Shown: positions 1 to 64,000 of the stretch, piece by piece | Layout: each line of letters opens with the position of its first letter | Position numbering within the stretch: position 1 is the first letter of the stretch | Source of the DNA: Pseudomonas antarctica | Lineage (GTDB): Bacteria; Pseudomonadota; Gammaproteobacteria; Pseudomonadales; Pseudomonadaceae | Assembly (NCBI RefSeq): GCF_001647715.1 | Contig: NZ_CP015600.1 | Coordinates: 1,922,001 to 1,986,000 of the forward strand | Length of the DNA stretch: 64,000 bases | Direction of reading: 5' to 3' | Notes under the pieces: generated by a model | Database searches by the model: none | The model's input: the letters and a program-made list of their open reading frames with translations, nothing else | Told to the model about the DNA's origin: nothing | Translations under genes and position numbers: made by a program

Positions 1-2
1 AC

Positions 3-818
3 CCGGCCGACAAGGCCCATCGCGTGTTCGCCAGCATCATGCCGTTGATGTCGCTGTCGCCGGCCCTGGCGCCGCTGCTGGGCGCGATGGTGTTGAATCA
101 CTTTGGTTGGCAGGCGATCTTCGGGGTGTTGCTGGGTGTGTCGCTGCTGTTGCTGCTGCCGACGTTGTTCCTGCGCAAGATGCCGAAACGTCGGGCAGAA
201 GAGGGCGAACCTTCGCGCCTCGGCTATGGGCAGTTGCTGACCTCCCGCGTGTTTACCGGCAACGTGATGATCTTCGCCGCGTGCTCGGCCAGTTTTTTCG
301 CCTGGCTGACCGCTTCGCCCTTCATCCTCGGCGATATGGGCTACAGCCCGAACGACATTGGCCTGAGCTACGTGTTGCCGACCTTGGCTTTTCTGGTGGG
401 TGGCTACAGTTGCCGCAGCGCGTTGCAGCATTGCCAGGGCAAAGTCTTGCTGCCGTGGTTGCTGGTGGCTTATTGCATCAGCATGGTGGCGCTGTACCTC
501 GTCGCGACCTTGACCGTGCCGACCCTGACCACCTTGCTGATTCCCTTCTGCCTGATGGCCTTGGTCAACGGTGCGAGCTACCCGATCGTGGTGGCGAATG
601 CGCTGATGCCCTTTGCGGAAAATTCCGGCAAGGCCGCTGCACTGCAGAACACCCTGCAACTGGGGCTGTGCTTTCTGAGCAGCTTGCTGGTGTCGTCGAT
701 GATCGACCAGCCGTTGCTGATCACCGTGATCGTGATGCTCGCCACCGCGCCATTGGCCGTGTTGGGTTACTGGCTGGCGCGACCGAAGGCAGACAATTCG
801 GAACTGGCTAACGCTTGA
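3..818 (+). CDS. Bcr/CflA-type MFS transporter, 3' part only
   Basis: The reading frame is open from the left edge of the window, so the N-terminal part is missing; the visible part starts near RVFASIMPLMSLSPALAPLLG, which resembles motif C of 12-helix drug:H+ antiporters of the DHA1 (Bcr/CflA) family. About 270 codons remain, with roughly seven or eight hydrophobic helices and a polar C-terminus (ARPKADNSELANA). The family includes multidrug exporters and PunC-like purine nucleoside transporters. The next two genes are a Tsx/OmpK-type channel and a nucleobase permease, so a role in nucleoside transport is attractive but is inference from position only. A REP pair separates it from the convergent channel gene. 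Confidence 0.85.
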   Translation, partial: PADKAHRVFASIMPLMSLSPALAPLLGAMVLNHFGWQAIFGVLLGVSLLLLLPTLFLRKMPKRRAEEGEPSRLGYGQLLTSRVFTGNVMIFAACSASFFAWLTASPFILGDMGYSPNDIGLSYVLPTLAFLVGGYSCRSALQHCQGKVLLPWLLVAYCISMVALYLVATLTVPTLTTLLIPFCLMALVNGASYPIVVANALMPFAENSGKAAALQNTLQLGLCFLSSLLVSSMIDQPLLITVIVMLATAPLAVLGYWLARPKADNSELANA

Positions 819-823
819 GCTGA

Positions 824-924
824 TGTGGGAGCTGGCTTGTCGGACCGCCGAACCGCTGCGATTGTATCGACTCGGTGCTCCTGATGTATCGAGTTGACCG
901 CATCGCAGGCAAGCCAGCTCCCAC
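824..924. repeat. REP pair (REPIN), outward GTGGGAG ends
   Basis: The left half starts GTGGGAGCTGGCTTG at 824 and the right half ends with its inverse, CAAGCCAGCTCCCAC, at 924, about 100 bp in total. It lies between the convergent MFS and ompK genes, where it could also act as a bidirectional transcription stop. The first ~38 bases (from 823) recur exactly at 3754. Confidence 0.85.
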
Positions 925-947
925 AGTTTGATTCGGTTTCTCCCGTG

Positions 948-1781
948 CTAGAACGTCACTTCCATATTCACCGTCGGCGTCGATGTCCGCGTGCCCAGCC
1001 CGCCATCCACGCCAAACTTGTTGTGCCAGTATTCATAACCCACCCCGAGATACAGGTTCGGCTTCACGCTTTTACCGGGCCGAACCGCCACCATCAGCGC
1101 GGTGCGCATCAGGGTTTCCGGCGCGGTGTCGCGGCCATGGTAGTCCTCGCCCTTGTCCCCGACGTAATTGATAAACCCCTGGAATTTCGCCGCGTGGTTG
1201 GCGATTTCAAAGGGGCGCAGCCACGTCAGGTTGAGCATGTAGGTGTCGTCGAAGGTGTGATTCGACTCTTGTGCGCCGGGGATGCCGGTGTGGTTCCTTT
1301 CCTTGTAGTACATCAGGCTCAGGTCCAGCACGCCGACAGTGTTGAACTTCAAGGTCGGGCCGATGACGAGTGCGCGCTTTTTGGCTGAGGCAACGTTGTT
1401 GTTGCGGTTGGCGTCGAAGCCCAGAGTCAGGGCGTAATCCTTGATCAGCCCGGTGCCCAGCGGCACATCAAATACCCGTGAGGCATACAGCTGGTGTCGG
1501 TACACCGCGTAGACCTCGCTGCCACCCCGGTCGGTGCCCTTGCGCGGGTCATGGCTGTCGGACAGGAACACATCGAGGTTCAGATAGTTGCTGCCGTACT
1601 GGTAGCCGCTGGCGTGGGTAAAGCTGTAGATGCGCTTGCTGAAATCGTCGGGGTTATTCGGATTGGTGAAGTGTTGGCCGTAACGAAATCCTGCGCTGTT
1701 GTTCATCCATTCCACCGCGACAGCCTCCCCACCGCCGAGAAGGGTCAATGCAACGGTTGCGCCCTGTAATGCCTTTTTCAT
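948..1781 (-). CDS. Tsx/OmpK-type nucleoside-specific outer-membrane channel
   Basis: A 277-residue protein with a signal peptide (MKKALQGATVALTLLGGGEAVA), then alternating amphipathic strands and a C-terminal phenylalanine (NMEVTF), as expected for a beta-barrel outer-membrane protein. The WMNNSAGFRYGQ start and the KPNLYLGVGYEYWHNKFG stretch near the end match the OmpK/Tsx-like channel family, which passes nucleosides. The ATG at 1781 was chosen over one ten codons upstream because a signal peptide starts there and AAAGGA lies about ten bases before it. It is divergent from the NCS2 permease and shares a 158-bp control region with it, suggesting joint use in nucleoside/nucleobase uptake. 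Confidence 0.8.
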   Translation of the reverse strand: MKKALQGATVALTLLGGGEAVAVEWMNNSAGFRYGQHFTNPNNPDDFSKRIYSFTHASGYQYGSNYLNLDVFLSDSHDPRKGTDRGGSEVYAVYRHQLYASRVFDVPLGTGLIKDYALTLGFDANRNNNVASAKKRALVIGPTLKFNTVGVLDLSLMYYKERNHTGIPGAQESNHTFDDTYMLNLTWLRPFEIANHAAKFQGFINYVGDKGEDYHGRDTAPETLMRTALMVAVRPGKSVKPNLYLGVGYEYWHNKFGVDGGLGTRTSTPTVNMEVTF

Positions 1782-1862
1782 TGTTTCAGGTCCTTTGGCG
1801 TTCTGGCTCATGACGGCCGAATTGTTTTTGTAACGCCGACGGAGGGTATCTTGTTCGATTGA

Positions 1863-1872
1863 TTGTATACAA
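1863..1872. promoter_or_regulatory. TTGTATACAA palindrome, candidate GntR/FCD operator
   Basis: A perfect 10-bp palindrome between the divergent ompK (start 1781) and permease (start 1940) genes. It fits the TNGT-N3-ACNA shape typical of FadR/FCD-type GntR operators. A degenerate copy, TTGCATACAG, lies about 30 bp downstream. No GntR gene is adjacent, so the regulator is unknown. Confidence 0.35.
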
Positions 1873-1939
1873 CTCTATGGACACACAGTCCAAACATTGC
1901 ATACAGTGCTCGCACAACAAAAACAGAGAACCCCTCACC

Positions 1940-3442
1940 ATGACTATCCCGAAGGCGTCACCGCAGCGGCCAGAAGATGAGAATCTTGGCGTCGCCGCCA
2001 ACATGGCTTACGGCCTGCAGCATGTGCTCACCATGTACGGCGGCATCGTCGCTGTACCGTTGATCGTCGGCCAGGCGGCCGGTTTGTCGCCGGCGGATAT
2101 CGGCCTGTTGATCGCCGCATCGCTGTTTGCCGGTGGCCTGGCCACGTTGCTGCAAACCCTTGGCCTGCCGTTTTTCGGCTGCCAACTGCCGCTGGTGCAG
2201 GGCGTGTCGTTTGCCGGTGTGGCGACGATGGTGGCGATTGTCGGCAGTGATGGCGCAGGCGGCGTGCCGGCGATTCTCGGGGCGGTGATGGCCGCGTCGT
2301 TTATCGGGCTACTGATCACGCCGGTGTTCTCACGGATCACCAAGTTCTTCCCGCCGCTGGTGACCGGCATCGTGATCACCACCATCGGTCTCACATTAAT
2401 GCCCGTGGCGGCGCGCTGGGCCATGGGCGGCAATAGCCGTGCGGCGGATTTCGGCAGCATGGCGAACGTCGGCCTGGCCGCGCTGACACTGGCGTTGGTG
2501 TTGCTGCTGAGCAAGATCGGCAGCGCGACGATCTCGCGTTTGTCGATCCTGCTGGCCATGGTGATTGGCACCGTGATTGCGGTGTTCCTCGGCATGGCGG
2601 ATTTCTCCGGCGTGGCCCAGGGCCCGATGTTCGGTTTCCCCACACCCTTTCATTTTGGCGTGCCGACCTTCCATGTGGCGGCGATCATTTCCATGTGTAT
2701 CGTGGTGATGGTGACCTTGGTGGAAACCTCGGCGGACATTCTGGCGGTCGGTGAGATCATCGATACCAAAGTCGATTCCAAGCGCCTCGGCAACGGCTTG
2801 CGCGCCGATATGCTCTCAAGCATGTTCGCGCCGATCTTCGGTTCATTCACCCAGAGTGCGTTCGCCCAGAACGTCGGCCTGGTGGCGGTGACCGGGGTGA
2901 AGAGTCGGTTTGTGGTGGCAACGGGCGGGGTGTTCCTGGTAGTGCTTGGCCTGCTGCCCTTTATGGGCCGGGTGATTGCGGCAGTGCCGACATCGGTGCT
3001 GGGCGGTGCCGGGATTGTGCTGTTTGGCACGGTAGCAGCCAGTGGTATTCGCACGCTGTCCAAGGTGGATTACCGCAACAACATGAACCTGATCATCGTC
3101 GCAACGAGCATCGGTTTCGGCATGATCCCCATCGCTGCACCGAACTTTTACGACCACTTCCCAACCTGGTTCGCGACGATTTTCCATTCGGGTATCAGTT
3201 CGTCGGCGATCATGGCGATCCTGTTGAATCTGGCGTTCAACCACTTTACCGCCGGCAACTCGGACCAGCAGTCGGTGTTTGTGGCGGGGACTGAGCGCAG
3301 TGTGTACTTCCACGATGTGGCGGCATTGCGCGATGGGGATTACTTCAGCGGCGGTAAGATGTTTGATGCCGAAGGGAAGGAGATTCCGGTGCTGGCCGAG
3401 GTGCCCAGGAAATCCGTAAAACCTGAGACCACTGAAGTTTGA
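1940..3442 (+). CDS. NCS2-family uracil/xanthine/urate permease
   Basis: A 500-residue inner-membrane protein with about 14 hydrophobic segments. Family signatures are visible: ETSADILAVGE with the conserved Glu262, and the QNxGxxxxT motif (QNVGLVAVT, Gln310-Asn311), both at the substrate site of nucleobase-cation symporters. It should import a purine or uracil with H+ or Na+. The order of conserved stretches is closest to the uric acid/xanthine (UacT/PucJ-like) branch rather than UraA, but the substrate cannot be fixed by eye. Start ATG 1940 lies just before the conserved N-terminus (AANMAYGLQHVLTMYGG); an upstream in-frame ATG at about 1877 would only add a non-conserved tail. Confidence 0.88.
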   Translation: MTIPKASPQRPEDENLGVAANMAYGLQHVLTMYGGIVAVPLIVGQAAGLSPADIGLLIAASLFAGGLATLLQTLGLPFFGCQLPLVQGVSFAGVATMVAIVGSDGAGGVPAILGAVMAASFIGLLITPVFSRITKFFPPLVTGIVITTIGLTLMPVAARWAMGGNSRAADFGSMANVGLAALTLALVLLLSKIGSATISRLSILLAMVIGTVIAVFLGMADFSGVAQGPMFGFPTPFHFGVPTFHVAAIISMCIVVMVTLVETSADILAVGEIIDTKVDSKRLGNGLRADMLSSMFAPIFGSFTQSAFAQNVGLVAVTGVKSRFVVATGGVFLVVLGLLPFMGRVIAAVPTSVLGGAGIVLFGTVAASGIRTLSKVDYRNNMNLIIVATSIGFGMIPIAAPNFYDHFPTWFATIFHSGISSSAIMAILLNLAFNHFTAGNSDQQSVFVAGTERSVYFHDVAALRDGDYFSGGKMFDAEGKEIPVLAEVPRKSVKPETTEV

Positions 3443-3620
3443 AGGGGGGGAGGTGGTTTGCCTGCGTTCGGCCATCCTGGTTAACGGGGCCTGTCAGATC
3501 AAGATCAACAGCAGATCAAAAGCAGAGCACGGCGGCCTGGTAGCCGACCTGAGTGGTTGAAGCAAAAGCAGGGCAACAGCACAGCAACACCACTTTTACC
3601 GGATGAAATGAGTTCCAAAT

Positions 3621-3707
3621 GTGGGAGCGGGCTTGCTCGCGAATGCGGTGTGCCAGTCGGCTTATTTGTAACTGACCCAGCGCATTCGCGAGCAAGCCCG
3701 CTCCCAC
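3621..3707. repeat. REP pair (REPIN) inside the compound repeat
   Basis: GTGGGAGCGGGCTTGCTCGC starts at 3621 and its inverse ends at 3707, with matching GAATGCG/CGCATTC inner flanks. This is the classic REP core of the P. fluorescens group. Confidence 0.88.
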
Positions 3708-3754
3708 AATGTTGACCGAGTTTAACTGCCGGCACCGCAGTGCTCTGCTTTTCT

Positions 3755-3795
3755 GTGGGAGCTGGCTTGTCGGACCGCCGAACCGCTGCGATGCA
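3755..3795. repeat. Single REP, GTGGGAGCTGGCTTGT variant
   Basis: It carries the same sequence as the left half of the REP pair at 824, including the following CGGACCGCCGAACCGCTGC. No inverted partner lies close by, so it looks like half of a former pair. Confidence 0.75.
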
Positions 3796-3908
3796 GACAC
3801 CTCGGTACATCAGGCATATCCAGCCGCAGACCCCAGGCCAGCTCCCGGATTGACCCAATACAGTCTGAAGAGCAGCCCATCCTCTGCCTGATGTACCCAG
3901 TTCCAAAT

Positions 3909-3945
3909 GTGGGAGCGGGCTTGCTCGCGAATGCGGTGTGCCAGT
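3909..3945. repeat. Single REP, direct copy of the one at 3621
   Basis: About 45 bp around it, from AGTTCCAAATGTGGGAGC to GCGGTGTGCCAGTC, repeat the sequence around 3611-3657 in direct orientation. This suggests local duplication within the compound repeat. Confidence 0.78.
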
Positions 3946-4079
3946 CACCAACTGCATCAACTGACACACCGCTTCGCTTGTGCTTTTGATCTAACCACTC
4001 AGGTCGGCTGTCAGGCCGCCGTGCTCTGCTTTTGACTTTGATCTTGATCTTGGGCGCCCCGTTAACCACGCTGGCCGAA

Positions 4080-4272
4080 CGCAGGCTTTGGAGCGTGGGT
4101 AACCCGGCAGGACGCCGGGTTAGCCGCGATGGGCCAAGGATGGCCCATGGCGGCGGCCCACGGTCCAAAGCCTGCGTGAGGGAACACCGAGCCTAGGCGA
4201 GGTGCCGAGTGGTGGGGCAAGAGCCCTTTGGTTACTTTGGGGCTTTTCCAAAGTGACCCGCCGTAAGGGCGG
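4080..4272. repeat. Structured palindromic element with cloverleaf folding potential
   Basis: Nested complementary segments are visible. A 13-bp outer stem pairs 4080-4092 with 4164-4176 (CGCAGGCTTTGGA/TCCAAAGCCTGCG) and continues with GTGGG/CCCAC (4095-4099/4157-4161). Inside are a 9-bp hairpin (4100-4108/4114-4122) and a 13-bp hairpin with one mismatch (4123-4136/4141-4154). After it come an 11-bp hairpin (4230-4240/4248-4258) and CCCGCC-GTAA-GGGCGG (4257-4272). I recognise the sequence as one that recurs in Pseudomonas genomes, often carrying spurious 'hypothetical protein' calls; whether it is transcribed is unknown. Confidence 0.7.
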
Positions 4273-4353
4273 AACCTATTTCGGCCGTGACCCAAACAAC
4301 GGATATGTACTTAGCGCCCCCCGACAACCACAGCACTCAACCCGTAAAAAAAG

Positions 4354-4369
4354 ATAGGTAGATACCTAT
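4354..4369. repeat. Short palindrome ATAGGTA-GA-TACCTAT
   Basis: A perfect 7-bp inverted repeat with a 2-bp spacer, 36 bp past the 3' end of the iminopeptidase gene and just before a REP remnant. It could be an operator or part of the repeat cluster. No T-run follows it, so it is not an obvious terminator. Confidence 0.4.
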
Positions 4370-4372
4370 GGC

Positions 4373-4394
4373 TATCGCAGGCAAGCCAGCTCCA
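4373..4394. repeat. REP half (GCAGGCAAGCCAGCTCC)
   Basis: It matches the right half of the 824 and 12563 REP pairs, but the expected final CAC is replaced by AAC and no partner lies nearby. Confidence 0.55.
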
Positions 4395-4405
4395 ACATGA
4401 GGCTC

Positions 4406-5338
4406 TCAACCCGCTTTGAGTGCCTGGTGCGGCACCGAGCAGGCCTCATCCAGAAACTTCACCACGGTCCCCATGCATGCCTGGCGTTCTTCCACGTGGG
4501 GCATGTGGCTGGAATCTTCAAACAGCGCCCAGCGCACGTCCGCGATCTCATCCAGGAACGGTTTGACCACCAATGGCGTGGCCTCGTCGTGCCGACCGGA
4601 GATCACCAGGGTTGGCACATTGATCGCCGACAACCGGCCAATCACGTTCCAGTCCTTCAAGCTGCCGATCACATGGAACTCCGTCGGGCCGCTCATGGCG
4701 TGGTACACCGTCGGGTCCGAATCCACTGCCGCGAAGGTGCGCGCCACTTCTTCCGGCCACGGGTTGACGCGGCACACGTGCTGGTCATAGAAAACCCGCG
4801 AGGCGGTTAGGTATTCCGGGTCTTGGTAGGTGCCGGCCTGTTCGTGTTTGAGCAGGGTTTCATGCACGCCTTCGGGCAACAGTTTGCGCAGGCGGTTGGC
4901 TTCGCTGACCCAGGTGCGCATGCACGTCGGCGAGTTGGCCGGGATGAATGCGCGCAGGCCTTTGGGCTGCAGAATCGCGTGCTCGCTGCCGAGCATGCCG
5001 CCCCACGATTGCCCGAGGATCGCGTAATTGTCGCTGATGTGCAGGTGGTCCAGCAGGTTGTTCAGCTCTGCGAGGAACAGGTCGATGGTCCAGAAAGACG
5101 CATCTTTTTCCGGTAAGTGTGTGGAGCGGCCATTGCCGAGTTGGTCGTAGTGAATAACCGCATGGCCGCTGGCGGCAACGTCCTTGAACGCGTCGACATA
5201 GTCATGGGTGCAGCCGGGACCGCCGTGGATGATCACCAAAGGTGTACGGCCGGTGGTCAGGTCGCCGGTGACGCGGTACCAGGTCTGGTAGGCGCCGAAG
5301 GCCGCATAGCCTTCGCGCATCTTCTCGATGAATTCCAT
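4406..5338 (-). CDS. pip: Proline iminopeptidase-family alpha/beta hydrolase (first copy)
   Basis: A 310-residue cytoplasmic serine hydrolase of the S33 type. Visible features are the oxyanion motif HGGPG (38-42), the nucleophile elbow GQSWGG with Ser111, Asp251 in SGRHDEATP and His278 in SSHMPHVEE. Such enzymes release an N-terminal proline or other residue from small peptides or amides. The start at 5338 gives the usual family N-terminus ([11 protein letters not shown]) with CAGGG upstream; the longer frame adds only a poor hydrophobic stub. It lies directly downstream of, and on the same strand as, the LuxR-type gene, and a dyad like the one before the second hydrolase lies 60 bp before its start. 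The pair of pip genes around one regulator suggests joint control. Confidence 0.88.
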
Positions 5339-5398
5339 TTCGTACCCTGCTCTGAAAAAAAGGATCAGGGGTACGATAGACGGCACGCGAAGTTTAAG

Positions 5399-5420
5399 TA
5401 ACTAGCAAAACAGCTAGGTT
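5399..5420. promoter_or_regulatory. Candidate PipR (lux-box-like) operator of the first pip gene
   Basis: A 22-bp imperfect dyad, read on the minus strand as AACCTAGC-N6-GCTAGTTA. It lies in the 93-bp gap between the LuxR-type gene and pip. A -10-like TATCGT begins 21 bases downstream on the minus strand, a spacing that suits a class II LuxR-type promoter. It shares AACCTA, TAG and total length with the dyad at 6276-6297. Confidence 0.5.
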
Positions 5421-5431
5421 TTGCCGACGGA

Positions 5432-6217
5432 TCAATCTTCCAGCAAGCGGTAATGGGTGGCGCGGACTACCGCCTGGACGCGGTTTTTGGCTCCCAGTTT
5501 GTGCATCGCCGAGGCCAGGTGCAGGGTGACCACCGCCAGTGAACGGCTCAATTGCGTGGCGATTTCGGCGGCGGTGAAACCTTCGGCGGCCCATTTCAGG
5601 CATTCGCGCTCGCGTTTGGTCAGATGAATATGCGGGTAGGTACGTAGCTCTTTGCTGAACAACGGGTAGGCCGCTTCCTGCAAGGCATGGGTAATCAGGC
5701 TGAAATCCGTCAGGGTCTGCTGCGCATCTTGTAACACCGTGCTGGCGTTACCGGTGCGCAGTCCGGTCAGCGACGCGAAACCGCCGCGCGGCAGATGAAT
5801 GGGCACACTGACGCCGCAGGTCAGTTGGCGTTCATGCAGATAAGTGGACACCGGCGCATGGCAGGGGTCGATGATTTTTTGCAGCGCGGTCTGGGCTTTT
5901 GCCTCATAGGACCAGACGAACGGCGACACCGTGCTCAGGGCCAGGTGTTGCACCGGGTCGATCTGGTAAAACCCTTCGCTGCACCACAACGCGTGCCAGT
6001 CCGGCGGGGTATTACGCAACTCCAGCACCGACGGCGTGATCAGTGAGCCGTCCTGGTCGATGGGCACTGGCGTGTAGTCGTACACCAGCGCATCGAAGCC
6101 CAATTGTTGGGCGAGGATAAATGTGTTGTCCATCTGTTCATCCAGGCTCCTGCCCGGCATCAGACGGTTATTGAAGGCGGTTAGCTTGGCCAGCATCCGT
6201 TCTGCTCCCGAATTCAT
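5432..6217 (-). CDS. pipR: LuxR-family 'solo' regulator, PipR/PsoR/OryR-like
   Basis: A 261-residue transcription factor with an N-terminal autoinducer-binding domain (about 20-180) and a C-terminal LuxR helix-turn-helix (LTKRERECLKWAAEGFTAAE onward). Using TraR numbering (offset 17), Trp57, Asp70, Pro71 and Trp85 are kept (Trp74, Asp87, Pro88, Trp102), but Tyr61 is replaced by Trp (Trp78). That change is typical of plant-responsive LuxR solos, which do not answer ordinary acyl-homoserine lactones. No luxI synthase is present. Flanking pip genes and a peptide ABC importer match the Pseudomonas PipR locus, whose regulator responds to a plant ethanolamine-derived amide. The ATG at 6217 was preferred to a GTG at 6250 because the GTG has no clear ribosome site. 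The exact ligand is inferred, not shown. Confidence 0.82.
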   Translation of the reverse strand: MNSGAERMLAKLTAFNNRLMPGRSLDEQMDNTFILAQQLGFDALVYDYTPVPIDQDGSLITPSVLELRNTPPDWHALWCSEGFYQIDPVQHLALSTVSPFVWSYEAKAQTALQKIIDPCHAPVSTYLHERQLTCGVSVPIHLPRGGFASLTGLRTGNASTVLQDAQQTLTDFSLITHALQEAAYPLFSKELRTYPHIHLTKRERECLKWAAEGFTAAEIATQLSRSLAVVTLHLASAMHKLGAKNRVQAVVRATHYRLLED

Positions 6218-6275
6218 TTGAATCTCGACTTGCGGCAAGTAGAATGCCACGCCCCGGCGAAGGACTGCCAGGCCA

Positions 6276-6297
6276 AACCTATAAGAAATACTAGGTT
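6276..6297. promoter_or_regulatory. Candidate PipR operator between pipR and the second pip gene
   Basis: A 22-bp dyad with perfect 6-bp arms, AACCTA-N10-TAGGTT, in the 162-bp divergent intergenic region. A -10-like TAGTGT starts 22 bases downstream toward pip (start 6380). It lies 58 bp before the pipR start, so it might also serve autoregulation. Confidence 0.55.
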
Positions 6298-6379
6298 ATG
6301 GACGCACGGCATCCTCGGTAGTGTTGGCCAGATAAACGGCCGCTGACTGCCAGGCCGATACAACACAAGGAACGTACGC

Positions 6380-7267
6380 ATGTGGCGTGAAATTGCCCCC
6401 GACCAGCAGTACAACGTGCAAGTCGACGGCCATAACGTCGTGGTCTACAGCTTTGGCGACGGCGATGAGGTGCTCTTGTGTCTCAATGGCGGCCCGGGCT
6501 TGCCATGTGACTACTTGCGCGACGCCCATGGCTGGCTCAAAGAGCATAACCTGCGAGTGGTTGCATTCGACCAGCTTGGTACCGGCGCATCAGCCAGACC
6601 GGCCGACGTTTCCTTGTGGGAAATCAGCCGTTATGTCGAAGAAGTTGAAACCGTGCGCCGTGCCCTGGATCTCGGCCGCGTGCATTTGCTGGGGCATTCC
6701 TGGGGCGGCTGGCTGGGCATCGAATACGCCATCCATTACCCCGACGCACTGAAAAGCCTGATCCTCGAAAACACCGTCGGCGACATTCCGCACCTGTCCC
6801 AGGAGCTCGAACGCCTGCGCGGTGCCCTCGGCAGCGAAACCGTGGCCATGATGCAGCGCCATGAAGCCATGGGCACCCTGGACCATCCGCAGTACCAGGC
6901 CGCGATTACTTTGCTCAATTACCGTCACGTCTGCCGTCTGGACGAATGGCCGGAGCCGGTCAAGCGCTCCCTTGGCGACTGGAACATGGGACCCTACGAA
7001 GCCATGCAGGGCCCCAACGAATTCCTGTACATCGGTAACCTCAAGGACTGGAACCGCATCCCCCAGATGGCCGAGTTCAAGATGCCAATCCTGATCACCA
7101 CCGGCCAGCACGATGAACTCACGCCGGCCTGCGCCCATCGCATGAAGCTGGCCGCCAGGCATGCCGAATTGCACGTGTTTCCCAACAGCAGCCACATGCC
7201 CTTTTATGAGGAACCCCACGCGTACTTCCCGGTGCTGCTGGACTTCCTCGCTCGCCATCGAGGATGA
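6380..7267 (+). CDS. pip: Proline iminopeptidase-family alpha/beta hydrolase (second copy)
   Basis: A 295-residue S33-type hydrolase, clearly paralogous to the gene at 4406. The catalytic triad is visible as Ser107 (GHSWGG), Asp245 (GQHDELTP) and His272 (SSHMPF). The oxyanion motif reads NGGPG (36-40), with Asn in place of the usual His. It is the first gene of a six-gene plus-strand run; the permease follows after 3 bp, so hydrolysis and uptake are probably co-expressed. AAGGAA precedes the ATG. In known PipR systems the neighbouring iminopeptidase is the main activated target; that role is inferred here. Confidence 0.88.
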   Translation: MWREIAPDQQYNVQVDGHNVVVYSFGDGDEVLLCLNGGPGLPCDYLRDAHGWLKEHNLRVVAFDQLGTGASARPADVSLWEISRYVEEVETVRRALDLGRVHLLGHSWGGWLGIEYAIHYPDALKSLILENTVGDIPHLSQELERLRGALGSETVAMMQRHEAMGTLDHPQYQAAITLLNYRHVCRLDEWPEPVKRSLGDWNMGPYEAMQGPNEFLYIGNLKDWNRIPQMAEFKMPILITTGQHDELTPACAHRMKLAARHAELHVFPNSSHMPFYEEPHAYFPVLLDFLARHRG

Positions 7268-7270
7268 CGG

Positions 7271-8218
7271 ATGAACCTGGCGCGTTACCGTTTTGTACTG
7301 TCCCGGCCGCTGCAATTGCTGCCGGTGTTGTTTGGCATCAGCCTGATCACCTTTGTGCTGGTGCGCTCGATCCCCGGCGACCCGGCGCGGGCCTTGCTGG
7401 GCTCACGCAGTACGCCGGATGCGTTGCTGAAAATCCGCGCCCAGTACGGCCTCGATCAACCGTTGTGGCTGCAGTATTTCTACTTCCTCAAGAACTTGCT
7501 CAAGGGCGATCTCGGCCAGTCGCTGTTGTACAAGGTTGACGCCTTGAAGCTGATCGTCACGCGGATCGAACCGACCTTGGTACTGGTGCTCGGCAGTGTG
7601 CTGCTGGCGCTCTTGATTGCAGTGCCGCTGGCGACGGTGGCGGCGCGCAATAAAGGCGGTTGGGCAGACAACCTGATTCGCGTGTTCACCACGGTTGGCC
7701 TGGGCATGCCGGCGTTCTGGCTGGGCTTGATGTTGATTTTGTTGCTGAGCGTGAAGTGGGGCCTGTTCCCGGTGTCCGGCTACGGGCGCACCTGGCTGGA
7801 TAAGGCTCACCATATGCTGCTGCCCTGTTTGACCATCGCCCTGGCGCTGTCGGCGGTGCTGGTGCGTAACCTGCGCGCGAGCATGCTGATGGAGTTGCAG
7901 GCCGACCATGTCACCGCTGCCCGGGCGCGCGGGCTGTCGGAGGCCGCCGTGTTCCGTCGGCATGTGTTGCCCAATTCCCTGGTGCCGGCGGTCAACCTGC
8001 TGGCGGTGAATATCGGGTGGTTGATCAGCGGCACCGTGGTGATCGAGAGTCTTTTCGCCATTCCCGGCATCGGCCAGTTGCTGGTGCGCGGCATCTTCAC
8101 CCGTGACTACATGGTGGTGCAGGGCGTGGCCATGGTGCTGGCGTGTGCGACGGTGGTGGTCAACTTCGTCGCTGACGTGGTGACGGTGGCCCTCGACCCA
8201 CGAGTGAAGATGCAATGA
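7271..8218 (+). CDS. Peptide/nickel-type ABC transporter permease, DppB-like
   Basis: A 315-residue inner-membrane permease with six predicted helices. The first transmembrane segment and SIPGDPAR loop are typical of DppB/OppB/GsiC proteins, and the EAA loop that docks the ATPase reads AARARGLSEAAVFRRHVLPN. It starts three bases after the pip stop codon and overlaps the next permease by four bases (ATGA), showing a tight operon. It would form the channel with the product of the next gene. Confidence 0.9.
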   Translation: MNLARYRFVLSRPLQLLPVLFGISLITFVLVRSIPGDPARALLGSRSTPDALLKIRAQYGLDQPLWLQYFYFLKNLLKGDLGQSLLYKVDALKLIVTRIEPTLVLVLGSVLLALLIAVPLATVAARNKGGWADNLIRVFTTVGLGMPAFWLGLMLILLLSVKWGLFPVSGYGRTWLDKAHHMLLPCLTIALALSAVLVRNLRASMLMELQADHVTAARARGLSEAAVFRRHVLPNSLVPAVNLLAVNIGWLISGTVVIESLFAIPGIGQLLVRGIFTRDYMVVQGVAMVLACATVVVNFVADVVTVALDPRVKMQ

Positions 8219-9072
8219 GCAGCCGCCCACTGATTGCCCCGTGGCGTTTGCGCCTGCGTTTTGGTTTTCGCAATGGTCGACTGACCGCTGCGTGGGGGTT
8301 GTTGATTTTGTTGGCCTGGTTTGCCCTAGCACTGTTTGCACCGTGGGTTGCGCCTTTTGATCCGATTGCGCAAAACACCGATATCAGCTTGTTGGGCCCC
8401 AGCATGGCCCACCCGTTCGGCACGGATAACTACGGAAGGGACATTCTTTCGCGGGTGATCTGGGGCGCGCGCATCGACTTGCAACTGGCCATCATCGGGG
8501 TGATTTTCCCGTTCATGATCGGCACCTTCGTCGGCGCCGTCTCCGGCTACATTGGCGGTCGTTTCGACAGCGTCTGCATGCGCGTGATCGACGTGATCCT
8601 CGCGTTCCCGTTCCTGGTGCTGATGCTGGCGATCATGGCCATTCTCGGCCCGGGCTTGAAGAGCTTCTATATCGCCATGGCGCTGGTGGGCTGGGTGTCG
8701 TATGCGCGGCTGATCCGCTCACAGATCCTGGTGCTCAAGGAAAGCGACTTCGCCCTGGCCGCCAAGAGCCTGGGCTTTGGCCACGGGCGCATTCTGTTCC
8801 GGCATTTGCTGCCCAACGCGATGTTTGGCTCGATTGTGTTTTCCATGTCCGACGCGGTGCTGGTGCTGCTCAACGGCGCCGCCGTGAGTTATCTGGGCCT
8901 GGGTGTGCAACCGCCGACGGCCGAGTGGGGCACGATGGTGGCCGAAGGGCAGGCGTTCATCACCACCGCCTGGTGGATTTGCACCTTCCCGGGCCTGGCC
9001 ATCGTGACCCTGGCCATGGGTTTCAGCCTGTTGGCCGATGGCGTGGCGCAAGTGTTGGGAGACCGTTCATGA
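8215..9072 (+). CDS. Peptide/nickel-type ABC transporter permease, DppC-like
   Basis: A 285-residue partner permease. The N-terminal cytoplasmic stretch and first helix are followed by the typical HPFGTDNYGRDILSRVIWGA motif of DppC/OppC proteins and by an EAA loop (AAKSLGFGHGRILFRHLLPN). It overlaps both neighbours by four bases (ATGA junctions), consistent with translational coupling. Confidence 0.9.
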   Translation: MSSRPLIAPWRLRLRFGFRNGRLTAAWGLLILLAWFALALFAPWVAPFDPIAQNTDISLLGPSMAHPFGTDNYGRDILSRVIWGARIDLQLAIIGVIFPFMIGTFVGAVSGYIGGRFDSVCMRVIDVILAFPFLVLMLAIMAILGPGLKSFYIAMALVGWVSYARLIRSQILVLKESDFALAAKSLGFGHGRILFRHLLPNAMFGSIVFSMSDAVLVLLNGAAVSYLGLGVQPPTAEWGTMVAEGQAFITTAWWICTFPGLAIVTLAMGFSLLADGVAQVLGDRS

Positions 9073-10025
9073 GCCTGCTTCAAGTGCAGGACCTCAGCGT
9101 GATCGCCCATAACGCCGGGCGTGATGTCACCCTGGTTGACCGGGTGTCCTTCGACCTGGCCGAAGGTGAAATCCTCGGCCTGGTGGGCGAGAGTGGCTCG
9201 GGCAAGACCATGGCCTGTCGCGGCCTGATGCGGCTGTTGCCGTCGGCCAATCTGCGCGTGCAAGGCGGTGCCGTGCGCCTGGCAGGTCGCGATTTATTGC
9301 AACTGGATGACCCCGGCATGCGCGCCGTGCGGGGCGGGCAACTGGGTATGATTTTCCAGAACCCCAGCAGCCATCTTGACCCGCTGATGCGCATCGGCGA
9401 GCAGATCGCCGAAGGTATTCGGCTGCATCAAGGCGCGTCGAAAAAAGACGCACGCTTGCACGCCATCGAGGTGCTGCGCCAGGTCGGCATTCCCGATCCC
9501 AAGGCGCGAGTCGATAACTACCCTCACGAGTTTTCCGGCGGCATGCGTCAGCGGGCAATGATCGCGGTGGCCCTGGGCTGCAACCCGAAAGTGCTGATTG
9601 CCGACGAGCCGACCACCGCGCTGGATGTGACCGTGCAGGCGCAAATCCTGCGCCTGTTGTTGGACCTGCGTGACCAGCATGGCCTGTCGATGATCATGAT
9701 CACCCACGACCTCGGCGTGGTGGCGCAAACCTGTGACTCGATCGCGGTGATGTACGCCGGGCGCCTGTGCGAACACGGCAGCAAGTACGACTTGCTGGCC
9801 CATCCACAACACCCGTACACCGCCGGCCTGATCGATTGCCAGCCCGCCCACAGCAGCGGCCACGCCTTGCTGCGTACCATTGCTGGCCAGCCGCCGTTGC
9901 TGGATGCCTTGCCCGCCGGTTGCCGGTTCAACCCGCGCTGCCCGCAGGTGGGCGCCTTGTGCACCGAGTTGCTGCCGGAAGGTGCGCGGGTGGCCTGTCA
10001 CTATCCCTTGGGAGGTCGCCCATGA
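9069..10025 (+). CDS. Oligopeptide-type ABC transporter ATPase, DppD-like
   Basis: A 318-residue ATP-binding subunit with Walker A (GESGSGKTM), signature FSGGMRQR, Walker B ([12 protein letters not shown]) and switch His (MITHDLG). The C-terminal oligopeptide-transporter extension carries conserved cysteines ([14 protein letters not shown]) that in this family can hold an iron-sulfur cluster. The start at 9069 overlaps the previous stop; longer in-frame starts reach into the permease gene and lack family similarity. Confidence 0.9.
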
Positions 10026-11041
10026 GCCTGTTGCAGATCAAGGACCTCGAGGTGCGTTTTGCGGCGTCCGGCACCGGTTTGTTTGGCCTGAATAAACAGT
10101 GGGTGAGGGCGGTGAACGGTGTGTCGCTGAACCTGGCCGCCGGTGAAACCCTGGGTCTGGTGGGCGAGTCCGGCAGCGGCAAGAGCACACTGGGCCGGGC
10201 AATTTTGCACCTCAACCCGATCAGTGCCGGGCAGGTCTTGTTCGATGGCGTGGACATGGCCCATGGCAGCGCTATCGACATCGCTCGCCTGCGCCATGAA
10301 ACCGCGATGATTTTCCAGGACCCTTACGCCGCCTTGAACCCACGCCACACCATTGGCGAAACCATTGCCGAAGTGCTGCGGGTGCAACGCAAAGCCGCGC
10401 CAGAGCAAATTCCCCAGCGGGTCAATGAATTGCTCGAACTGGTCGGCCTGCGCCCCGAATTGGCCAACCGCAAACCCGGTTCACTCAGTGGTGGCCAATG
10501 CCAGCGTGTCGGTATCGCTCGGGCGCTGGCGGTAGAGCCGCGCTTGATCATCGCCGATGAGTGCGTGGCGGCATTGGATGTGTCGATTCAGGGCCAGATC
10601 ATCAACCTGTTGCTGGAACTGCAACAGCGCATGAACCTGGCGATCCTGTTTATCGCCCATGACCTGGCCATCGTGCGTCGCCTGTGCGACCGCGTGGCGG
10701 TGATGTACCTGGGCAAGATCGTTGAGGAAGGCCCGGTGGAGGCGGTGTTTACCGCGCCGCGCCATCCGTATACAGCGGCGCTGATCGAGGCGATTCCCGA
10801 GATTGATCCGCGTCGGCCTTTGCCAGCGGAGCCGTTGCCGGGTGAGCCGCCGAGCCCGTTGAATTTGCCCGCAGGTTGCGCCTTTCACCCGCGTTGCCGC
10901 TACGCCCGGACAATGTGTTCCGTGGTGTTGCCGCCTACTCATTTCCTGCACGAGCATCGATACAGTTGCGTGCTTGAAGCACCTTTGACCCTTTCTGCCA
11001 TTCATGAACAAGGAGTTATGACATGCAATCCCGCCACTTGA
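10022..11041 (+). CDS. Oligopeptide-type ABC transporter ATPase, DppF-like
   Basis: A 339-residue second ATPase with Walker A (GESGSGKST), signature LSGGQCQR and switch His (FIAHDLA). Walker B reads LIIADECVAALD, with Cys-Val in place of the usual Pro-Val/Thr; the catalytic Glu is kept. The C-terminus has the usual cysteine cluster (CAFHPRCRYARTMC). Its last codons run 19 bases into the binding-protein gene. Confidence 0.9.
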   Translation: MSLLQIKDLEVRFAASGTGLFGLNKQWVRAVNGVSLNLAAGETLGLVGESGSGKSTLGRAILHLNPISAGQVLFDGVDMAHGSAIDIARLRHETAMIFQDPYAALNPRHTIGETIAEVLRVQRKAAPEQIPQRVNELLELVGLRPELANRKPGSLSGGQCQRVGIARALAVEPRLIIADECVAALDVSIQGQIINLLLELQQRMNLAILFIAHDLAIVRRLCDRVAVMYLGKIVEEGPVEAVFTAPRHPYTAALIEAIPEIDPRRPLPAEPLPGEPPSPLNLPAGCAFHPRCRYARTMCSVVLPPTHFLHEHRYSCVLEAPLTLSAIHEQGVMTCNPAT

Positions 11042-12537
11042 AGTTGCTCGCCGCGGCTACATTGACCGCTTGGTCCCTCACTGCCGGGTTGGCACACGCC
11101 GCTGGCGTGCTGACCATCGGCTGCCGTGAAGACAGCACCACTTTCGATCCGATCAAAAGCGCGCAAAACCGCGACACCTGGGTATTCGCCAACGTCTACG
11201 ACACCCTGGTGCGCGTGGATAACCTGGGCACGAAGATGGAGCCGGGCCTGGCAGAAAGCTGGGAGATTTCCAAGGATGGCCTGACCTACACCTTCAAGCT
11301 GCGTGACGCGAAGTTCTCCGATGGCTCGCCGATCACCGCCGACGACGCGGCGTTCAGCCTGTTGCGCATCCGCGACAACAAGGCGTCGCTGTGGAGTGAC
11401 CCGTTCAGCCTGATCAGCACGGCCAAGGCCAGTGATCCCAAGACCCTTGTGGTCACCCTGAAAACCCCGGCCGTGGCCTTCCTCTCGCAATTGGCCTCGC
11501 CGACGGTATCGATCCTGTCGGAAAAAGCCATGACCAAAATGGGCGAGGACGCCTACTCGGAAAACCCGGTGACCTCCGGCGCGTTCACCGTAGAGGAGTG
11601 GCGCAAGGGCGATCGCGTCATCCTGAAAAAGAACCCGAACTTCTGGCAGGCCAAGAACGTCAGCCTGGATGGTGTGGAGTGGGTGTCGGTCACCGATGAC
11701 AACACGCGCATGCGCATGGTGCAGAACAACGAACTCGACACGGCGATCTTCGTACCGTTCTCCCGCGTGGAAGAACTGAAGAAAGACAAAAACGTGGTGA
11801 TCCACTCCGACCCGTCCACCCGTGAAGATCACCTGCTGATCAACCACGCTCACGGTCTGCTGGCCAAGCAGCCAGTGCGCGAGGCGCTGGACATGGCCAT
11901 CGACAAACAGTCGCTGGTGAAGACTGCGACTTACGGTCAAGGCGCCGTGGCCTATTCCTACATCCCGAAAGGCTCGCTGTTCCACTATGCCAACAACCTG
12001 CAGCGCCCGTATGACCCGACGGCCGCGAAGAAACTGCTGGAAGAGGCTGGCGCCAAGGATTTGAAGCTCAACTACGTGGTCAACGCCGGCAACGAAGCGG
12101 ACGAGCAGATTGCAGTGATCATCAAGGACCAGTTGGCCAAGGTCGGCGTGACTGCCAACCTGCAGAAAGTCGACCCGACGCAAAGCTGGCAGATGCTGGT
12201 GGACGGTGAGTACGACATTTCAGTGATGTACTGGACCAACGACATTCTCGACCCGGACCAGAAGACCACTTTCGTACTGGGCCATGACACCAACCAGAAC
12301 TACATGACCCGCTACAAGAATGACAAGGTCAAGGAACTGGTGGCGGCTGCGCGGATCGAGGCCGACCCGGTCAAGCGCGAGCAGATGTATGTGGAGTTGC
12401 AGAAGCTGGCGAAACAGGATGTGAACTGGATTGATCTGTACTACAGCCCGTACATCAACATCTCACGCAAGAATGTGAGTAACTTCCTGCAAAACCCGCT
12501 GGGGCGTTTCACCCTTGAGGACGTGGTGAAAAACTAA
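11023..12537 (+). CDS. Periplasmic peptide-type solute-binding protein (SBP family 5)
   Basis: A 504-residue protein with a signal peptide ending near AGLAHA-AG and a mature start (VLTIGCREDSTTFDPIKSA) typical of DppA/OppA-type binding proteins. It ends the pip-ABC operon. Because its neighbours are iminopeptidases and a PipR-like regulator, the ligand may be a small peptide or a plant-derived amide rather than a general dipeptide, but the sequence alone does not settle this. GGAG lies before the ATG at 11023. A REP pair follows the stop codon. Confidence 0.88.
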   Translation: MQSRHLKLLAAATLTAWSLTAGLAHAAGVLTIGCREDSTTFDPIKSAQNRDTWVFANVYDTLVRVDNLGTKMEPGLAESWEISKDGLTYTFKLRDAKFSDGSPITADDAAFSLLRIRDNKASLWSDPFSLISTAKASDPKTLVVTLKTPAVAFLSQLASPTVSILSEKAMTKMGEDAYSENPVTSGAFTVEEWRKGDRVILKKNPNFWQAKNVSLDGVEWVSVTDDNTRMRMVQNNELDTAIFVPFSRVEELKKDKNVVIHSDPSTREDHLLINHAHGLLAKQPVREALDMAIDKQSLVKTATYGQGAVAYSYIPKGSLFHYANNLQRPYDPTAAKKLLEEAGAKDLKLNYVVNAGNEADEQIAVIIKDQLAKVGVTANLQKVDPTQSWQMLVDGEYDISVMYWTNDILDPDQKTTFVLGHDTNQNYMTRYKNDKVKELVAAARIEADPVKREQMYVELQKLAKQDVNWIDLYYSPYINISRKNVSNFLQNPLGRFTLEDVVKN

Positions 12538-12562
12538 ACCCCCAGATACACCGCAAACCAAT

Positions 12563-12647
12563 GTGGGAGCTGGCTTGCCTGCGATGGCATCAACTCGGTA
12601 TGTCAGATACACCGCGGTGATGCCATCGCAGGCAAGCCAGCTCCCAC
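12563..12647. repeat. REP pair (REPIN) at a convergent gene junction
   Basis: GTGGGAGCTGGCTTGCCTGC starts at 12563 and its inverse ends CTCCCAC at 12647; the inner flanks GATGGCATCA/TGATGCCATC extend the pairing. It lies between the ABC operon and the convergent dehydrogenase gene. Confidence 0.88.
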
Positions 12648-12688
12648 TTAAACCCGGTTCCACCGTTTGATTTGTGCTGTGTCAGGTT

Positions 12689-13429
12689 TTACTGCGCATC
12701 AAACGCCTGCCCATTGATGCCCGCACTGTCCGGCCCCATCAGGTACAGGTACACCGGCATGATCTCTTCCGGCGCCGGCCTTTCCATCGGGTTTTCACCG
12801 GGGTACGCCTGGGCGCGCATGCTGGTGCGTGTTCCGCCCGGGTTGATACTGTTGGAGCGCACCGCCGCCACGTCCTCCAGCTCGTCGGCCAGGGTTTGCA
12901 TCAGGCCTTCAGTGGCAAACTTCGACACGCCATAAGCGCCCCAGTACGCCCGGCCCTTGCGCCCGACGCTGCTGGAGGTGAACACCACCGACGCATCCTG
13001 GGACAGCTTGAGCAGCGGCAGCAACGTGCTGGTCAGCATGAACATCGCGTTGACGTTGACGTGCATCACTCGCATGAAATTCTCACCGGACAACTGCTCG
13101 ATCGGTGTGCGTGGGCCGATGATCGAGGCGTTGTGCAGCAGGCCGTCGAGGCGGCCGAATTCTTTTTCGATCATCGCCGCCAGCTCATCGTACTGATGGG
13201 GCAGGGCGGTCTCCAGGTTGAACGGAATCACCACCGGTTGCGGTTGGCCGGCGGCTTCGATCGCGTCGTACACCTCGGCCAGGTTGGCTTCGGTCTTGCC
13301 CAGCAACAGCACGGTGGCGCCATGGGCGGCGTAGGTTTTTGCCGCCGCCGCGCCAATCCCGCGACCGGCGCCGGTCACCAGGATCACCCGGCCTTTGAGC
13401 AGTTCTGGACGTGCGCAGTAATCAAACAT
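12689..13429 (-). CDS. Short-chain dehydrogenase/reductase, YciK-like
   Basis: A 246-residue cytoplasmic SDR. The nucleotide-binding motif TGAGRGIG (about 20-27), NAS, the active-site YGVSK and the following NPGGTRTSMRA are all visible. The C-terminal SAGINGQAFDAQ and overall length match the YciK family of unknown physiological substrate. It is the last gene of a minus-strand group after ubiG and mupP, but a REP pair and 190 bp separate it from mupP, so co-transcription is uncertain. Confidence 0.85.
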   Translation of the reverse strand: MFDYCARPELLKGRVILVTGAGRGIGAAAAKTYAAHGATVLLLGKTEANLAEVYDAIEAAGQPQPVVIPFNLETALPHQYDELAAMIEKEFGRLDGLLHNASIIGPRTPIEQLSGENFMRVMHVNVNAMFMLTSTLLPLLKLSQDASVVFTSSSVGRKGRAYWGAYGVSKFATEGLMQTLADELEDVAAVRSNSINPGGTRTSMRAQAYPGENPMERPAPEEIMPVYLYLMGPDSAGINGQAFDAQ

Positions 13430-13495
13430 AAATAGCCTCGACAGAGTTCAGTAGGTTTACAAACACTGAACCAAGAACAGTACACAAATCCTAAT

Positions 13496-13582
13496 GTGGG
13501 AGGGGGCTTGCTCCCGATTGCAGAGTGTCAGGCACTGTATCAATCACTGACCTACCGCTATCGGGAGCAAGCCCCCTCCCAC
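13496..13582. repeat. REP pair (REPIN), GTGGGAGGGGGCTTGCTCCC variant
   Basis: The left half starts at 13496 and the inverse ends at 13582 (GGGAGCAAGCCCCCTCCCAC). It lies between mupP and the SDR gene, both on the minus strand, and uses a distinct core variant. Confidence 0.85.
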
Positions 13583-13618
13583 ATCGGGTCTTCATAGGTC
13601 AGCAGGACCGGTGAGCAA

Positions 13619-14290
13619 TCAGCAACTGCACAGTGCATTATCCAGCACCTTGCGCAGTTCCAGCGGGTGATCCACCACCACATCGGCGCCCCAGTTGCGT
13701 GGGTTGTCATCGGGGTGGATGTAGCCGAACGTGACCGCCGCAGTGCGGGTGCCGGCGTCACGGCCGGACTCGATATCGCGCAGGTCATCGCCCACAAACA
13801 ACACGCTGGCCGGGTCCAGGTTGAGCATCTTGCACGCCAGGATCAGCGGCTCCGGGTCCGGCTTGCTGTTCTTCACGTGGTCCGGGCAGATCAGCAGCGC
13901 CGAGCGCTCGGCCAGGCCCAACTGCTGCATGATCGGCTCGGCAAAGCGCAGCGGTTTGTTGGTGACCACGCCCCAGACCAGCTTGGATTTTTCGATGTCT
14001 TGCAGCAACTCGGCCATGCCGTCGAACAGTTTGCTGTGGATTGCGCAGCCCTTGAGATAGCGCTCCAGGAACTCCAGGCGCAGTTCTTCAAAGCCAGGGG
14101 ATTCGGGGTCCATCGAGAAGGTCACGGCGACCATCGCCCGCGCACCGCCGGAGATTTCATCGCGGATGTGCTGGTCGTTGATCGGCGCCAGGCCGCGGTC
14201 GGCGCGCATGGCCTGGCAGATCGCGATGAAGTCCGGCGCGGTGTCCAGCAAAGTACCGTCCATATCGAAGAGAACCGCTCGCAACTTCAC
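13619..14290 (-). CDS. mupP: N-acetylmuramic acid 6-phosphate phosphatase MupP
   Basis: A 223-residue HAD-superfamily phosphatase with motif [10 protein letters not shown] (nucleophile Asp9), motif II TNKP, the motif III lysine in KNSKPDPEP and motif [10 protein letters not shown]. Older annotation would call it phosphoglycolate phosphatase (gph), but in Pseudomonas the gene next to ubiG and near gyrA is MupP. It dephosphorylates MurNAc-6-phosphate in the cell-wall recycling route that bypasses de novo UDP-MurNAc synthesis and lowers fosfomycin sensitivity. It lies four bases downstream of ubiG. The MupP call relies on synteny as well as motifs. Confidence 0.85.
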
Positions 14291-14294
14291 AGGC

Positions 14295-14993
14295 TTACTC
14301 CTCGCGCAGAGTCTGGATCATGTAGTTGACGTCCACGTCACTGGCCAGCTTGTAGTGCTTGGTCAGCGGGTTGTAGGTCAGGCCGATGATGTCTTTGACG
14401 GTCAGCCCGGCCTGACGGCTCCAGGCACCCAGCTCGGACGGACGGATGAATTTCTTGAAGTCGTGGGTGCCACGCGGCAGCAACTTCATGATGTATTCGG
14501 CGCCGATGATCGCGAACAGGTAGGCCTTGGGGTTGCGGTTGATGGTGGAGAAGAACACCTGGCCGCCCGGCTTGACCATGCGGAAGCACGCGCGAATGAC
14601 CGAGGACGGGTCCGGTACGTGCTCGAGCATCTCAAGGCAGGTGATCACGTCGAACTGCTCGGGCATTTCCTCGGCCAGGGCTTCGGCGGTGATCTGGCGG
14701 TATTCCACGCTCACGCCGGATTCCAGTTGGTGCAACTGGGCCACGGCGAGCGGGGCTTCGCCCATGTCGATGCCCATGACGGTGGCGCCGCGCTGGGCCA
14801 TCGCTTCGCTGAGGATGCCGCCGCCGCAACCGACGTCGAGCACCTTCTTGCCGGCCAGGTTGACGCGTTCGTCAATCCAGTTGACCCGCAGCGGGTTGAT
14901 GTCGTGCAGGGGTTTGAACTCGCTTTCGCGGTCCCACCAGCGGTGGGCCAGGGCTTCGAATTTAGCGATTTCGGCGTGGTCGACGTTGCTCAT
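14295..14993 (-). CDS. ubiG: Ubiquinone biosynthesis O-methyltransferase UbiG
   Basis: A 232-residue class I SAM-dependent methyltransferase that performs both O-methylation steps of ubiquinone synthesis. The N-terminus ([19 protein letters not shown]) is characteristic, and the SAM-binding motif [16 protein letters not shown] and post-motif [12 protein letters not shown] are intact. It is followed after four bases by mupP. Confidence 0.95.
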
Positions 14994-15056
14994 GATAAAT
15001 CCTCTAAATCTGATAAATCGGTTTGCAGGTGTTGAAGCTTAGGTTCAAACCCTGCG

Positions 15057-16388
15057 TTATTCGCTGTGCCCGCTGATCCGTTGGCCCCAGGCAATGGCCG
15101 TGGCGGTCAACTGTGGTTCATCCATGCGGGTCAATTGCCGGTCGTCGAGCAACTGCTTGCCGGCGACCCAAAGGTGTTTCACACAATCGCGTCCGGTGGC
15201 ATATATAAGCTGTGAGACCGGATCGTAGATCGGTTGTTGCGCCAGCCCCGAAAGATCAAAGGCCACGATATCGGCAGCCTTGCCGACCTCCAGCGAGCCA
15301 ATCTCGCCCTCCAGGCCCATGGCCCGAGCACCGTTGAGTGTGGCCATACGCAGGGCGCGGTGGGCATCCAGCGCGGTGGCCGAGCCGGCGACCGCCTTGG
15401 CCAGCATCGCAGCGGTACGGGTTTCGCCCAGCAAATCCAGGTCATTGTTGCTGGCGGCGCCGTCGGTGCCGATCGCCACATTCACGCCAGCCTGCCACAG
15501 ACGCTCCACCGGGCAAAAGCCGCTGGCCAGTTTCAGGTTCGATTCCGGGCAATGGATGACGCTGGTGTTGCTTTCTACCAGCAAAGCCAGGTCATCCTCG
15601 CTGATTTGGGTCATGTGTACGGCCTGGAAGCGCGGGCCGAGCAGGCCGAGGCGACCCAGGCGCGCCAGTGGGCGTTCACCGGTCTGCTCGACGGCCTGCT
15701 GCACTTCGAAGGCGGTTTCGTGCACGTGCATATGAATGGACGCGTCGAGTTCTTCGGCGATCACCCGGATTTTTTCCAGGTTCTCATCGCATACGGTGTA
15801 AGGCGCGTGGGGCCCGAAGGTGATCTTGATGCGCGGGTGGTGCTTGAGGTCGCCGAACAGTTCTACGCCCTGGCGAATGGCCTCGTCGGCACTGCTGGCG
15901 CCGGGAATCGGGAAGTCGAGGATCGGAATCGCGATTTGTGCACGCATACCGCTGTTGTGCACGCAGTCGCTGGCGACCTTGGGGTAGAAATACATGTCGG
16001 AAAAACAGGTGATGCCGCCTTTGAGTTGCTCGGCGATGGCCAGGTCGGTGCCGTCGCGCACGAAGGCTTCGTCGACCCATTTGGCCTCGGCGGGCCAGAT
16101 GTGCTTTTCCAGCCAGGTCATCAGCGGCAGGTCGTCGGCCAGGCCGCGAAACAGGCTCATTGCCGCGTGGCCGTGGGCATTGATCAAACCGGGGCTGAGC
16201 AACATGTCCGGCAGCTCGCGCACCTCGCTAGCCGCCAGCTTCAAGGCCGCAGCCCGCGGCCCGATAAAGGCGATGCGCCCGTCGCGGATGCCCAGGCCAT
16301 GTTCCTTGAGCACCACGCCGGCAGGTTCGACAGGTACCAGCCAGGTGGGCAGCAGCAACAGGTCGAGCGGGGCGGCAGTGGAGGTCAT
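15057..16388 (-). CDS. mtaD: 5-methylthioadenosine deaminase, TRZ/ATZ family
   Basis: A 443-residue amidohydrolase. Metal ligands are visible in NAHGHAAMS, in the H-x-H of [12 protein letters not shown], and in [13 protein letters not shown]. It is orthologous in sequence and position to P. aeruginosa PA3170, which deaminates 5'-methylthioadenosine to methylthioinosine in that organism's variant methionine salvage route. The divergent neighbour mtnA acts two steps later in the same pathway. S-adenosylhomocysteine deamination is a possible side activity of the family. Confidence 0.88.
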
Positions 16389-16497
16389 CGCAGGCTTCTT
16401 CCCGGGCAGCTATAAAAGAAGGGCGAAGTATACCCGAGCGTCCTGGCTGGCGGATCGCTATAATCCGCGGCTTTTGTTCATGAGTGCGGGGTAAGGG

Positions 16498-17568
16498 ATG
16501 CGCGACCGACTGTTAGCTGCGGAGAAAGTGAAGGCCATCGATTGGCGTGATGGCGCACTGCACCTGCTCGATCAGCGTGCCTTGCCGTCCCGGGAAACCT
16601 GGGTTGTCTGCGCCACTGCAGCTGAAGTGGCCGACGCCATTCGTACCATGGTGGTGCGTGGAGCGCCTGCGATCGGTATCAGCGCCGCCTATGGTCTGGT
16701 GCTCGCCGCGCGTGAGCGGATCGCCGAAGGTGGCGACTGGCAGGCAGCGTGGGAAGAAGACTACGCATTACTGGCTGATACTCGTCCGACGGCGTCGAAC
16801 CTGTTCTGGGCCTTGAAGCGCATGCGTGATCGGCTGGACCGCGTGAAGAAGCCCGCCGACGCGCTGGTCGTGCTGGAAGCCGAAGCCATCGCGATCCATG
16901 AAAGCGACCGGGAAGCCAACCTCGTCATGGCCCAATTGGGCCTCGAGCGGATTCGCAAGCATCAGGGCAATGCTCAGGCGATCCTGACCCATGGCAATGC
17001 GGGCGCCTTGGCCACCGGCGGTGTCGGCACTGCTCTTGGGGTGATTCGTGCGGCTTTCCTGGAGGGTTTGGTCGAGCATGTCTACGTCAATGAAACCCGC
17101 CCCTGGCTGCAAGGTTCGCGGCTGACGGCGTGGGAGTTGGCGGCAGACGGTATTGCGGTCACGGTGAATGCTGACTCGGCCGGCGCGCATATCCTCAAGA
17201 CCAAAGGCGTGACCTGGGTGATTGTCGGCGCCGACTGCATTGCGGCCAACGGTGATGTGGTCGGCAAGATCGGCACTTATCAGCTGGCCGTCTGCGCCAT
17301 GCACCATGGCGTGCGCTTCATGGTGGTGGCGCCAAGCTCGACACTCGATTTGATGATGGCCACTGGCGATGACGTCGCCCTGGAAGAGCGTGATCCCGGC
17401 GAGTTGCTGGATGTTATGGGGCAGCGATTGGATGTGGCTGCCCTTAATCCCGTGTTCGACGTCACCCCGGCCGATCTGATTGATGTGATAGTGACCGAAA
17501 AAGGCATTGTCGAGCGGCCGGATACGGCGAAGTTGGCCAAGTTGATGTGCCGTAAGCGGCTGCATTAA
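16498..17568 (+). CDS. mtnA: Methylthioribose-1-phosphate isomerase MtnA
   Basis: A 356-residue isomerase of the eIF2B-related family that converts 5-methylthioribose-1-phosphate to methylthioribulose-1-phosphate. Conserved blocks include [10 protein letters not shown], the catalytic-region [20 protein letters not shown], and [17 protein letters not shown]. The gene is divergent from mtaD with 109 bp between the start codons. The ATG at 16498 follows GGGG-TAAGGG. Confidence 0.95.
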
Positions 17569-17991
17569 AGGCTTTGCTGTCTGTGGTGTCGCTATCACCG
17601 GCAAGCCAGTTTCCGCCTTTGACAGGTGGGCACATCCAAAATGTGGGAGCGGGCTTGCCCGCGATTGGCCTTGAAAGTCAATAAACCCCTCGGATCTGCA
17701 CCGGAAAAATAGCACCACCCTATCTCTGAGCCCCTCTCGTCGCCCTCAAGCCTGTCATCCGTCAACTTACTATGCTCCATGCGCGTCTGGGGGATAGGTG
17801 CGTGGCGGCGATTGTGATAACATCCGGCGGTTTCCAGGGCTGCCCCGAGGGGTGGCCTATAACGTGCAGATCCGTGTCATAACTCGTTGATTTGTCGTAA
17901 GTCGTTGTCAGGCACTCTGCCGGCAGCGGCGAGCTTCGTTCGTCCCATAGGATGTGACGAGGTTTCACCCGAAAAAGGAATCAGGCTTCTC
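17569..17991. other. Intergenic region upstream of gyrA with REP sequences
   Basis: 423 bp without a gene. A REP starts at 17643 (GTGGGAGCGGGCTTGCCCGC), and a degenerate inverse half (TATCACCGGCAAGCCAG) lies at about 17592, so this may be an eroded pair. A TATAAC hexamer near 17859 is a possible gyrA -10 element, but I see no good -35. No regulatory repeat or small gene is evident in the rest. Confidence 0.55.
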
Positions 17992-20655
17992 ATGGGCGAA
18001 CTGGCCAAAGAAATCCTCCCGGTCAATATCGAAGACGAGCTGAAACAGTCCTACCTCGACTACGCGATGAGCGTAATTGTCGGTCGGGCACTGCCTGATG
18101 CGCGCGATGGCTTGAAGCCCGTGCACCGGCGTGTGCTGTTCGCGATGAGCGAGCTGGGTAACGACTGGAACAAGCCGTACAAGAAATCTGCCCGTGTTGT
18201 CGGTGACGTGATCGGTAAGTATCACCCTCACGGCGACACTGCGGTGTACGACACCATCGTTCGGATGGCCCAGCCGTTTTCCCTGCGCTACCTGCTGGTA
18301 GACGGCCAGGGCAACTTCGGTTCGGTCGACGGCGACAACGCTGCGGCCATGCGATACACCGAAGTGCGCATGACCAAGCTGGCGCACGAGCTGCTGGCCG
18401 ACCTGCATAAAGAAACCGTGGACTGGGTGCCGAACTACGACGGCACCGAAATGATCCCGGCGGTCATGCCAACCCGTATTCCGAACCTGCTGGTCAACGG
18501 CTCCAGCGGTATCGCCGTGGGCATGGCCACCAACATTCCGCCGCACAACCTCGGTGAAGTCATCGACGGTTGCCTGGCCCTCATCGACAACCCTGAGTTG
18601 ACCGTCGATGAGCTGATGCAATACATCCCCGGCCCGGACTTCCCGACCGCCGCGATCATTAACGGTCGCGCCGGTATCATCGAAGCCTACCGTACCGGTC
18701 GCGGCCGTATTTACATGCGCGCCCGCTCGATGATCGAAGACATCGACAAGGTCGGTGGCCGTCAGCAGATCGTCATCACCGAACTTCCTTACCAGCTGAA
18801 CAAGGCGCGTCTGATCGAGAAGATCGCCGAGCTGGTTAAAGAGAAGAAGCTGGAAGGCATCACCGAACTGCGTGACGAGTCCGACAAAGACGGTATGCGC
18901 GTGGTGATCGAGCTGCGTCGTGGCGAAGTGCCTGAGGTGATTCTCAACAACCTCTACGCCCAGACCCAGCTGCAAAGCGTGTTTGGTATCAACGTGGTTG
19001 CACTGATCGACGGCCGCCCGCGCATCCTGAACCTCAAGGATCTGCTGGAAGCCTTCGTGCGTCACCGCCGCGAAGTCGTGACCCGCCGTACCGTGTTCGA
19101 ACTGCGCAAGGCCCGCGAGCGCGGCCACATCCTGGAAGGCCAGGCGGTTGCACTGTCGAACATCGACCCGGTTATCGCACTGATCAAGGCTTCGCCGACC
19201 CCGTCGGAAGCGAAAGAAGCACTGATCAAGATGCCGTGGGAATCCAGCGCCGTGGTTGCGATGGTTGAACGTGCCGGTGCCGACTCGTGCCGTCCGGAGA
19301 CCCTCGACCCGCAATACGGTCTGCGCGAAGGCAAGTACTTCCTGTCGCCGGAACAGGCCCAGGCCATTCTGGAACTGCGTTTGCACCGCCTGACCGGCCT
19401 GGAGCACGAGAAGCTGCTGGCCGAGTACCAGGAGATCCTCAACCAGATCGGCGAGCTGATCCGCATCCTCAACAGCGCCGTGCGCCTGATGGAAGTGATC
19501 CGCGAAGAACTGGAAGTGATCCGCGCCGAATACGGCGACGTGCGCCGCACTGAAATCCTGGATGCCCGTCTCGACCTGACCCTGGGTGACATGATCCCGG
19601 AAGAAGAGCGCGTCGTGACCATCTCCCACGGTGGCTACGCCAAGACCCAGCCTTTGGCTGCGTACCAGGCCCAGCGTCGTGGTGGTAAAGGCAAATCGGC
19701 TACTGGCGTTAAGGATGAGGACTACATCGCTCACCTGCTGGTCGCCAACAGCCACACCACGCTGCTGCTGTTCTCCAGCAAAGGCAAAGTGTACTGGCTG
19801 AAAACCTACGAAATCCCGGAGGCCTCGCGTGCCGCCCGTGGTCGTCCATTGGTCAACCTGCTGCCGCTGGACAGTGATGAATACATCACCACCATGCTGC
19901 CGGTCGATGAGTACACCGAAGGTCACTTCATCTTCATGGCCACCGCCAAAGGCACCGTGAAGAAGACCCCGCTGGAATCCTTCAGCCGTCAACGCAGCGT
20001 GGGCCTGATCGCCCTGGAGCTGGACGAAGGCGACGTGTTGATTTCTGCCGCTATCACCGATGGCGAGCGTGAAGTCATGCTGTTCTCCGACGGCGGCAAA
20101 GTGACGCGCTTCAAGGAATCCGACGTTCGCGCCATGGGCCGTACTGCCCGCGGTGTACGCGGCATGCGTCTGCCGGAAGGGCAGAAGCTGATTTCGATGC
20201 TGATCCCGGAAGAAGGCAGCCAGATCCTCACCGCTTCGGCGCGTGGTTATGGCAAGCGCACCGCCATCAGCGAGTTCCCGGAGTACAAGCGTGGCGGCCA
20301 AGGCGTTATCGCCATGGTCAGCAACGATCGCAACGGCCGTCTGGTCGGTGCGGTCCAGGTGCTCGATGGCGAGGAGATCATGCTGATTTCCGACCAGGGC
20401 ACTCTGGTGCGTACGCGCGTGGCTGAAGTGTCGAGCCTGGGGCGTAACACCCAGGGCGTGACGCTGATCAAGCTGGCCAGCGACGAAACCCTGGTAGGCC
20501 TGGAACGTGTCCAGGAGCCATCGGAAGTCGAGGGCGAAGAGCTGGAAGGCGAGGAAGGGATTGCACTCGAGGGGCAAGTGATCGGCGATGCCGATGACGG
20601 CGTCGACGAGCCAACCCTCGACGCTGCCGCAGACGAAGAAGAACCGCAGGAATAA
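17992..20655 (+). CDS. gyrA: DNA gyrase subunit A
   Basis: An 887-residue type IIA topoisomerase subunit. The active-site Tyr122 (RYTE), the quinolone-determining region [11 protein letters not shown] with Thr83 and Asp87 (the sensitive-type residues in Pseudomonas), and the GyrA-box QRRGGKG in the C-terminal DNA-wrapping domain are intact. The C-terminus is strongly acidic. The ATG at 17992 gives the canonical [20 protein letters not shown] start; upstream in-frame codons are not conserved. It is followed by a Rho-independent terminator and a REP pair. Confidence 0.98.
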
Positions 20656-20663
20656 GCGGACAC

Positions 20664-20700
20664 ACAGGGGGCGGATGAAGATTCGCCCCCTTGTTGTTTG
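20664..20700 (+). terminator. Rho-independent terminator after gyrA
   Basis: A GC-rich hairpin (AGGGGGCG ... CGCCCCCT) followed by TGTTGTTTG starts about ten bases after the gyrA stop codon. Confidence 0.75.
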
Positions 20701-20736
20701 TCCGGCCGGAAATATCGACAGCCATGGAGATCTAGT

Positions 20737-20824
20737 GTGGGAGCGGGCTTGCTCGCGAAAGCGGACTGACATTCACCAGAGATGTCGCCTGTTAGATCGC
20801 TTTCGCGAGCAAGCCCGCTCCCAC
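20737..20824. repeat. REP pair (REPIN) between gyrA and serC
   Basis: GTGGGAGCGGGCTTGCTCGC starts at 20737 and its inverse ends CTCCCAC at 20824; GAAAGCG/CGCTTTC flanks extend the pairing inward. It stands just upstream of the serC start region. Confidence 0.9.
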
Positions 20825-20886
20825 ATTGGATCGGGTGTCGGCTGATATGTTTGTGTGACTACCACCAGATCAGAGTGAGATTGGAT

Positions 20887-21972
20887 GTGAGCAAGAGAGC
20901 CTATAACTTCTGTGCCGGTCCCGCGGCGCTTCCTGAAGCAGTCCTGCAGCGCGCGCAGGGTGAACTCCTCGACTGGCATGGAAAAGGCCTCTCCGTGATG
21001 GAAATGAGCCATCGCAGCGATGAGTTCGTGTCCATTGCCACCAAGGCCGAGCAGGATCTGCGCGACTTGCTGGACATCCCCTCCAACTACAAAGTGTTGT
21101 TCCTGCAAGGCGGGGCAAGCCAGCAGTTTGCCCAACTGCCGCTGAACCTGCTGCCGGAAGGCGGCACTGCCGACTATATCGACACCGGTATCTGGGGCCA
21201 GAAGGCCATTGAAGAGGCCTCCCGTTACGGTCATGTCAATGTGGCGGGCACCGCCAAGCCTTACGACTACTTCGCCATTCCGGGTCAGAACGAGTGGAAG
21301 TTGTCGAAGGATGCGGCCTACGTTCACTACGTAGCGAACGAAACCATCGGCGGCCTGGAATTCGACTGGGTGCCTGAAGTGGGTGACGTTCCGTTGGTGT
21401 GCGACATGTCCTCGGACATTCTCTCGCGCCCGATCGATGTGTCCCAATACGGCATGATCTACGCCGGTGCGCAGAAGAACATCGGCCCGAGCGGTATCCT
21501 GGTCAACATCATCCGTGAAGACCTGCTGGGTCGTGCGCGCTCGCTGTGTCCGACCATGCTCAACTACAAGGTCGCGGCCGATAACGGTTCGATGTACAAC
21601 ACCCCGCCAGCGTTTGCATGGTATCTCTCGGGCCTGGTGTTCGAGTGGCTGAAAGAGCAGGGCGGCGTGGCTGCCATGGGCAAGCTTAACGAAGAGAAGA
21701 AGCGCACGCTGTACGACTTCATCGACGCCAGCGGCCTGTACAGCAACCCGATCAACCTGACCGACCGCTCGTGGATGAACGTACCGTTCCGCCTGGCTGA
21801 CGACCGTCTGGACAAGCCATTCCTGGCCGGTGCCGATGCGCGCGGCTTGCTGAACCTCAAGGGCCACCGTTCGGTAGGTGGCATGCGCGCCTCCATCTAC
21901 AACGCTGTCGATATCAACGCCATCAAGGCGCTGATTTCCTACATGGCAGAGTTCGAAAAGGAACACGGCTAA
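20887..21972 (+). CDS. serC: Phosphoserine aminotransferase
   Basis: A 361-residue PLP enzyme of serine and pyridoxal-phosphate synthesis. It starts with GTG at 20887 (SKRAYNFCAGPAALPEAV follows), which gives the exact usual family length; longer in-frame starts run back into the REP pair. Conserved stretches include LFLQGGASQQFAQLP and the PLP-lysine region YAGAQKNIGPSG. The stop codon overlaps the pheA start by one base, so serC leads the aromatic operon. Confidence 0.95.
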   Translation: MSKRAYNFCAGPAALPEAVLQRAQGELLDWHGKGLSVMEMSHRSDEFVSIATKAEQDLRDLLDIPSNYKVLFLQGGASQQFAQLPLNLLPEGGTADYIDTGIWGQKAIEEASRYGHVNVAGTAKPYDYFAIPGQNEWKLSKDAAYVHYVANETIGGLEFDWVPEVGDVPLVCDMSSDILSRPIDVSQYGMIYAGAQKNIGPSGILVNIIREDLLGRARSLCPTMLNYKVAADNGSMYNTPPAFAWYLSGLVFEWLKEQGGVAAMGKLNEEKKRTLYDFIDASGLYSNPINLTDRSWMNVPFRLADDRLDKPFLAGADARGLLNLKGHRSVGGMRASIYNAVDINAIKALISYMAEFEKEHG

Positions 21973-23066
21973 TGTCTGAGCAAGAACTCAAGGCCCTGCG
22001 CGTACGCATTGACAGCCTGGATGAGAAAGTCCTGGAGCTGATCAGTGAGCGCGCGCGGTGCGCCCAGGAAGTAGCACGGGTAAAAATGGCCTCACTGGCT
22101 GAAGGCGAAGTGCCGGTGTTCTACCGGCCTGAGCGCGAAGCCCAGGTGCTCAAGCGCGTAATGGAGCGCAACCAGGGCCCGCTGGGCAACGAGGAGATGG
22201 CGCGGTTGTTCCGTGAAATCATGTCGTCGTGCCTGGCGCTGGAGCAGCCGCTGAAAGTGGCGTATCTCGGCCCTGAAGGCACCTTCACCCAAGCGGCGGC
22301 CATGAAGCACTTCGGCCACGCCGTGATCAGCAAGCCAATGGCAGCGATCGACGAAGTGTTTCGTGAAGTGGCGGCCGGTGCGGTGAATTTTGGCGTGGTG
22401 CCGGTGGAAAACTCCACCGAAGGCGCAGTCAACCACACGCTGGACAGCTTCCTTGAGCACGACATGGTGATCTGCGGCGAAGTCGAGTTGCGCATCCACC
22501 ACCACTTGCTGGTGGGCGAGAACACCAAGACCGACAGCATCAGCCGGATCTATTCCCACGCTCAATCGCTGGCTCAATGCCGTAAGTGGCTGGACGCGCA
22601 TTACCCGAATGTCGAGCGCGTGGCGGTGTCCAGCAACGCCGAAGCGGCCAAGCGGGTCAAGGGTGAGTGGAATTCGGCGGCGATTGCCGGCGATATGGCC
22701 GCTGGCCTGTATGGCCTGACGCGCCTGGCCGAGAAAATCGAGGATCGCCCGGACAACTCCACGCGTTTCCTGATGATCGGCAGCCAGGAAGTGCCGCCGA
22801 CCGGCGACGACAAGACTTCGATCATCGTCTCCATGAGCAACAAGCCCGGTGCGCTGCATGAGCTGCTGGTGCCGTTCCACGATAACGGGATTGACCTGAC
22901 GCGAATCGAGACACGCCCTTCGCGCAGCGGTAAATGGACGTATGTGTTCTTTATCGACTTCGTCGGCCACCACCGCGACCCACTGGTTAAAGGTGTGCTG
23001 GAGAAAATCAGTCAGGAAGCCGTGGCACTCAAGGTGCTGGGCTCTTACCCGAAAGCGGTTTTGTGA
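21972..23066 (+). CDS. pheA: Bifunctional chorismate mutase/prephenate dehydratase
   Basis: A 364-residue phenylalanine-pathway enzyme. An AroQ-type chorismate mutase occupies about 1-90 (LKALRVRIDSLDEKVLELI), prephenate dehydratase about 95-270 with the catalytic NSTRF motif, and a C-terminal ACT domain senses phenylalanine (GALHELL and the ETRPSRSGKW feedback-site stretch). Both feedback motifs are intact. Confidence 0.96.
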   Translation: MSEQELKALRVRIDSLDEKVLELISERARCAQEVARVKMASLAEGEVPVFYRPEREAQVLKRVMERNQGPLGNEEMARLFREIMSSCLALEQPLKVAYLGPEGTFTQAAAMKHFGHAVISKPMAAIDEVFREVAAGAVNFGVVPVENSTEGAVNHTLDSFLEHDMVICGEVELRIHHHLLVGENTKTDSISRIYSHAQSLAQCRKWLDAHYPNVERVAVSSNAEAAKRVKGEWNSAAIAGDMAAGLYGLTRLAEKIEDRPDNSTRFLMIGSQEVPPTGDDKTSIIVSMSNKPGALHELLVPFHDNGIDLTRIETRPSRSGKWTYVFFIDFVGHHRDPLVKGVLEKISQEAVALKVLGSYPKAVL

Positions 23067-23075
23067 GGCTTTAAC

Positions 23076-24188
23076 ATGAGTGGCAACTTCCTCGCCCTGG
23101 CTCAGCCGGGCGTGCAACAACTGTCGCCTTACGTGCCGGGCAAGCCTGTGGACGAGCTGGCGCGTGAGTTGAACCTGGACCCGTCCAGGATCGTAAAGCT
23201 GGCCAGTAACGAAAACCCGTTGGGCCCGAGCCCAAAGGTGTTGGCGGCGATTCATGAGGCGTTGGCCGAGCTGACCCGCTACCCGGACGGCAATGGTTTT
23301 GCCCTCAAGTCCCTGCTGGCCGAAAACTGCCGGGTTGAGCTGAACCAGGTGACCCTGGGTAACGGCTCCAACGACATTCTTGAGCTGGTCGGCCGCGCCT
23401 ATCTGGCGCCTGGCCTGAACGCGGTGTTCAGCGAGCACGCGTTCGCCGTCTATCCGATCGTAACGCAGGCGGTCGGTGCCGACGCGCGTGTTATTCCTGC
23501 CAAGGACTGGGGGCATGACCTGCCGGCCATGCTGGCGGCCATCGACGCGCAAACCCGCGTGGTGTTTATCGCCAACCCGAACAACCCGACCGGTACCTGG
23601 TTCGACGCTCAGGCGCTGAACGACTTCCTGCAAGACGTGCCGGAGCATGTGCTGGTGGTGCTGGACGAGGCCTACATCGAGTACGCCGAAGGCAGCGACC
23701 TGCCGGATGGCCTGGATTTCCTGGCCGCTTACCCCAACCTGCTGGTGTCGCGCACTTTCTCCAAGGCCTATGGCCTGGCGTCGTTGCGGGTCGGTTACGG
23801 CTTGTCCACCGCGGTGGTGGCCGACGTGCTGAACCGCGTGCGCCAACCGTTCAACGTCAACAGCCTTGCCCTGGCGGCGGCCTGTGCGGCGGTGAAGGAT
23901 GCCGAGTACCTCGAAGAAAGTCGTCGCATCAATGAAACCGGCATGCTGCAACTGCAGGAAGGTTTCCGTGAGCTGGGGCTGGGCTGGATCCCTTCCAAGG
24001 GCAACTTCATTTGCGTCGACCTTGGCCAAGTGGCCGCGCCTGTGTTCCAGGGCCTGCTGCGCGAAGGCGTGATCGTGCGCCCGGTGGCCAACTACGGCAT
24101 GCCGAACCACCTGCGTATCACCATTGGCTTGCCGGCAGAAAACGCCCGCTTCCTGGAGGCGTTGGCCAAGGTTCTGGCTCGTGGTTGA
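23076..24188 (+). CDS. hisC: Histidinol-phosphate aminotransferase (aromatic-operon paralogue)
   Basis: A 370-residue fold-type I PLP aminotransferase. The PLP-binding region reads VSRTFSKAYGLASLRVGYG, with NPNNPTGTW and VLDEAYIEY upstream. In Pseudomonas this copy, placed between pheA and tyrA-aroA, is probably also an aromatic (phenylpyruvate/prephenate) aminotransferase; that is inferred from position. It starts nine bases after pheA and ends next to the fused tyrA-aroA start region. Confidence 0.93.
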   Translation: MSGNFLALAQPGVQQLSPYVPGKPVDELARELNLDPSRIVKLASNENPLGPSPKVLAAIHEALAELTRYPDGNGFALKSLLAENCRVELNQVTLGNGSNDILELVGRAYLAPGLNAVFSEHAFAVYPIVTQAVGADARVIPAKDWGHDLPAMLAAIDAQTRVVFIANPNNPTGTWFDAQALNDFLQDVPEHVLVVLDEAYIEYAEGSDLPDGLDFLAAYPNLLVSRTFSKAYGLASLRVGYGLSTAVVADVLNRVRQPFNVNSLALAAACAAVKDAEYLEESRRINETGMLQLQEGFRELGLGWIPSKGNFICVDLGQVAAPVFQGLLREGVIVRPVANYGMPNHLRITIGLPAENARFLEALAKVLARG

Positions 24189-24216
24189 TGTCACTGCATT
24201 GCAACCTGCTGTGCCT

Positions 24217-26427
24217 ATGATCGGTCGCCTGGTGGTGGTCGGTCTGGGGTTGATTGGTGGCTCCTTCGCCAAAGGCCTGCGTGAAAGCGGGTTGTGTGGC
24301 GAAGTGGTCGGTGTTGACCTGGACCCGCAATCGCGCAAGCTGGCGGTTGAGTTGGGCGTGGTGGATCGCTGTGAAGCTGACCTGGCTGTCGCTTGCCAGG
24401 GGGCTGATGTGATCCAGCTCGCCGTGCCAATTCTGGCGATGGAAAAGTTGCTGGCCTTGCTGGCCGATATGGACTTGGGGCAGGCGATCCTGACGGACGT
24501 CGGCAGTGCCAAGGGCAATGTGGTGCGCGCTGCGCACCTGGCCTTTGGCGGCATGCCTGCGCGCTTTGTACCGGGCCATCCGATTGCCGGCTCCGAGCAG
24601 AGCGGGGTGGAAGCCTCCAATGCGCAGCTGTTCCGTCGCCATAAGGTGATCCTGACGCCGCTTGAGCAAACCGATCCGGCCGCGTTGGCTGTGGTGGATC
24701 GTCTTTGGCGCGAGCTGGGTGCGGATGTCGAGCATATGCAGGTCGAGCGCCACGACGAAGTGCTGGCGGCGACCAGCCATTTGCCGCATTTACTGGCGTT
24801 TGGTTTGGTGGATTCCCTGGCCAAACGTAACGAGAACCTCGACATTTTCCGCTACGCCGCCGGTGGCTTCCGTGATTTCACGCGGATTGCCGGCAGCGAC
24901 CCGGTGATGTGGCACGACATCTTCCTCGCCAATCGCGAAGCGGTGTTGCGCACGCTGGACACCTTCCGCAGTGACCTCGATGCCTTGCGCGACGCGGTCG
25001 ATGCCGGGGATGGCCATCAATTGTTGGGCGTATTCACTCGGGCGCGGGTGGCACGCGAGCATTTCAGCAAGATCCTGGCTCGCCGGGCTTATATGGAAAC
25101 TGCAGTGAACGCCGATGAGCTGAACTTTCTCGCCAACCCGGGCGGCCGCTTGAGCGGGAAAATCCGGGTGCCAGGCGACAAGTCGATCTCGCATCGCTCG
25201 ATCATGCTGGGTTCGTTGGCCGATGGCGTGACCGAGATCGAAGGTTTCCTCGAAGGTGAGGATGCGCTCGCGACGTTGCAGGCATTTAGGGACATGGGTG
25301 TCGTGATTGAAGGGCCCCACCACGGGCGCGTGACCATTCATGGCGTAGGCCTGCATGGCCTGAAGCCTGCGCCGGGGCCGATCTACCTGGGTAACTCCGG
25401 GACGTCGATGCGCCTGTTGTCCGGCTTGCTGGCGGCGCAAAGCTTCGACAGTGTCCTGACGGGTGACGCTTCGCTGTCCAAGCGCCCGATGAGTCGCGTG
25501 GCCGACCCGTTGCGGGAGATGGGGGCAGTGATCGAAACCGGACCTCTGGGGCGTCCGCCGTTGACTATTCGCGGTGGTCAGGCCTTGAAAGGGTTTACTT
25601 ATGCGCTGCCGATGGCCAGTGCTCAGGTTAAATCCTGTCTGTTGCTTGCCGGGTTGTATGCCGAGGGTAAAACGTCGGTGATCGAGCCTGCGCCGACCCG
25701 TGACCACACTGAGCGAATGCTGCGGGGTTTCGGCTACCCGGTGGTGGTGGAGGGGGCGATGGCGTCGGTGGAATCTGGCCATGCGCTGACGGCTACGCAT
25801 ATAGAGGTGCCAGGGGATATTTCCTCTTCGGCATTCTTCCTGGTAGCGGCGTCGATTGCCGAAGGCTCCGAATTGCTGCTGGAGCATGTCGGTATCAACC
25901 CGACGCGTACCGGGGTAATCGATATTCTGCGGTTGATGGGGGCGGACATCGCCCTGGAAAACCTGCGGGAAGTTGGCGGTGAGCCGGTGGCTGACCTGCG
26001 GGTGCGTGCCGCTGCGCTAAAGGGGATCGAAATTCCCGAAGCGTTGGTGCCGTTGGCTATTGATGAGTTCCCGGTGCTGTTTGTTGCCGCCGCCTGTGCT
26101 GAGGGGCGCACGGTATTGCGCGGTGCCCAGGAGCTTCGGGTCAAAGAGTCTGACCGTATTCAGGTCATGGCCGACGGTCTGCTGGCATTGGGCGTGAAGT
26201 GTGAACCGACGCCTGATGGGATTATCATTGATGGTGGCCTGCTGGGCGGCGGTGAAGTGCTTGCCCATGGTGATCACCGGATTGCCATGGCATTCAGCGT
26301 GGCTTCCCTGCGGGCGACCGCACCGATTCGTATCCGTGACTGTGCCAACGTAGCTACATCTTTTCCGAATTTTCTTACACTGTGTGCCCAAGTCGGCATC
26401 CGTGTTGCCCAAGAGGCTCAATTGTGA
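24217..26427 (+). CDS. tyrA-aroA: Fused prephenate dehydrogenase/EPSP synthase (TyrA-AroA)
   Basis: A 736-residue fusion. The N-terminal part (about 1-300) is a TyrA dehydrogenase with a Rossmann motif [15 protein letters not shown] and [11 protein letters not shown]. The rest (about 310-736) is 5-enolpyruvylshikimate-3-phosphate synthase, starting near [20 protein letters not shown] with substrate lysine Lys322. All four class II EPSPS motifs appear: GDKS, SAQVK, RDHTE and NPTR. Gly395 in LGNSGTSMR lies where the glyphosate-tolerant CP4 enzyme has Ala. A GTG at 24181, overlapping the hisC stop, is an alternative start. It overlaps cmk by four bases. Confidence 0.95.
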
Positions 26428-27113
26428 ATATCAAAGCACCGGTGATTACCATCGACGGGCCGAGCGGCTCGGGCAAAGGCACGATCGCCGGCATCCTGGC
26501 CAAGCGCCTGGGCTGGTGCCTGCTGGATTCCGGCGCGCTGTACCGCCTGCTGGCATTTGCCGCACGCAACCATGGCGTCGACCTGACCAACGAAGAATCC
26601 TTGAAGTTGCTGGCGGCGCATCTTGATGTGCAGTTCGTCGGCGCGACGGAAGGTCATCCCCAGCGCATTATCCTGGAAGGGGATGATGTGACGGATGACC
26701 TGCGTAACGAACAAGTCGGCTCCTGGGCTTCCCAGGTTGCCGCGCTGCCGGCCGTGCGTGACGCGTTGCTGCAGCGCCAGCGGGCTTTTCAGGAGCCGCC
26801 GGGCCTGGTGGCCGATGGCCGCGATATGGGCACCGTCGTGTTTCCGGATGCGCCGTTGAAGATTTTCCTGACCGCCAGCGCCGAGGAGCGGGCTCGCCGC
26901 CGTTACTTGCAGTTGAAGGGCAAAGTCGATGGTGTTAGTCTGTCGAGTCTGCTAGATGAGATCCGTGCACGCGATGAGCGTGATACCCAGCGTGCGGTAG
27001 CCCCGCTCAAGCCGGCGGCTGACGCCATACAGCTGGATTCCACGGAGTTGTCCATCGAGCAGGTGCTGGAACGCATCTTGAGTGAAATCGCCATTCGCGA
27101 TATCGCCGGGTGA
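26424..27113 (+). CDS. cmk: Cytidylate kinase
   Basis: A 229-residue nucleoside monophosphate kinase that phosphorylates CMP and dCMP. The P-loop GPSGSGKGT spans residues 12-20, and [11 protein letters not shown] and [10 protein letters not shown] are typical. The GTG at 26424 overlaps the aroA stop and gives the standard length. Overlap at the 5' end and the position upstream of rpsA are conserved in Gammaproteobacteria. Confidence 0.95.
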
Positions 27114-27115
27114 CC

Positions 27116-27214
27116 AAGAAGGCTGCAGGGGACCAGTCATAGTCCTGCGGTGCTTCTTCTAATTGAAACTAACCCACACCGTCTGGGGTGTGGAGATGGG
27201 CGTATTCTTCGCCC
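27116..27214 (+). promoter_or_regulatory. rpsA leader with three consecutive hairpins
   Basis: Hairpin I spans 27116-27158 (AAGAAG...CTTCTT with an inner GCAGG/CCTGC), hairpin II 27174-27193 (CCACACC/GGTGTGG) and hairpin III 27198-27214 (GGGCG/CGCCC). They fill the gap from cmk to rpsA and end just before the weak ribosome site CAGGAA. The layout resembles the E. coli rpsA leader, where three hairpins allow autogenous control by S1. None of the hairpins is followed by a U-run, so they are unlikely to be terminators. Confidence 0.55.
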
Positions 27215-27232
27215 TTATCAACAGGAATTAAA

Positions 27233-28927
27233 ATGAGCGAAAGCTTTGCGGAACTCTTTGAAGAAAGCCTAAAAACCCTGAACCTTCAGGCAGGCTCCAT
27301 CATCACCGGTGTTATCGTTGATATCGATTACCAAGCTCGCTGGGTAACCGTTCACGCTGGTCTGAAGTCTGAAGCTCTGATCCCGCTGGAACAGTTCTAC
27401 AACGATGCTGGCGACCTGACTATCAATGTCGGTGACGAAGTTCACGTTGCTCTGGACTCGGTTGAAGACGGTTTCGGTGAAACCAAGCTGTCCCGTGAAA
27501 AAGCCAAGCGCGCTGAATGCTGGATTGTTCTCGAAGCAGCCTTCGCAGCTGAAGAAGTGGTCAAGGGCGTTATCAACGGTAAGGTTAAAGGCGGCTTCAC
27601 TGTCGACGTTAACGGCATCCGTGCGTTCCTGCCAGGTTCTTTGGTCGACGTTCGTCCAGTGCGCGACACCACGCACCTGGAAGGCAAAGAACTCGAATTC
27701 AAGGTCATCAAGCTCGACCAGAAGCGCAACAACGTTGTCGTTTCCCGTCGCAGCGTCCTGGAAGCAGAGAACTCCGCCGAGCGTGAAGCTCTGCTGGAAT
27801 CCCTGCAGGAAGGCCAACAAGTCAAAGGTATCGTCAAGAACCTCACCGATTACGGCGCATTCGTCGATCTGGGTGGCGTCGATGGCCTGCTGCACATTAC
27901 CGACATGGCTTGGAAGCGTATCAAGCATCCTTCCGAAATCGTCAACGTTGGCGACGAGATCGATGTCAAGGTTCTGAAGTACGATCGTGAGCGTAACCGC
28001 GTTTCCCTGGGCTTGAAGCAGCTGGGCGAAGATCCATGGGTTGCTATCAAAGCGCGTTACCCAGAAAGCACTCGCGTAACCGCGCGTGTTACCAACCTGA
28101 CCGACTACGGCTGCTTCGCTGAGCTGGAAGAAGGCGTGGAAGGCCTGGTACACGTTTCCGAAATGGACTGGACCAACAAAAACATCCACCCTTCGAAAGT
28201 CGTACAAGTCGGCGACGAAGTGGAAGTTATGGTTCTGGACATCGACGAAGAGCGTCGTCGTATCTCCCTGGGCATCAAGCAGTGCAAATCTAACCCATGG
28301 GAAGATTTCTCTGGCCAGTTCAACAAGGGCGATAAAATCTCCGGCACCATCAAGTCGATCACCGATTTCGGTATCTTCATTGGTCTGGACGGCGGCATCG
28401 ACGGCCTGGTTCACCTGTCCGACATCTCCTGGAACGAAGTTGGCGAAGAAGCTGTTCGTCGTTTCAAGAAGGGCGACGAGCTGGACACCGTTATCCTGTC
28501 GGTTGACCCAGAGCGCGAGCGCATCTCCCTGGGTATCAAGCAACTGGAAAGCGATCCGTTCTCCGAGTACGTTCAAGAGAACGACAAAGGCGCAATCGTT
28601 AAGGGCACAGTGAAAGAAGTTGACGCTAAAGGCGCCATCATCACTCTGGCCGACGATATCGAAGCGACTCTGAAAGCCTCCGAAATCAGCCGTGACCGCG
28701 TTGAAGACGCGCGTAACGTTCTGAAAGAAGGCCAGGAAGTAGAAGCCAAGATCATCAGCGTTGACCGCAAGAGCCGCGTAATCCAGCTCTCCATCAAGTC
28801 GAAAGACGAGATCGAAGAGAAAGAAGCCATTCAGAGCCTGCGCGACAAGCCAGCCTCGTCTGAGCCTTCTGCTGGTCCTACCACTCTGGGCGACCTGCTG
28901 CGTGCACAGATGGAAAAACAGAACTAA
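27233..28927 (+). CDS. rpsA: 30S ribosomal protein S1
   Basis: A 564-residue RNA-binding protein with six S1 motifs at about 20-90, 105-170, 190-260, 275-350, 362-435 and 450-520. Repeated signatures such as [20 protein letters not shown] and [20 protein letters not shown] are visible. It unfolds and delivers mRNA to the ribosome. Codon use leans toward T-ending CGT, GTT and ATC-type optimal codons, unlike its neighbours, as expected for a highly expressed gene. The ATG at 27233 ([19 protein letters not shown]) is the conserved start. Confidence 0.98.
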
Positions 28928-28943
28928 GTTCTGTCCGACCATT

Positions 28944-28974
28944 AAAAAGGGCGACTTCGGTCGCCCTTTTTTGT
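28944..28974 (+). terminator. Rho-independent terminator after rpsA
   Basis: A perfect 12-bp stem, AAAAAGGGCGAC-TTCG-GTCGCCCTTTTT, with a UUCG loop and a T-run, starts 16 bases after the stop codon. Confidence 0.93.
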
Positions 28975-29087
28975 GCCTGAAATTCGTTGAATCAACAATT
29001 GAGAACCAAGGTGCGTAGCCGGGTGTCAGAACTGACTATAGTTCTTCATAAAAGCGCTACAGCGTTGTTGTTTCAATAAGGATTTAA

Positions 29088-29372
29088 ATGAACAGGGTTA
29101 TCATTTTTTTCGCAGTGTTAATGCTTGCTGGTTGCTCCGCCACCAGCGCCAAAACCCACGCCAAGCGCGGCGTTAGTGGCATTGAGATCGACTGCTCGGG
29201 CCTTGGCAGCAATTGGGATAAGTGCGAGAAGCGCGCTGCTCGGGAATGCAAGATGCAGGGCTACAAGGTCGTCACGCGATCCAGTGATGCCAAGGACGAA
29301 GAGGGCGACTACCTGTTCGGCTGGAACCCCGCTGGTGCAGTTACTCGCACCATGCTGGTGATCTGCAATTGA
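29088..29372 (+). CDS. Small predicted lipoprotein of unknown function
   Basis: A 94-residue protein whose first 16 residues form a lipoprotein signal with lipobox LAGC (Cys16). The mature part is short, polar and contains four cysteines (DCSG, DKCEK, RECKM and a C-terminal ICN), which could form disulfides in the periplasm. AAGGATT precedes the ATG. It stands alone between the rpsA terminator and ihfB. I do not recognise a named family. Confidence 0.75.
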   Translation: MNRVIIFFAVLMLAGCSATSAKTHAKRGVSGIEIDCSGLGSNWDKCEKRAARECKMQGYKVVTRSSDAKDEEGDYLFGWNPAGAVTRTMLVICN

Positions 29373-29504
29373 GGCTGCGAGGCACGTGTTGCGGGTGTTT
29401 GCCCATGCTGCAGATAAGTTGCTGGGTGGGCTGTTCAAATTCATCGAGTCATGCTAAAACCTTCGAAGCGCTTTTCCTAGCTGCTTGAAAAAGAAGGGAA
29501 AAAT

Positions 29505-29801
29505 ATGACGAAGTCGGAGTTGATCGAACGAATTGTCACCCATCAAGGGCTGCTTTCATCCAAGGATGTAGAGCTGGCTATCAAGACTATGCTCGAACAG
29601 ATGTCCCAGTGTCTGGCTACCGGAGATCGAATTGAGATCCGTGGGTTTGGTAGCTTCTCCTTGCACTACCGCGCACCGCGTGTAGGTCGTAACCCGAAGA
29701 CCGGGCAATCCGTCAGCCTCGACGGTAAGTTTGTGCCTCACTTCAAGCCGGGCAAGGAGTTGCGCGATCGTGTGAACGAAGACGAGGAAGAAGGCGTCTG
29801 A
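29505..29801 (+). CDS. ihfB: Integration host factor subunit beta
   Basis: A 98-residue DNA-bending protein of the HU/IHF family. The GRNPKTG beta-arm with intercalating Pro64 and the [11 protein letters not shown] core identify the beta subunit. Position between rpsA and lapA is conserved. The acidic tail (NEDEEEGV) is slightly longer than in E. coli. Confidence 0.97.
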
Positions 29802-29825
29802 GTCTTTTTGACGTAGGAGAAAGTT

Positions 29826-30071
29826 ATGCGTGGGGTTAAGCGCGCTGTCCTGGTGCTGGTGGCATTGATTATTGCGCTGGTGGTTTTAGGCTTTGTGTTG
29901 GAAAACCAACAAAGCGTCTCTCTTTCGTTTTTCGGTTGGGCCACTGCCCAGATGCCCGTAGCTGTATTTGTAGTGGCGGCGCTGATTATTGGGATGCTGA
30001 TGGGTCCACTGCTAGGCGTTGGGATTGCGCGTAGCCGGCGTCAGAAAACGAGCACAGGCGGACGCATCTAG
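29826..30071 (+). CDS. lapA: LapA-domain membrane protein (DUF1049)
   Basis: An 81-residue inner-membrane protein with two hydrophobic helices (about 7-27 and 42-64) and the ENQQSVSLSFFGWA loop of the lipopolysaccharide-assembly LapA family. In E. coli LapA works with LapB in controlling LPS synthesis; lapB is not in the window. AGGAGAAAG precedes the ATG, and ihfB ends 24 bases upstream. Confidence 0.85.
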   Translation: MRGVKRAVLVLVALIIALVVLGFVLENQQSVSLSFFGWATAQMPVAVFVVAALIIGMLMGPLLGVGIARSRRQKTSTGGRI

Positions 30072-30083
30072 GAGGGTGTCTCG

Positions 30084-30203
30084 ATGAGTGCCGAGCCTAC
30101 CGGCTCCGTGGAGTGGCAAGCCAGTCTTCTGGTGTTTTCGCCATTCCGATCTTCCTCACTCATAGCGACATGCTCTTGGAAAAGTAGATGTTGTGCAGCG
30201 TAA
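30084..30203 (+). CDS. Possible 39-residue ORF after lapA
   Basis: An ATG preceded by the strong ribosome site GGAGGGTGT lies 12 bp after lapA. The frame starts MSAEPTGSVEWQ and ends after 39 codons in a cysteine- and serine-rich tail unlike a folded protein. It could be a leader peptide, or the 5' remnant of a lost gene such as wzz. I see no Wzz-like sequence downstream in any frame. Confidence 0.25.
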   Translation: MSAEPTGSVEWQASLLVFSPFRSSSLIATCSWKSRCCAA

Positions 30204-30341
30204 ATTTTTATATGTCGGTGCTTTGGGCTCTCTAGCGTCATGTAAAAATACAGAGAGCTATTCGAGTCCGCATTCCCCCCCCGTCTCTCTCGTCCAGTCA
30301 GGTTGCCCTCTTAGCGGCTTATCAAAATCGCCTGGTATCAA

Positions 30342-30381
30342 CAGTATCGTTTAGCTCCTGAAGCCAGCCGTCACGGTAGCG
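30342..30381 (+). promoter_or_regulatory. JUMPstart-like element with an ops-like core
   Basis: The order CAG, TAGCT, AAGCCAG, CGGTAGCG matches the E. coli JUMPstart consensus in the same sequence and strand, with spacers 1 bp shorter, 1 bp longer and 3 bp longer. CGGTAGCG is the core of the ops site that pauses RNA polymerase and recruits RfaH for long sugar-antigen operons. It lies about 790 bp upstream of the first O-antigen gene. Confidence 0.5.
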
Positions 30382-31171
30382 CTTTGTGCTTAAAACAACT
30401 CCAGAATGCAAAACAAGTCACGGTTTGCACTGCGCAGCGACTAGTGGGCTTTGGCAAAGCGCTACGACTTTTAACTAAGTATTGCTCAAGTTAGCTTCTG
30501 AGAATTCTAAAAAGATAGTGGTGCCCAGCTATCGTGGTTGGGGCTATCCAGCATTCGTTTTGACCGCTCAAATATCGATAATAAGTTTGTAAGCTATGCA
30601 ACTAATTTTAAGGTTGGTGGATTGCTGAGTTACTTGCCAGACATGGCAGATCAGAATCATTGCGATAACCCATGAGCTCGTAAAAGCGCTTTCATTGTCC
30701 AGTTTTGTTGAATTGGAGAGTGAGCGCTGTATCATCTAGGGGCTTCGTATGTCCTTGATAGCGCGACGTAGCTACCGACATCCGAGGGTTTCTTTTCTTG
30801 TAGTTGTATGGACGAAAACGAATCAGCCGCCACGCTCGAAGGTGAGTAGCACCCAAGGCGTAAGCCAAAGACAAAAGCTGCTGAGCTCCAGCGTTCCGAG
30901 CGTCGAACCCCAGGCGCGTTCCTATTAGCGTATTTTGTCGGAAAAGGTTTACGTAAAACTCCACTGGAGTGGCAGGAAAAATCTGAAAGGTGAACGGCGT
31001 GTTTCAGACATGATTATGTTTAAACGTAAAGGGCGTTATTCTTTCCCGCCCCGTACCTAACCGTTAGCAGTGGGAGTGTCGAAGCGAGGCTCTCATCTAG
31101 GACGAACCGGCGCAGAAGCCGTCTTTGCCTTCAGGCACCTAATAACGTAGCACCGACGTCAGGTAATTTTG

Positions 31172-32302
31172 ATGATTCAATTTCTCGATCTAAAATCATT
31201 GAACAAGACACTCCGTGAAGAGCTGGTGGAGGCCGCCACACGTGTCATTGACTCGGGTTGGTATATTCAGGGCGAGCACCTCAAGCGCTTCGAGGATGAG
31301 TTTGCCGCCTATACCGGCGCTAGCCAGAGTGTTGGCGTGGCCAACGGGCTGGATGCTCTGACACTGACGATTCGCGCTTGGAAAGAGCTGGGAAAGCTCA
31401 AGGACCACGATGAGGTCATTGTCCCAGCCAATACTTATATCGCGACACTGTTGGCCGTGACGGAAAATAATCTGAAACCGATTTTGGTCGAGCCTGACGA
31501 GGATACCTATAACCTTTGCCCCAAGAACGTTGCGCGTGCGCTGACGGAAAAAACTCGGTTGATCCTTCCGGTCCATCTCTACGGGCAGTTGGCCGATATG
31601 CCCGCAATCAACGCAATCGCCAAGCGTGAGAATCTGCTGGTGCTGGAAGACTCCGCCCAGGCTCATGGGGCTCAGATTGAGGGTAGAAGTGCCGGTAACT
31701 GGGGGGATGCATCCGGGTTCAGTTTTTACCCAGGTAAAAACCTGGGGGCGCTGGGTGATGCCGGTGCCATTACTTCCAGTGATGCCGAGCTGGTCAGTAT
31801 GGTTCAGGCATTGCGAAACTACGGTTCACATGAAAAGTACAAAAACCTCGTACAGGGCGTGAATAGCCGACTGGATGAGATTCAAGCTGCCATGTTGAGC
31901 GTCAAACTAAAATACCTGGAGGCGCAGACCGAGGCGCGTCGACGTGTGGCAGCCACTTATATGGCCGGAATAAACAACCCCTGGATCAAGCTGCCCTTGA
32001 GCGGTGACGTTGACGTAATGAGCCATACCTCACATGTTTGGCATCTTTTTGTCGTGCGCTCTGAGCATCGTGAAAAACTGCAACGTCATCTTAGCGCCTC
32101 AGGCGTTCAAACATTAATTCACTACCCGATCCCACCGCATCAGCAACAGGCCTATGTGGGCGCTGATTTCTATAATAAATCGTTCCCCTTGACGGAGCGC
32201 ATTCATCACGAAGTATTGAGTCTGCCAATGAGCCCGGTCATGACGGATGCTGAGATTGATGGTGTTGTTGAAGCCTGTAACAGCTTTTCTGCAGAAGCCT
32301 GA
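31172..32302 (+). CDS. DegT/DnrJ-type sugar aminotransferase, FdtB/QdtB-like
   Basis: A 376-residue PLP enzyme of the nucleotide-sugar aminotransferase family. The PLP lysine is Lys189 in [17 protein letters not shown], and [10 protein letters not shown] and [12 protein letters not shown] are typical. The closest recognisable group makes dTDP-3-amino-3,6-dideoxyhexoses (FdtB/QdtB). Those enzymes need a dTDP-4-keto-6-deoxyglucose ketoisomerase (FdtA/QdtA) and RmlA/RmlB, none of which lies in the window. ATG at 31172 is preferred to the TTG one codon earlier. It is the first gene of the O-antigen run, two bases before wzx. Confidence 0.82.
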
Positions 32303-32304
32303 AT

Positions 32305-33564
32305 ATGACGCTGCTTAAAACAAGCTTTCTCAACGGCATTGCGGTGGTTATTAAAATGCTCACCTTGTTGGGCATCAATAAAATGTTGGCCATCTATGTG
32401 GGGCCCTCTGGATACGCGGCGCTGGGTCAGTTCCAAAACGCAGTGCAGATGGTGACGACCTTTTCAACGGGTGCCATCAGTACCGGAGTGACAAAATACA
32501 CCGCCGAATATCAAGACGATGAGGGCGCGCAGCACCGCGTATGGCGCACTGCGGGTACGATTGCGTGTGCGGGCTCAGTGTTGACTTCCCTCCTCATTAT
32601 TCTATTCAGTAAACCGCTGGCGGTCTGGTGTTTTAACGACGAGTCGCTTTACAGCGTCTTTATTTGGTGCGCAGCGACGCTGATATTCTTTTCATTCAAT
32701 ACACTGCTGCTGGCGATCCTTAACGGCAAAAAAGAAATCAATCGATACATCCTCGCAAATATCGGAGGGAGCATTCTTTCGCTTTTGGTCATCATCGTGA
32801 TGGTGACTCAGTTTGGCTTATACGGTGCATTGATTTCTTTAGTGCTGTATCAGTCAATCGCTTTTTTTGTGACGTGCCTGCTGTGCTACAAGACCCCGTG
32901 GTTTCGATTGTCGAATCTGTTTGGAAAGCTGGATAAACAAATTGCGATAAATTTGACGAAATTTACTGCAATGGCACTCACGACAGCGGCCTGCGTGCCC
33001 GTCAGTCATATCCTGGTGCGAAACTATCTGGGCTCGGAATTTGGCTGGGAAACAGCTGGATATTGGGAGGCCATGTGGCGTTTAAGTACGGCTTACCTAT
33101 TGTTGGTGACCACAACGCTTGGGTTATATTTTCTACCGAAGTTGTCGGAACTGATCGACCCTCAGGAGATTAAGAGGGAAATTATCCAAGGCTATAAATT
33201 GATTTTGCCTGTTGCCATGGTCTGTGGTTTGGTTATCTATATTTTAAGAGACTTCATAATCGGCATTCTGTTCACCAGCGCTTTTAGCCCAATGAGAGAC
33301 TTCTTTGCTTGGCAGATGCTCGGTGACACGCTAAAGATTGCAAGTTGGATACTTGCCTACCTGATGTTGGGCAAGGCAATGGTGAAGATGTATATCCTCA
33401 CAGAAGTATTTTTTTCACTCGGGTTTTACCTGTTGACAGTCGTGCTAACAAAGGTAGGCGGCCCTGTCGGGGTAACGTGGGCGCATGCGCTTAACTACGG
33501 GATTTACTGGCTAGTTATGTATTTTCTTATTTACAGAAAGTTAAATAAAAATAACGCTGGGTGA
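32305..33564 (+). CDS. wzx: O-antigen flippase Wzx (WzxE-like)
   Basis: A 419-residue polytopic membrane protein with about 12 helices. The start (LLKTSFLNGIAVVIKMLTLLGINKMLAIYVGPSGYAALGQ) is characteristic of the WzxE branch of the polysaccharide transporter superfamily. It would flip undecaprenyl-linked repeat units across the inner membrane. Pairing with a WzxE-type flippase fits a repeat built on a C6-deoxy or amino sugar, though flippase specificity cannot be read directly. Confidence 0.88.
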   Translation: MTLLKTSFLNGIAVVIKMLTLLGINKMLAIYVGPSGYAALGQFQNAVQMVTTFSTGAISTGVTKYTAEYQDDEGAQHRVWRTAGTIACAGSVLTSLLIILFSKPLAVWCFNDESLYSVFIWCAATLIFFSFNTLLLAILNGKKEINRYILANIGGSILSLLVIIVMVTQFGLYGALISLVLYQSIAFFVTCLLCYKTPWFRLSNLFGKLDKQIAINLTKFTAMALTTAACVPVSHILVRNYLGSEFGWETAGYWEAMWRLSTAYLLLVTTTLGLYFLPKLSELIDPQEIKREIIQGYKLILPVAMVCGLVIYILRDFIIGILFTSAFSPMRDFFAWQMLGDTLKIASWILAYLMLGKAMVKMYILTEVFFSLGFYLLTVVLTKVGGPVGVTWAHALNYGIYWLVMYFLIYRKLNKNNAG

Positions 33565-33577
33565 GGACGTTTTGACC

Positions 33578-35026
33578 ATGAGTGGCTTGCTATCTTCAAT
33601 CCGCGATATGATTTTAGCGCACGAAGACGTTGATAAGAGTGTCGAGCTGTCTGAGGTGTATGGGGCAATACTGTGGGCGGTTGATAAAGGTATTTACGAC
33701 GACCCCGAGCTTGAGGAAATATTAACTGCGCGATGCACGAATGTGTTGCCAAAAATCAGTGGTCACACGCCGCTAAAAGATTGTATTCATTTAATCTCGG
33801 AGCCCTATCTGATCGGTGGTCATACTCGATTGATGGAGCAGCTGTCCACGATGCACCGGGAAAAGCCGGACCTACTGATAACCCGCCAAAGTGATGAGAA
33901 AGCGGTTGAGCGCACCCGCGGTTTTTTTGACAAGTGTACGGTTATAGCCGCTGATACACCCCTGAAAAAAATCGCTGAAATCGTAGAGTCTCTCAAGTCG
34001 TACAGCCGGATTGTTTTGCATATTCATCCGGACGATATGATATCTGTTATCGCATGCAAAATAGTAAAGAGTATTACCGGGGCTAAGATCTTTTTTGTAA
34101 ATCACGCAGATCACGTATTCACTTATGGCAGTTCGGTGGCCGATGTGTACTTTGAAATTAGTACATTCGGTCGACGTCGAGACATGAAAAAGACAATCAC
34201 CGGGTGTAAGTCTTTTTTGGGGATTCCATTAACAAGTGCCTTGGTGACAAAGAGTCACGGTCTGCCTGGCAAGAATGACAGGTTGAATTTTTTCAGCGCG
34301 GCATCCCCATTCAAGTTTAAACCGGTCAAGCACTATGATCTAAGACCCGCCATAGGCAGAGTGCTTTCTGAATTTAAACACTCGACATTCTGGATTGTCG
34401 GGGCCAGCCCGCTTACAAATATCTGGTGGTGGCCGTTAAAGCTTAGGTACGGGAGCCGATTCAAGATTTTATCGTCAGTGCCGTACGAGAGTTATCTAAA
34501 GCTATTAGACTCAGCGGATTTTTACGTTGATAGTTATCCCACTCCGGGTGGCACTGCGTTTGCGGAGCAACTCTTTAAAGGTCGCCGTTGTGTTGGGCTA
34601 CGCGCTCCGATACAAGGTTATTCGCCAGCAGATAATTTGAAAGATGGAAGTGTCGACGATTTTATGACGAGCATTCTTCATCGCCAGAACGGTAGCGAGA
34701 TTATCGAGTCGGTGTTGGCCGTTAATGGTTACGAGGCGGTGAAAGCCCGTTATCAAGCGTGCCTGTATGATGGCGTTATGTGTGCGAATGAGATGGAAGC
34801 GTATGTCGCATGGACCGGAGATATAGCCGTCTACGAGCAGGCAGGGAAAATAACGACAGCCATTCCACCTGCGGTCGTGTCCAAATTAATTGATTTTGAT
34901 AAGCGTTTTTTGTCGATTCTGTTTTTTGAGCTCAGTGCCACACAAAAAATAAAGATTGCCGTCAAACTAGTGCTTTTAAAGCTCAAGAAGCAGCGCGGGA
35001 AAGAGAACAGGTCGGGTAACGTATGA
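33578..35026 (+). CDS. Putative GT-B glycosyltransferase of the O-antigen cluster
   Basis: A 482-residue soluble protein that I do not place in a named family. The middle resembles a two-domain GT-B enzyme: SEPYLIGGHTRLMEQL looks like the N-domain donor loop, and DSYPTPGGTAFAEQLFKGR resembles the region before the acidic donor-binding motif. The first ~80 residues form an extra N-terminal module (DKSVELSEVYGAILWAVDKG). The C-terminus is basic. GAGGA precedes the ATG by ten bases; a TTG two codons upstream is possible. It overlaps wzy by four bases. Confidence 0.55.
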   Translation: MSGLLSSIRDMILAHEDVDKSVELSEVYGAILWAVDKGIYDDPELEEILTARCTNVLPKISGHTPLKDCIHLISEPYLIGGHTRLMEQLSTMHREKPDLLITRQSDEKAVERTRGFFDKCTVIAADTPLKKIAEIVESLKSYSRIVLHIHPDDMISVIACKIVKSITGAKIFFVNHADHVFTYGSSVADVYFEISTFGRRRDMKKTITGCKSFLGIPLTSALVTKSHGLPGKNDRLNFFSAASPFKFKPVKHYDLRPAIGRVLSEFKHSTFWIVGASPLTNIWWWPLKLRYGSRFKILSSVPYESYLKLLDSADFYVDSYPTPGGTAFAEQLFKGRRCVGLRAPIQGYSPADNLKDGSVDDFMTSILHRQNGSEIIESVLAVNGYEAVKARYQACLYDGVMCANEMEAYVAWTGDIAVYEQAGKITTAIPPAVVSKLIDFDKRFLSILFFELSATQKIKIAVKLVLLKLKKQRGKENRSGNV

Positions 35027-36258
35027 GTGCGTTAGTCCTGCGTTCTTTTTTAATAATGCTTCTGCTATCAGATTACGTTATTTTAACGCTCCACGCCCCA
35101 AGCGTTGTGGGGGCGTGGCGTGAAGGGGTTGTACTTCTTTATGTTTTGCTGATGATGCTGATTGCATTTTTTCATGCAGGTACTCGCTTTTCACTTCCGG
35201 GTAGGTATAAAGGGCCCTTGCTGTTATTTTTGTTTTTTTTAGTGTTCTATTGCGTGTGTGGTGAATTTTCAGAGTCGTCTTTCCGGATGTTCCGATCATT
35301 CGCTATGCCGGTGCTCTTTGCATTGACGGTCAACGCAGTATGTCTGGGCTTAACGCTTGAAACCAAGTTGCGTGTTATATTTTCGACACTGGTAGTGATG
35401 ACGTTTGTTTCAGGGGCGTATGCGCTTTATCAATACCAAACGATCAGTGACGCTGAGCAGTTCTGGTATTGGCCACTGCTGTCTGAGAAAGGATTCATAT
35501 TGGAGATCTACAACTCCATGAGGGACGGCAATCCCAGGATGTCGGGTTTTTTTACCGGGACTCTGGAGTTTTCAGCATTTATTTTGAACACCGCGCTATT
35601 CACCTTTTGCCTGCTGGTGCAGGCGATTAGGAAAAAAGCCTACGATTTGAGGTGTTTGATATATGTAATTGTTGCACTTTTTTCGACGGTGCTGATCATT
35701 TATGGGTCGGTCAGAACCTCTGCTATTGGAATGATTTCAGCGGTATTTTTCCTTGCGGTGTTACAGCTGTTTCGCCGAAAGATGTTTATCAGTTTGCTGG
35801 GATATGGTTATTTTCTGTCTGTGACGGGTTCTATTTTTTTATACCTCGCGTTGGGGTATACGGAAGATCTGTCCGCTCTTGATAGGGTTCGTCAATGGTA
35901 TGTGGTTCTCGGATCCCTTAATACCATGCCCCTTGGTGTTGGGTTTGGGGCTATCGGGCCCGGGCAATTGTACTGGTTTGATTCGCTGTGGTTGAATCTC
36001 CTGGCATCCTCTGGTTATCTGGGGGTGGCGATCATGATGGTGCTTATCTGTTTTTACAGTAAGGTCGTCGCGATCACTCAGGAGATGCGTGCTGGGACGG
36101 ATGTGTTCATGAGGGGGGTGGCTGATTACCTGGTTATCAGTTACCCATTCTTTCTGAGCAGCTTTTTTTTCCAGTCTTACACTAACAGTGTTGTGTTGTA
36201 TCTTTTTGCGTTAGTTATAGTGGTGGTAATGGATGAGTCTAAATATCGTGCACGCTAA
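35023..36258 (+). CDS. wzy: O-antigen polymerase Wzy-like membrane protein
   Basis: A 411-residue protein with 10-12 hydrophobic segments and a large periplasmic loop (about 125-175) containing RMSGFFTGTLEFSAF, as in Wzy/O-antigen ligase-domain proteins. A second conserved stretch, LDRVRQWYVVLGSLNTMPLGVGFG, carries the polar residues expected near the active site. As the only such protein in the cluster it is most likely the polymerase rather than the ligase WaaL. It overlaps both neighbours (4 and 26 bases). Confidence 0.75.
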   Translation: MSALVLRSFLIMLLLSDYVILTLHAPSVVGAWREGVVLLYVLLMMLIAFFHAGTRFSLPGRYKGPLLLFLFFLVFYCVCGEFSESSFRMFRSFAMPVLFALTVNAVCLGLTLETKLRVIFSTLVVMTFVSGAYALYQYQTISDAEQFWYWPLLSEKGFILEIYNSMRDGNPRMSGFFTGTLEFSAFILNTALFTFCLLVQAIRKKAYDLRCLIYVIVALFSTVLIIYGSVRTSAIGMISAVFFLAVLQLFRRKMFISLLGYGYFLSVTGSIFLYLALGYTEDLSALDRVRQWYVVLGSLNTMPLGVGFGAIGPGQLYWFDSLWLNLLASSGYLGVAIMMVLICFYSKVVAITQEMRAGTDVFMRGVADYLVISYPFFLSSFFFQSYTNSVVLYLFALVIVVVMDESKYRAR

Positions 36259-37108
36259 GCTTTCGATATTGATCGTTCTTTATAAGAGGCATTATAAGGA
36301 CTCGGCTGCTATCACGACGTTACTGAATAATCGCGTGCGCTTTCAAGAAAAAGAGATTTATGTTGATTTTTATGTGTGGAACAATACACCGTCGTGCTCG
36401 CCTGCATTATCGGGCGATAGTTTAACGTGGCTTGAGGGTGATAATGATGGCTTGCCTCATGTCTACAATCGCGTAGCCGATATGGCCTTTGCGAACGGTG
36501 CTACGCATTTCATGATTTCCGACGATGACACAGACTATTCCAGTCAGAATTATGTCGATGCTATATCTGCTGCGCTTGAATGTGAGACCACGTCACCTCC
36601 GAATTCATTTGGGGTCATGCTGCCAAAAATTTACTCCAGGGAAACACTGATAAGTCCAGGCTGGCGGTTCTGGTTTTTCGGTCGCCTGTCCGAACAAGTT
36701 GATAGCGGTATGAATGCCTCGGTTAACAAGCTCGCTATCAACAGTGGCGTTATATTCAACAAGTCATGTTATGAAAAAATGTCGCCGCTTTTTGACGAGC
36801 GTCTCAAGTTTTACGCAACGGACACTGCATTTTTCGTCAGATACGAATCCTATTATTCGCACTTTTATGTGCTGGACACTGTTCTGCAACACGATCTTTC
36901 CGAACATACATCGGATAGCGCCGAACGTGCCATTTTTCGCTTTCAGGAAATGATTCGGGGTTTTCGCGTGATCTTTGAGCGCAAGGGGTACCTCTTCCAC
37001 GGTGTGATGGAGATGTATTTGATGGTGTCCTCCCTGAGAAAGAGTATCTCATACAAAAATACAGGTTTTTTCCGTTCCTATATTTCGTCTTTTAGAGGGA
37101 AGAAATAA
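36233..37108 (+). CDS. Family 2-type glycosyltransferase
   Basis: A 291-residue GT-A enzyme. The start LSILIVLYKRHYKDSAAITTLL is the usual beta-strand/loop that binds the nucleotide, and the metal-binding motif appears as SDDDTDYS (near residue 100). NSGVIFNKSCYEKMSPLFDERL resembles the acceptor-side region of rhamnosyltransferase-like GT2 proteins. The start codon lies inside the end of wzy. Sugar specificity is not predictable by eye. Confidence 0.78.
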   Translation: MSLNIVHAKLSILIVLYKRHYKDSAAITTLLNNRVRFQEKEIYVDFYVWNNTPSCSPALSGDSLTWLEGDNDGLPHVYNRVADMAFANGATHFMISDDDTDYSSQNYVDAISAALECETTSPPNSFGVMLPKIYSRETLISPGWRFWFFGRLSEQVDSGMNASVNKLAINSGVIFNKSCYEKMSPLFDERLKFYATDTAFFVRYESYYSHFYVLDTVLQHDLSEHTSDSAERAIFRFQEMIRGFRVIFERKGYLFHGVMEMYLMVSSLRKSISYKNTGFFRSYISSFRGKK

Positions 37109-37797
37109 TGCTGATCGAACTGGTTGAGTTTCTTTCTCTTAAAATAAGGAAGCGTGGTATCAAAATTGATAGGCGCATTCCGGACAGTTATCTTTTTAAA
37201 TTGGTTTTGTCGAAAGCGTGCATGGCAATCAATGGTTTCTTCACCTTCAGAAGACGTTCAGTCATTCTTGTGGGAAAAAACGTCACCGTGAAAGCCCGCT
37301 CAATGATTACTGCGGGTAAAGGTCTCGTGATTGATGATGGCTGTTTTATCGACGCGTTAGCGGTTAAAGGTGTCGCTTTTGGGCGTGGGGTTTCCTTAAA
37401 GAAAAATGTTATTATTGAATGCACTGGCAGCTTGACCAAATTGGGCGAGGGGCTTTCGATTGGTAACGATGTAGGCATCGGAAGTGGAAGCTTTTTGGGC
37501 TGCGCCGGTGGGCTGTCTATTGGGAATGACACCATCATTGGAAACTATGTCTCGTTTCACTCGGAGAATCATAATTTTTCTGATGCGTCCCTGCCTATTC
37601 GGCTCCAGGGCGTGAATAACGAAGGGATCCAGATCGGCAATAATTGCTGGATAGGTGCCAAGGTGACCGTGCTGGACGGTGTGGTTCTTGAGGACGGTTG
37701 TGTTGTGGCGGCAGGTGCTGTTTTGAAAGCTGGACGATACGCGGCCAACTCGATCTACGCGGGTGTCCCGGCAAAGCGCATAAAAGAACGCAGCTAA
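37108..37797 (+). CDS. Hexapeptide-repeat O-acyltransferase
   Basis: A 229-residue left-handed beta-helix protein. Isoleucine- and valine-rich hexapeptides run from about residue 50 to 215 (for example IQIGNNCWIGAKVTVLDGV), with a catalytic-type histidine in SFHSENHNF and a C-terminal GVPAKRIKER cap typical of WbbJ/colanic-acid-type acetyltransferases. It probably adds an acetyl group to an O-antigen sugar. Its start overlaps the GT2 stop codon by one base. Confidence 0.83.
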   Translation: MLIELVEFLSLKIRKRGIKIDRRIPDSYLFKLVLSKACMAINGFFTFRRRSVILVGKNVTVKARSMITAGKGLVIDDGCFIDALAVKGVAFGRGVSLKKNVIIECTGSLTKLGEGLSIGNDVGIGSGSFLGCAGGLSIGNDTIIGNYVSFHSENHNFSDASLPIRLQGVNNEGIQIGNNCWIGAKVTVLDGVVLEDGCVVAAGAVLKAGRYAANSIYAGVPAKRIKERS

Positions 37798-37807
37798 AGG
37801 ACGTGTC

Positions 37808-38902
37808 GTGAAGAAGATAATATTTTTCCATTTGCTGAATGACTATAGCGGGAGCCCGAAGGTTCTTTCGCAGGTTATTGAGGCTGTTTCAAGCAAGGGC
37901 GCTGACGTCGAGTTGTTTTTGGGGGGTAAAGGGGGAGATGGATTCCTTTCTTCCGTTCCTTGTGTGCAAAGACGCTACTTTTACAAGCGCTTCGAAAACA
38001 AGTATTTGACGTTATTGAGTTACAGTCTTTCACAGTTGATGTTGTTTTTTAGATTAATAAGTTACCGTAAGTCTTCTACGGTGTTTTACGTCAATACATT
38101 GCTTCCATTTGGTGCGGCGTTGGCGGGAAAGCTGCTGGGTATTAAGGTTTTCTATCACATTCATGAGACGTCGATCCGCCCAAAGCCGCTAAAGCTTTTT
38201 CTGCGTTGGGTGGTTGAAAGATGCTCAAGTAAAAATATTTTCGTTTCGCATTTTTTAGCGGATGCCGAGCGTTTTCCGGCAGTCGAGAGTCGGGTGATTT
38301 ATAATGCGATCCCGCAGGAGATGGCGCGTATTGCCGCACATCACACGTATCATGCTCAACCCAATGACAAGTTTAGTGTGTTGATGATTTGCTCTTTAAA
38401 AGCCTATAAGGGAGTCGGCGAGTTTGTAAAAATTGCAAGCTTGGCAGTGCATAATAAACAGATTGAATTTAACTTGGTTTTGGGTGCTAGCGATTCCGAG
38501 GTGGCTGAGTTCTTTTCGGGGATAAGCCGTCCTGAAAACCTGACTATTGTTTCACGGTGTGAGGATGTGGTTCCTTATTATCAAAAGGCGAATGTTTTGC
38601 TTAGTCTTTCGAAACCGAAAGAATGGGTGGAGACGTTCGGACTGACTATACTCGAGGCGCTTTCATTTGGAGTGCCTTGTATTGTCCCTCCGGTAGGTGG
38701 GCCTGTCGAATTGGTAACGGATGGCAAGGAAGGATATTTAATGGATTCAAGTCAGGTTGAGGATATTTCCGCGCGGGTGGAATTTCTCCAGAAAAATCCT
38801 GAAGTGTGTTTTCGCTTGTCTGCTGCTGCAAAATTGAAGTCGCTTAGTTTCTCAGTTGATAACTTTGAAAGTAGTGTACTTGGGGTATTTAATGAGCGTT
38901 AA
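37808..38902 (+). CDS. Family 4-type glycosyltransferase
   Basis: A 364-residue GT-B enzyme. The retaining E-x7-E donor motif is visible as ETFGLTILEALSFGVP, followed by PPVGGPVELV; the N-terminal FHLLNDYSGSPKVL loop is typical. It starts with GTG at 37808 after AAAGGA. The 3' end overlaps the next glycosyltransferase by 11 bases. Confidence 0.82.
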   Translation: MKKIIFFHLLNDYSGSPKVLSQVIEAVSSKGADVELFLGGKGGDGFLSSVPCVQRRYFYKRFENKYLTLLSYSLSQLMLFFRLISYRKSSTVFYVNTLLPFGAALAGKLLGIKVFYHIHETSIRPKPLKLFLRWVVERCSSKNIFVSHFLADAERFPAVESRVIYNAIPQEMARIAAHHTYHAQPNDKFSVLMICSLKAYKGVGEFVKIASLAVHNKQIEFNLVLGASDSEVAEFFSGISRPENLTIVSRCEDVVPYYQKANVLLSLSKPKEWVETFGLTILEALSFGVPCIVPPVGGPVELVTDGKEGYLMDSSQVEDISARVEFLQKNPEVCFRLSAAAKLKSLSFSVDNFESSVLGVFNER

Positions 38903-39998
38903 ATTAGCGGTTATCGGCACGGTCGGTCTCCCGGCGCAATACGGTGGATGGGAGACGTTATCAGAACAATTGATAACGTATCTGGACCAGGTGTATGACA
39001 TTTCGGTGTATTGCAGCTCGACGTCGTACGCGTCCCGGCCGGCGAAATATCGTAACGCCAACTTGATTTACGTTCCGCTGAAGGCTAACGGTGTGCAAAG
39101 CATTCCCTATGATATTTTCAGCATGCTGCATGCCTATAGGAAAAATGATGTACTGGTGGTGCTCGGCGTTTCAGGTTGTATCGCACTGCCTTTTTTAAAG
39201 ATGCTGACGAAGAAGAGAATTGTTGTCAATATTGATGGCTATGAATGGAAACGGGCCAAGTGGTCATTCCTGGCGAAGAAATTTTTAAAGTTTTCAGAAG
39301 CGGTCGCTGTTAAATATTCAGATGCCATCGTGACGGATAACAAAGTGCTTCAGGACTATGTTCGTAACGAATACGGGCGTGAGAGCACACTCATTGCCTA
39401 TGGCGGGGATCAGGCCAAAACCAGTGTGCTGGCCGAGTCGGATCTGCAGCGTTACCCGTTCCTTTGTAAGCCCTATGCGTTCTCTGTTTGTAGGATCGAG
39501 CCTGAAAATAATATTCATATAATCATTGATGCGTTTAGCTCCAGTGGGTTGCCGTTGGTGATTGTGGGTAACTGGAAACACAGTGAATACGGAAGAGCGT
39601 TGCAGGATAAGTATTCAGGCATGGCGCACCTCCATTTACTCGACCCTATTTATAACGGTGATGAGCTGAGCCCTTTGCGCAGTAATGCCACTGTGTATAT
39701 TCATGGCCACAGCGCCGGTGGAACCAACCCATCGTTGGTCGAGGCGATGTGGTTGAGGTTGCCTATCATTGCTTTCGATGTGTCGTTCAACCGTGCCTCT
39801 ACGGAAAACAGTGCAAAGTTCTTTTCGTCCAGTCAGGCACTGATCGAGAGTGCCGCCAGCCTTTTTGCCAACGGGGCTGAGCGTGCGCAATTGAGCGAAA
39901 AGATGCATGAGATTGCGACGCGTCGTTATCGTTGGGAAGGTGTCTCTTCTCAATATGATAAGTTATTCAAATCGCTACTTTCATCTGATAAGGTTTGA
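38892..39998 (+). CDS. DUF1972-type glycosyltransferase (rhamnosyltransferase-like)
   Basis: A 368-residue GT-B protein. The N-terminus (VIGTVGLPAQYGGWETL) is the signature of the DUF1972 domain found in many rhamnosyltransferases, and the donor region HGHSAGGTNPSLVEAMWLRLP has the acidic residue of retaining GT4 enzymes. ATG 38892 gives the conserved start; the longer frame runs into the previous gene. It ends two bases before the epimerase ATG. Confidence 0.8.
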   Translation: MSVKLAVIGTVGLPAQYGGWETLSEQLITYLDQVYDISVYCSSTSYASRPAKYRNANLIYVPLKANGVQSIPYDIFSMLHAYRKNDVLVVLGVSGCIALPFLKMLTKKRIVVNIDGYEWKRAKWSFLAKKFLKFSEAVAVKYSDAIVTDNKVLQDYVRNEYGRESTLIAYGGDQAKTSVLAESDLQRYPFLCKPYAFSVCRIEPENNIHIIIDAFSSSGLPLVIVGNWKHSEYGRALQDKYSGMAHLHLLDPIYNGDELSPLRSNATVYIHGHSAGGTNPSLVEAMWLRLPIIAFDVSFNRASTENSAKFFSSSQALIESAASLFANGAERAQLSEKMHEIATRRYRWEGVSSQYDKLFKSLLSSDKV

Positions 39999-40000
39999 CT

Positions 40001-41011
40001 ATGTTGGATGATGCAAGCCTCCACCCTGTTCTGGACACGCCAACAATACTGCTTACGGGGTCGACTGGCTTCGTAGGGCGTTCAGTGCTCAATGCGCTTG
40101 TCGGTGTGAAGTATCCGGTCGTCAACGTCACCCGTAAAAATGGTGTTCCTCCCGTGCCGGGTGTACAGGACTTCATTATCGGATCGCTGACTGACGAGAT
40201 TGACTGGAAGGTTCCCTTGTCAGGGGTCGACGTAGTCATACACTCTGCGGGTCGTGCGCACGTCATGAATGAAACGCATAGCAACCCGTTGCAGGCTTTT
40301 CGTGAAGTGAACGTGGACGCCACGCTCAAGCTCGCCCAACAGGCAGCCGATGCGGGTGTAAAACGATTTATTTTTATTAGTTCGATCAAAGTGAACGGCG
40401 AAGAGACCCGCGCTCACAGAGCATTTACAGCGCATGATGTTCCTGCGCCGCTTGACGATTATGGTGTGTCCAAGCTGGAAGCCGAGCAGGCGCTCCTGGC
40501 ATTGGCGGGGCGAACCTCAATGGACGTCGTGATAATAAGGCCCGTTCTTGTATATGGCCCAGGTGTGAAAGCGAACTTTGAACGCATGCTGTCCGTTGTG
40601 AACAAGAAGCTGCCGCTACCCTTTCGTACTATCGACAATCGTCGAAGCCTTGTTTTCATTGATAATCTGGTGGATTTGATTTGTGTCTGCATCAAGCACC
40701 CGGCAGCAGCAAATCAGGTGTTTCTGGTCAGCGATGATAATGATTTATCTATCGGGCAGATTCTAGAAAAACTGGCCGTGGCCATGAATAAGCCATCATG
40801 CGTTTTCTCATTTCCATATTTTCTTTTAAACGCTGCGGCATCGCTGGTTGGGAAAAAAGAGTTTTTGCAGCGGCTGTGCGGGTCTCTCCAAGTGGACATT
40901 ACTGACACACGCAAGCGCTTAGGTTGGACCCCTCCAGTCAGTGTTGAGGAAGCGTTTGCTATCACAGCCCGACATTATCAAGCCCAACACAGTGGATCGT
41001 CGCATGGGTAA
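40001..41011 (+). CDS. NAD-dependent sugar epimerase/reductase, WbpV/WreQ-like
   Basis: A 336-residue extended SDR. The Rossmann motif is TGSTGFVG, and the catalytic Tyr and Lys are in YGVSKLEAE. Overall it is closest to the 'UDP-glucose 4-epimerase family' proteins placed beside WbpM in O-antigen loci (WbpV in P. aeruginosa, WreQ in Rhizobium). Those act as C4-reductases on the 4-keto-6-deoxy-GlcNAc product of WbpM, giving FucNAc or QuiNAc. Which epimer is made cannot be told from sequence by eye. Confidence 0.78.
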   Translation: MLDDASLHPVLDTPTILLTGSTGFVGRSVLNALVGVKYPVVNVTRKNGVPPVPGVQDFIIGSLTDEIDWKVPLSGVDVVIHSAGRAHVMNETHSNPLQAFREVNVDATLKLAQQAADAGVKRFIFISSIKVNGEETRAHRAFTAHDVPAPLDDYGVSKLEAEQALLALAGRTSMDVVIIRPVLVYGPGVKANFERMLSVVNKKLPLPFRTIDNRRSLVFIDNLVDLICVCIKHPAAANQVFLVSDDNDLSIGQILEKLAVAMNKPSCVFSFPYFLLNAAASLVGKKEFLQRLCGSLQVDITDTRKRLGWTPPVSVEEAFAITARHYQAQHSGSSHG

Positions 41012-42110
41012 TTTGGCTGAAATGCTTAAGTCGAGGGATAATAATTTCAATTTTATCCGAATGGTCGCAGCGTTTTTCGTATTGGTATCTCATTCTTATC
41101 CGCTCTCTCGTGGCGCGGCTGAAACCGAACCGTTGTTGGCGCAACTCGGAATAACGCTAGGCGGATTAGGTGTATTCACCTTTTTTTGTATTTCGGGATT
41201 TTTCATATCGCTGAGTTATGAGCGCTCGAAGACAAAGATTGACTTTGTTGTGGCCAGGTTTCTACGCTTGTATCCTGCGCTGTTAGTTGTGCTGCTGTTG
41301 AGCGCATGGGTGATCGGTCCACTGTTCACTGAACGGAGTCTGCATGATTATTTTTCTGCCAAGGAAGTGCATAGATATATCACTGGAAACTTGAAGTTGA
41401 AGGATATTCAGTTTCAGTTGCCTGGGCTGTTTCAGGGTAATCCTTACCCCGGCATTAATGGTTCGCTGTGGACCTTGTATTATGAGGTCTTGCTGTATGC
41501 GATGGTGTTTGCACTCGGCGTTGTCGGTTGCTTGACGCGCCTGCGCAGGGTCTCCGTATTTTTTGTGGCGTATTTTTTGTTTTACGCCGTGTTTAACGTG
41601 CTGCAAAAAAACGAATATATGGTTTTCGGTTTCCAGTTTCGTACCTGGGTGCAGTGGAGTTTCGCGTTTGTAATCGGCATGCTCTTATACGCCTACCGAT
41701 TTAAGGTTCAGTTGAACGTCTGGTGCTTGGCGTTGGGGTGGACAGCTGCGCTTTGTTTATACAGGACGCCTGTGTTTGTCGAGGTATTTGTGGTGGCCTG
41801 GAGTTACTCTGTGTTCTTCGTCGCCTTTAACACACAGTGGTTTGCACGGCAGTACAATAAATTAGGTGATTACTCGTACGGTTTGTATATCTATGCATTT
41901 CCCACTCAAGAGATCCTGGCTCATGTATGGAAAGGGATATCACCTGCGCAGATGATTATCCTGGCATTACCTGTTGCTCTTGTTCCTGCTGTACTTTCCT
42001 GGCACGTGATCGAGCAACCCTGCATCTTGCGCAAGAAAGAGATCGCGTCCAGGTTGTCTCAGTCATTCGCGAAGCTTTCCGGAAAGTTTGCTAAGTATTC
42101 ACCTAAATAG
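41004..42110 (+). CDS. Acyltransferase family 3 (OafA-like) membrane protein
   Basis: A 368-residue protein with about ten helices. The N-terminal NNFNFIRMVAAFFVLVSHSYPL contains the R-x10-H motif of acyltransferase-3 enzymes, which move acetyl groups onto sugars at the membrane. It lacks the C-terminal SGNH domain of full OafA proteins. The ATG at 41004 overlaps the epimerase end by eight bases. Confidence 0.85.
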   Translation: MGNLAEMLKSRDNNFNFIRMVAAFFVLVSHSYPLSRGAAETEPLLAQLGITLGGLGVFTFFCISGFFISLSYERSKTKIDFVVARFLRLYPALLVVLLLSAWVIGPLFTERSLHDYFSAKEVHRYITGNLKLKDIQFQLPGLFQGNPYPGINGSLWTLYYEVLLYAMVFALGVVGCLTRLRRVSVFFVAYFLFYAVFNVLQKNEYMVFGFQFRTWVQWSFAFVIGMLLYAYRFKVQLNVWCLALGWTAALCLYRTPVFVEVFVVAWSYSVFFVAFNTQWFARQYNKLGDYSYGLYIYAFPTQEILAHVWKGISPAQMIILALPVALVPAVLSWHVIEQPCILRKKEIASRLSQSFAKLSGKFAKYSPK

Positions 42111-42135
42111 CTCTGAATGATAAGGTTGGTGGGAA

Positions 42136-42696
42136 ATGAAGCGTTTTTTTGATCTTGTGATGAGCCTGGTTGCTTTGCTCATACTGCTGATTCCAATTGT
42201 GCTTGTCACACTAGCGGTTAAGGTGACGTCAAAGGGGCCAGCACTTTATTGGTCGGACCGTGTCGGTGTGAATAATGTACTGTTCAGGATGCCGAAGTTT
42301 CGCTCGATGCGTACGGGCACACCGGCAGTCGCTACGCATTTACTGCTGGACCCTTCCCAATACTTAACGCCTATTGGAAACTTTCTACGTAAATCCAGCC
42401 TGGATGAGTTGCCTCAACTGTGGAGTATTATTGTCGGCGATATGAGTTTTGTCGGACCTAGGCCAGCGCTGTTTAATCAATCCGACCTCATTGAATTACG
42501 CACCCAGCAAGGCGTGCACCTCATTCCGCCAGGCCTCACCGGATGGGCGCAGGTTAACGGACGGGACGAACTGCCGATTCCGGTCAAGGTTGACTATGAT
42601 GCTTATTACGCGAAAAATATGAGCGTTCTTTTCGATCTGAAAATCTTGTTTTTGACGGCCATGAAGGTAATCAAGCGGGACGGCGTTTCCCATTAA
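42136..42696 (+). CDS. Initiating sugar-phosphate transferase, PglC/WreU-like
   Basis: A 186-residue monotopic phosphoglycosyl transferase. One N-terminal re-entrant hydrophobic segment (about 7-28) is followed by KFRSMRT, the catalytic pair in SSLDELPQLW, and SFVGPRPAL. Its small size matches the PglC class, not the larger WbaP/WcaJ type with extra helices. It should load the first sugar phosphate onto undecaprenyl phosphate and so define the reducing-end sugar. P. aeruginosa uses the unrelated WbpL for this. Confidence 0.85.
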   Translation: MKRFFDLVMSLVALLILLIPIVLVTLAVKVTSKGPALYWSDRVGVNNVLFRMPKFRSMRTGTPAVATHLLLDPSQYLTPIGNFLRKSSLDELPQLWSIIVGDMSFVGPRPALFNQSDLIELRTQQGVHLIPPGLTGWAQVNGRDELPIPVKVDYDAYYAKNMSVLFDLKILFLTAMKVIKRDGVSH

Positions 42697-42810
42697 TTGC
42701 ATCGCGCCGCGTGATTGGCCTGTTTAGGTTAGCGGTGTACAGTGTGTTTTTTGTGCTGCGTTTATGGCGCGGAAAAAAATTTGATCTAACGCATGGGCGG
42801 TAGGTGAGTC

Positions 42811-44808
42811 ATGATAAACCGGTTGCGTGCTTGGCTATTGAAGCTGCCTCGTCATCAAAAACGACTGATACAGGTATTGGCGGACGTTGTACTGGTTTCT
42901 TTAGCGCTGTGGATAGCGTTTTTAGTCCGTCTCGGAATCGACGAGATGATCAACCCGGTCAGAATGCATCTGTGGTTGTTCTTAGCCGCGCCGGTGGTTG
43001 CCATTCCGTTGTTTATTCGCTTTGGTATGTACCGTGCTGTTATGCGGTATTTTGGTAACGATGCACTCGTCGCCATTATCAAAGCCGTCAGCCTTTCGTC
43101 TTTGATTTTGGGTGTGGTCGTCTACTGGTATAGCAATCATCAGAACGTCGTGCCCCGGTCCATTATCTTTAACTACTGGTGGTTAAGCTTGATTATGGTC
43201 GGCGGTTTGCGTCTGACCATGCGCCAGTACTTTCTGGGTGATTGGTTTGCAGCTGCCCAGCACGTGCCGTTTACCAGCCGTGAGGATGGCCTTCCGCGTG
43301 TTGCGATTTATGGTGCGGGGTCCGCAGGCAACCAATTGGTCGCGGCACTTCGCATGGGCCGTGTGATGCGGCCGGTCGCGTTCATTGACGACGATGACAC
43401 CATCTCGGATCGAGTCATTTCCGGCCTTCAGGTTTACAAACCGAAGCATATCCAACGGATGATCGATGCTACCGGTGCTCAAGAAATCCTCTTGGCACTG
43501 CCTTCCTCCAACCGCGGTCGGCGTCGTGAGATTCTTGGTTTTCTTGAGAGGTTTCCGTTACACGTTCGCAGCGTCCCGGGGTTTATGGACCTCGCCAGTG
43601 GACGGGTCAAGGTTGATGATATTCAGGAGGTCGATATTGCTGACTTGCTGGGTCGTGATTCGGTCCCCGCACAAGCGGATTTGCTTGAGCATTGCATCAA
43701 GGGGCAGAGCGTCCTCGTAACGGGGGCGGGTGGCTCGATAGGTTCAGAGCTCTGCCGCCAAATCCTGGAGTTGAGGCCTAAAACCCTCCTGTTGTTTGAA
43801 CACAGCGAATTCAATCTCTACAGCATTCTGTCTGAGTTGGAACAGCGTATTGCGCGAAAGTCGTTGCCAGTCAAACTGCTGCCTATCCTGGGATCAGTGC
43901 GTGACCCTTCAAAGCTGCTGGATGTGATGAAAGCGTGGCGGGTAGACACGGTTTACCACGCTGCCGCCTACAAGCATGTGCCTATTGTCGAGCACAATAT
44001 CGCAGAGGGTGTGCTGAACAATGTAATCGGCACACTCAATGCGGCTCAGGCGGCCGTCCAGGCCGGCGCCTCGAATTTTGTACTGATTTCCACGGACAAG
44101 GCGGTGCGTCCGACTAACGTCATGGGCAGCACCAAGCGTCTTGCCGAATTAACGCTTCAGGCACTCAGCCGCGAACTTGCACCGGTGTTGTTTGGTGATA
44201 AGTCCAACGTTTCCCGCGTGAATAAAACCCGTTTCACGATGGTTCGATTTGGCAATGTACTGGGCTCTTCCGGCTCGGTGATTCCGTTGTTTCACAAGCA
44301 GATAAAGTCCGGTGGACCGCTGACCGTCACGCACCCGAAAATCACCCGTTACTTCATGACAATTCCTGAAGCGGCTCAACTGGTCATACAAGCCGGTTCA
44401 ATGGGCCTGGGCGGGGATGTGTTCGTGCTGGATATGGGCGAACCGGTAAAAATAGTCGAACTGGCGGAGAAGATGATCCACTTGTCAGGGCTGAGTGTGC
44501 GCTCCGACAAGAACCCTCACGGAGACATTGCCATCGAGTTTTCCGGTTTGCGGCCGGGAGAGAAGCTTTACGAGGAGTTGCTAATTGGGGACAACGTGGT
44601 CGCGACGCAACACCCGATGATCATGAGTGCCAATGAAGACTATCTGCCTTGGGAGGTTCTAAAGCTCAAGCTCTCCGAATTGCTTGCGGCGGTGGACCAG
44701 GACGATTTCAACCGTGTTCGTCAGTTGTTGCGGGACACCGTCAGTGGTTATACGCCGGACGGAGAAATCGTGGATTGGATGTACCAGCAGCGCCGACTTG
44801 AGCCGTGA
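42811..44808 (+). CDS. wbpM: Membrane UDP-GlcNAc 4,6-dehydratase WbpM
   Basis: A 665-residue protein with four N-terminal helices (about 20-130), a first nucleotide-binding domain (IYGAGSAGNQL) and a C-terminal SDR dehydratase (VTGAGGSIGSELCRQIL). The active site has the WbpM/PglF pattern STDKAVRPTNVMGSTKR, with Met at the position where most SDRs have Tyr. It makes UDP-4-keto-6-deoxy-N-acetylhexosamine for O-antigen. It closes the cluster; a 114-bp gap before it may hold its own promoter. Confidence 0.92.
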   Translation: MINRLRAWLLKLPRHQKRLIQVLADVVLVSLALWIAFLVRLGIDEMINPVRMHLWLFLAAPVVAIPLFIRFGMYRAVMRYFGNDALVAIIKAVSLSSLILGVVVYWYSNHQNVVPRSIIFNYWWLSLIMVGGLRLTMRQYFLGDWFAAAQHVPFTSREDGLPRVAIYGAGSAGNQLVAALRMGRVMRPVAFIDDDDTISDRVISGLQVYKPKHIQRMIDATGAQEILLALPSSNRGRRREILGFLERFPLHVRSVPGFMDLASGRVKVDDIQEVDIADLLGRDSVPAQADLLEHCIKGQSVLVTGAGGSIGSELCRQILELRPKTLLLFEHSEFNLYSILSELEQRIARKSLPVKLLPILGSVRDPSKLLDVMKAWRVDTVYHAAAYKHVPIVEHNIAEGVLNNVIGTLNAAQAAVQAGASNFVLISTDKAVRPTNVMGSTKRLAELTLQALSRELAPVLFGDKSNVSRVNKTRFTMVRFGNVLGSSGSVIPLFHKQIKSGGPLTVTHPKITRYFMTIPEAAQLVIQAGSMGLGGDVFVLDMGEPVKIVELAEKMIHLSGLSVRSDKNPHGDIAIEFSGLRPGEKLYEELLIGDNVVATQHPMIMSANEDYLPWEVLKLKLSELLAAVDQDDFNRVRQLLRDTVSGYTPDGEIVDWMYQQRRLEP

Positions 44809-44842
44809 GATCAAACGTTACATAACGGCCGATATAGGTCAA

Positions 44843-44877
44843 AGCGGGCCCGCTACCAGCGCTGGGCCAGGCCCGCT
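44843..44877 (+). terminator. Hairpin after wbpM
   Basis: An 8-bp GC stem (AGCGGGCC/GGCCCGCT) about 35 bases after the stop codon. No T-run follows, so it may stabilise the mRNA end rather than terminate. Confidence 0.4.
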
Positions 44878-44950
44878 TGCCTCAGTGGCGTATGAAACAC
44901 ACTCTGTAACCCAGTCACTTTTGACTCTCCCCCAACATCACCTAAGTTAG

Positions 44951-44978
44951 AAAGGCAGCTTCGGAAAGCTGCTTTTCT
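44951..44978 (+). terminator. Rho-independent terminator between wbpM and comEA
   Basis: GCAGCTT-CGGA-AAGCTGC followed by TTTTCTT ends the O-antigen transcription unit about 30 bases before comEA. Confidence 0.8.
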
Positions 44979-45004
44979 TCTATTGATGTCATGGAGCGTC
45001 ACCA

Positions 45005-45337
45005 ATGCAAAAAACCTATATCTCTTCCCTGATCTTTGCCTTCCTCGCGAGCATCTCCGTAGCGACCACGGCTGCCCCTTCCGTAAAAACCGAAGCCCCC
45101 ACCCCAATCGCTGCACAGATGACCAAGGTTGAGCAGTCTGCCAAGGTCAACCTGAACGCTGCCGATGCAGAAACCCTGCGTCGGGACCTGTTCGGTATTG
45201 GCGCTGCCAAGGCGAAGGCAATCATCGCCTATCGTGAAAGTAATGGCCCCTTCACGGCGGTGGATGAGTTGTTGGAAGTAAAAGGTATCGGTAAGGCGTT
45301 GCTGGAGAAGAACCGCGACAGGTTGGTGATCAACTAA
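45005..45337 (+). CDS. ComEA-family helix-hairpin-helix DNA-binding protein
   Basis: A 110-residue secreted protein: signal peptide about 1-23 (ending VATTAA), a low-complexity linker, and a C-terminal double helix-hairpin-helix (VNLNAADAETL ... IGAAKAKAIIAYRESNGPF ... VKGIGKALLEKNR). In competent bacteria ComEA binds incoming DNA in the periplasm. In pseudomonads it is a conserved neighbour of wbpM; natural transformation in this strain is not implied. Confidence 0.88.
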   Translation: MQKTYISSLIFAFLASISVATTAAPSVKTEAPTPIAAQMTKVEQSAKVNLNAADAETLRRDLFGIGAAKAKAIIAYRESNGPFTAVDELLEVKGIGKALLEKNRDRLVIN

Positions 45338-45348
45338 GGGACATAGTT

Positions 45349-45377
45349 GAAGAGGCCGGTCAGTGACCGGCCTCTTC
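45349..45377. terminator. Bidirectional terminator between comEA and tetR-type gene
   Basis: A perfect 14-bp inverted repeat with one central base (GAAGAGGCCGGTCA-G-TGACCGGCCTCTTC). It overlaps the last codons of the convergent TetR-type gene and can serve both transcripts. Confidence 0.8.
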
Positions 45378-45938
45378 TTGCGCTGAAACCTGCGCTTTCA
45401 ATTTGGTGCGCACCACATTCAAGATCTGCGTTGCCAACTCTGCACTTTCGACACTCCTGGCCAGTACCAATGCGCCTACCAGTGTCGACATCATCATCAG
45501 GCTTTGCTCATGGGCGTCCGCGTTTCCCAAGGCCGATTCGACCTGCTTCAACCGAGCCCCAAGCACTGCATCCGTGGTCGGGCTAGGCTGGCCTCTCAGG
45601 CCCAATTCCGAAGACATGGTCGGTAGCGGGCAGCCTTTATCCGGCGAGGTCTGGTGCCTCTCGGACAGGTAACTGTCTATGAATGCATCCAGCGGTCGTT
45701 CTTGGCTGAACAGCATTTCGCAATGTGCATCCAGTTCTGCAGCAGTAGCCTGCAGGGCTTTTTCCACCAGCTCATCCTTGGATTTGAAATGTGCGTAGAA
45801 CCCGCCGTGCGTCAGGTTCAAAGCCTTCATCAAGGGTTGCAGCCCGGTGGCCCCAATGCCGTCGCGGCGAAAGCGTACGGAGGCTTCCTTGATGATGCGT
45901 TGGTGAGTCTGGGCTTTATGGTCTGCGGAATAACGCAT
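45360..45938 (-). CDS. TetR/AcrR-family transcriptional regulator
   Basis: A 192-residue repressor-type protein. The helix-turn-helix is at about 25-55 (GATGLQPLMKALNLTHGGFYAHF), the rest is the usual helical ligand domain with CPLPTMSSEL in the middle. The ATG at 45938 gives the standard N-terminus (MRYSADHKAQTHQRIIKEAS). No drug pump or enzyme is adjacent, so its target is not evident. The divergent GntR gene starts 133 bp away. Confidence 0.82.
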   Translation of the reverse strand: MRYSADHKAQTHQRIIKEASVRFRRDGIGATGLQPLMKALNLTHGGFYAHFKSKDELVEKALQATAAELDAHCEMLFSQERPLDAFIDSYLSERHQTSPDKGCPLPTMSSELGLRGQPSPTTDAVLGARLKQVESALGNADAHEQSLMMMSTLVGALVLARSVESAELATQILNVVRTKLKAQVSAQEEAGH

Positions 45939-46071
45939 AGGACTGCCTCGGGAGCGAGCGCGTATTTTAACGAAGTTGAACCTATTTACCCATCCGGACA
46001 ACGTGCATCTGCGTTGGCATGAAAAGTGATTACATTTGGTTCAGTGATTGTTCAACAATCTTGAGGTGGTC

Positions 46072-46716
46072 ATGGCGCTTAGTTTGTCTTTAGCCGATCA
46101 GATTGCGCTCGAGTTGCGTGCCGACATTATGGGTGGACGCCTGTTACCTGGGATGGCGCTGGTCGAGGTAGATCTGGTCAAGGCCTATAACGCATCGCGG
46201 AATACGATCCGCGAAGCGTTGCACCGTTTGGGGCAGGAGGGCCTCACCCGCTATGTGCGCAACAAAGGGGTGATGGTTCGGCGGCTGGAGCGCGACGAAG
46301 TGCGTGACCTGTTCGTCGTGCGCCGCACACTTGAGTTGCAGGCCATTGCCCAAAGCCGTGCGCTGACGCACGACCAGGTCGAGCGTATGCAAAGCGCCAT
46401 CGAGGCCACCACGCTGGCCCGGGAGCGTGAAGACTGGCGCGCTGTGGCGACTCACAGCCTGGTGTTCCACCAGCAGATTGTCGCGCTGATGCGCAGCCCA
46501 TTGTTCGATGAGTTTTTCGCCCAGGTCATTGCCCAACTGCGCCTGGTGTTTTGCGCTGCTCCCGATGAGCAACGCTTCCAGTCACCCTGGCTGGAGCGAG
46601 ACCGCGAGATTTACGCGTTATTGGCCCAAGGGGATAAACCGGCGGCAGGCACAGCGATGAGCGTGTACCTGGAGGATTCGGAACGTCTGTCATTGGCCCT
46701 GTTTACCCAACCCTGA
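46072..46716 (+). CDS. GntR-family regulator with FCD domain
   Basis: A 214-residue regulator: N-terminal winged helix (LADQIALELRADIMGGRLLPG, ASRNTIREALHRLGQEGL) and a C-terminal FCD ligand domain with metal-type residues (FHQQIVALM and late His/Asp positions). GAGGTGG precedes ATG 46072; a TTG eight codons upstream is possible. It lies 15 bp before a DUF1989 gene and very probably controls it. Confidence 0.83.
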   Translation: MALSLSLADQIALELRADIMGGRLLPGMALVEVDLVKAYNASRNTIREALHRLGQEGLTRYVRNKGVMVRRLERDEVRDLFVVRRTLELQAIAQSRALTHDQVERMQSAIEATTLAREREDWRAVATHSLVFHQQIVALMRSPLFDEFFAQVIAQLRLVFCAAPDEQRFQSPWLERDREIYALLAQGDKPAAGTAMSVYLEDSERLSLALFTQP

Positions 46717-46731
46717 TTGAGGAACCGCATC

Positions 46732-47580
46732 ATGTACAAAGACTATCCGGCCGCTTATCAGGTCAGCAAAGGCTCGGCGCTGCAAGTGGACACAGCGTTC
46801 TACGAACGTATTCGCGACCAGGCGGATAAACGTACTTTGGTTGAGCAGTTTGAGGTGCCGATTCGCACGGGGAGGGCGTGGAAAGTGCCGGCTGGGCAGG
46901 TGTTCCGTGTCACCACTCCGGTGGGCCCGCAGGTAGGTGACTTCAACGTGTGGAACGCCAATGACCCTCGCGAACGGTTATGGGCGGCGCGCACGCGGCA
47001 GTTGCAAGGTGCCCATGTCAGTACCCATGACCGGTTGTGGTCGAACCTGCCCTTTCTGCGGCCCTTGGTAACCATCACCGATGACAGCCTGGCGAGCTAT
47101 GGCATTGATGAACATGGCGGGCGCCTGCATGACTTGCTCGGTACGCGCTGTGATCCGTATGTGAACCGCATGCTGACCGGCGAAGACTTCCATCACCATT
47201 GCCACTCCAACTTGACTCGAGCTGTATTGCCCCACGGTCTGACAGAGTTTGACGTGCACGACGTGCTGAATATTTTCCAGTGCACCGGTCTCAATCACGA
47301 CGACATGTACTTCATGAAAGCCTGCCCGGCACAGAAGGGCGATTACCTGGAGTTTTTTGCCGAGATCGATTTGCTGTGTGCGCTGTCGACGTGCCCTGGC
47401 GGGGATCTGTCGCTGCCAATGTGGGGGCCGGACGCGCAGGACCCACTGACGGTGTGCCGCCCATTGGGTGTTGAGATTTATCGATTGGAGGAAGAGTTAC
47501 TCAAGGGCTGGAGCCAGCCCGAACGTGCGGCCTATAAAGGCCAGCACGGGTTGCATATTGCCAAGGCGGATTGGGAGTAA
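46732..47580 (+). CDS. DUF1989 / urea carboxylase-associated family protein
   Basis: A 282-residue soluble protein. RAWKVPAGQVFRVTTPVGPQVGDFNVWNANDPRERLW, HCHSNLTRAVLPHGL and the CPGGDLSLP motif identify DUF1989. Paired small members of this family act as carboxyguanidine deiminase (CgdA/CgdB) in guanidine use. Here there is one longer copy with no urea/guanidine carboxylase nearby, so the substrate is open; a role in nitrogen scavenging with the ethanolamine permease downstream is only suggested by position. TGAGGAA precedes the ATG. Confidence 0.8.
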   Translation: MYKDYPAAYQVSKGSALQVDTAFYERIRDQADKRTLVEQFEVPIRTGRAWKVPAGQVFRVTTPVGPQVGDFNVWNANDPRERLWAARTRQLQGAHVSTHDRLWSNLPFLRPLVTITDDSLASYGIDEHGGRLHDLLGTRCDPYVNRMLTGEDFHHHCHSNLTRAVLPHGLTEFDVHDVLNIFQCTGLNHDDMYFMKACPAQKGDYLEFFAEIDLLCALSTCPGGDLSLPMWGPDAQDPLTVCRPLGVEIYRLEEELLKGWSQPERAAYKGQHGLHIAKADWE

Positions 47581-47588
47581 CTCAAGAC

Positions 47589-47756
47589 TCAGCGATCTTG
47601 CGCATCCTTGGCATCCGCCTGCGCGTTGCGATCGGCTACGCGTTTGCGTTGTTCGTCGGTGAGTTCCACCTTGTTGGCGCTGTCACGCAGCATCAGCAGC
47701 CCACCGACGATCGACCCGATCGCTACCACTAAAATCAACCACGCATACCACGGCAT
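47589..47756 (-). CDS. DUF2897-type small membrane protein
   Basis: A 55-residue protein starting MPWYAWLILVVAIGSIVGG, one transmembrane helix (about 4-23) and a charged cytoplasmic tail (VELTDEQRKRVADRNAQADA). It matches the short DUF2897 proteins of Pseudomonas, whose function is unknown. CTCCTT on the plus strand gives AAGGAG just before the start. It is convergent with the DUF1989 gene (9 bp apart). Confidence 0.75.
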   Translation of the reverse strand: MPWYAWLILVVAIGSIVGGLLMLRDSANKVELTDEQRKRVADRNAQADAKDAQDR

Positions 47757-47777
47757 AAGGCTCTCCTTGAGACGGAC

Positions 47778-47803
47778 TACCGTGGGAGAATTTTCCCACG
47801 GTA
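47778..47803. terminator. Hairpin downstream of the ethanolamine permease gene
   Basis: Near-perfect stem TACCGTGGGA/TCCCACGGTA with a short A/T loop, 65 bases past the permease stop codon on the minus strand and just upstream of the DUF2897 gene. It lacks a clear T-run on the minus strand, so termination is likely but not certain. Confidence 0.5.
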
Positions 47804-47867
47804 ATAACTGCTTTGAGTAACAGGCTTTCTTAGTAGTTCATTGTAGGCCTGTTCCGCCCCGATAACC

Positions 47868-49232
47868 TTAGAGCCCGGTCAGCATCGCATCCGCCGGTGC
47901 ATCGGCACGGTCTTGTGCGGTCAGCTGGAAGTAGATGAACCCTACGACCATAAAGCCTAAAAAGATCAGACCGATCAGCGCGTTGAACCAAGCCATGGCC
48001 ACCAGGCACACCACCGCCAGCACCAGCGCGATGCCCGGCACGATCGGATAACCCGGTGCGCGAAACGTGCGCTCCAGCAGCGGTTCAGTCTTACGCAGTT
48101 TGAACAGGCTGAGCATGCTCATGATGTACATCACAATGGCACCGAACACGGCCATGGTAATCATCGCTGCCGTCAGCGTCATACCGCCCAGGTTGATGAG
48201 GCCGTCGCTGTAGATGGCGGCGATACCGACCACGCCGCCGGCAATGATTGCGCGGTGCGGTGTTTGAAAACGCGACAATTTGGCCAGGAAAGAGGGCAGG
48301 TAACCGGCACGGGCCAGGGCAAAGAACTGGCGCGAATAGCCCAGGATGATGCCGTGGAAGCTGGCGACCAGACCGAACAAGCCGATCCACACCAGCATAT
48401 GCAGCCAGCCGGAGCTGTCACCCACCACGGCTTTCATGGCTTGCGGCAACGGGTCGTTGATGTTCGACAGGGTGCGCCAGTCGCCCACGCCGCCGGCGAA
48501 GAACATCACACCCATGGCCAGGACTACCAGGGTCAGAATGCCGCTGATGTAGGCCTTTGGAATGGTGCGCTTGGGATCTTTCGCTTCTTCGGCGGCCATG
48601 GCCGCGCCTTCGATGGCGAGGAAGAACCAGATGGCGAAAGGAATGGCGGCAAACATCCCGCCAATCGCTGGAGCACCAAAGGTGTCAGAACCGGCCCAGC
48701 CATTGAGGGCGAAGTTGCTGAAGCTGAACGCTGGCGCGACCACCCCCATAAAAACCAACAACTCCGCGACGGCGAGCACGCATACCACCAGTTCGAAAGT
48801 CGCCGCGAGTTTCACCCCGAGAATGTTCAGGCCCATGAAGACGATGTAGGCACCGACGGCCGCGTGTTTTGGGTCGAGTGCCGGAAACTGCACATTCAGG
48901 TAGGCGCCGATAGCCAAGGCAATGGCGGGCGGAGCGAAGACAAATTCGATCAATGTCGCGAGCCCTGCGATCAAGCCGCCTTTCTCACCAAAAGCGCGAC
49001 GGCTGTAGGCAAACGGGCCACCCGCATGAGGAATAGCGGTAGTCAGCTCGGTGAAGCTGAATATAAAGCAGGTGTACATGGCGGCGACCATCAATGAAGT
49101 CACCAAAAAGCCCAGCGTACCGGCCACGCCCCAGCCGTAGCTCCAGCCAAAGTATTCGCCGGAAATCACCAGCCCGACGGCAATACCCCACAAGTGCAAG
49201 GTGCCCAAGGTAGGTTTGAGTTGTGTGTTCAT
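47868..49232 (-). CDS. eat: Ethanolamine permease (APC family)
   Basis: A 454-residue transporter with 12 predicted helices. The N-terminus (LHLWGIAVGLVISGEYFGWSYGW) and the segment EFVFAPPAIALAIGAYL are characteristic of ethanolamine permeases of the amino acid-polyamine-organocation family. It imports ethanolamine as a carbon/nitrogen source. The ethanolamine ammonia-lyase genes (eutBC) are not adjacent. The ATG at 49232 follows AGGGAG, and a strong sigma-54 promoter match lies about 40 bp upstream, as for P. aeruginosa eat genes. Confidence 0.87.
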   Translation of the reverse strand: MNTQLKPTLGTLHLWGIAVGLVISGEYFGWSYGWGVAGTLGFLVTSLMVAAMYTCFIFSFTELTTAIPHAGGPFAYSRRAFGEKGGLIAGLATLIEFVFAPPAIALAIGAYLNVQFPALDPKHAAVGAYIVFMGLNILGVKLAATFELVVCVLAVAELLVFMGVVAPAFSFSNFALNGWAGSDTFGAPAIGGMFAAIPFAIWFFLAIEGAAMAAEEAKDPKRTIPKAYISGILTLVVLAMGVMFFAGGVGDWRTLSNINDPLPQAMKAVVGDSSGWLHMLVWIGLFGLVASFHGIILGYSRQFFALARAGYLPSFLAKLSRFQTPHRAIIAGGVVGIAAIYSDGLINLGGMTLTAAMITMAVFGAIVMYIMSMLSLFKLRKTEPLLERTFRAPGYPIVPGIALVLAVVCLVAMAWFNALIGLIFLGFMVVGFIYFQLTAQDRADAPADAMLTGL

Positions 49233-49273
49233 CGTGTAGCGCTCCCTGAACGGTTTGGAATGATTCAGGGTGT

Positions 49274-49289
49274 TGCAGCGGCCATGCCA
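49274..49289 (-). promoter_or_regulatory. Sigma-54 (-24/-12) promoter of eat
   Basis: Read on the minus strand, TGGCATG-N4-CTGCA differs from the RpoN consensus TGGCACG-N4-TTGCA at two tolerated positions; the GG and GC pairs have the exact spacing. It would start transcription near 49262, about 30 bases before the eat start codon. Confidence 0.7.
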
Positions 49290-49401
49290 CTGTGCGATTC
49301 CGTGTCGTAAAGACGCCGAACTGTCGCCGAGGAGATCGTTTGGCGTTTGAAAATTTCTGTCATTGCACCAGTTAAGGGCGGTGGTGGTTGAACTGCCGCC
49401 A

Positions 49402-49465
49402 TCGCGGGCAAGCCCGGCTCCCACCTGGGGTTGTGGTCAACTGTCGGAGCCGGGCTTGCCTGCGA
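49402..49465. repeat. REP pair in the reverse arrangement
   Basis: TCGCGGGCAAGCCCGGCTCC starts at 49402, and the inverse, CGGAGCCGGGCTTGCCTGCGA, ends at 49465. The GTGGGAG ends face inward here, opposite to the pairs at 824, 3621, 12563, 13496 and 20737. It lies between the divergent eat and kdpF genes. Confidence 0.8.
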
Positions 49466-49516
49466 TGAGGCCGCAACAGTCAAAACACGCCCCTGTAAAC
49501 CCCGCATAAACCCACT

Positions 49517-49569
49517 CTTTACGCCGTCTTTACGGCCTGACCATACCCTCGCTCTCGTTCCTTTACGCC
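49517..49569 (+). promoter_or_regulatory. Candidate KdpE operator (CTTTACGSC direct repeats)
   Basis: CTTTACGCC at 49517 and CTTTACGGC at 49528 are 11 bp apart, one helical turn, as bound by OmpR/KdpE-type regulators; a third copy lies at 49561. They lie 57-109 bp before kdpF. Confidence 0.45.
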
Positions 49570-49625
49570 ACTCCTGCCGACAATTGACCCACACGCGGCA
49601 ATCGCCGCAAAACGGAGAGACTTCC

Positions 49626-49715
49626 ATGAGCGTTCTGGACGGGGTGTCACTGCTATTGGCCGTGGCGCTGTTCATTTATCTGCTGGTTGCGCTGTTACGC
49701 GCGGATCGGAACTAG
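49626..49715 (+). CDS. kdpF: KdpF, small subunit of the potassium-transporting ATPase
   Basis: A 29-residue single-helix membrane peptide (MSVLDGVSLLLAVALFIYLL then VALLRADRN). It stabilises the KdpABC complex in E. coli. Nine bases separate it from kdpA. Confidence 0.9.
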   Translation: MSVLDGVSLLLAVALFIYLLVALLRADRN

Positions 49716-49724
49716 GAGCAGGCT

Positions 49725-51419
49725 ATGCACAGTTATGACTATTGGCTGATCATCGCCTTCTTTGCCGTGGTGCTGGTGCCGGCACCGTTCCTGGGGCGGT
49801 TCTACTACAAGGTGATGGAAGGCCAGCGCACCTGGCTGTCGCCGGTCCTCGGCCCTGTCGAGCGGGTGTGCTATCGCCTGTCGGGCGTGGACGAGCATCA
49901 GGAACAGAGCTGGCAGAAATACACGCTGGCGTTGCTGGCGTTCAACCTGGCTGGTTTTGTACTGTTATTCGCAATCTTGTTGTTCCAGGATTATCTCCCA
50001 CTGAACCCGCAGAAATTGCCGGGTCAGGAATGGACGCTGGCCTTCAACACGGCGGTCAGTTTCATGACCAACACCAACTGGCAGAACTACAGCGGCGAAG
50101 CCTCTCTGAGCTACCTCAGCCAGATGGTCGGCCTCACCGTGCAGAACTTCGTCAGCGCGGCCACCGGTCTGGCGGTCCTTGTCGCCCTGTGCCGTGGTAT
50201 CGGTCGCAAATCCACCAAGACGTTGGGCAACTTCTGGGTCGACATGACCCGCGCCACCCTCTACGGCCTGCTGCCGATGTGCCTGGTGTTCGCGTTGTTC
50301 CTGGTCTGGCAGGGCGTGCCGCAAACCTTCGCTCACTATGCGAACGCGGTGACCCTGCAAGGTGTTGACCAGTTGATCCCACTGGGCCCGGCTGCAAGTC
50401 AGATTGCGATCAAGCAGTTGGGCACCAATGGTGGTGGCTTCTTCGGTGTCAACTCTGCGCACCCGTTTGAAAACCCGACTGCCTGGGCCAACCTGTTCGA
50501 GTTGTCGGCGATCATCCTGATCCCGGTGGCGCTGGTGTTCACCTTCGGCCACTACGTGAAGGACCTGCGTCAGAGCCGCGCGATTCTCGGTTGCATGCTG
50601 GCCCTGTTCCTGATCGGCGGCGCGACCTCGCTGTGGGCCGAATACCAGCCCAACCCGACCCTGAACAATCCAGCCGTGGAACAAACCGCGCCGCTGGAAG
50701 GTAAAGAAGTGCGCTTCGGCACCACCGCCACGGTGTTGTGGTCGGTCACCACCACAGCGGCGTCCAATGGTTCGGTCAACGGCATGCACGACAGCCTCAA
50801 CCCGCTGAGCGGGATGGTGGCACTGGTCAACATGATGGTCGGCGAAGTGATCTTCGGCGGCGTCGGTGCCGGTATGTACGGCATGTTGCTTAACGTGTTG
50901 ATCGCCGTGTTCCTCGCCGGCTTGATGATTGGCCGTACCCCGGAATACCTGGGCAAGAAGCTCCAGGCCAAGGAAGTGCAGTTGCTGGTGGTGACGTTGC
51001 TGGTCATGCCGATCGGCACGCTGGTACTGGGCGCCATCGCCGCCAGCCTGCCTGGTCCGGCGGGTGCCATCAGCAACCCTGGCCCTCACGGTTTCAGCCA
51101 ATTGTTGTATGCCTACACCTCGGCCAGTGCCAACAACGGTTCGGCGTTCGGCGGCTTCAGTGCCAACACCACGTTCCACAACCTGATGATGTCACTGGGT
51201 ATGTTGATCGGCCGCTTCGGCTACATCCTCCCGGTACTGGCCCTGGCCGGCAGCCTGGCGATGAAGAAGACCGCACCGATTGGCCAGAACAGCTTCCCGA
51301 CCCATGGCCCGCTGTTCGTGACCCTGTTGACCGTGACCATTTTGCTGGTGGGCGGCCTGACCTTCCTGCCGACGCTGGCACTGGGCCCAATTGCTGAACA
51401 TCTGAGCATGGGCTTCTAA
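49725..51419 (+). CDS. kdpA: Potassium-transporting ATPase subunit KdpA
   Basis: A 564-residue inner-membrane protein that holds the K+ selectivity filter. The four pore loops are recognisable by NTNWQNYSGE, GTNGGGFFGVNSAHPFENP, the Gly-rich region near GEVIFGGVGAGMYG and SANNGSAFGGF. Length and operon position are standard. AGGAG lies before the ATG. Confidence 0.97.
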   Translation: MHSYDYWLIIAFFAVVLVPAPFLGRFYYKVMEGQRTWLSPVLGPVERVCYRLSGVDEHQEQSWQKYTLALLAFNLAGFVLLFAILLFQDYLPLNPQKLPGQEWTLAFNTAVSFMTNTNWQNYSGEASLSYLSQMVGLTVQNFVSAATGLAVLVALCRGIGRKSTKTLGNFWVDMTRATLYGLLPMCLVFALFLVWQGVPQTFAHYANAVTLQGVDQLIPLGPAASQIAIKQLGTNGGGFFGVNSAHPFENPTAWANLFELSAIILIPVALVFTFGHYVKDLRQSRAILGCMLALFLIGGATSLWAEYQPNPTLNNPAVEQTAPLEGKEVRFGTTATVLWSVTTTAASNGSVNGMHDSLNPLSGMVALVNMMVGEVIFGGVGAGMYGMLLNVLIAVFLAGLMIGRTPEYLGKKLQAKEVQLLVVTLLVMPIGTLVLGAIAASLPGPAGAISNPGPHGFSQLLYAYTSASANNGSAFGGFSANTTFHNLMMSLGMLIGRFGYILPVLALAGSLAMKKTAPIGQNSFPTHGPLFVTLLTVTILLVGGLTFLPTLALGPIAEHLSMGF

Positions 51420-51431
51420 GGGGATATGAAA

Positions 51432-53489
51432 ATGAATATGCCTGCAAAAAATGCCACTCCCGTGAACACTCAGGAGTCGCCAAAAACCGCCATGTCGGCC
51501 CTGTGGCGCCCGGCGCTGGTCCAGGCTTTCGTCAAGCTGGACCCGCGCCAACTGCAACGCTCGCCAGTAATGCTGGTGGTCGAATTGACCGCCATGCTGA
51601 CCACCGTGCTGTGCTTTGTGCCTGACACCAGTGTGCCGACCTTCGTCGCCGTGCAAATCGCCGTGTGGTTGTGGTTCACCGTGCTGTTCGCCAACTTCGC
51701 CGAAGCCTTGGCCGAAGGTCGTGGCAAGGCCCGCGCCGACAGCCTTAAAGCCGGCAGCGAAGGCCTCGGCGCGCGCCGCAAGGAGGCCGACGGCAGCTTC
51801 AAGGTCGTACCGGCCACCAGCCTGCGTAAAGGCGACGTGGTACGCGTCGCCGCCGGGGAAATGATCCCTGGTGACGGCGAGGTTATCGAAGGTATCGCCG
51901 CAGTCAACGAAGCGGCGATTACCGGCGAATCCGCGCCGGTGATCCGCGAGTCCGGCGGTGACCGTTCGGCCGTCACCGGCAACACACGGCTGGTCTCGGA
52001 CTGGTTGCTGGTGCGCATCACCGTCAACCCGGGCGAGTCCACGCTGGACCGCATGATCGCCCTGGTGGAAGGCGCCAAACGCCAGAAAACCCCCAACGAA
52101 GTCGCGCTGGATATCCTGCTGATCGGCCTGACGCTGATCTTCCTGCTGGTGGTGGTCACGCTGCAGCCGTTCGCTCACTTCGCCAATGGCAGCTTGCCGC
52201 TGGTGTTCCTGGTCGCACTGCTGGTGACGCTGATTCCTACCACCATCGGCGGCCTGTTATCAGCCATCGGTATCGCCGGTATGGACCGGCTGGTACGCCT
52301 CAATGTGATCGCCAAGTCCGGGCGTGCCGTGGAAGCGGCGGGTGACGTGCATGTGTTGTTGCTGGACAAGACCGGCACCATTACCTTCGGTAACCGTCGC
52401 TGTGCCGCAGTAATCGCGGCGCCCGGCGTCAGTGGCCGGGACTTGGCTGAAGGGGCGCTGCTGGCGTCCCTGGCGGATGACACGGCGGAAGGTAAATCCA
52501 TCGTCGAATACCTGCGTGCCTTGCACCCGCAGGCCGAGCCTACCCTGGACCAACTGACCTCCGTGCCGTTCAGTGCTGAAACGCGCCTGTCCGGTGTTGA
52601 CTACCAAGGCCGTGTGTTCCGTAAAGGCGCCGTCGATTCGCTGCTGGCGTTTATCGGCCAACAACGCCGCGACCTGCAACCGGCACTGTCGCGGGAAATC
52701 GACAAGATCGCCCAGAGCGGCGGCACGCCGTTGCTGGTGTGCGCCGATGGCAAATTGCTCGGTGCGATCCATCTGAAGGACGTGGTTAAACCCGGCATCC
52801 GCGAACGTTTCGCCGAACTGCGCAAACTGGGGATTCGCACCGTGATGGTGACGGGCGACAACCCGCTGACCGCTGCCGCGATTGCCGCTGAAGCCGGTGT
52901 GGACGACGTGCTGGCTGAAGCCACTCCTGAGAAAAAACTCGCGCGCATTCGTCATGAGCAAAACGACGGTCGCCTGGTCGCCATGTGCGGCGACGGTGCC
53001 AACGATGCGCCGGCACTGGCCCAGGCCGACGTCGGCATGGCAATGAATGATGGTACTCAGGCTGCTCGCGAAGCCGCCAACATGGTCGACCTCGACAGCG
53101 ACCCGACCAAGTTGCTGGACGTGGTGCAGATCGGCAAGGAGTTGCTGGTGACTCGCGGCGCGTTGACGACCTTTTCCATCGCCAACGACGTGGCCAAATA
53201 CTTCGCGATCCTGCCGGCGCTGTTCGCCTCGATCTACCCGCAACTCGGCGTGCTCAACGTGATGCACTTGCAGAGCCCGCAGAGCGCGATTCTCTCGGCC
53301 ATCGTGTTCAACGCCCTGATCATCGTGGTGCTGATTCCCCTGGCGTTGCGCGGTGTGCGCGTACAGGCGGCGAGTGCGGCGGCGTTGCTGCGTCGCAACC
53401 TGCTGATCTACGGGCTGGGCGGGATCCTGGTGCCGTTCGTGGGCATCAAGGCGATCGACATGCTGCTGACGGCGCTGCACCTGGTTTGA
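51432..53489 (+). CDS. kdpB: Potassium-transporting ATPase ATP-binding subunit KdpB
   Basis: A 685-residue P-type ATPase. The phosphorylated Asp312 lies in DKTGT, with TGES (actuator loop) and [12 protein letters not shown] (hinge) intact. It couples ATP hydrolysis to K+ uptake through KdpA. ATGs at 51426, 51432 and 51438 are in frame; 51432 was chosen because it gives the best distance from AAGGGG. Confidence 0.96.
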
Positions 53490-53496
53490 CCCGATT

Positions 53497-53525
53497 CCTG
53501 TGGGTGCCAGGCTGGTGCCCACAGG
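53497..53525 (+). other. Hairpin between kdpB and kdpC
   Basis: CCTGTGGG pairs with CCCACAGG across a short loop, eight bases after the kdpB stop. No T-run follows, so it may adjust mRNA stability or translation rather than end transcription. Confidence 0.45.
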
Positions 53526-53553
53526 TTGCAATGACTCACGTGAGGAATTTGAA

Positions 53554-54099
53554 ATGTCCACCATGATCCGCCCGGCCCTGAGCCTGCTGGTACTCATGAC
53601 CCTGATCACCGGCGTCGCTTACCCACTGGTCGTGACCGGTGTCGCACAAGTTGCCTTTCCTGATCAGGCCAACGGCAGCCTGGTGCGTGATGCCGACGGC
53701 AAAGTGCGCGGCTCAAGCCTGATTGCCCAAGATTTTACCGGTGACGGCTGGTTCCATCCGCGCCCATCGGCGGGCGCGTTTGCGACGGTTTCCAGCAGCG
53801 CGAGTAACCTCGGCCCAAGCAACCCGGCGTTGGCAACGCGCATCTTTGATGATGCGAATAAACAGTTGGTGGCAGGGCAGGGGCCGGTGCCTCTTGCATC
53901 ACTGACTACCTCCGGCAGCGGTCTTGATCCACACTTGCCACCACAGGCAATTGCCTATCAACTGGCACGCGTAGCGGCTGCCCGGAATGTGCCGGTGTCG
54001 ACTCTGCAACGCTTGCTTGATGAACACATCGAAAGCCCGCTGGTAGGGCCGCCGGTGGTGAACGTACTGGCGCTGAACATGGCGCTGGAAAAATTGTAA
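53554..54099 (+). CDS. kdpC: Potassium-transporting ATPase subunit KdpC
   Basis: A 181-residue single-pass membrane protein. After the N-terminal helix come the typical [21 protein letters not shown] and the late [22 protein letters not shown] motifs. GAGGAATTTGAA precedes the ATG at 53554. Confidence 0.96.
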
Positions 54100-54114
54100 G
54101 CCGTGGTGCCGCCA

Positions 54115-54178
54115 TCGCGGGCAAGCCCGCTCCCACAGTTGGATTACATTCCCCTGTGGGAGCCGGGCTTGCCCGCGA
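54115..54178. repeat. REP pair in the reverse arrangement, between kdpC and kdpD
   Basis: TCGCGGGCAAGCCCGCTCCC at 54115 and its inverse ending GCCCGCGA at 54178, with inward-facing GTGGGAG ends. It lies inside the kdp gene run, 48 bp before kdpD, where it could lower read-through from kdpFABC into kdpDE. Confidence 0.85.
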
Positions 54179-54225
54179 TGAGGGCCTGACAGACTCCCCA
54201 TGAACACCTGAAGGAACTCCTGCGC

Positions 54226-56877
54226 ATGAGCGACTCTGGCCGCGCCGATGCCCTGTTAGCCGACCTGCCACGGGACGGCCGTGGCCGGCTCAAAGTCTTC
54301 CTCGGCGCCGCGCCGGGTGTGGGCAAGACCTACGCCATGCTCCAGGCCGCGCACACCCAACTGCGCCAGGGCGTGCGCCTGGTCGCCGGAGTGGTTGAAA
54401 CCCATGGCCGCGCCGAGACCGAAGCGTTGCTCAGCGGCCTGCCGCAACAAGCGTTGCTGCGCAGTGAATACCGTGGCGTGATGCTCGAAGAAATGGACCT
54501 CGACGGCCTGCTCGCCGCCAAGCCCAAACTGGTGCTGGTTGACGAACTGGCCCACAGCAACGCCCCCGGCAGCCGCCATGAAAAGCGTTGGCAAGACATC
54601 CAGGAACTGCTCGCCGCCGGCATCAACGTGTTCACCACGGTCAACGTCCAGCACCTGGAAAGCCTCAACGATCAGGTGCGCGGCATCACCGGCGTACAAG
54701 TGCGCGAAACCCTGCCGGACTGGGTGCTGCAAGAAGCAGACGAACTGTTGCTGATCGACCTGCCATCGCGCGAGCTGCTCGAGCGCCTGCGCGACGGCAA
54801 GGTGTATGTACCGGAACAGGCCCGCGCGGCCATCGACGCGTTTTTCACCCAGACCAATCTCATGGCGTTGCGTGAGTTGGCCATGCAGACCGCCGCGGCC
54901 CACGTCGACGACGATTTGGCCCAGGGTTATCGCCAACTCGGCCAGGCGGCGCCGGCGGTACGTGGCCGCTTGCTGGTCGGGATTGATGGCGATGCGCAGG
55001 CCGAACGCCTGGTGCGTCACGCCAGCCGTGTAGCCCAGCGTCGGCATTTGCCGTGGAGCCTGGTGCATATCGATAACGGCCGTGCGCGAGATGAACAATC
55101 GCGCCTGCGCTTGCAAAACGCGCAGCAACTCGCCGAGCGGCTTGGCGGGGAAGTCGTGCTGCTGCGAGCGGGGGAGGTGGCGAAGACACTGATCCAGCAT
55201 GCCGCGGAACGCCGTGCCAGCCTGTTATTGGTGGGGCAGTCGCGTATGCGCTGGCGGCGTCGCTTGTTTGGCGGCGGGCTGGCGGCGCGTTTGCTGCGAA
55301 ATGCGCGTGGCTTGGAAATCAACGTCCTCGACAGCGACGACATGCCCGCGCCCCCGCGCATGCCGGATGTGCGTGGGTTGGTGTGGTTCGACTACGGCCT
55401 GGCGGTGGTGGCGACCGTGGTGGCGGCCGCGGTGGCCTGGGCGGTGGCCAGCGTGCTGCCGCTGCCGAATATCTCTCTGGTATTTCTCGCGGCGGTATTG
55501 CTGGTCGGCGTGCGCAGCAGCCTCGGGCCGTCCCTGGTGTGTGCGGCGCTGTCGTTCCTGACGTACGACTTTCTGTTTATCCCGCCGAATTTTTCCTTTG
55601 CCATTCAGCGTGAAGAGGATGTGTTGACCCTGCTGTTCTTCCTGCTGATGGCCGCGTTGACCGGCAACCTGGCCGCGCGCCAGCGTCGGCAGTTGCAAGC
55701 CCTGCGCGATACCCAGGAAGAAACCAGCGAGCTGCTCGACCTGTCGCGCAAACTCACCGCCGCTACCGATCGTCAGGCGGTGATCAGCGCGGCAGCGCAT
55801 CATCTGGAAGGTTGGAGCGATCTGGATCTATGCCTGGTTAACCGCGATGGTCAGGGCGGCTGGAAGGTCGAGACGGGCGCTGCGTTGAACCTCACCGAAT
55901 CTGAACGCGCCGCCGCCGATTGGGCCTGGCAGCATGATCAGCCGGCCGGCATGGGCACCGGCACGTTGCCGTTTGGGCGTTGGTGGTGGTGGCCGCTGTC
56001 GGGCGAGGAGGGGCCATTGGGCTTGCTCGGTGTGAGCCCCAAACCGGGCCTGGAATTAAGCGGCCAACGCCGTCGTCTGCTGACGGCACTGAGCCAACCG
56101 CTGGCTCAGGCCTTGGCACGCGCGCAATTGGCGCAGGAGCTGGAGTCCGCGCGCCTGCACGGCGAGACCGAGCAACTGCGCAGCGCCTTGCTGGCCTCGG
56201 TGTCCCACGATTTGCGCACACCGTTGACGTCCATGCGTGGCAGCATCGACAGTCTGTTGGCCCTCGGCGAGGCCATTCCCCTGGAAGATCGCCGCGAATT
56301 GCTCGAAGGCACTCGCGATGAAGCCGAGCGCCTGGACCGCTATATCCAGAACCTGCTGGACATGACGCGCCTGGGCCACGGCGCCCTGAAGCTGGCGCGT
56401 GACTGGGTTTCGCCCGGCGATATTGTCGGCAGTGCGCTTGGCCGTTTGCGCGCGGTGCTGGCGCCTTTGCAGGTGAAAACCGACGTGCCGGCGGAGTTGC
56501 CGTTGCTGTATGTGCACGCCGCGTTGATCGAGCAAGCGCTGGTCAATGTGCTGGAAAACGCCGCGCGTTTCTCTCCGCCCCAGGGACGTTTGGACGTGAC
56601 TGCTGGTGTGTCGGACAACCAGCTGTTTTTTGCGGTGGCCGATGAGGGCCCCGGAATTCCCGAAGACGAGCGCGCCAAGATTTTCGATATGTTCTACACC
56701 GCCGCCCGCGGTGATCGTGGCGGGCAGGGCACGGGCCTCGGCCTGGCGATCTGCCAGGGCATGGTCGGCGCCCACGGCGGCCGTATCAGCGTTGCCGAGG
56801 GCATTGAAGGGCGGGGCACCTGCATCACTTTGTTCCTGCCATTGCCGACACAGCCTGGCCTGGAACGCGAGCCTTGA
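54226..56877 (+). CDS. kdpD: Turgor/potassium sensor histidine kinase KdpD
   Basis: An 883-residue membrane kinase. Domains in order: N-terminal KdpD domain with Walker A GAAPGVGKT (about 25-230), universal-stress-like domain (about 245-370), four helices (about 390-490), GAF-like linker, HisKA with His661 in SVSHDLRTPLTS, and HATPase_c (NVLENAARFSPP, DEGPGIP, GTGLGLAI). It senses low K+ and phosphorylates KdpE. Confidence 0.96.
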   Translation: MSDSGRADALLADLPRDGRGRLKVFLGAAPGVGKTYAMLQAAHTQLRQGVRLVAGVVETHGRAETEALLSGLPQQALLRSEYRGVMLEEMDLDGLLAAKPKLVLVDELAHSNAPGSRHEKRWQDIQELLAAGINVFTTVNVQHLESLNDQVRGITGVQVRETLPDWVLQEADELLLIDLPSRELLERLRDGKVYVPEQARAAIDAFFTQTNLMALRELAMQTAAAHVDDDLAQGYRQLGQAAPAVRGRLLVGIDGDAQAERLVRHASRVAQRRHLPWSLVHIDNGRARDEQSRLRLQNAQQLAERLGGEVVLLRAGEVAKTLIQHAAERRASLLLVGQSRMRWRRRLFGGGLAARLLRNARGLEINVLDSDDMPAPPRMPDVRGLVWFDYGLAVVATVVAAAVAWAVASVLPLPNISLVFLAAVLLVGVRSSLGPSLVCAALSFLTYDFLFIPPNFSFAIQREEDVLTLLFFLLMAALTGNLAARQRRQLQALRDTQEETSELLDLSRKLTAATDRQAVISAAAHHLEGWSDLDLCLVNRDGQGGWKVETGAALNLTESERAAADWAWQHDQPAGMGTGTLPFGRWWWWPLSGEEGPLGLLGVSPKPGLELSGQRRRLLTALSQPLAQALARAQLAQELESARLHGETEQLRSALLASVSHDLRTPLTSMRGSIDSLLALGEAIPLEDRRELLEGTRDEAERLDRYIQNLLDMTRLGHGALKLARDWVSPGDIVGSALGRLRAVLAPLQVKTDVPAELPLLYVHAALIEQALVNVLENAARFSPPQGRLDVTAGVSDNQLFFAVADEGPGIPEDERAKIFDMFYTAARGDRGGQGTGLGLAICQGMVGAHGGRISVAEGIEGRGTCITLFLPLPTQPGLEREP

Positions 56878-56914
56878 GCTACCCTATTTTCTCCACGGAT
56901 TTTGATTGGACACC

Positions 56915-57604
56915 ATGAGCCAGACCGCGACGATTTTAGTCATTGATGACGAACCGCAGATCCGCAAGTTCTTGCGGATCAGCCTGGCCTCCCAGGGCTA
57001 CAAGGTGATCGAGGCCGGCACCGGCAACGAAGGCCTGGCCCAAGCGGCATTGAGCAAACCGGATTTGCTGGTGCTCGACCTTGGCTTGCCCGACATGGAC
57101 GGCCAGCAAGTGTTGCGCGAGTTTCGCGAGTGGTCGACGGTGCCGGTGTTGGTGCTGTCGGTGCGCGCCAGTGAAGTGCAGAAAGTCGAAGCCCTCGATA
57201 GCGGCGCCAATGACTACGTGACCAAACCCTTCGGGATCCAGGAGTTTCTCGCCCGCGTGCGTGCATTGCTGCGTCAGGCCCCGGCGGGAGAAGCCCAGGA
57301 AGCAGCGTTGAGTTTCGGACCGTTGACGGTGGACCTGGCTTATCGCCGCGTCCTGCTGGACGGCGTCGAAGTGGCGCTGACCCGCAAGGAGTATGCGGTG
57401 CTGGCGCAATTGGCGCGGCATCCCGGGCGGGTGATTACCCAGCAGCAACTGCTCAAGGATATCTGGGGGCCGACCCACACCGAAGACAGCCACTATCTGC
57501 GCATCGTCGTCGGCCACCTGCGCCAGAAGCTGGCGGACGACCCGACTCAGCCGCGGTTTATCGTGACCGAGGCGGGTGTGGGTTATCGGTTGTTAAATGC
57601 CTGA
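56915..57604 (+). CDS. kdpE: Response regulator KdpE
   Basis: A 229-residue OmpR-family regulator. The receiver has phospho-acceptor Asp55 (LVLDLGLPDMDG) and Lys in VTKPFG; the C-terminal winged helix reads LTRKEYAVLAQLARHPGRVI. It activates kdpFABC. ATG 56915 is preferred over an in-frame TTG three codons upstream. Confidence 0.96.
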   Translation: MSQTATILVIDDEPQIRKFLRISLASQGYKVIEAGTGNEGLAQAALSKPDLLVLDLGLPDMDGQQVLREFREWSTVPVLVLSVRASEVQKVEALDSGANDYVTKPFGIQEFLARVRALLRQAPAGEAQEAALSFGPLTVDLAYRRVLLDGVEVALTRKEYAVLAQLARHPGRVITQQQLLKDIWGPTHTEDSHYLRIVVGHLRQKLADDPTQPRFIVTEAGVGYRLLNA

Positions 57605-57630
57605 GTTGAGCGGCGCCTGAACTGGCCCCT

Positions 57631-57710
57631 TCGCGAACAAGCCCGCTCCCCCATTCGATCGAATTCCACCTTTGGAATGCGGACAAATGTGGGAGCGGGC
57701 TTGCTCGCGA
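57631..57710. repeat. REP pair, reverse arrangement, at a convergent junction
   Basis: TCGCGAACAAGCCCGCTCCC at 57631 and GTGGGAGCGGGCTTGCTCGC at 57689-57708. The left half has single-base changes (AAC for AGC, CCC for CAC). It lies between convergent kdpE and the patatin-like gene. Confidence 0.82.
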
Positions 57711-57736
57711 AGAGGCCATCAGCCACACCCTCTCTT

Positions 57737-58774
57737 TCAACCCTGCTCACTCTCATACTTGTCCAACGTATCCCTGGCGATTTCCCGCCCTAAAGCGATC
57801 AACTCCGGCGCCTTGTAGAACTCGAAAAACCGGCACACGCGCTTCGGCACGTTGATCAGCACATCCGGCGGGTAGCCGGCGATCTTGTACTGCGCCAGCG
57901 ACGTTTGCATCACCTCGAAGCTCTGGTTGATCAGGTCCAGCAGCGACGCCGGGCCAACGTTGTCGATGATGAACGAGCCGGTCGCCGATTTTGGCGCCCC
58001 GGCCTTTTCCGGCGCGGCGGCGGGTTGCTGGGATTCGGGCTCGGCCGATTCCAGCCACGGGTTGATCTCTGCCGTCTGGGCCTGCAATGCCTCCTGCTCC
58101 AGCTTCATTAATTGTTCGGCTTGTTTGCGTCGAAACGGCAGGTGTGAGCCCAATGACTTGGCCAAGCTGTTGAAGCGGCTCTTGAACGCGGGCGGGCGCT
58201 GGATCACCGGCAATTGGTAGTGTTTTTGGTTGGTGGCGTTGAGGTTGACGGCGATGATCAAGTCGCAATGGCTCGACACCACCGGCACAATCGGCAGCGG
58301 GTTGAGCAGGCCGCCGTCCACCAGCATGCGGTTACCTTGCATCACCGGCGTGAACAGGCTTGGAATCGCCGCCGAAGCGCGCATGGCCTGGTGCAGGCAG
58401 CCTTCCTGGAACCAGATTTCCTGTTGGTTGGTCAGGTCCGTGGCAACGGCGGTGTAGGGAATGCGCAGCTCTTCGATATTGATCTCGCCGACAATCTTGC
58501 GGATTTGCCCGAAGACTTTCTCGCCGCGGATCGCGCCCAGCCGAAAACTCACGTCCACCAGGCGCAGCACGTCCAGGTAGTCGAGGCTCTCGATCCAGTT
58601 TCGGTACTCATCGAGCTTGCCGGCGGCATAGATCCCGCCCACCACCGCCCCCATCGAGCAACCGGCGATACAGGCGATGTCGTAGCCGCGCCGTTCGATT
58701 TCCTCGATCACACCGATATGGGCGTAACCCCGGGCGCCGCCGGAGCCCAGTACCAAGGCAACACGTTTCTTCAT
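57737..58774 (-). CDS. Patatin-like phospholipase
   Basis: A 345-residue protein. The oxyanion loop GSGGARG (10-16), nucleophile Ser40 in GCSMG and catalytic Asp154 in VDGG form the Ser-Asp dyad of patatin/RssA-type acyl hydrolases. Beyond about 200 there is a basic segment, a low-complexity Pro/Ala linker and a C-terminal helical part (DVLINVPKRVCRFFEF). ATG 58774 gives the canonical MKKRVALVLGSGG start. Substrate unknown; it has no secretion signal. Confidence 0.87.
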   Translation of the reverse strand: MKKRVALVLGSGGARGYAHIGVIEEIERRGYDIACIAGCSMGAVVGGIYAAGKLDEYRNWIESLDYLDVLRLVDVSFRLGAIRGEKVFGQIRKIVGEINIEELRIPYTAVATDLTNQQEIWFQEGCLHQAMRASAAIPSLFTPVMQGNRMLVDGGLLNPLPIVPVVSSHCDLIIAVNLNATNQKHYQLPVIQRPPAFKSRFNSLAKSLGSHLPFRRKQAEQLMKLEQEALQAQTAEINPWLESAEPESQQPAAAPEKAGAPKSATGSFIIDNVGPASLLDLINQSFEVMQTSLAQYKIAGYPPDVLINVPKRVCRFFEFYKAPELIALGREIARDTLDKYESEQG

Positions 58775-58990
58775 GACCTGATCCTTCGTAAAACAGTTGC
58801 CCACAATGCACCCATCAAGGTCAGTGCTTCAATCTTCGTCGACACACGCAATAATTTTCCGGAATAGTCGGGGCGCTCGGGTATGCTCTGGCTATCATCA
58901 CTTTTGGTTTCAGGCGCCCGTACAAGGCACTTTTCCTTGTAGGCAACGTCTACACCGTACGACTGTTTTTCTTTATTTGAGGTGTCATTG

Positions 58991-59269
58991 ATGAAAGCCT
59001 GGATGTGTGTGCCTGTGATCGTGTTGGCCCTGGCCGGTTGTGCCGGGAAAACCGCGTACCGCGACAGTTGTGGCACGCAATTGGACGCGGCGTGGCATGA
59101 GTTGGATTTGGCCAAGGCCGAAGGTTTTGCCGGGACTGTGAGCTACTCTAAGGCTTTGTCATTGTTGACGGGTGCCAAGACCCAACAGCAATTCGAAGCG
59201 TTTGAAGGGTGCTCCAACAAGGCCGAGAAAGCGCGGTTCTATATCCGTGAGTCGCGCGCCGGGCGTTAA
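58991..59269 (+). CDS. Small predicted lipoprotein of unknown function
   Basis: A 92-residue protein with lipobox LAGC (Cys17) after a 16-residue signal. The mature part is mostly helical and charged (QLDAAWHELDLAKAEGFAGTVSYSKALSLLTGAKTQQQFE) with two more cysteines. It resembles small envelope lipoproteins common in Pseudomonas; I know no function. GAGGTG precedes ATG 58991. Confidence 0.75.
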   Translation: MKAWMCVPVIVLALAGCAGKTAYRDSCGTQLDAAWHELDLAKAEGFAGTVSYSKALSLLTGAKTQQQFEAFEGCSNKAEKARFYIRESRAGR

Positions 59270-59313
59270 CCCGTAAGCGGCAAGCAGGGTCTTAATGGTC
59301 AAGGGAGGAAGGG

Positions 59314-60075
59314 ATGTCAGCTTTGGTTGATCAGTTAGTCGCTCAGGTCATTGGCCTGGAAGTAGGGTTGCTGAGCTGCCAGGCTCGCCTCGCCGCCGTC
59401 ACCGACGATGAAGCCTTGCACGACCTGCGCACCACCGTGCGGCGCCTGCGCAGTTTGTTGCGTCCTTTGCGTGGCCTGCCGGGTGTCGAACAGCTTGAAT
59501 TGGCCGCCGGCACGGTCGGCCAAATGACCACGCCGCTGCGCGACCGAGAGGTCCTGGCGGCGTATCTTCACCAGCACGGTCATCACGCGGCTGCCGACCG
59601 ACGCCTGCGCCTGCAACCCGATGCCTACCGCCACGTGGCGCAAAGCCCGGAACTGGCGCACCTGCTGCTGATCCTTGATGCCTTCCCACGTTTTATCCGC
59701 GCCTCCCAGCACCAGAAGCTGCTCAAAGGCCTGCGCCCGAGCATCGAAAAGCGGCTGGGCAAGCAATGGCACGCACTCGATAAAGCCCTGAAAGACCCAA
59801 GCCATGATCGCCATCGCCTGCGGTTGCTGATCAAGCGCGTACGCTACGCAGCCGAGGCCTACCCCGAGCTGGACAAACTCCCGGCCAAAGCGATGTCGCG
59901 CCTCAAGCAAGCCCAAGGCGCCCTGGGTGATTGGCACGATTGCTGGCAGTGGTTGGCCCAGGCCGAACATCAGCCCGACTTGCAGCCGTGTGTCGCAGTG
60001 TGGCATCGCACCATGGCCACGGCTGAAGGGCAGGCGGATCGGGTGCTCGACAAACTCAGTGCGGATTGTTTCTAG
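59314..60075 (+). CDS. CHAD domain-containing protein
   Basis: A 253-residue helical protein. Conserved histidines and basic residues (LHDLRTTVRRLRSLLRPLR, HRLRLLIKRVRYAAEAYPEL) are the CHAD signature; CHAD domains bind polyphosphate. No CYTH domain is fused and no polyphosphate kinase lies nearby. AGGAAGGG precedes the ATG. Confidence 0.85.
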   Translation: MSALVDQLVAQVIGLEVGLLSCQARLAAVTDDEALHDLRTTVRRLRSLLRPLRGLPGVEQLELAAGTVGQMTTPLRDREVLAAYLHQHGHHAAADRRLRLQPDAYRHVAQSPELAHLLLILDAFPRFIRASQHQKLLKGLRPSIEKRLGKQWHALDKALKDPSHDRHRLRLLIKRVRYAAEAYPELDKLPAKAMSRLKQAQGALGDWHDCWQWLAQAEHQPDLQPCVAVWHRTMATAEGQADRVLDKLSADCF

Positions 60076-60165
60076 GCGGGTCCGGTTTTTGGCCGGAATG
60101 GGCGCTGTACCTTGCCAGCCCGGTGGTTAAGATTCCCCCATCGGTTTTCTTGATGTGAGGTCGCC

Positions 60166-60963
60166 ATGCGCTTTAGTGATTTGCTCGACGCCGCCCGTAA
60201 CAATCCGCTGGATGTGACTATCCCCGCCGAATGGGCCCAGGGTCGCGCGACCTTTGGTGGCCTTGTCGCCGCCTTGCAATACGAAGCCTTGCGCGCTCAA
60301 GTGCCGGCCGATCGCCCTTTACGCTCACTGGCCGTGACCTTTGTCGGTCCGGTTGCGCCGCAGGTGCCTGCCAGTTATCACGTTGAAGTCCTGCGCGAAG
60401 GCAAGGCCGTGAGTCAGCTGCTCGGCCGTGTGGTGCAGAATGGTGAGGTTGCAACGCTGGTACAGGCCAGCTTTGGCGCGGCACGCGAGTCGCAGATTGA
60501 TGTGGCGAGTGAGCCCCCACCGACGTTCAAGCACTGGGATGAATGCCAGGAGTTGCCCTACATCAAGGGCGTCACCCCCGAATTCATGCGGCACCTGGCA
60601 ATGCGCTGGAGTGTCGGCGGGCTGCCGTTTACCGGTAATAAATCCCGCGACATGGGCGGCTGGGTGCGTTTGCGCGGCGACGTGAAGGAAGAGCCCCTTA
60701 CCGAGTCGCACATCCTCGCCCTGGTCGATGCCTGGCCACCGGCCTTGCTGCCACACCTGTCCGCACCGGCGCCCGGCAGCACGCTGACCTGGACCATCGA
60801 ATTTATCCAGCCGCTTCAAGACCTGACCACCCTCGACTGGTGCCAGTATTACGTCAACATCGAGCACGCCCGCGACGGCTACGGCCATGCCGCCGCCGCA
60901 CTCTGGAGCCCGACCGGCGATTTGATCGCCATCAGCCGCCAGACCGTGGTGGTCTTCGCCTGA
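60166..60963 (+). CDS. Acyl-CoA thioesterase-like double hot-dog protein
   Basis: A 265-residue protein with two hot-dog halves, as in TesB-like proteins: N-terminal GRATFGGLVAALQYEALRAQ and LRSLAVTFVGPV, and a C-terminal half with LTWTIEFIQPL and GYGHAAAALWSPTGDLIAISRQ. It should hydrolyse an acyl-CoA; the chain length is unknown. GAGG lies six bases before the ATG. Confidence 0.8.
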   Translation: MRFSDLLDAARNNPLDVTIPAEWAQGRATFGGLVAALQYEALRAQVPADRPLRSLAVTFVGPVAPQVPASYHVEVLREGKAVSQLLGRVVQNGEVATLVQASFGAARESQIDVASEPPPTFKHWDECQELPYIKGVTPEFMRHLAMRWSVGGLPFTGNKSRDMGGWVRLRGDVKEEPLTESHILALVDAWPPALLPHLSAPAPGSTLTWTIEFIQPLQDLTTLDWCQYYVNIEHARDGYGHAAAALWSPTGDLIAISRQTVVVFA

Positions 60964-60966
60964 GCC

Positions 60967-61218
60967 TCAGAACCGCTGGCTACCCTGAGCTTCCAGCTTG
61001 CGCCCGTGGCGTTGCAGCGTAACGCCAGCCAACACACCGATGGCGCCGACGGCAAAACTGGCCAGGCTGAGGCTGAATACACCGGATGCCATCGACAGAA
61101 AACCGATGATCAGCAGCGGTACGGCAATCAACTGCAGCCCCAGGTTGGTCGGGTGCTGAAGGCTTTGTGGCTGATTGCGCCATTGCCAGGCGGGGAAGTT
61201 AGGATGACGTTTGCCCAT
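60967..61218 (-). CDS. Small two-helix membrane protein, Mpo1/DUF962-like
   Basis: An 83-residue protein with an N-terminal basic stretch ending in HPTN and two hydrophobic helices (about 27-47 and 50-68). The HPTN-before-helix pattern resembles Mpo1-like proteins, but the match is short. It is convergent with the thioesterase gene, four bases apart. Confidence 0.6.
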   Translation of the reverse strand: MGKRHPNFPAWQWRNQPQSLQHPTNLGLQLIAVPLLIIGFLSMASGVFSLSLASFAVGAIGVLAGVTLQRHGRKLEAQGSQRF

Positions 61219-61326
61219 GATGATTAATCCTCTGTCCGTTGAAACAACATGGACAAAGTTTAGGTCGCAGGCGGGTGGGGCGGCGAATCAAGACTCGCTA
61301 TGGGGGCCATAGCCAGCCTTGTTCAG

Positions 61327-62808
61327 CTACAACTTCAACTGCCCGATCGCCTTGCTCAACTCCCCGGCCAGCGTCGCCAGTTCATTGCTGGTAGTGGCCG
61401 AGCCCACGGTCTGCTGCACCGTGTTCTCCGTCACATCACGAATGCTCACCACTGCGCGGTTCATCTCTTCGGCGACATGGCTTTGCTGTTCGGCGGCGAC
61501 GGCAATCTGGGTATTACTTTCGCGCATCTGCGCCACGGCACCGGTGATTTCGGCGAGCGCCGCGCCGGCTTCCTGGGCCTGTTGCACGCAGTCGTCGGCC
61601 TTGAGTGAGCTTTCCTGCATGAAGTCCACGGCGTCGCGGGTGCCCGATTGCAGGGCTGACACCATGCGGGTGATTTCGTCTGTGGAGGTTTGCACGCGTT
61701 TGGCCAGGTTGCGCACTTCATCGGCGACCACGGCAAAACCACGGCCCATTTCACCGGCACGGGCGGCTTCGATGGCGGCGTTGAGGGCGAGCAGGTTGGT
61801 CTGTTCGGCGATGCTATGGATCACGCTGACTACGCCGTTGATTTTCTGGCTGTCTTCGGCGAGTTTCTGAATCATTTCGGCGGTCTGTTGCACGCCGGTG
61901 GACAGCCCGGCAATCGAACGTTGTACCCGGTCGACCACTTCCCGGCCGCTGCCCGCCAGGGTGTCGGCGGTCTGTGACAGGTCGCGCGTGGCGCCGGCGT
62001 GTTGGGCGATATGGTAGACGGTGGCGGTCATCTCGTTGATCGCGGTGGCGGCTTGGTCGGTTTCGCTTTGCTGGCCGAGCATGCCGTGTTGCACCTCGTT
62101 CATGCTGCTGGCCAGGCGAGCGGCGCCTTCATCGAGCTGCCGGGCGGTGCGCGCCACGGTGTTGACCACCCGCTGGTAGCCGGCTTGCATGGCGTTGAAT
62201 GCACTGGCCATTTGGCCGACTTCATCTGTGCAGGCCAGGGGCACGCGGGCCGACAAATCACCGGTCTTCTCGACGTGCAGCATTACGTCCTTGAGGGTAT
62301 TGAGTTGGCTGAGCAGGAAGCGGATCAGCAACTGCGAGGCGCCGAGCATCGCCAGCATCAGGATCAGCACGACCACAGCGTAGTTGGCGAAGCGTTCGGC
62401 GAATACCTGGCTCAGGCTCTGCCCATAGGCCAGCACGGCGATCCGTCGCCCATCGGCGCGTGCAATGACTTCAGCGCCGATCAGCGGGTTTTCACCCAGC
62501 AAGGGCAGGTGATTCAGCTCGACCCAGCCACTGGCTGTGCTCAGGGCTGACAGGTCCTGATCGGCCAACTGCGGGATTTGGCCACGGGCAAACGTCAACC
62601 AGTGCTCGCCCTCAGGCAGCGCCTTGTCGGCCGGCCAGCTGCCGAGCAATCGCGCCTGCGCCTGGGCCGAGGCTTGGGACGCCGCGTTGCGTGCCTGTTG
62701 TTCGAGCTGCACGGCGTACAGCACCAGCAGCAATGTGGTGATGAAAGCGACCGCGTTGACCGCCCAGAATTTGTATTTCAGCGAGATATTGCTAAGCCAG
62801 GCACCCAT
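61327..62808 (-). CDS. Methyl-accepting chemotaxis protein
   Basis: A 493-residue transducer: TM1 at about 12-30, a short periplasmic domain of about 120-130 residues, TM2 ([20 protein letters not shown]), a HAMP linker, and a long coiled-coil signalling domain with the tip stretch [30 protein letters not shown] (given here only in part as [20 protein letters not shown]). The periplasmic part does not match a ligand domain I recognise, so the attractant is unknown. ATG 62808 is preferred to a longer frame without hydrophobic character. Confidence 0.9.
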
Positions 62809-62904
62809 GGAAGGTTTTCTCTGATAGCGGAAACAGTGTTGGCAAGGTGCCATTATTGTGCCGCTACTCAGGCAATCGGTTTTGACATGGGTCAATGCGC
62901 CGCA

Positions 62905-63711
62905 TCAACCGACGTGGGGCAAGCCAAAAAATGCGCGCGAGCACGCGCTGCTGTGCTCGGCCAGGTCTTCGATGGTTTCGTTGCGGTGCAGGGCGACTTC
63001 ACGCAGCACTTCAGGCAAGTAGGCCGGTTCATTGCGGCCATTTTTCGGCTTGGGGCGCAGGGTGCGCGGCAGCAGGTAGGGCGCATCGCTTTCCAGCATC
63101 AGACGGCCCCGGGGAATTTCCCTGACCAGCGGATGCAGGTGAGCCCCACGGCGCTCGTCGCAGATCCAACCGGTGATGCCGATGTGCAAGTCGAGGTCGA
63201 GGTAGCTGAACAACGCGTGTTGTTCGCCGGTAAAGCAATGCACCACGGCCGCCGTCAGGTGGTCGCGGTAGCCCTTGAGAATTTCCAGCAGGCGCTGGTT
63301 GGCGTCGCGCTCGTGGAGAAACACTGGCAACTTCAGCTCGACGGCCAGCGCCAGGTGTTCTTCGAGGACTTTTTCCTGCTGGGGCCGCGGGGAAAAATCC
63401 CGGTTGAAATCCAGCCCGCACTCACCCACCGCACGCACGCGGTTTTCGCTGAGTAGTGCGCGCAAGCGCTGAGCGCTGTCGCCGTTCCAGTCACTGGCCG
63501 AGTGCGGGTGGATGCCAGCGGTGCTGAACAGACGTTGGCCGCTTTGATCAAGTTTTACGCACAGTTCCAGGGCCTGTTCGCTGCCGTCGACACTGGTGCC
63601 GGTGAGGACCAATTGTTCCACGCCGGCGGCATAGGCGCGGTCGAGAACGGCCTGGTGCCTCTCGTCGAAACAGGGGTTGGTCAGGTTGACGCCGATATCA
63701 ATGAGTTGCAT
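62905..63711 (-). CDS. tatD: TatD-family metal-dependent hydrolase/DNase
   Basis: A 268-residue TIM-barrel hydrolase. The metal ligands are visible as DIGVNLT (a variant start without H-x-H), GECGLDF, the His of FLHERDA, HCFTG and ESDAPYL. TatD proteins act as Mg-dependent 3'-5' nucleases and in DNA repair. It stands alone on the minus strand after the chemotaxis gene. Confidence 0.88.
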
Positions 63712-63947
63712 GGTGCTATCTCCGCCTGCGGCCGGAAAGCATATCAGAGCTGTAGATTTATAAGAAAAACTAAGAACTACAACGAGTTATAGCTGTCTTT
63801 GAACGTCGCAAGCGACATTGTGGTGGGTAACACACCTTCTACCATGCCGCCGTTGCGTGCCTTGCCAGCGCATAAAGCGCTCTGTTTCTGACCTCCAGCC
63901 CTTCGCCTTTCGCGAAGAGGCTGGCCAGTATTCTTTCCGGAGAGCGG

Positions 63948-64000
63948 ATGATCCGACCCTCGGCGTTGCTTGTGTTGTGCCTGACGTTACTGCTGCCCAT
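63948..64000 (+). CDS. Start of a secreted or membrane protein, cut by the window edge
   Basis: The ATG at 63948 follows GGAGAGCGG, and the 17 visible codons (MIRPSALLVLCLTLLLP) form the beginning of a signal peptide or first helix. The identity cannot be told from this fragment. Confidence 0.6.
   Translation, partial: MIRPSALLVLCLTLLLP

What the first reader, a model, noticed from the sequence alone, without database searches (positions are those of the whole stretch)
5399..6297. Two matching 22-bp dyads upstream of both pip genes: candidate PipR regulon operator
AACCTA-N10-TAGGTT at 6276-6297 and AACCTAGC-N6-GCTAGTTA (minus strand, 5399-5420) have the same length and arm sequence. Each is placed before a pip gene, with a -10-like hexamer 20-21 bases downstream (TAGTGT and TATCGT), the geometry of class II LuxR activation. 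No such dyad was noticed elsewhere in the window. A shared operator would make the two hydrolases and the importer one regulon.
Basis: partly seen in the sequence, partly recalled or inferred. Interest (0 to 1): 0.7.

Follow-up and report, generated by a model that had tools for sequence, protein, structure and literature searches.

The report
PipR's two conserved operator sites
Two matching DNA switches beside a plant-signal sensor gene are real, deeply conserved and essentially already described in a related bacterium, although one of them seems tied at least as closely to the sensor's own gene as to the peptidase and importer genes it was assigned to.

Summary
Both dyads are real and lie as stated. 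The window carries the PipR locus of a Pseudomonas fluorescens-group genome: pipA, pipR, and divergent aapA plus a peptide ABC importer. The orthologous sites are published for Pseudomonas sp. GM79 (PMC4981722): one at -71.5 from pipA (a two-base change abolished PipR activation), one at -91.5 from aapA (weak effect). New here: in the window plus 80 pipR loci, the aapA-pipR dyad is in 81 of 81 and the pipA dyad in 80 of 81. TAnnnT lies exactly 20 bp past the pipA dyad in 80 of 80, after an unconserved spacer, and 21 bp past the other in 70 of 81. Of 248 family genomes, the 12 with a close PipR orthologue carry exactly one of each site; the other 236 give 2 and 1 stray matches. So the strict operator marks a local, two-site regulon. 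The 6276-6297 dyad is also locked (47 bp in 79 of 81) to a near-invariant block that looks like pipR's own promoter, and it survives in a P. protegens locus without aapA or importer. PipR autoregulation is therefore likely but untested. GM79's annotated pipR start looks over-extended. Interest is modest.

The parts
5399..5420 (-). Site P: 22-bp dyad AACCTAGCTGTTTTGCTAGTTA, PipR operator of pipA, centred -71.5 from the pipA ATG
   Evidence: 80 of 81 loci; arms invariant in 45 less redundant loci
5373..5378 (-). -10-like hexamer TATCGT of pipA, 20 bp after site P
   Evidence: TAnnnT at offset 20 in 80 of 80 loci; spacer poorly conserved
4406..5338 (-). pipA, proline iminopeptidase-family hydrolase; ATG at 5338
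   Evidence: TIGR01250 above cut-off; 75% identical to GM79 PipA
5432..6196 (-). pipR, LuxR solo, 254 aa from the ATG at 6196 (the ORF listing ORF with a GTG start runs to 6250)
   Evidence: PF03472 and PF00196; 73% identical to GM79 PipR; SD-preceded ATG in 81 of 81 loci; open frame of only 254 aa in two genomes
6205..6209 (-). GGGAG, likely Shine-Dalgarno sequence of pipR
6235..6275 (-). Near-invariant block between site A and the pipR leader, ending in GTGGCATTCTACTTGC (6250-6235); candidate pipR promoter
   Evidence: Distance from site A start to GTGGCATTCTA 47 bp in 79 of 81, 46 bp in 2; column profile; one exact copy in the genome
6276..6297 (+). Site A: 22-bp dyad AACCTATAAGAAATACTAGGTT, shared divergent PipR operator; centred -93.5 from the aapA ATG
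   Evidence: 81 of 81 loci
6319..6324 (+). -10-like hexamer TAGTGT of aapA, 21 bp after site A
   Evidence: TAnnnT at offset 21 in 70 of 81 loci
6380..7267 (+). aapA, proline iminopeptidase-family hydrolase, orthologue of the GM79 alanine aminopeptidase
   Evidence: TIGR01250; 87% identical to GM79 AapA
7271..12537 (+). Peptide-type ABC importer: two permeases, two ATPases, one substrate-binding protein
   Evidence: Pfam; 79-90% identical to GM79 proteins

Best explanation
Both dyads are lux box-type operators of PipR, a plant-responsive LuxR solo. Signal-bound PipR dimers bind site P and switch on pipA by helping RNA polymerase at a promoter that has a -10 but no conserved -35 (class II-like). 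Site A is a shared divergent operator: it has the same geometry to the aapA/importer promoter, and it also sits at a fixed distance from what looks like pipR's own promoter, so PipR probably also controls its own synthesis. By the strict operator sequence the regulon is confined to this locus, one copy of each site per genome. Shown here: presence, conservation, spacing, co-occurrence with PipR. Shown by others in GM79: PipR and site P dependence of pipA, and a weak PipR effect on aapA. Inferred: binding in this strain, and the existence and sign of pipR autoregulation.
For: Site A in 81 of 81 and site P in 80 of 81 loci, always 22 bp. Arms invariant or nearly so, pipA spacer poorly conserved, -10 invariant. 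TAnnnT at offset 20 in 80 of 80 (pipA) and at offset 21 in 70 of 81 (aapA), with 0 or 1 at the other offsets 14-29. Among 248 family genomes, 12 of 12 close PipR carriers have exactly one of each site next to pipR, against 2 and 1 matches in the other 236. In 15 relatives the five PipR carriers are exactly those with both sites. The GM79 orthologues of both sites are at the published -71.5 and -91.5 (PMC4981722), and a two-base change in the pipA site abolished activation there.
Against: No binding data in this strain. In GM79 the aapA reporter responded little to PipR. In 9 putida-type loci the aapA -10 is not at the class II distance. P. protegens L094 keeps pipA but lost site P. Ten genomes of another genus with 46-47% homologues have neither pattern at the regulator. 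The site patterns were written after the alignments were read.
Confidence: 0.85

Rival explanations
1. Site A serves mainly pipR (autoregulation, up or down), while aapA and the importer are close to constitutive; only site P is a strong activation site for a peptidase gene.
For: Distance to the pipR block fixed (47 bp in 79 of 81, 46 in 2), whereas the aapA -10 distance is kept in 70 of 81. The pipR-side arm TATAGGTT is invariant in the 81 loci by the way the pattern was set, and the wider flank is conserved beyond it. Site A persists in L094, which lacks aapA and the importer. The GM79 aapA reporter had a high basal level and a small response.
Against: TAnnnT at exactly 21 bp on the aapA side in 70 of 81 loci and at almost no other offset argues for a selected aapA promoter too. 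In L094 another peptidase gene lies divergently and could be the target. No pipR reporter data were found.
Confidence: 0.4
2. The dyads are sites of another regulator, not PipR.
For: No direct binding has been shown in this strain.
Against: Presence of both sites tracks PipR in two genome sets; the GM79 site needed PipR.
Confidence: 0.04
3. The likeness of the two dyads is chance, or mere shared ancestry without function.
Against: The fitted pattern has 3 exact places in 6.6 Mb, two of them here. In the same ungapped alignment the pipA spacer has diverged while the arms and -10 are invariant.
Confidence: 0.01

Closest known systems
PipR-PipA-AapA system of Pseudomonas sp. GM79 (PMC4981722; abstract, passages, part 1 of Results and the Discussion seen)
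   Same: Same genes in the same order, 73-90% identical proteins; same two dyads, site P at the identical -71.5.
   Different: Site A at -93.5 instead of -91.5 from aapA. The GM79 paper placed it over the pipR coding region; the comparison here puts it upstream of pipR.
OryR/XccR and other plant-responsive LuxR solos with a pip box (PMC10134790, PMC7301841, PMC7683790, PMC3909224; passages only)
   Same: LuxR solo beside a pip gene with a lux box-like element in the pip promoter.
   Different: OryR-type proteins have M and W where PipR has W and W (passages). The GM79 site matched the OryR box in only 13 of 20 bases. No pip-box sequence from Xanthomonas was compared here.
Vibrio fischeri-type lux box (sequence and -42.5 position recalled, from no call)
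   Same: 20-bp dyad with ACCT arms and CT-N12-AG core; -10 about 20 bp downstream.
   Different: Arm ACCTA rather than ACCTG; regulator is a solo without an AHL synthase gene found in this genome.

Membership tests
Plant-responsive LuxR solo of the PipR type | LuxR-family domains: autoinducer-binding plus GerE HTH | tested here: met
   PF03472 and PF00196 above cut-off
Plant-responsive LuxR solo of the PipR type | W57 kept and Y61 replaced by W, with D70, P71, W85 kept (numbering after TraR, residues given in papers) | tested here: met
   W, W, D, P, W at the matching spacings; alignment to TraR itself was not made
Plant-responsive LuxR solo of the PipR type | Neighbouring pip gene(s) and peptide importer | tested here: met
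Plant-responsive LuxR solo of the PipR type | No cognate LuxI (solo) | tested here: met
   No PF00765 match in the genome; the same search rings in 11 of 59 congeners, though in none of the 14 named control genomes
Plant-responsive LuxR solo of the PipR type | Responds to a plant compound (HEHEAA in GM79) | not testable with these tools
   Needs a reporter assay
PipR operator / lux box | About 20-bp dyad with CT-N12-AG core upstream of the target gene | tested here: met
PipR operator / lux box | Position giving class II activation (box next to the -35 region) | tested here: met
   Fixed 20-bp and 21-bp distances to a -10-like hexamer; transcription starts not mapped
PipR operator / lux box | Bound by the regulator | not testable with these tools
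   Needs gel shift or footprint

The most novel reading that the evidence does not exclude
Site A is chiefly pipR's own control element: PipR autoregulates from a shared divergent operator at a near-invariant, non-consensus pipR promoter (with a sigma-54-like TGGCAT-N5-TTGC look in 65 of 81 loci). PipR is then a strictly local two-site regulator that ties sensing, uptake and breakdown of its signal into one closed loop.
Probability: 0.4. Interest if true: 0.45.

Novelty: new member of a known kind. Interest (0 to 1): 0.3.

Why it matters
The GM79 authors wrote that they wished to know which genes besides the peptidase genes PipR controls (Discussion). An operator found once per site type per genome, at the locus, predicts few or no distant direct targets, which is directly testable. 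The fixed coupling of site A to the pipR promoter block, and the corrected pipR start, offer a simple reason why the GM79 aapA reporter responded so weakly, and point to feedback at the regulator itself. The conserved footprint gives a reference operator for PipR-type regulators in plant-associated pseudomonads.

Tried and rejected
Regulon outside the locus. The exact fitted pattern has one further place in the genome (G000:C1:3264054, AAACTAAATAGACATTTAGTTT). A near-identical element occurs in G005, which has no PipR match, so it is probably not a PipR site. Fifteen of the places listed were fetched and their surroundings read with a rough ORF caller: 5 of 15 fall inside apparent genes; of the rest only one was followed further. 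That one lies upstream of a FleQ-like gene (identity recalled from the protein start, not searched), followed because OryR affects motility. In the 8 aligned loci, the query's own included, the 22-bp spacing is kept in 4 and longer by one base in 4. It is kept in two genomes without PipR (G002, G006) and, of the four other PipR carriers, only in G004, with a changed arm; a ninth locus, L158, gave no letters at the site. It does not track PipR and was rejected.

pipR start at the GTG (6250). Considered, because L087 and L093 have ATG there and the residues that follow look protein-like. Rejected as the general start: the frame is closed or shifted before pipR in 11 of 81 loci, two further genomes have an open frame of only 254 aa, I see no SD-like sequence at a normal distance before the GTG (by eye), and an SD-preceded ATG stands downstream in 81 of 81. 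A short leader peptide in some genomes is not excluded.

Sigma-54 promoter for pipR. GG-N10-GC in 75 of 81 and TGGCA-N6-TTGC in 65 of 81, but 6 loci break the GG-GC register and the bases between are as invariant, so it is left open. Structured RNA: no Rfam match at E up to 0.1 in 5300-6450. The sigma-70 scan put its two hits elsewhere in the stretch, not at the dyads.

L134 and L139 (AACCTA-type palindromes in PipR-less G003 and G002): neighbours look like an RpoS-type sigma factor and a LysR-type gene by eye, no pip locus in the 3 kb seen.

Dyad search in distant relatives: my scoring cut-off was too strict, since it also missed the sites in L169 and L170 that pattern searches found; its negatives are not used as evidence.

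Full report
What is there. The window holds, on the minus strand, a LuxR-type regulator (5432-6196 by the start argued below) followed by a proline iminopeptidase-family hydrolase (4406-5338). Divergently, on the plus strand, it holds a second hydrolase of that family (6380-7267) and a five-gene peptide-type ABC importer to 12537. The proteins are 73-90% identical to those of the published PipR locus of Pseudomonas sp. GM79: PipR 73%, PipA 75%, AapA 87%, importer proteins 79-90% (against L081). The regulator shows the W57/W61/D70/P71/W85 spacing given for PipR (residues from passages). The genome has no AHL synthase match, while the same search rings in 11 of 59 congeners, though in none of the 14 named control genomes. 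The nearest locus in the named collection is from P. antarctica, 97% in PipR.

The observation. Both dyads and both -10-like hexamers are at the stated places. A pattern fitted to both sites has 3 exact places in 6.6 Mb, two of them these.

What is already known. In GM79 (PMC4981722; abstract, passages, part 1 of Results, and the Discussion seen) an inverted repeat centred -71.5 from pipA was required, by a two-base mutation, for PipR-dependent pipA expression. A second potential site was placed -91.5 from aapA, described as overlapping the 5' coding region of pipR. The aapA reporter had about five times the basal level and rose only about 1.5-fold with peptone. In L081 (GM79) the two dyads found here are centred at exactly -71.5 and -91.5; in the window they are at -71.5 and -93.5. 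They are the same elements. Later papers name HEHEAA as the inducer of PipR (passages of PMC10134790 and PMC7301841); the original report was not seen.

Conservation. One scan of the genome collection gave 80 pipR loci, the best 80 of 116 found. With the window, site A matched in 81 of 81 and site P in 80 of 81, always 22 bp long; L094 lacks site P. The patterns were written after reading the sequences, and many loci are close relatives, so I also looked at 46 less redundant loci (45 with site P). There the arms are invariant or nearly so; in front of pipA the 20-bp spacer is poorly conserved and TATcGT is again near-invariant. That is the footprint of an activator-dependent promoter without a -35. 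TAnnnT stands at offset 20 in 80 of 80 (pipA) and at offset 21 in 70 of 81 (aapA), with 0 or 1 at each other offset from 14 to 29. The 11 aapA-side exceptions are 9 putida-type loci with a shifted TATAGC, L069 (TAGTGC) and L094 (no aapA).

One pair per genome. Of 248 family genomes, 22 have a PipR homologue at E up to 1e-50 (in most genomes only the best 10 candidates were scored): 12 in the window's genus at 66-100% identity, window's genome included, and 10 in another genus at 46-47%. Each of the 12 carries exactly one site P and one site A, both beside pipR. The other 236 give 2 site P matches (G050, away from its regulator, and G079) and 1 site A match (G221). In a set of 15 relatives, PipR is found in G000, G004, G007, G009 and G010, exactly those with both sites side by side. 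By the strict operator, PipR looks like a local regulator; degenerate sites elsewhere would be missed.

The second site and pipR. Site A starts 47 bp before GTGGCATTCTA in 79 of 81 loci and 46 bp before it in 2. The stretch from the dyad through that block is conserved far beyond the dyad, more than the aapA side. It is not simply coding: the frame from the GTG is closed or shifted before pipR in 11 of 81, G007 and G010 have an open frame of just 254 aa, and in 81 of 81 an ATG with an SD-like sequence and a frame of at least 245 codons stands 98-122 bases from the dyad start, at 101 in 68 of them. GM79's 289-aa annotation (size from a passage of PMC7683790) fits an ATG 10 bases before the dyad. 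In 65 of 81 loci a stop stands at that edge in the GTG's frame. So site A is very probably intergenic and the block is pipR's promoter or leader. In P. protegens 14B2 (L094) aapA and the importer are absent and an M24 peptidase lies divergently, yet site A and the block remain; pipA is kept there but site P is lost. This points to a role of site A at pipR itself. An operator at a fixed distance from the regulator's promoter suggests autoregulation; its sign and strength are unknown.

Wider relatives. In 10 of 10 loci of the other genus the half-arm GCTAGGTTTG lies upstream of the 46-47% homologue, and CTAGGTTTG lies upstream of a Rahnella plasmid homologue; a Pararhizobium one lacks it. This suggests that the half-site next to the regulator is older than the full dyad; it is a lead only.

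Mechanism committed to. The importer brings in the signal. PipR binds it, then site P, and activates pipA from a class II position. The same protein at site A contributes to aapA/importer transcription and probably to pipR expression. The peptidases then limit the signal (in GM79, peptidase mutants showed a stronger response). Binding in this strain and autoregulation are inferred.

In print or not. Searches listed no paper whose title or abstract start reports pipR autoregulation or a genome-wide count of the PipR operator. A Kosakonia paper suggests autoregulation of psrR from a putative box (passage of PMC7301841). The library holds few subscription papers.

Noticed in passing
window 6235-6250 (-): GTGGCATTCTACTTGC in front of pipR resembles a sigma-54 -24/-12 element (TGGCAT-N5-TTGC; GG-N10-GC in 75 of 81 loci), but the bases between are as invariant and 6 loci break it. 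Its nature is unexplained.
   Followed up: partly
L094 7801-8007 and 8765-8860: P. protegens 14B2 pipR locus: no aapA or importer, a divergent M24 peptidase instead, site A kept, site P lost although a pip gene follows pipR.
   Followed up: partly
L171-L180 and L181 2729-2990, upstream of the regulator gene: The half-arm CTAGGTTTG recurs upstream of distant PipR homologues in another genus of the family (10 of 10) and on a Rahnella plasmid.
   Followed up: partly
G000:C1:3264054-3264075 (L115 2055-2076): Intergenic palindrome AAACTAAATAGACATTTAGTTT, also in PipR-less G005 with one change; operator of an unknown regulator.
   Followed up: no
L081 (GM79) pipR 5' end: The 289-aa GM79 PipR annotation appears to start about 37 codons too early, which made the aapA-side site look like coding DNA.
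   Followed up: yes
window 3620-3930: Repeated GTGGGAGCGGGCTTGCTCGCGAATGCG-type sequences in both orientations, REP-like, between two transcription units (seen).
   Followed up: no
plasmid collection: PipR-like regulators below 60% identity sit on 152 plasmid records, 123 of them Rhizobium.
   Followed up: no
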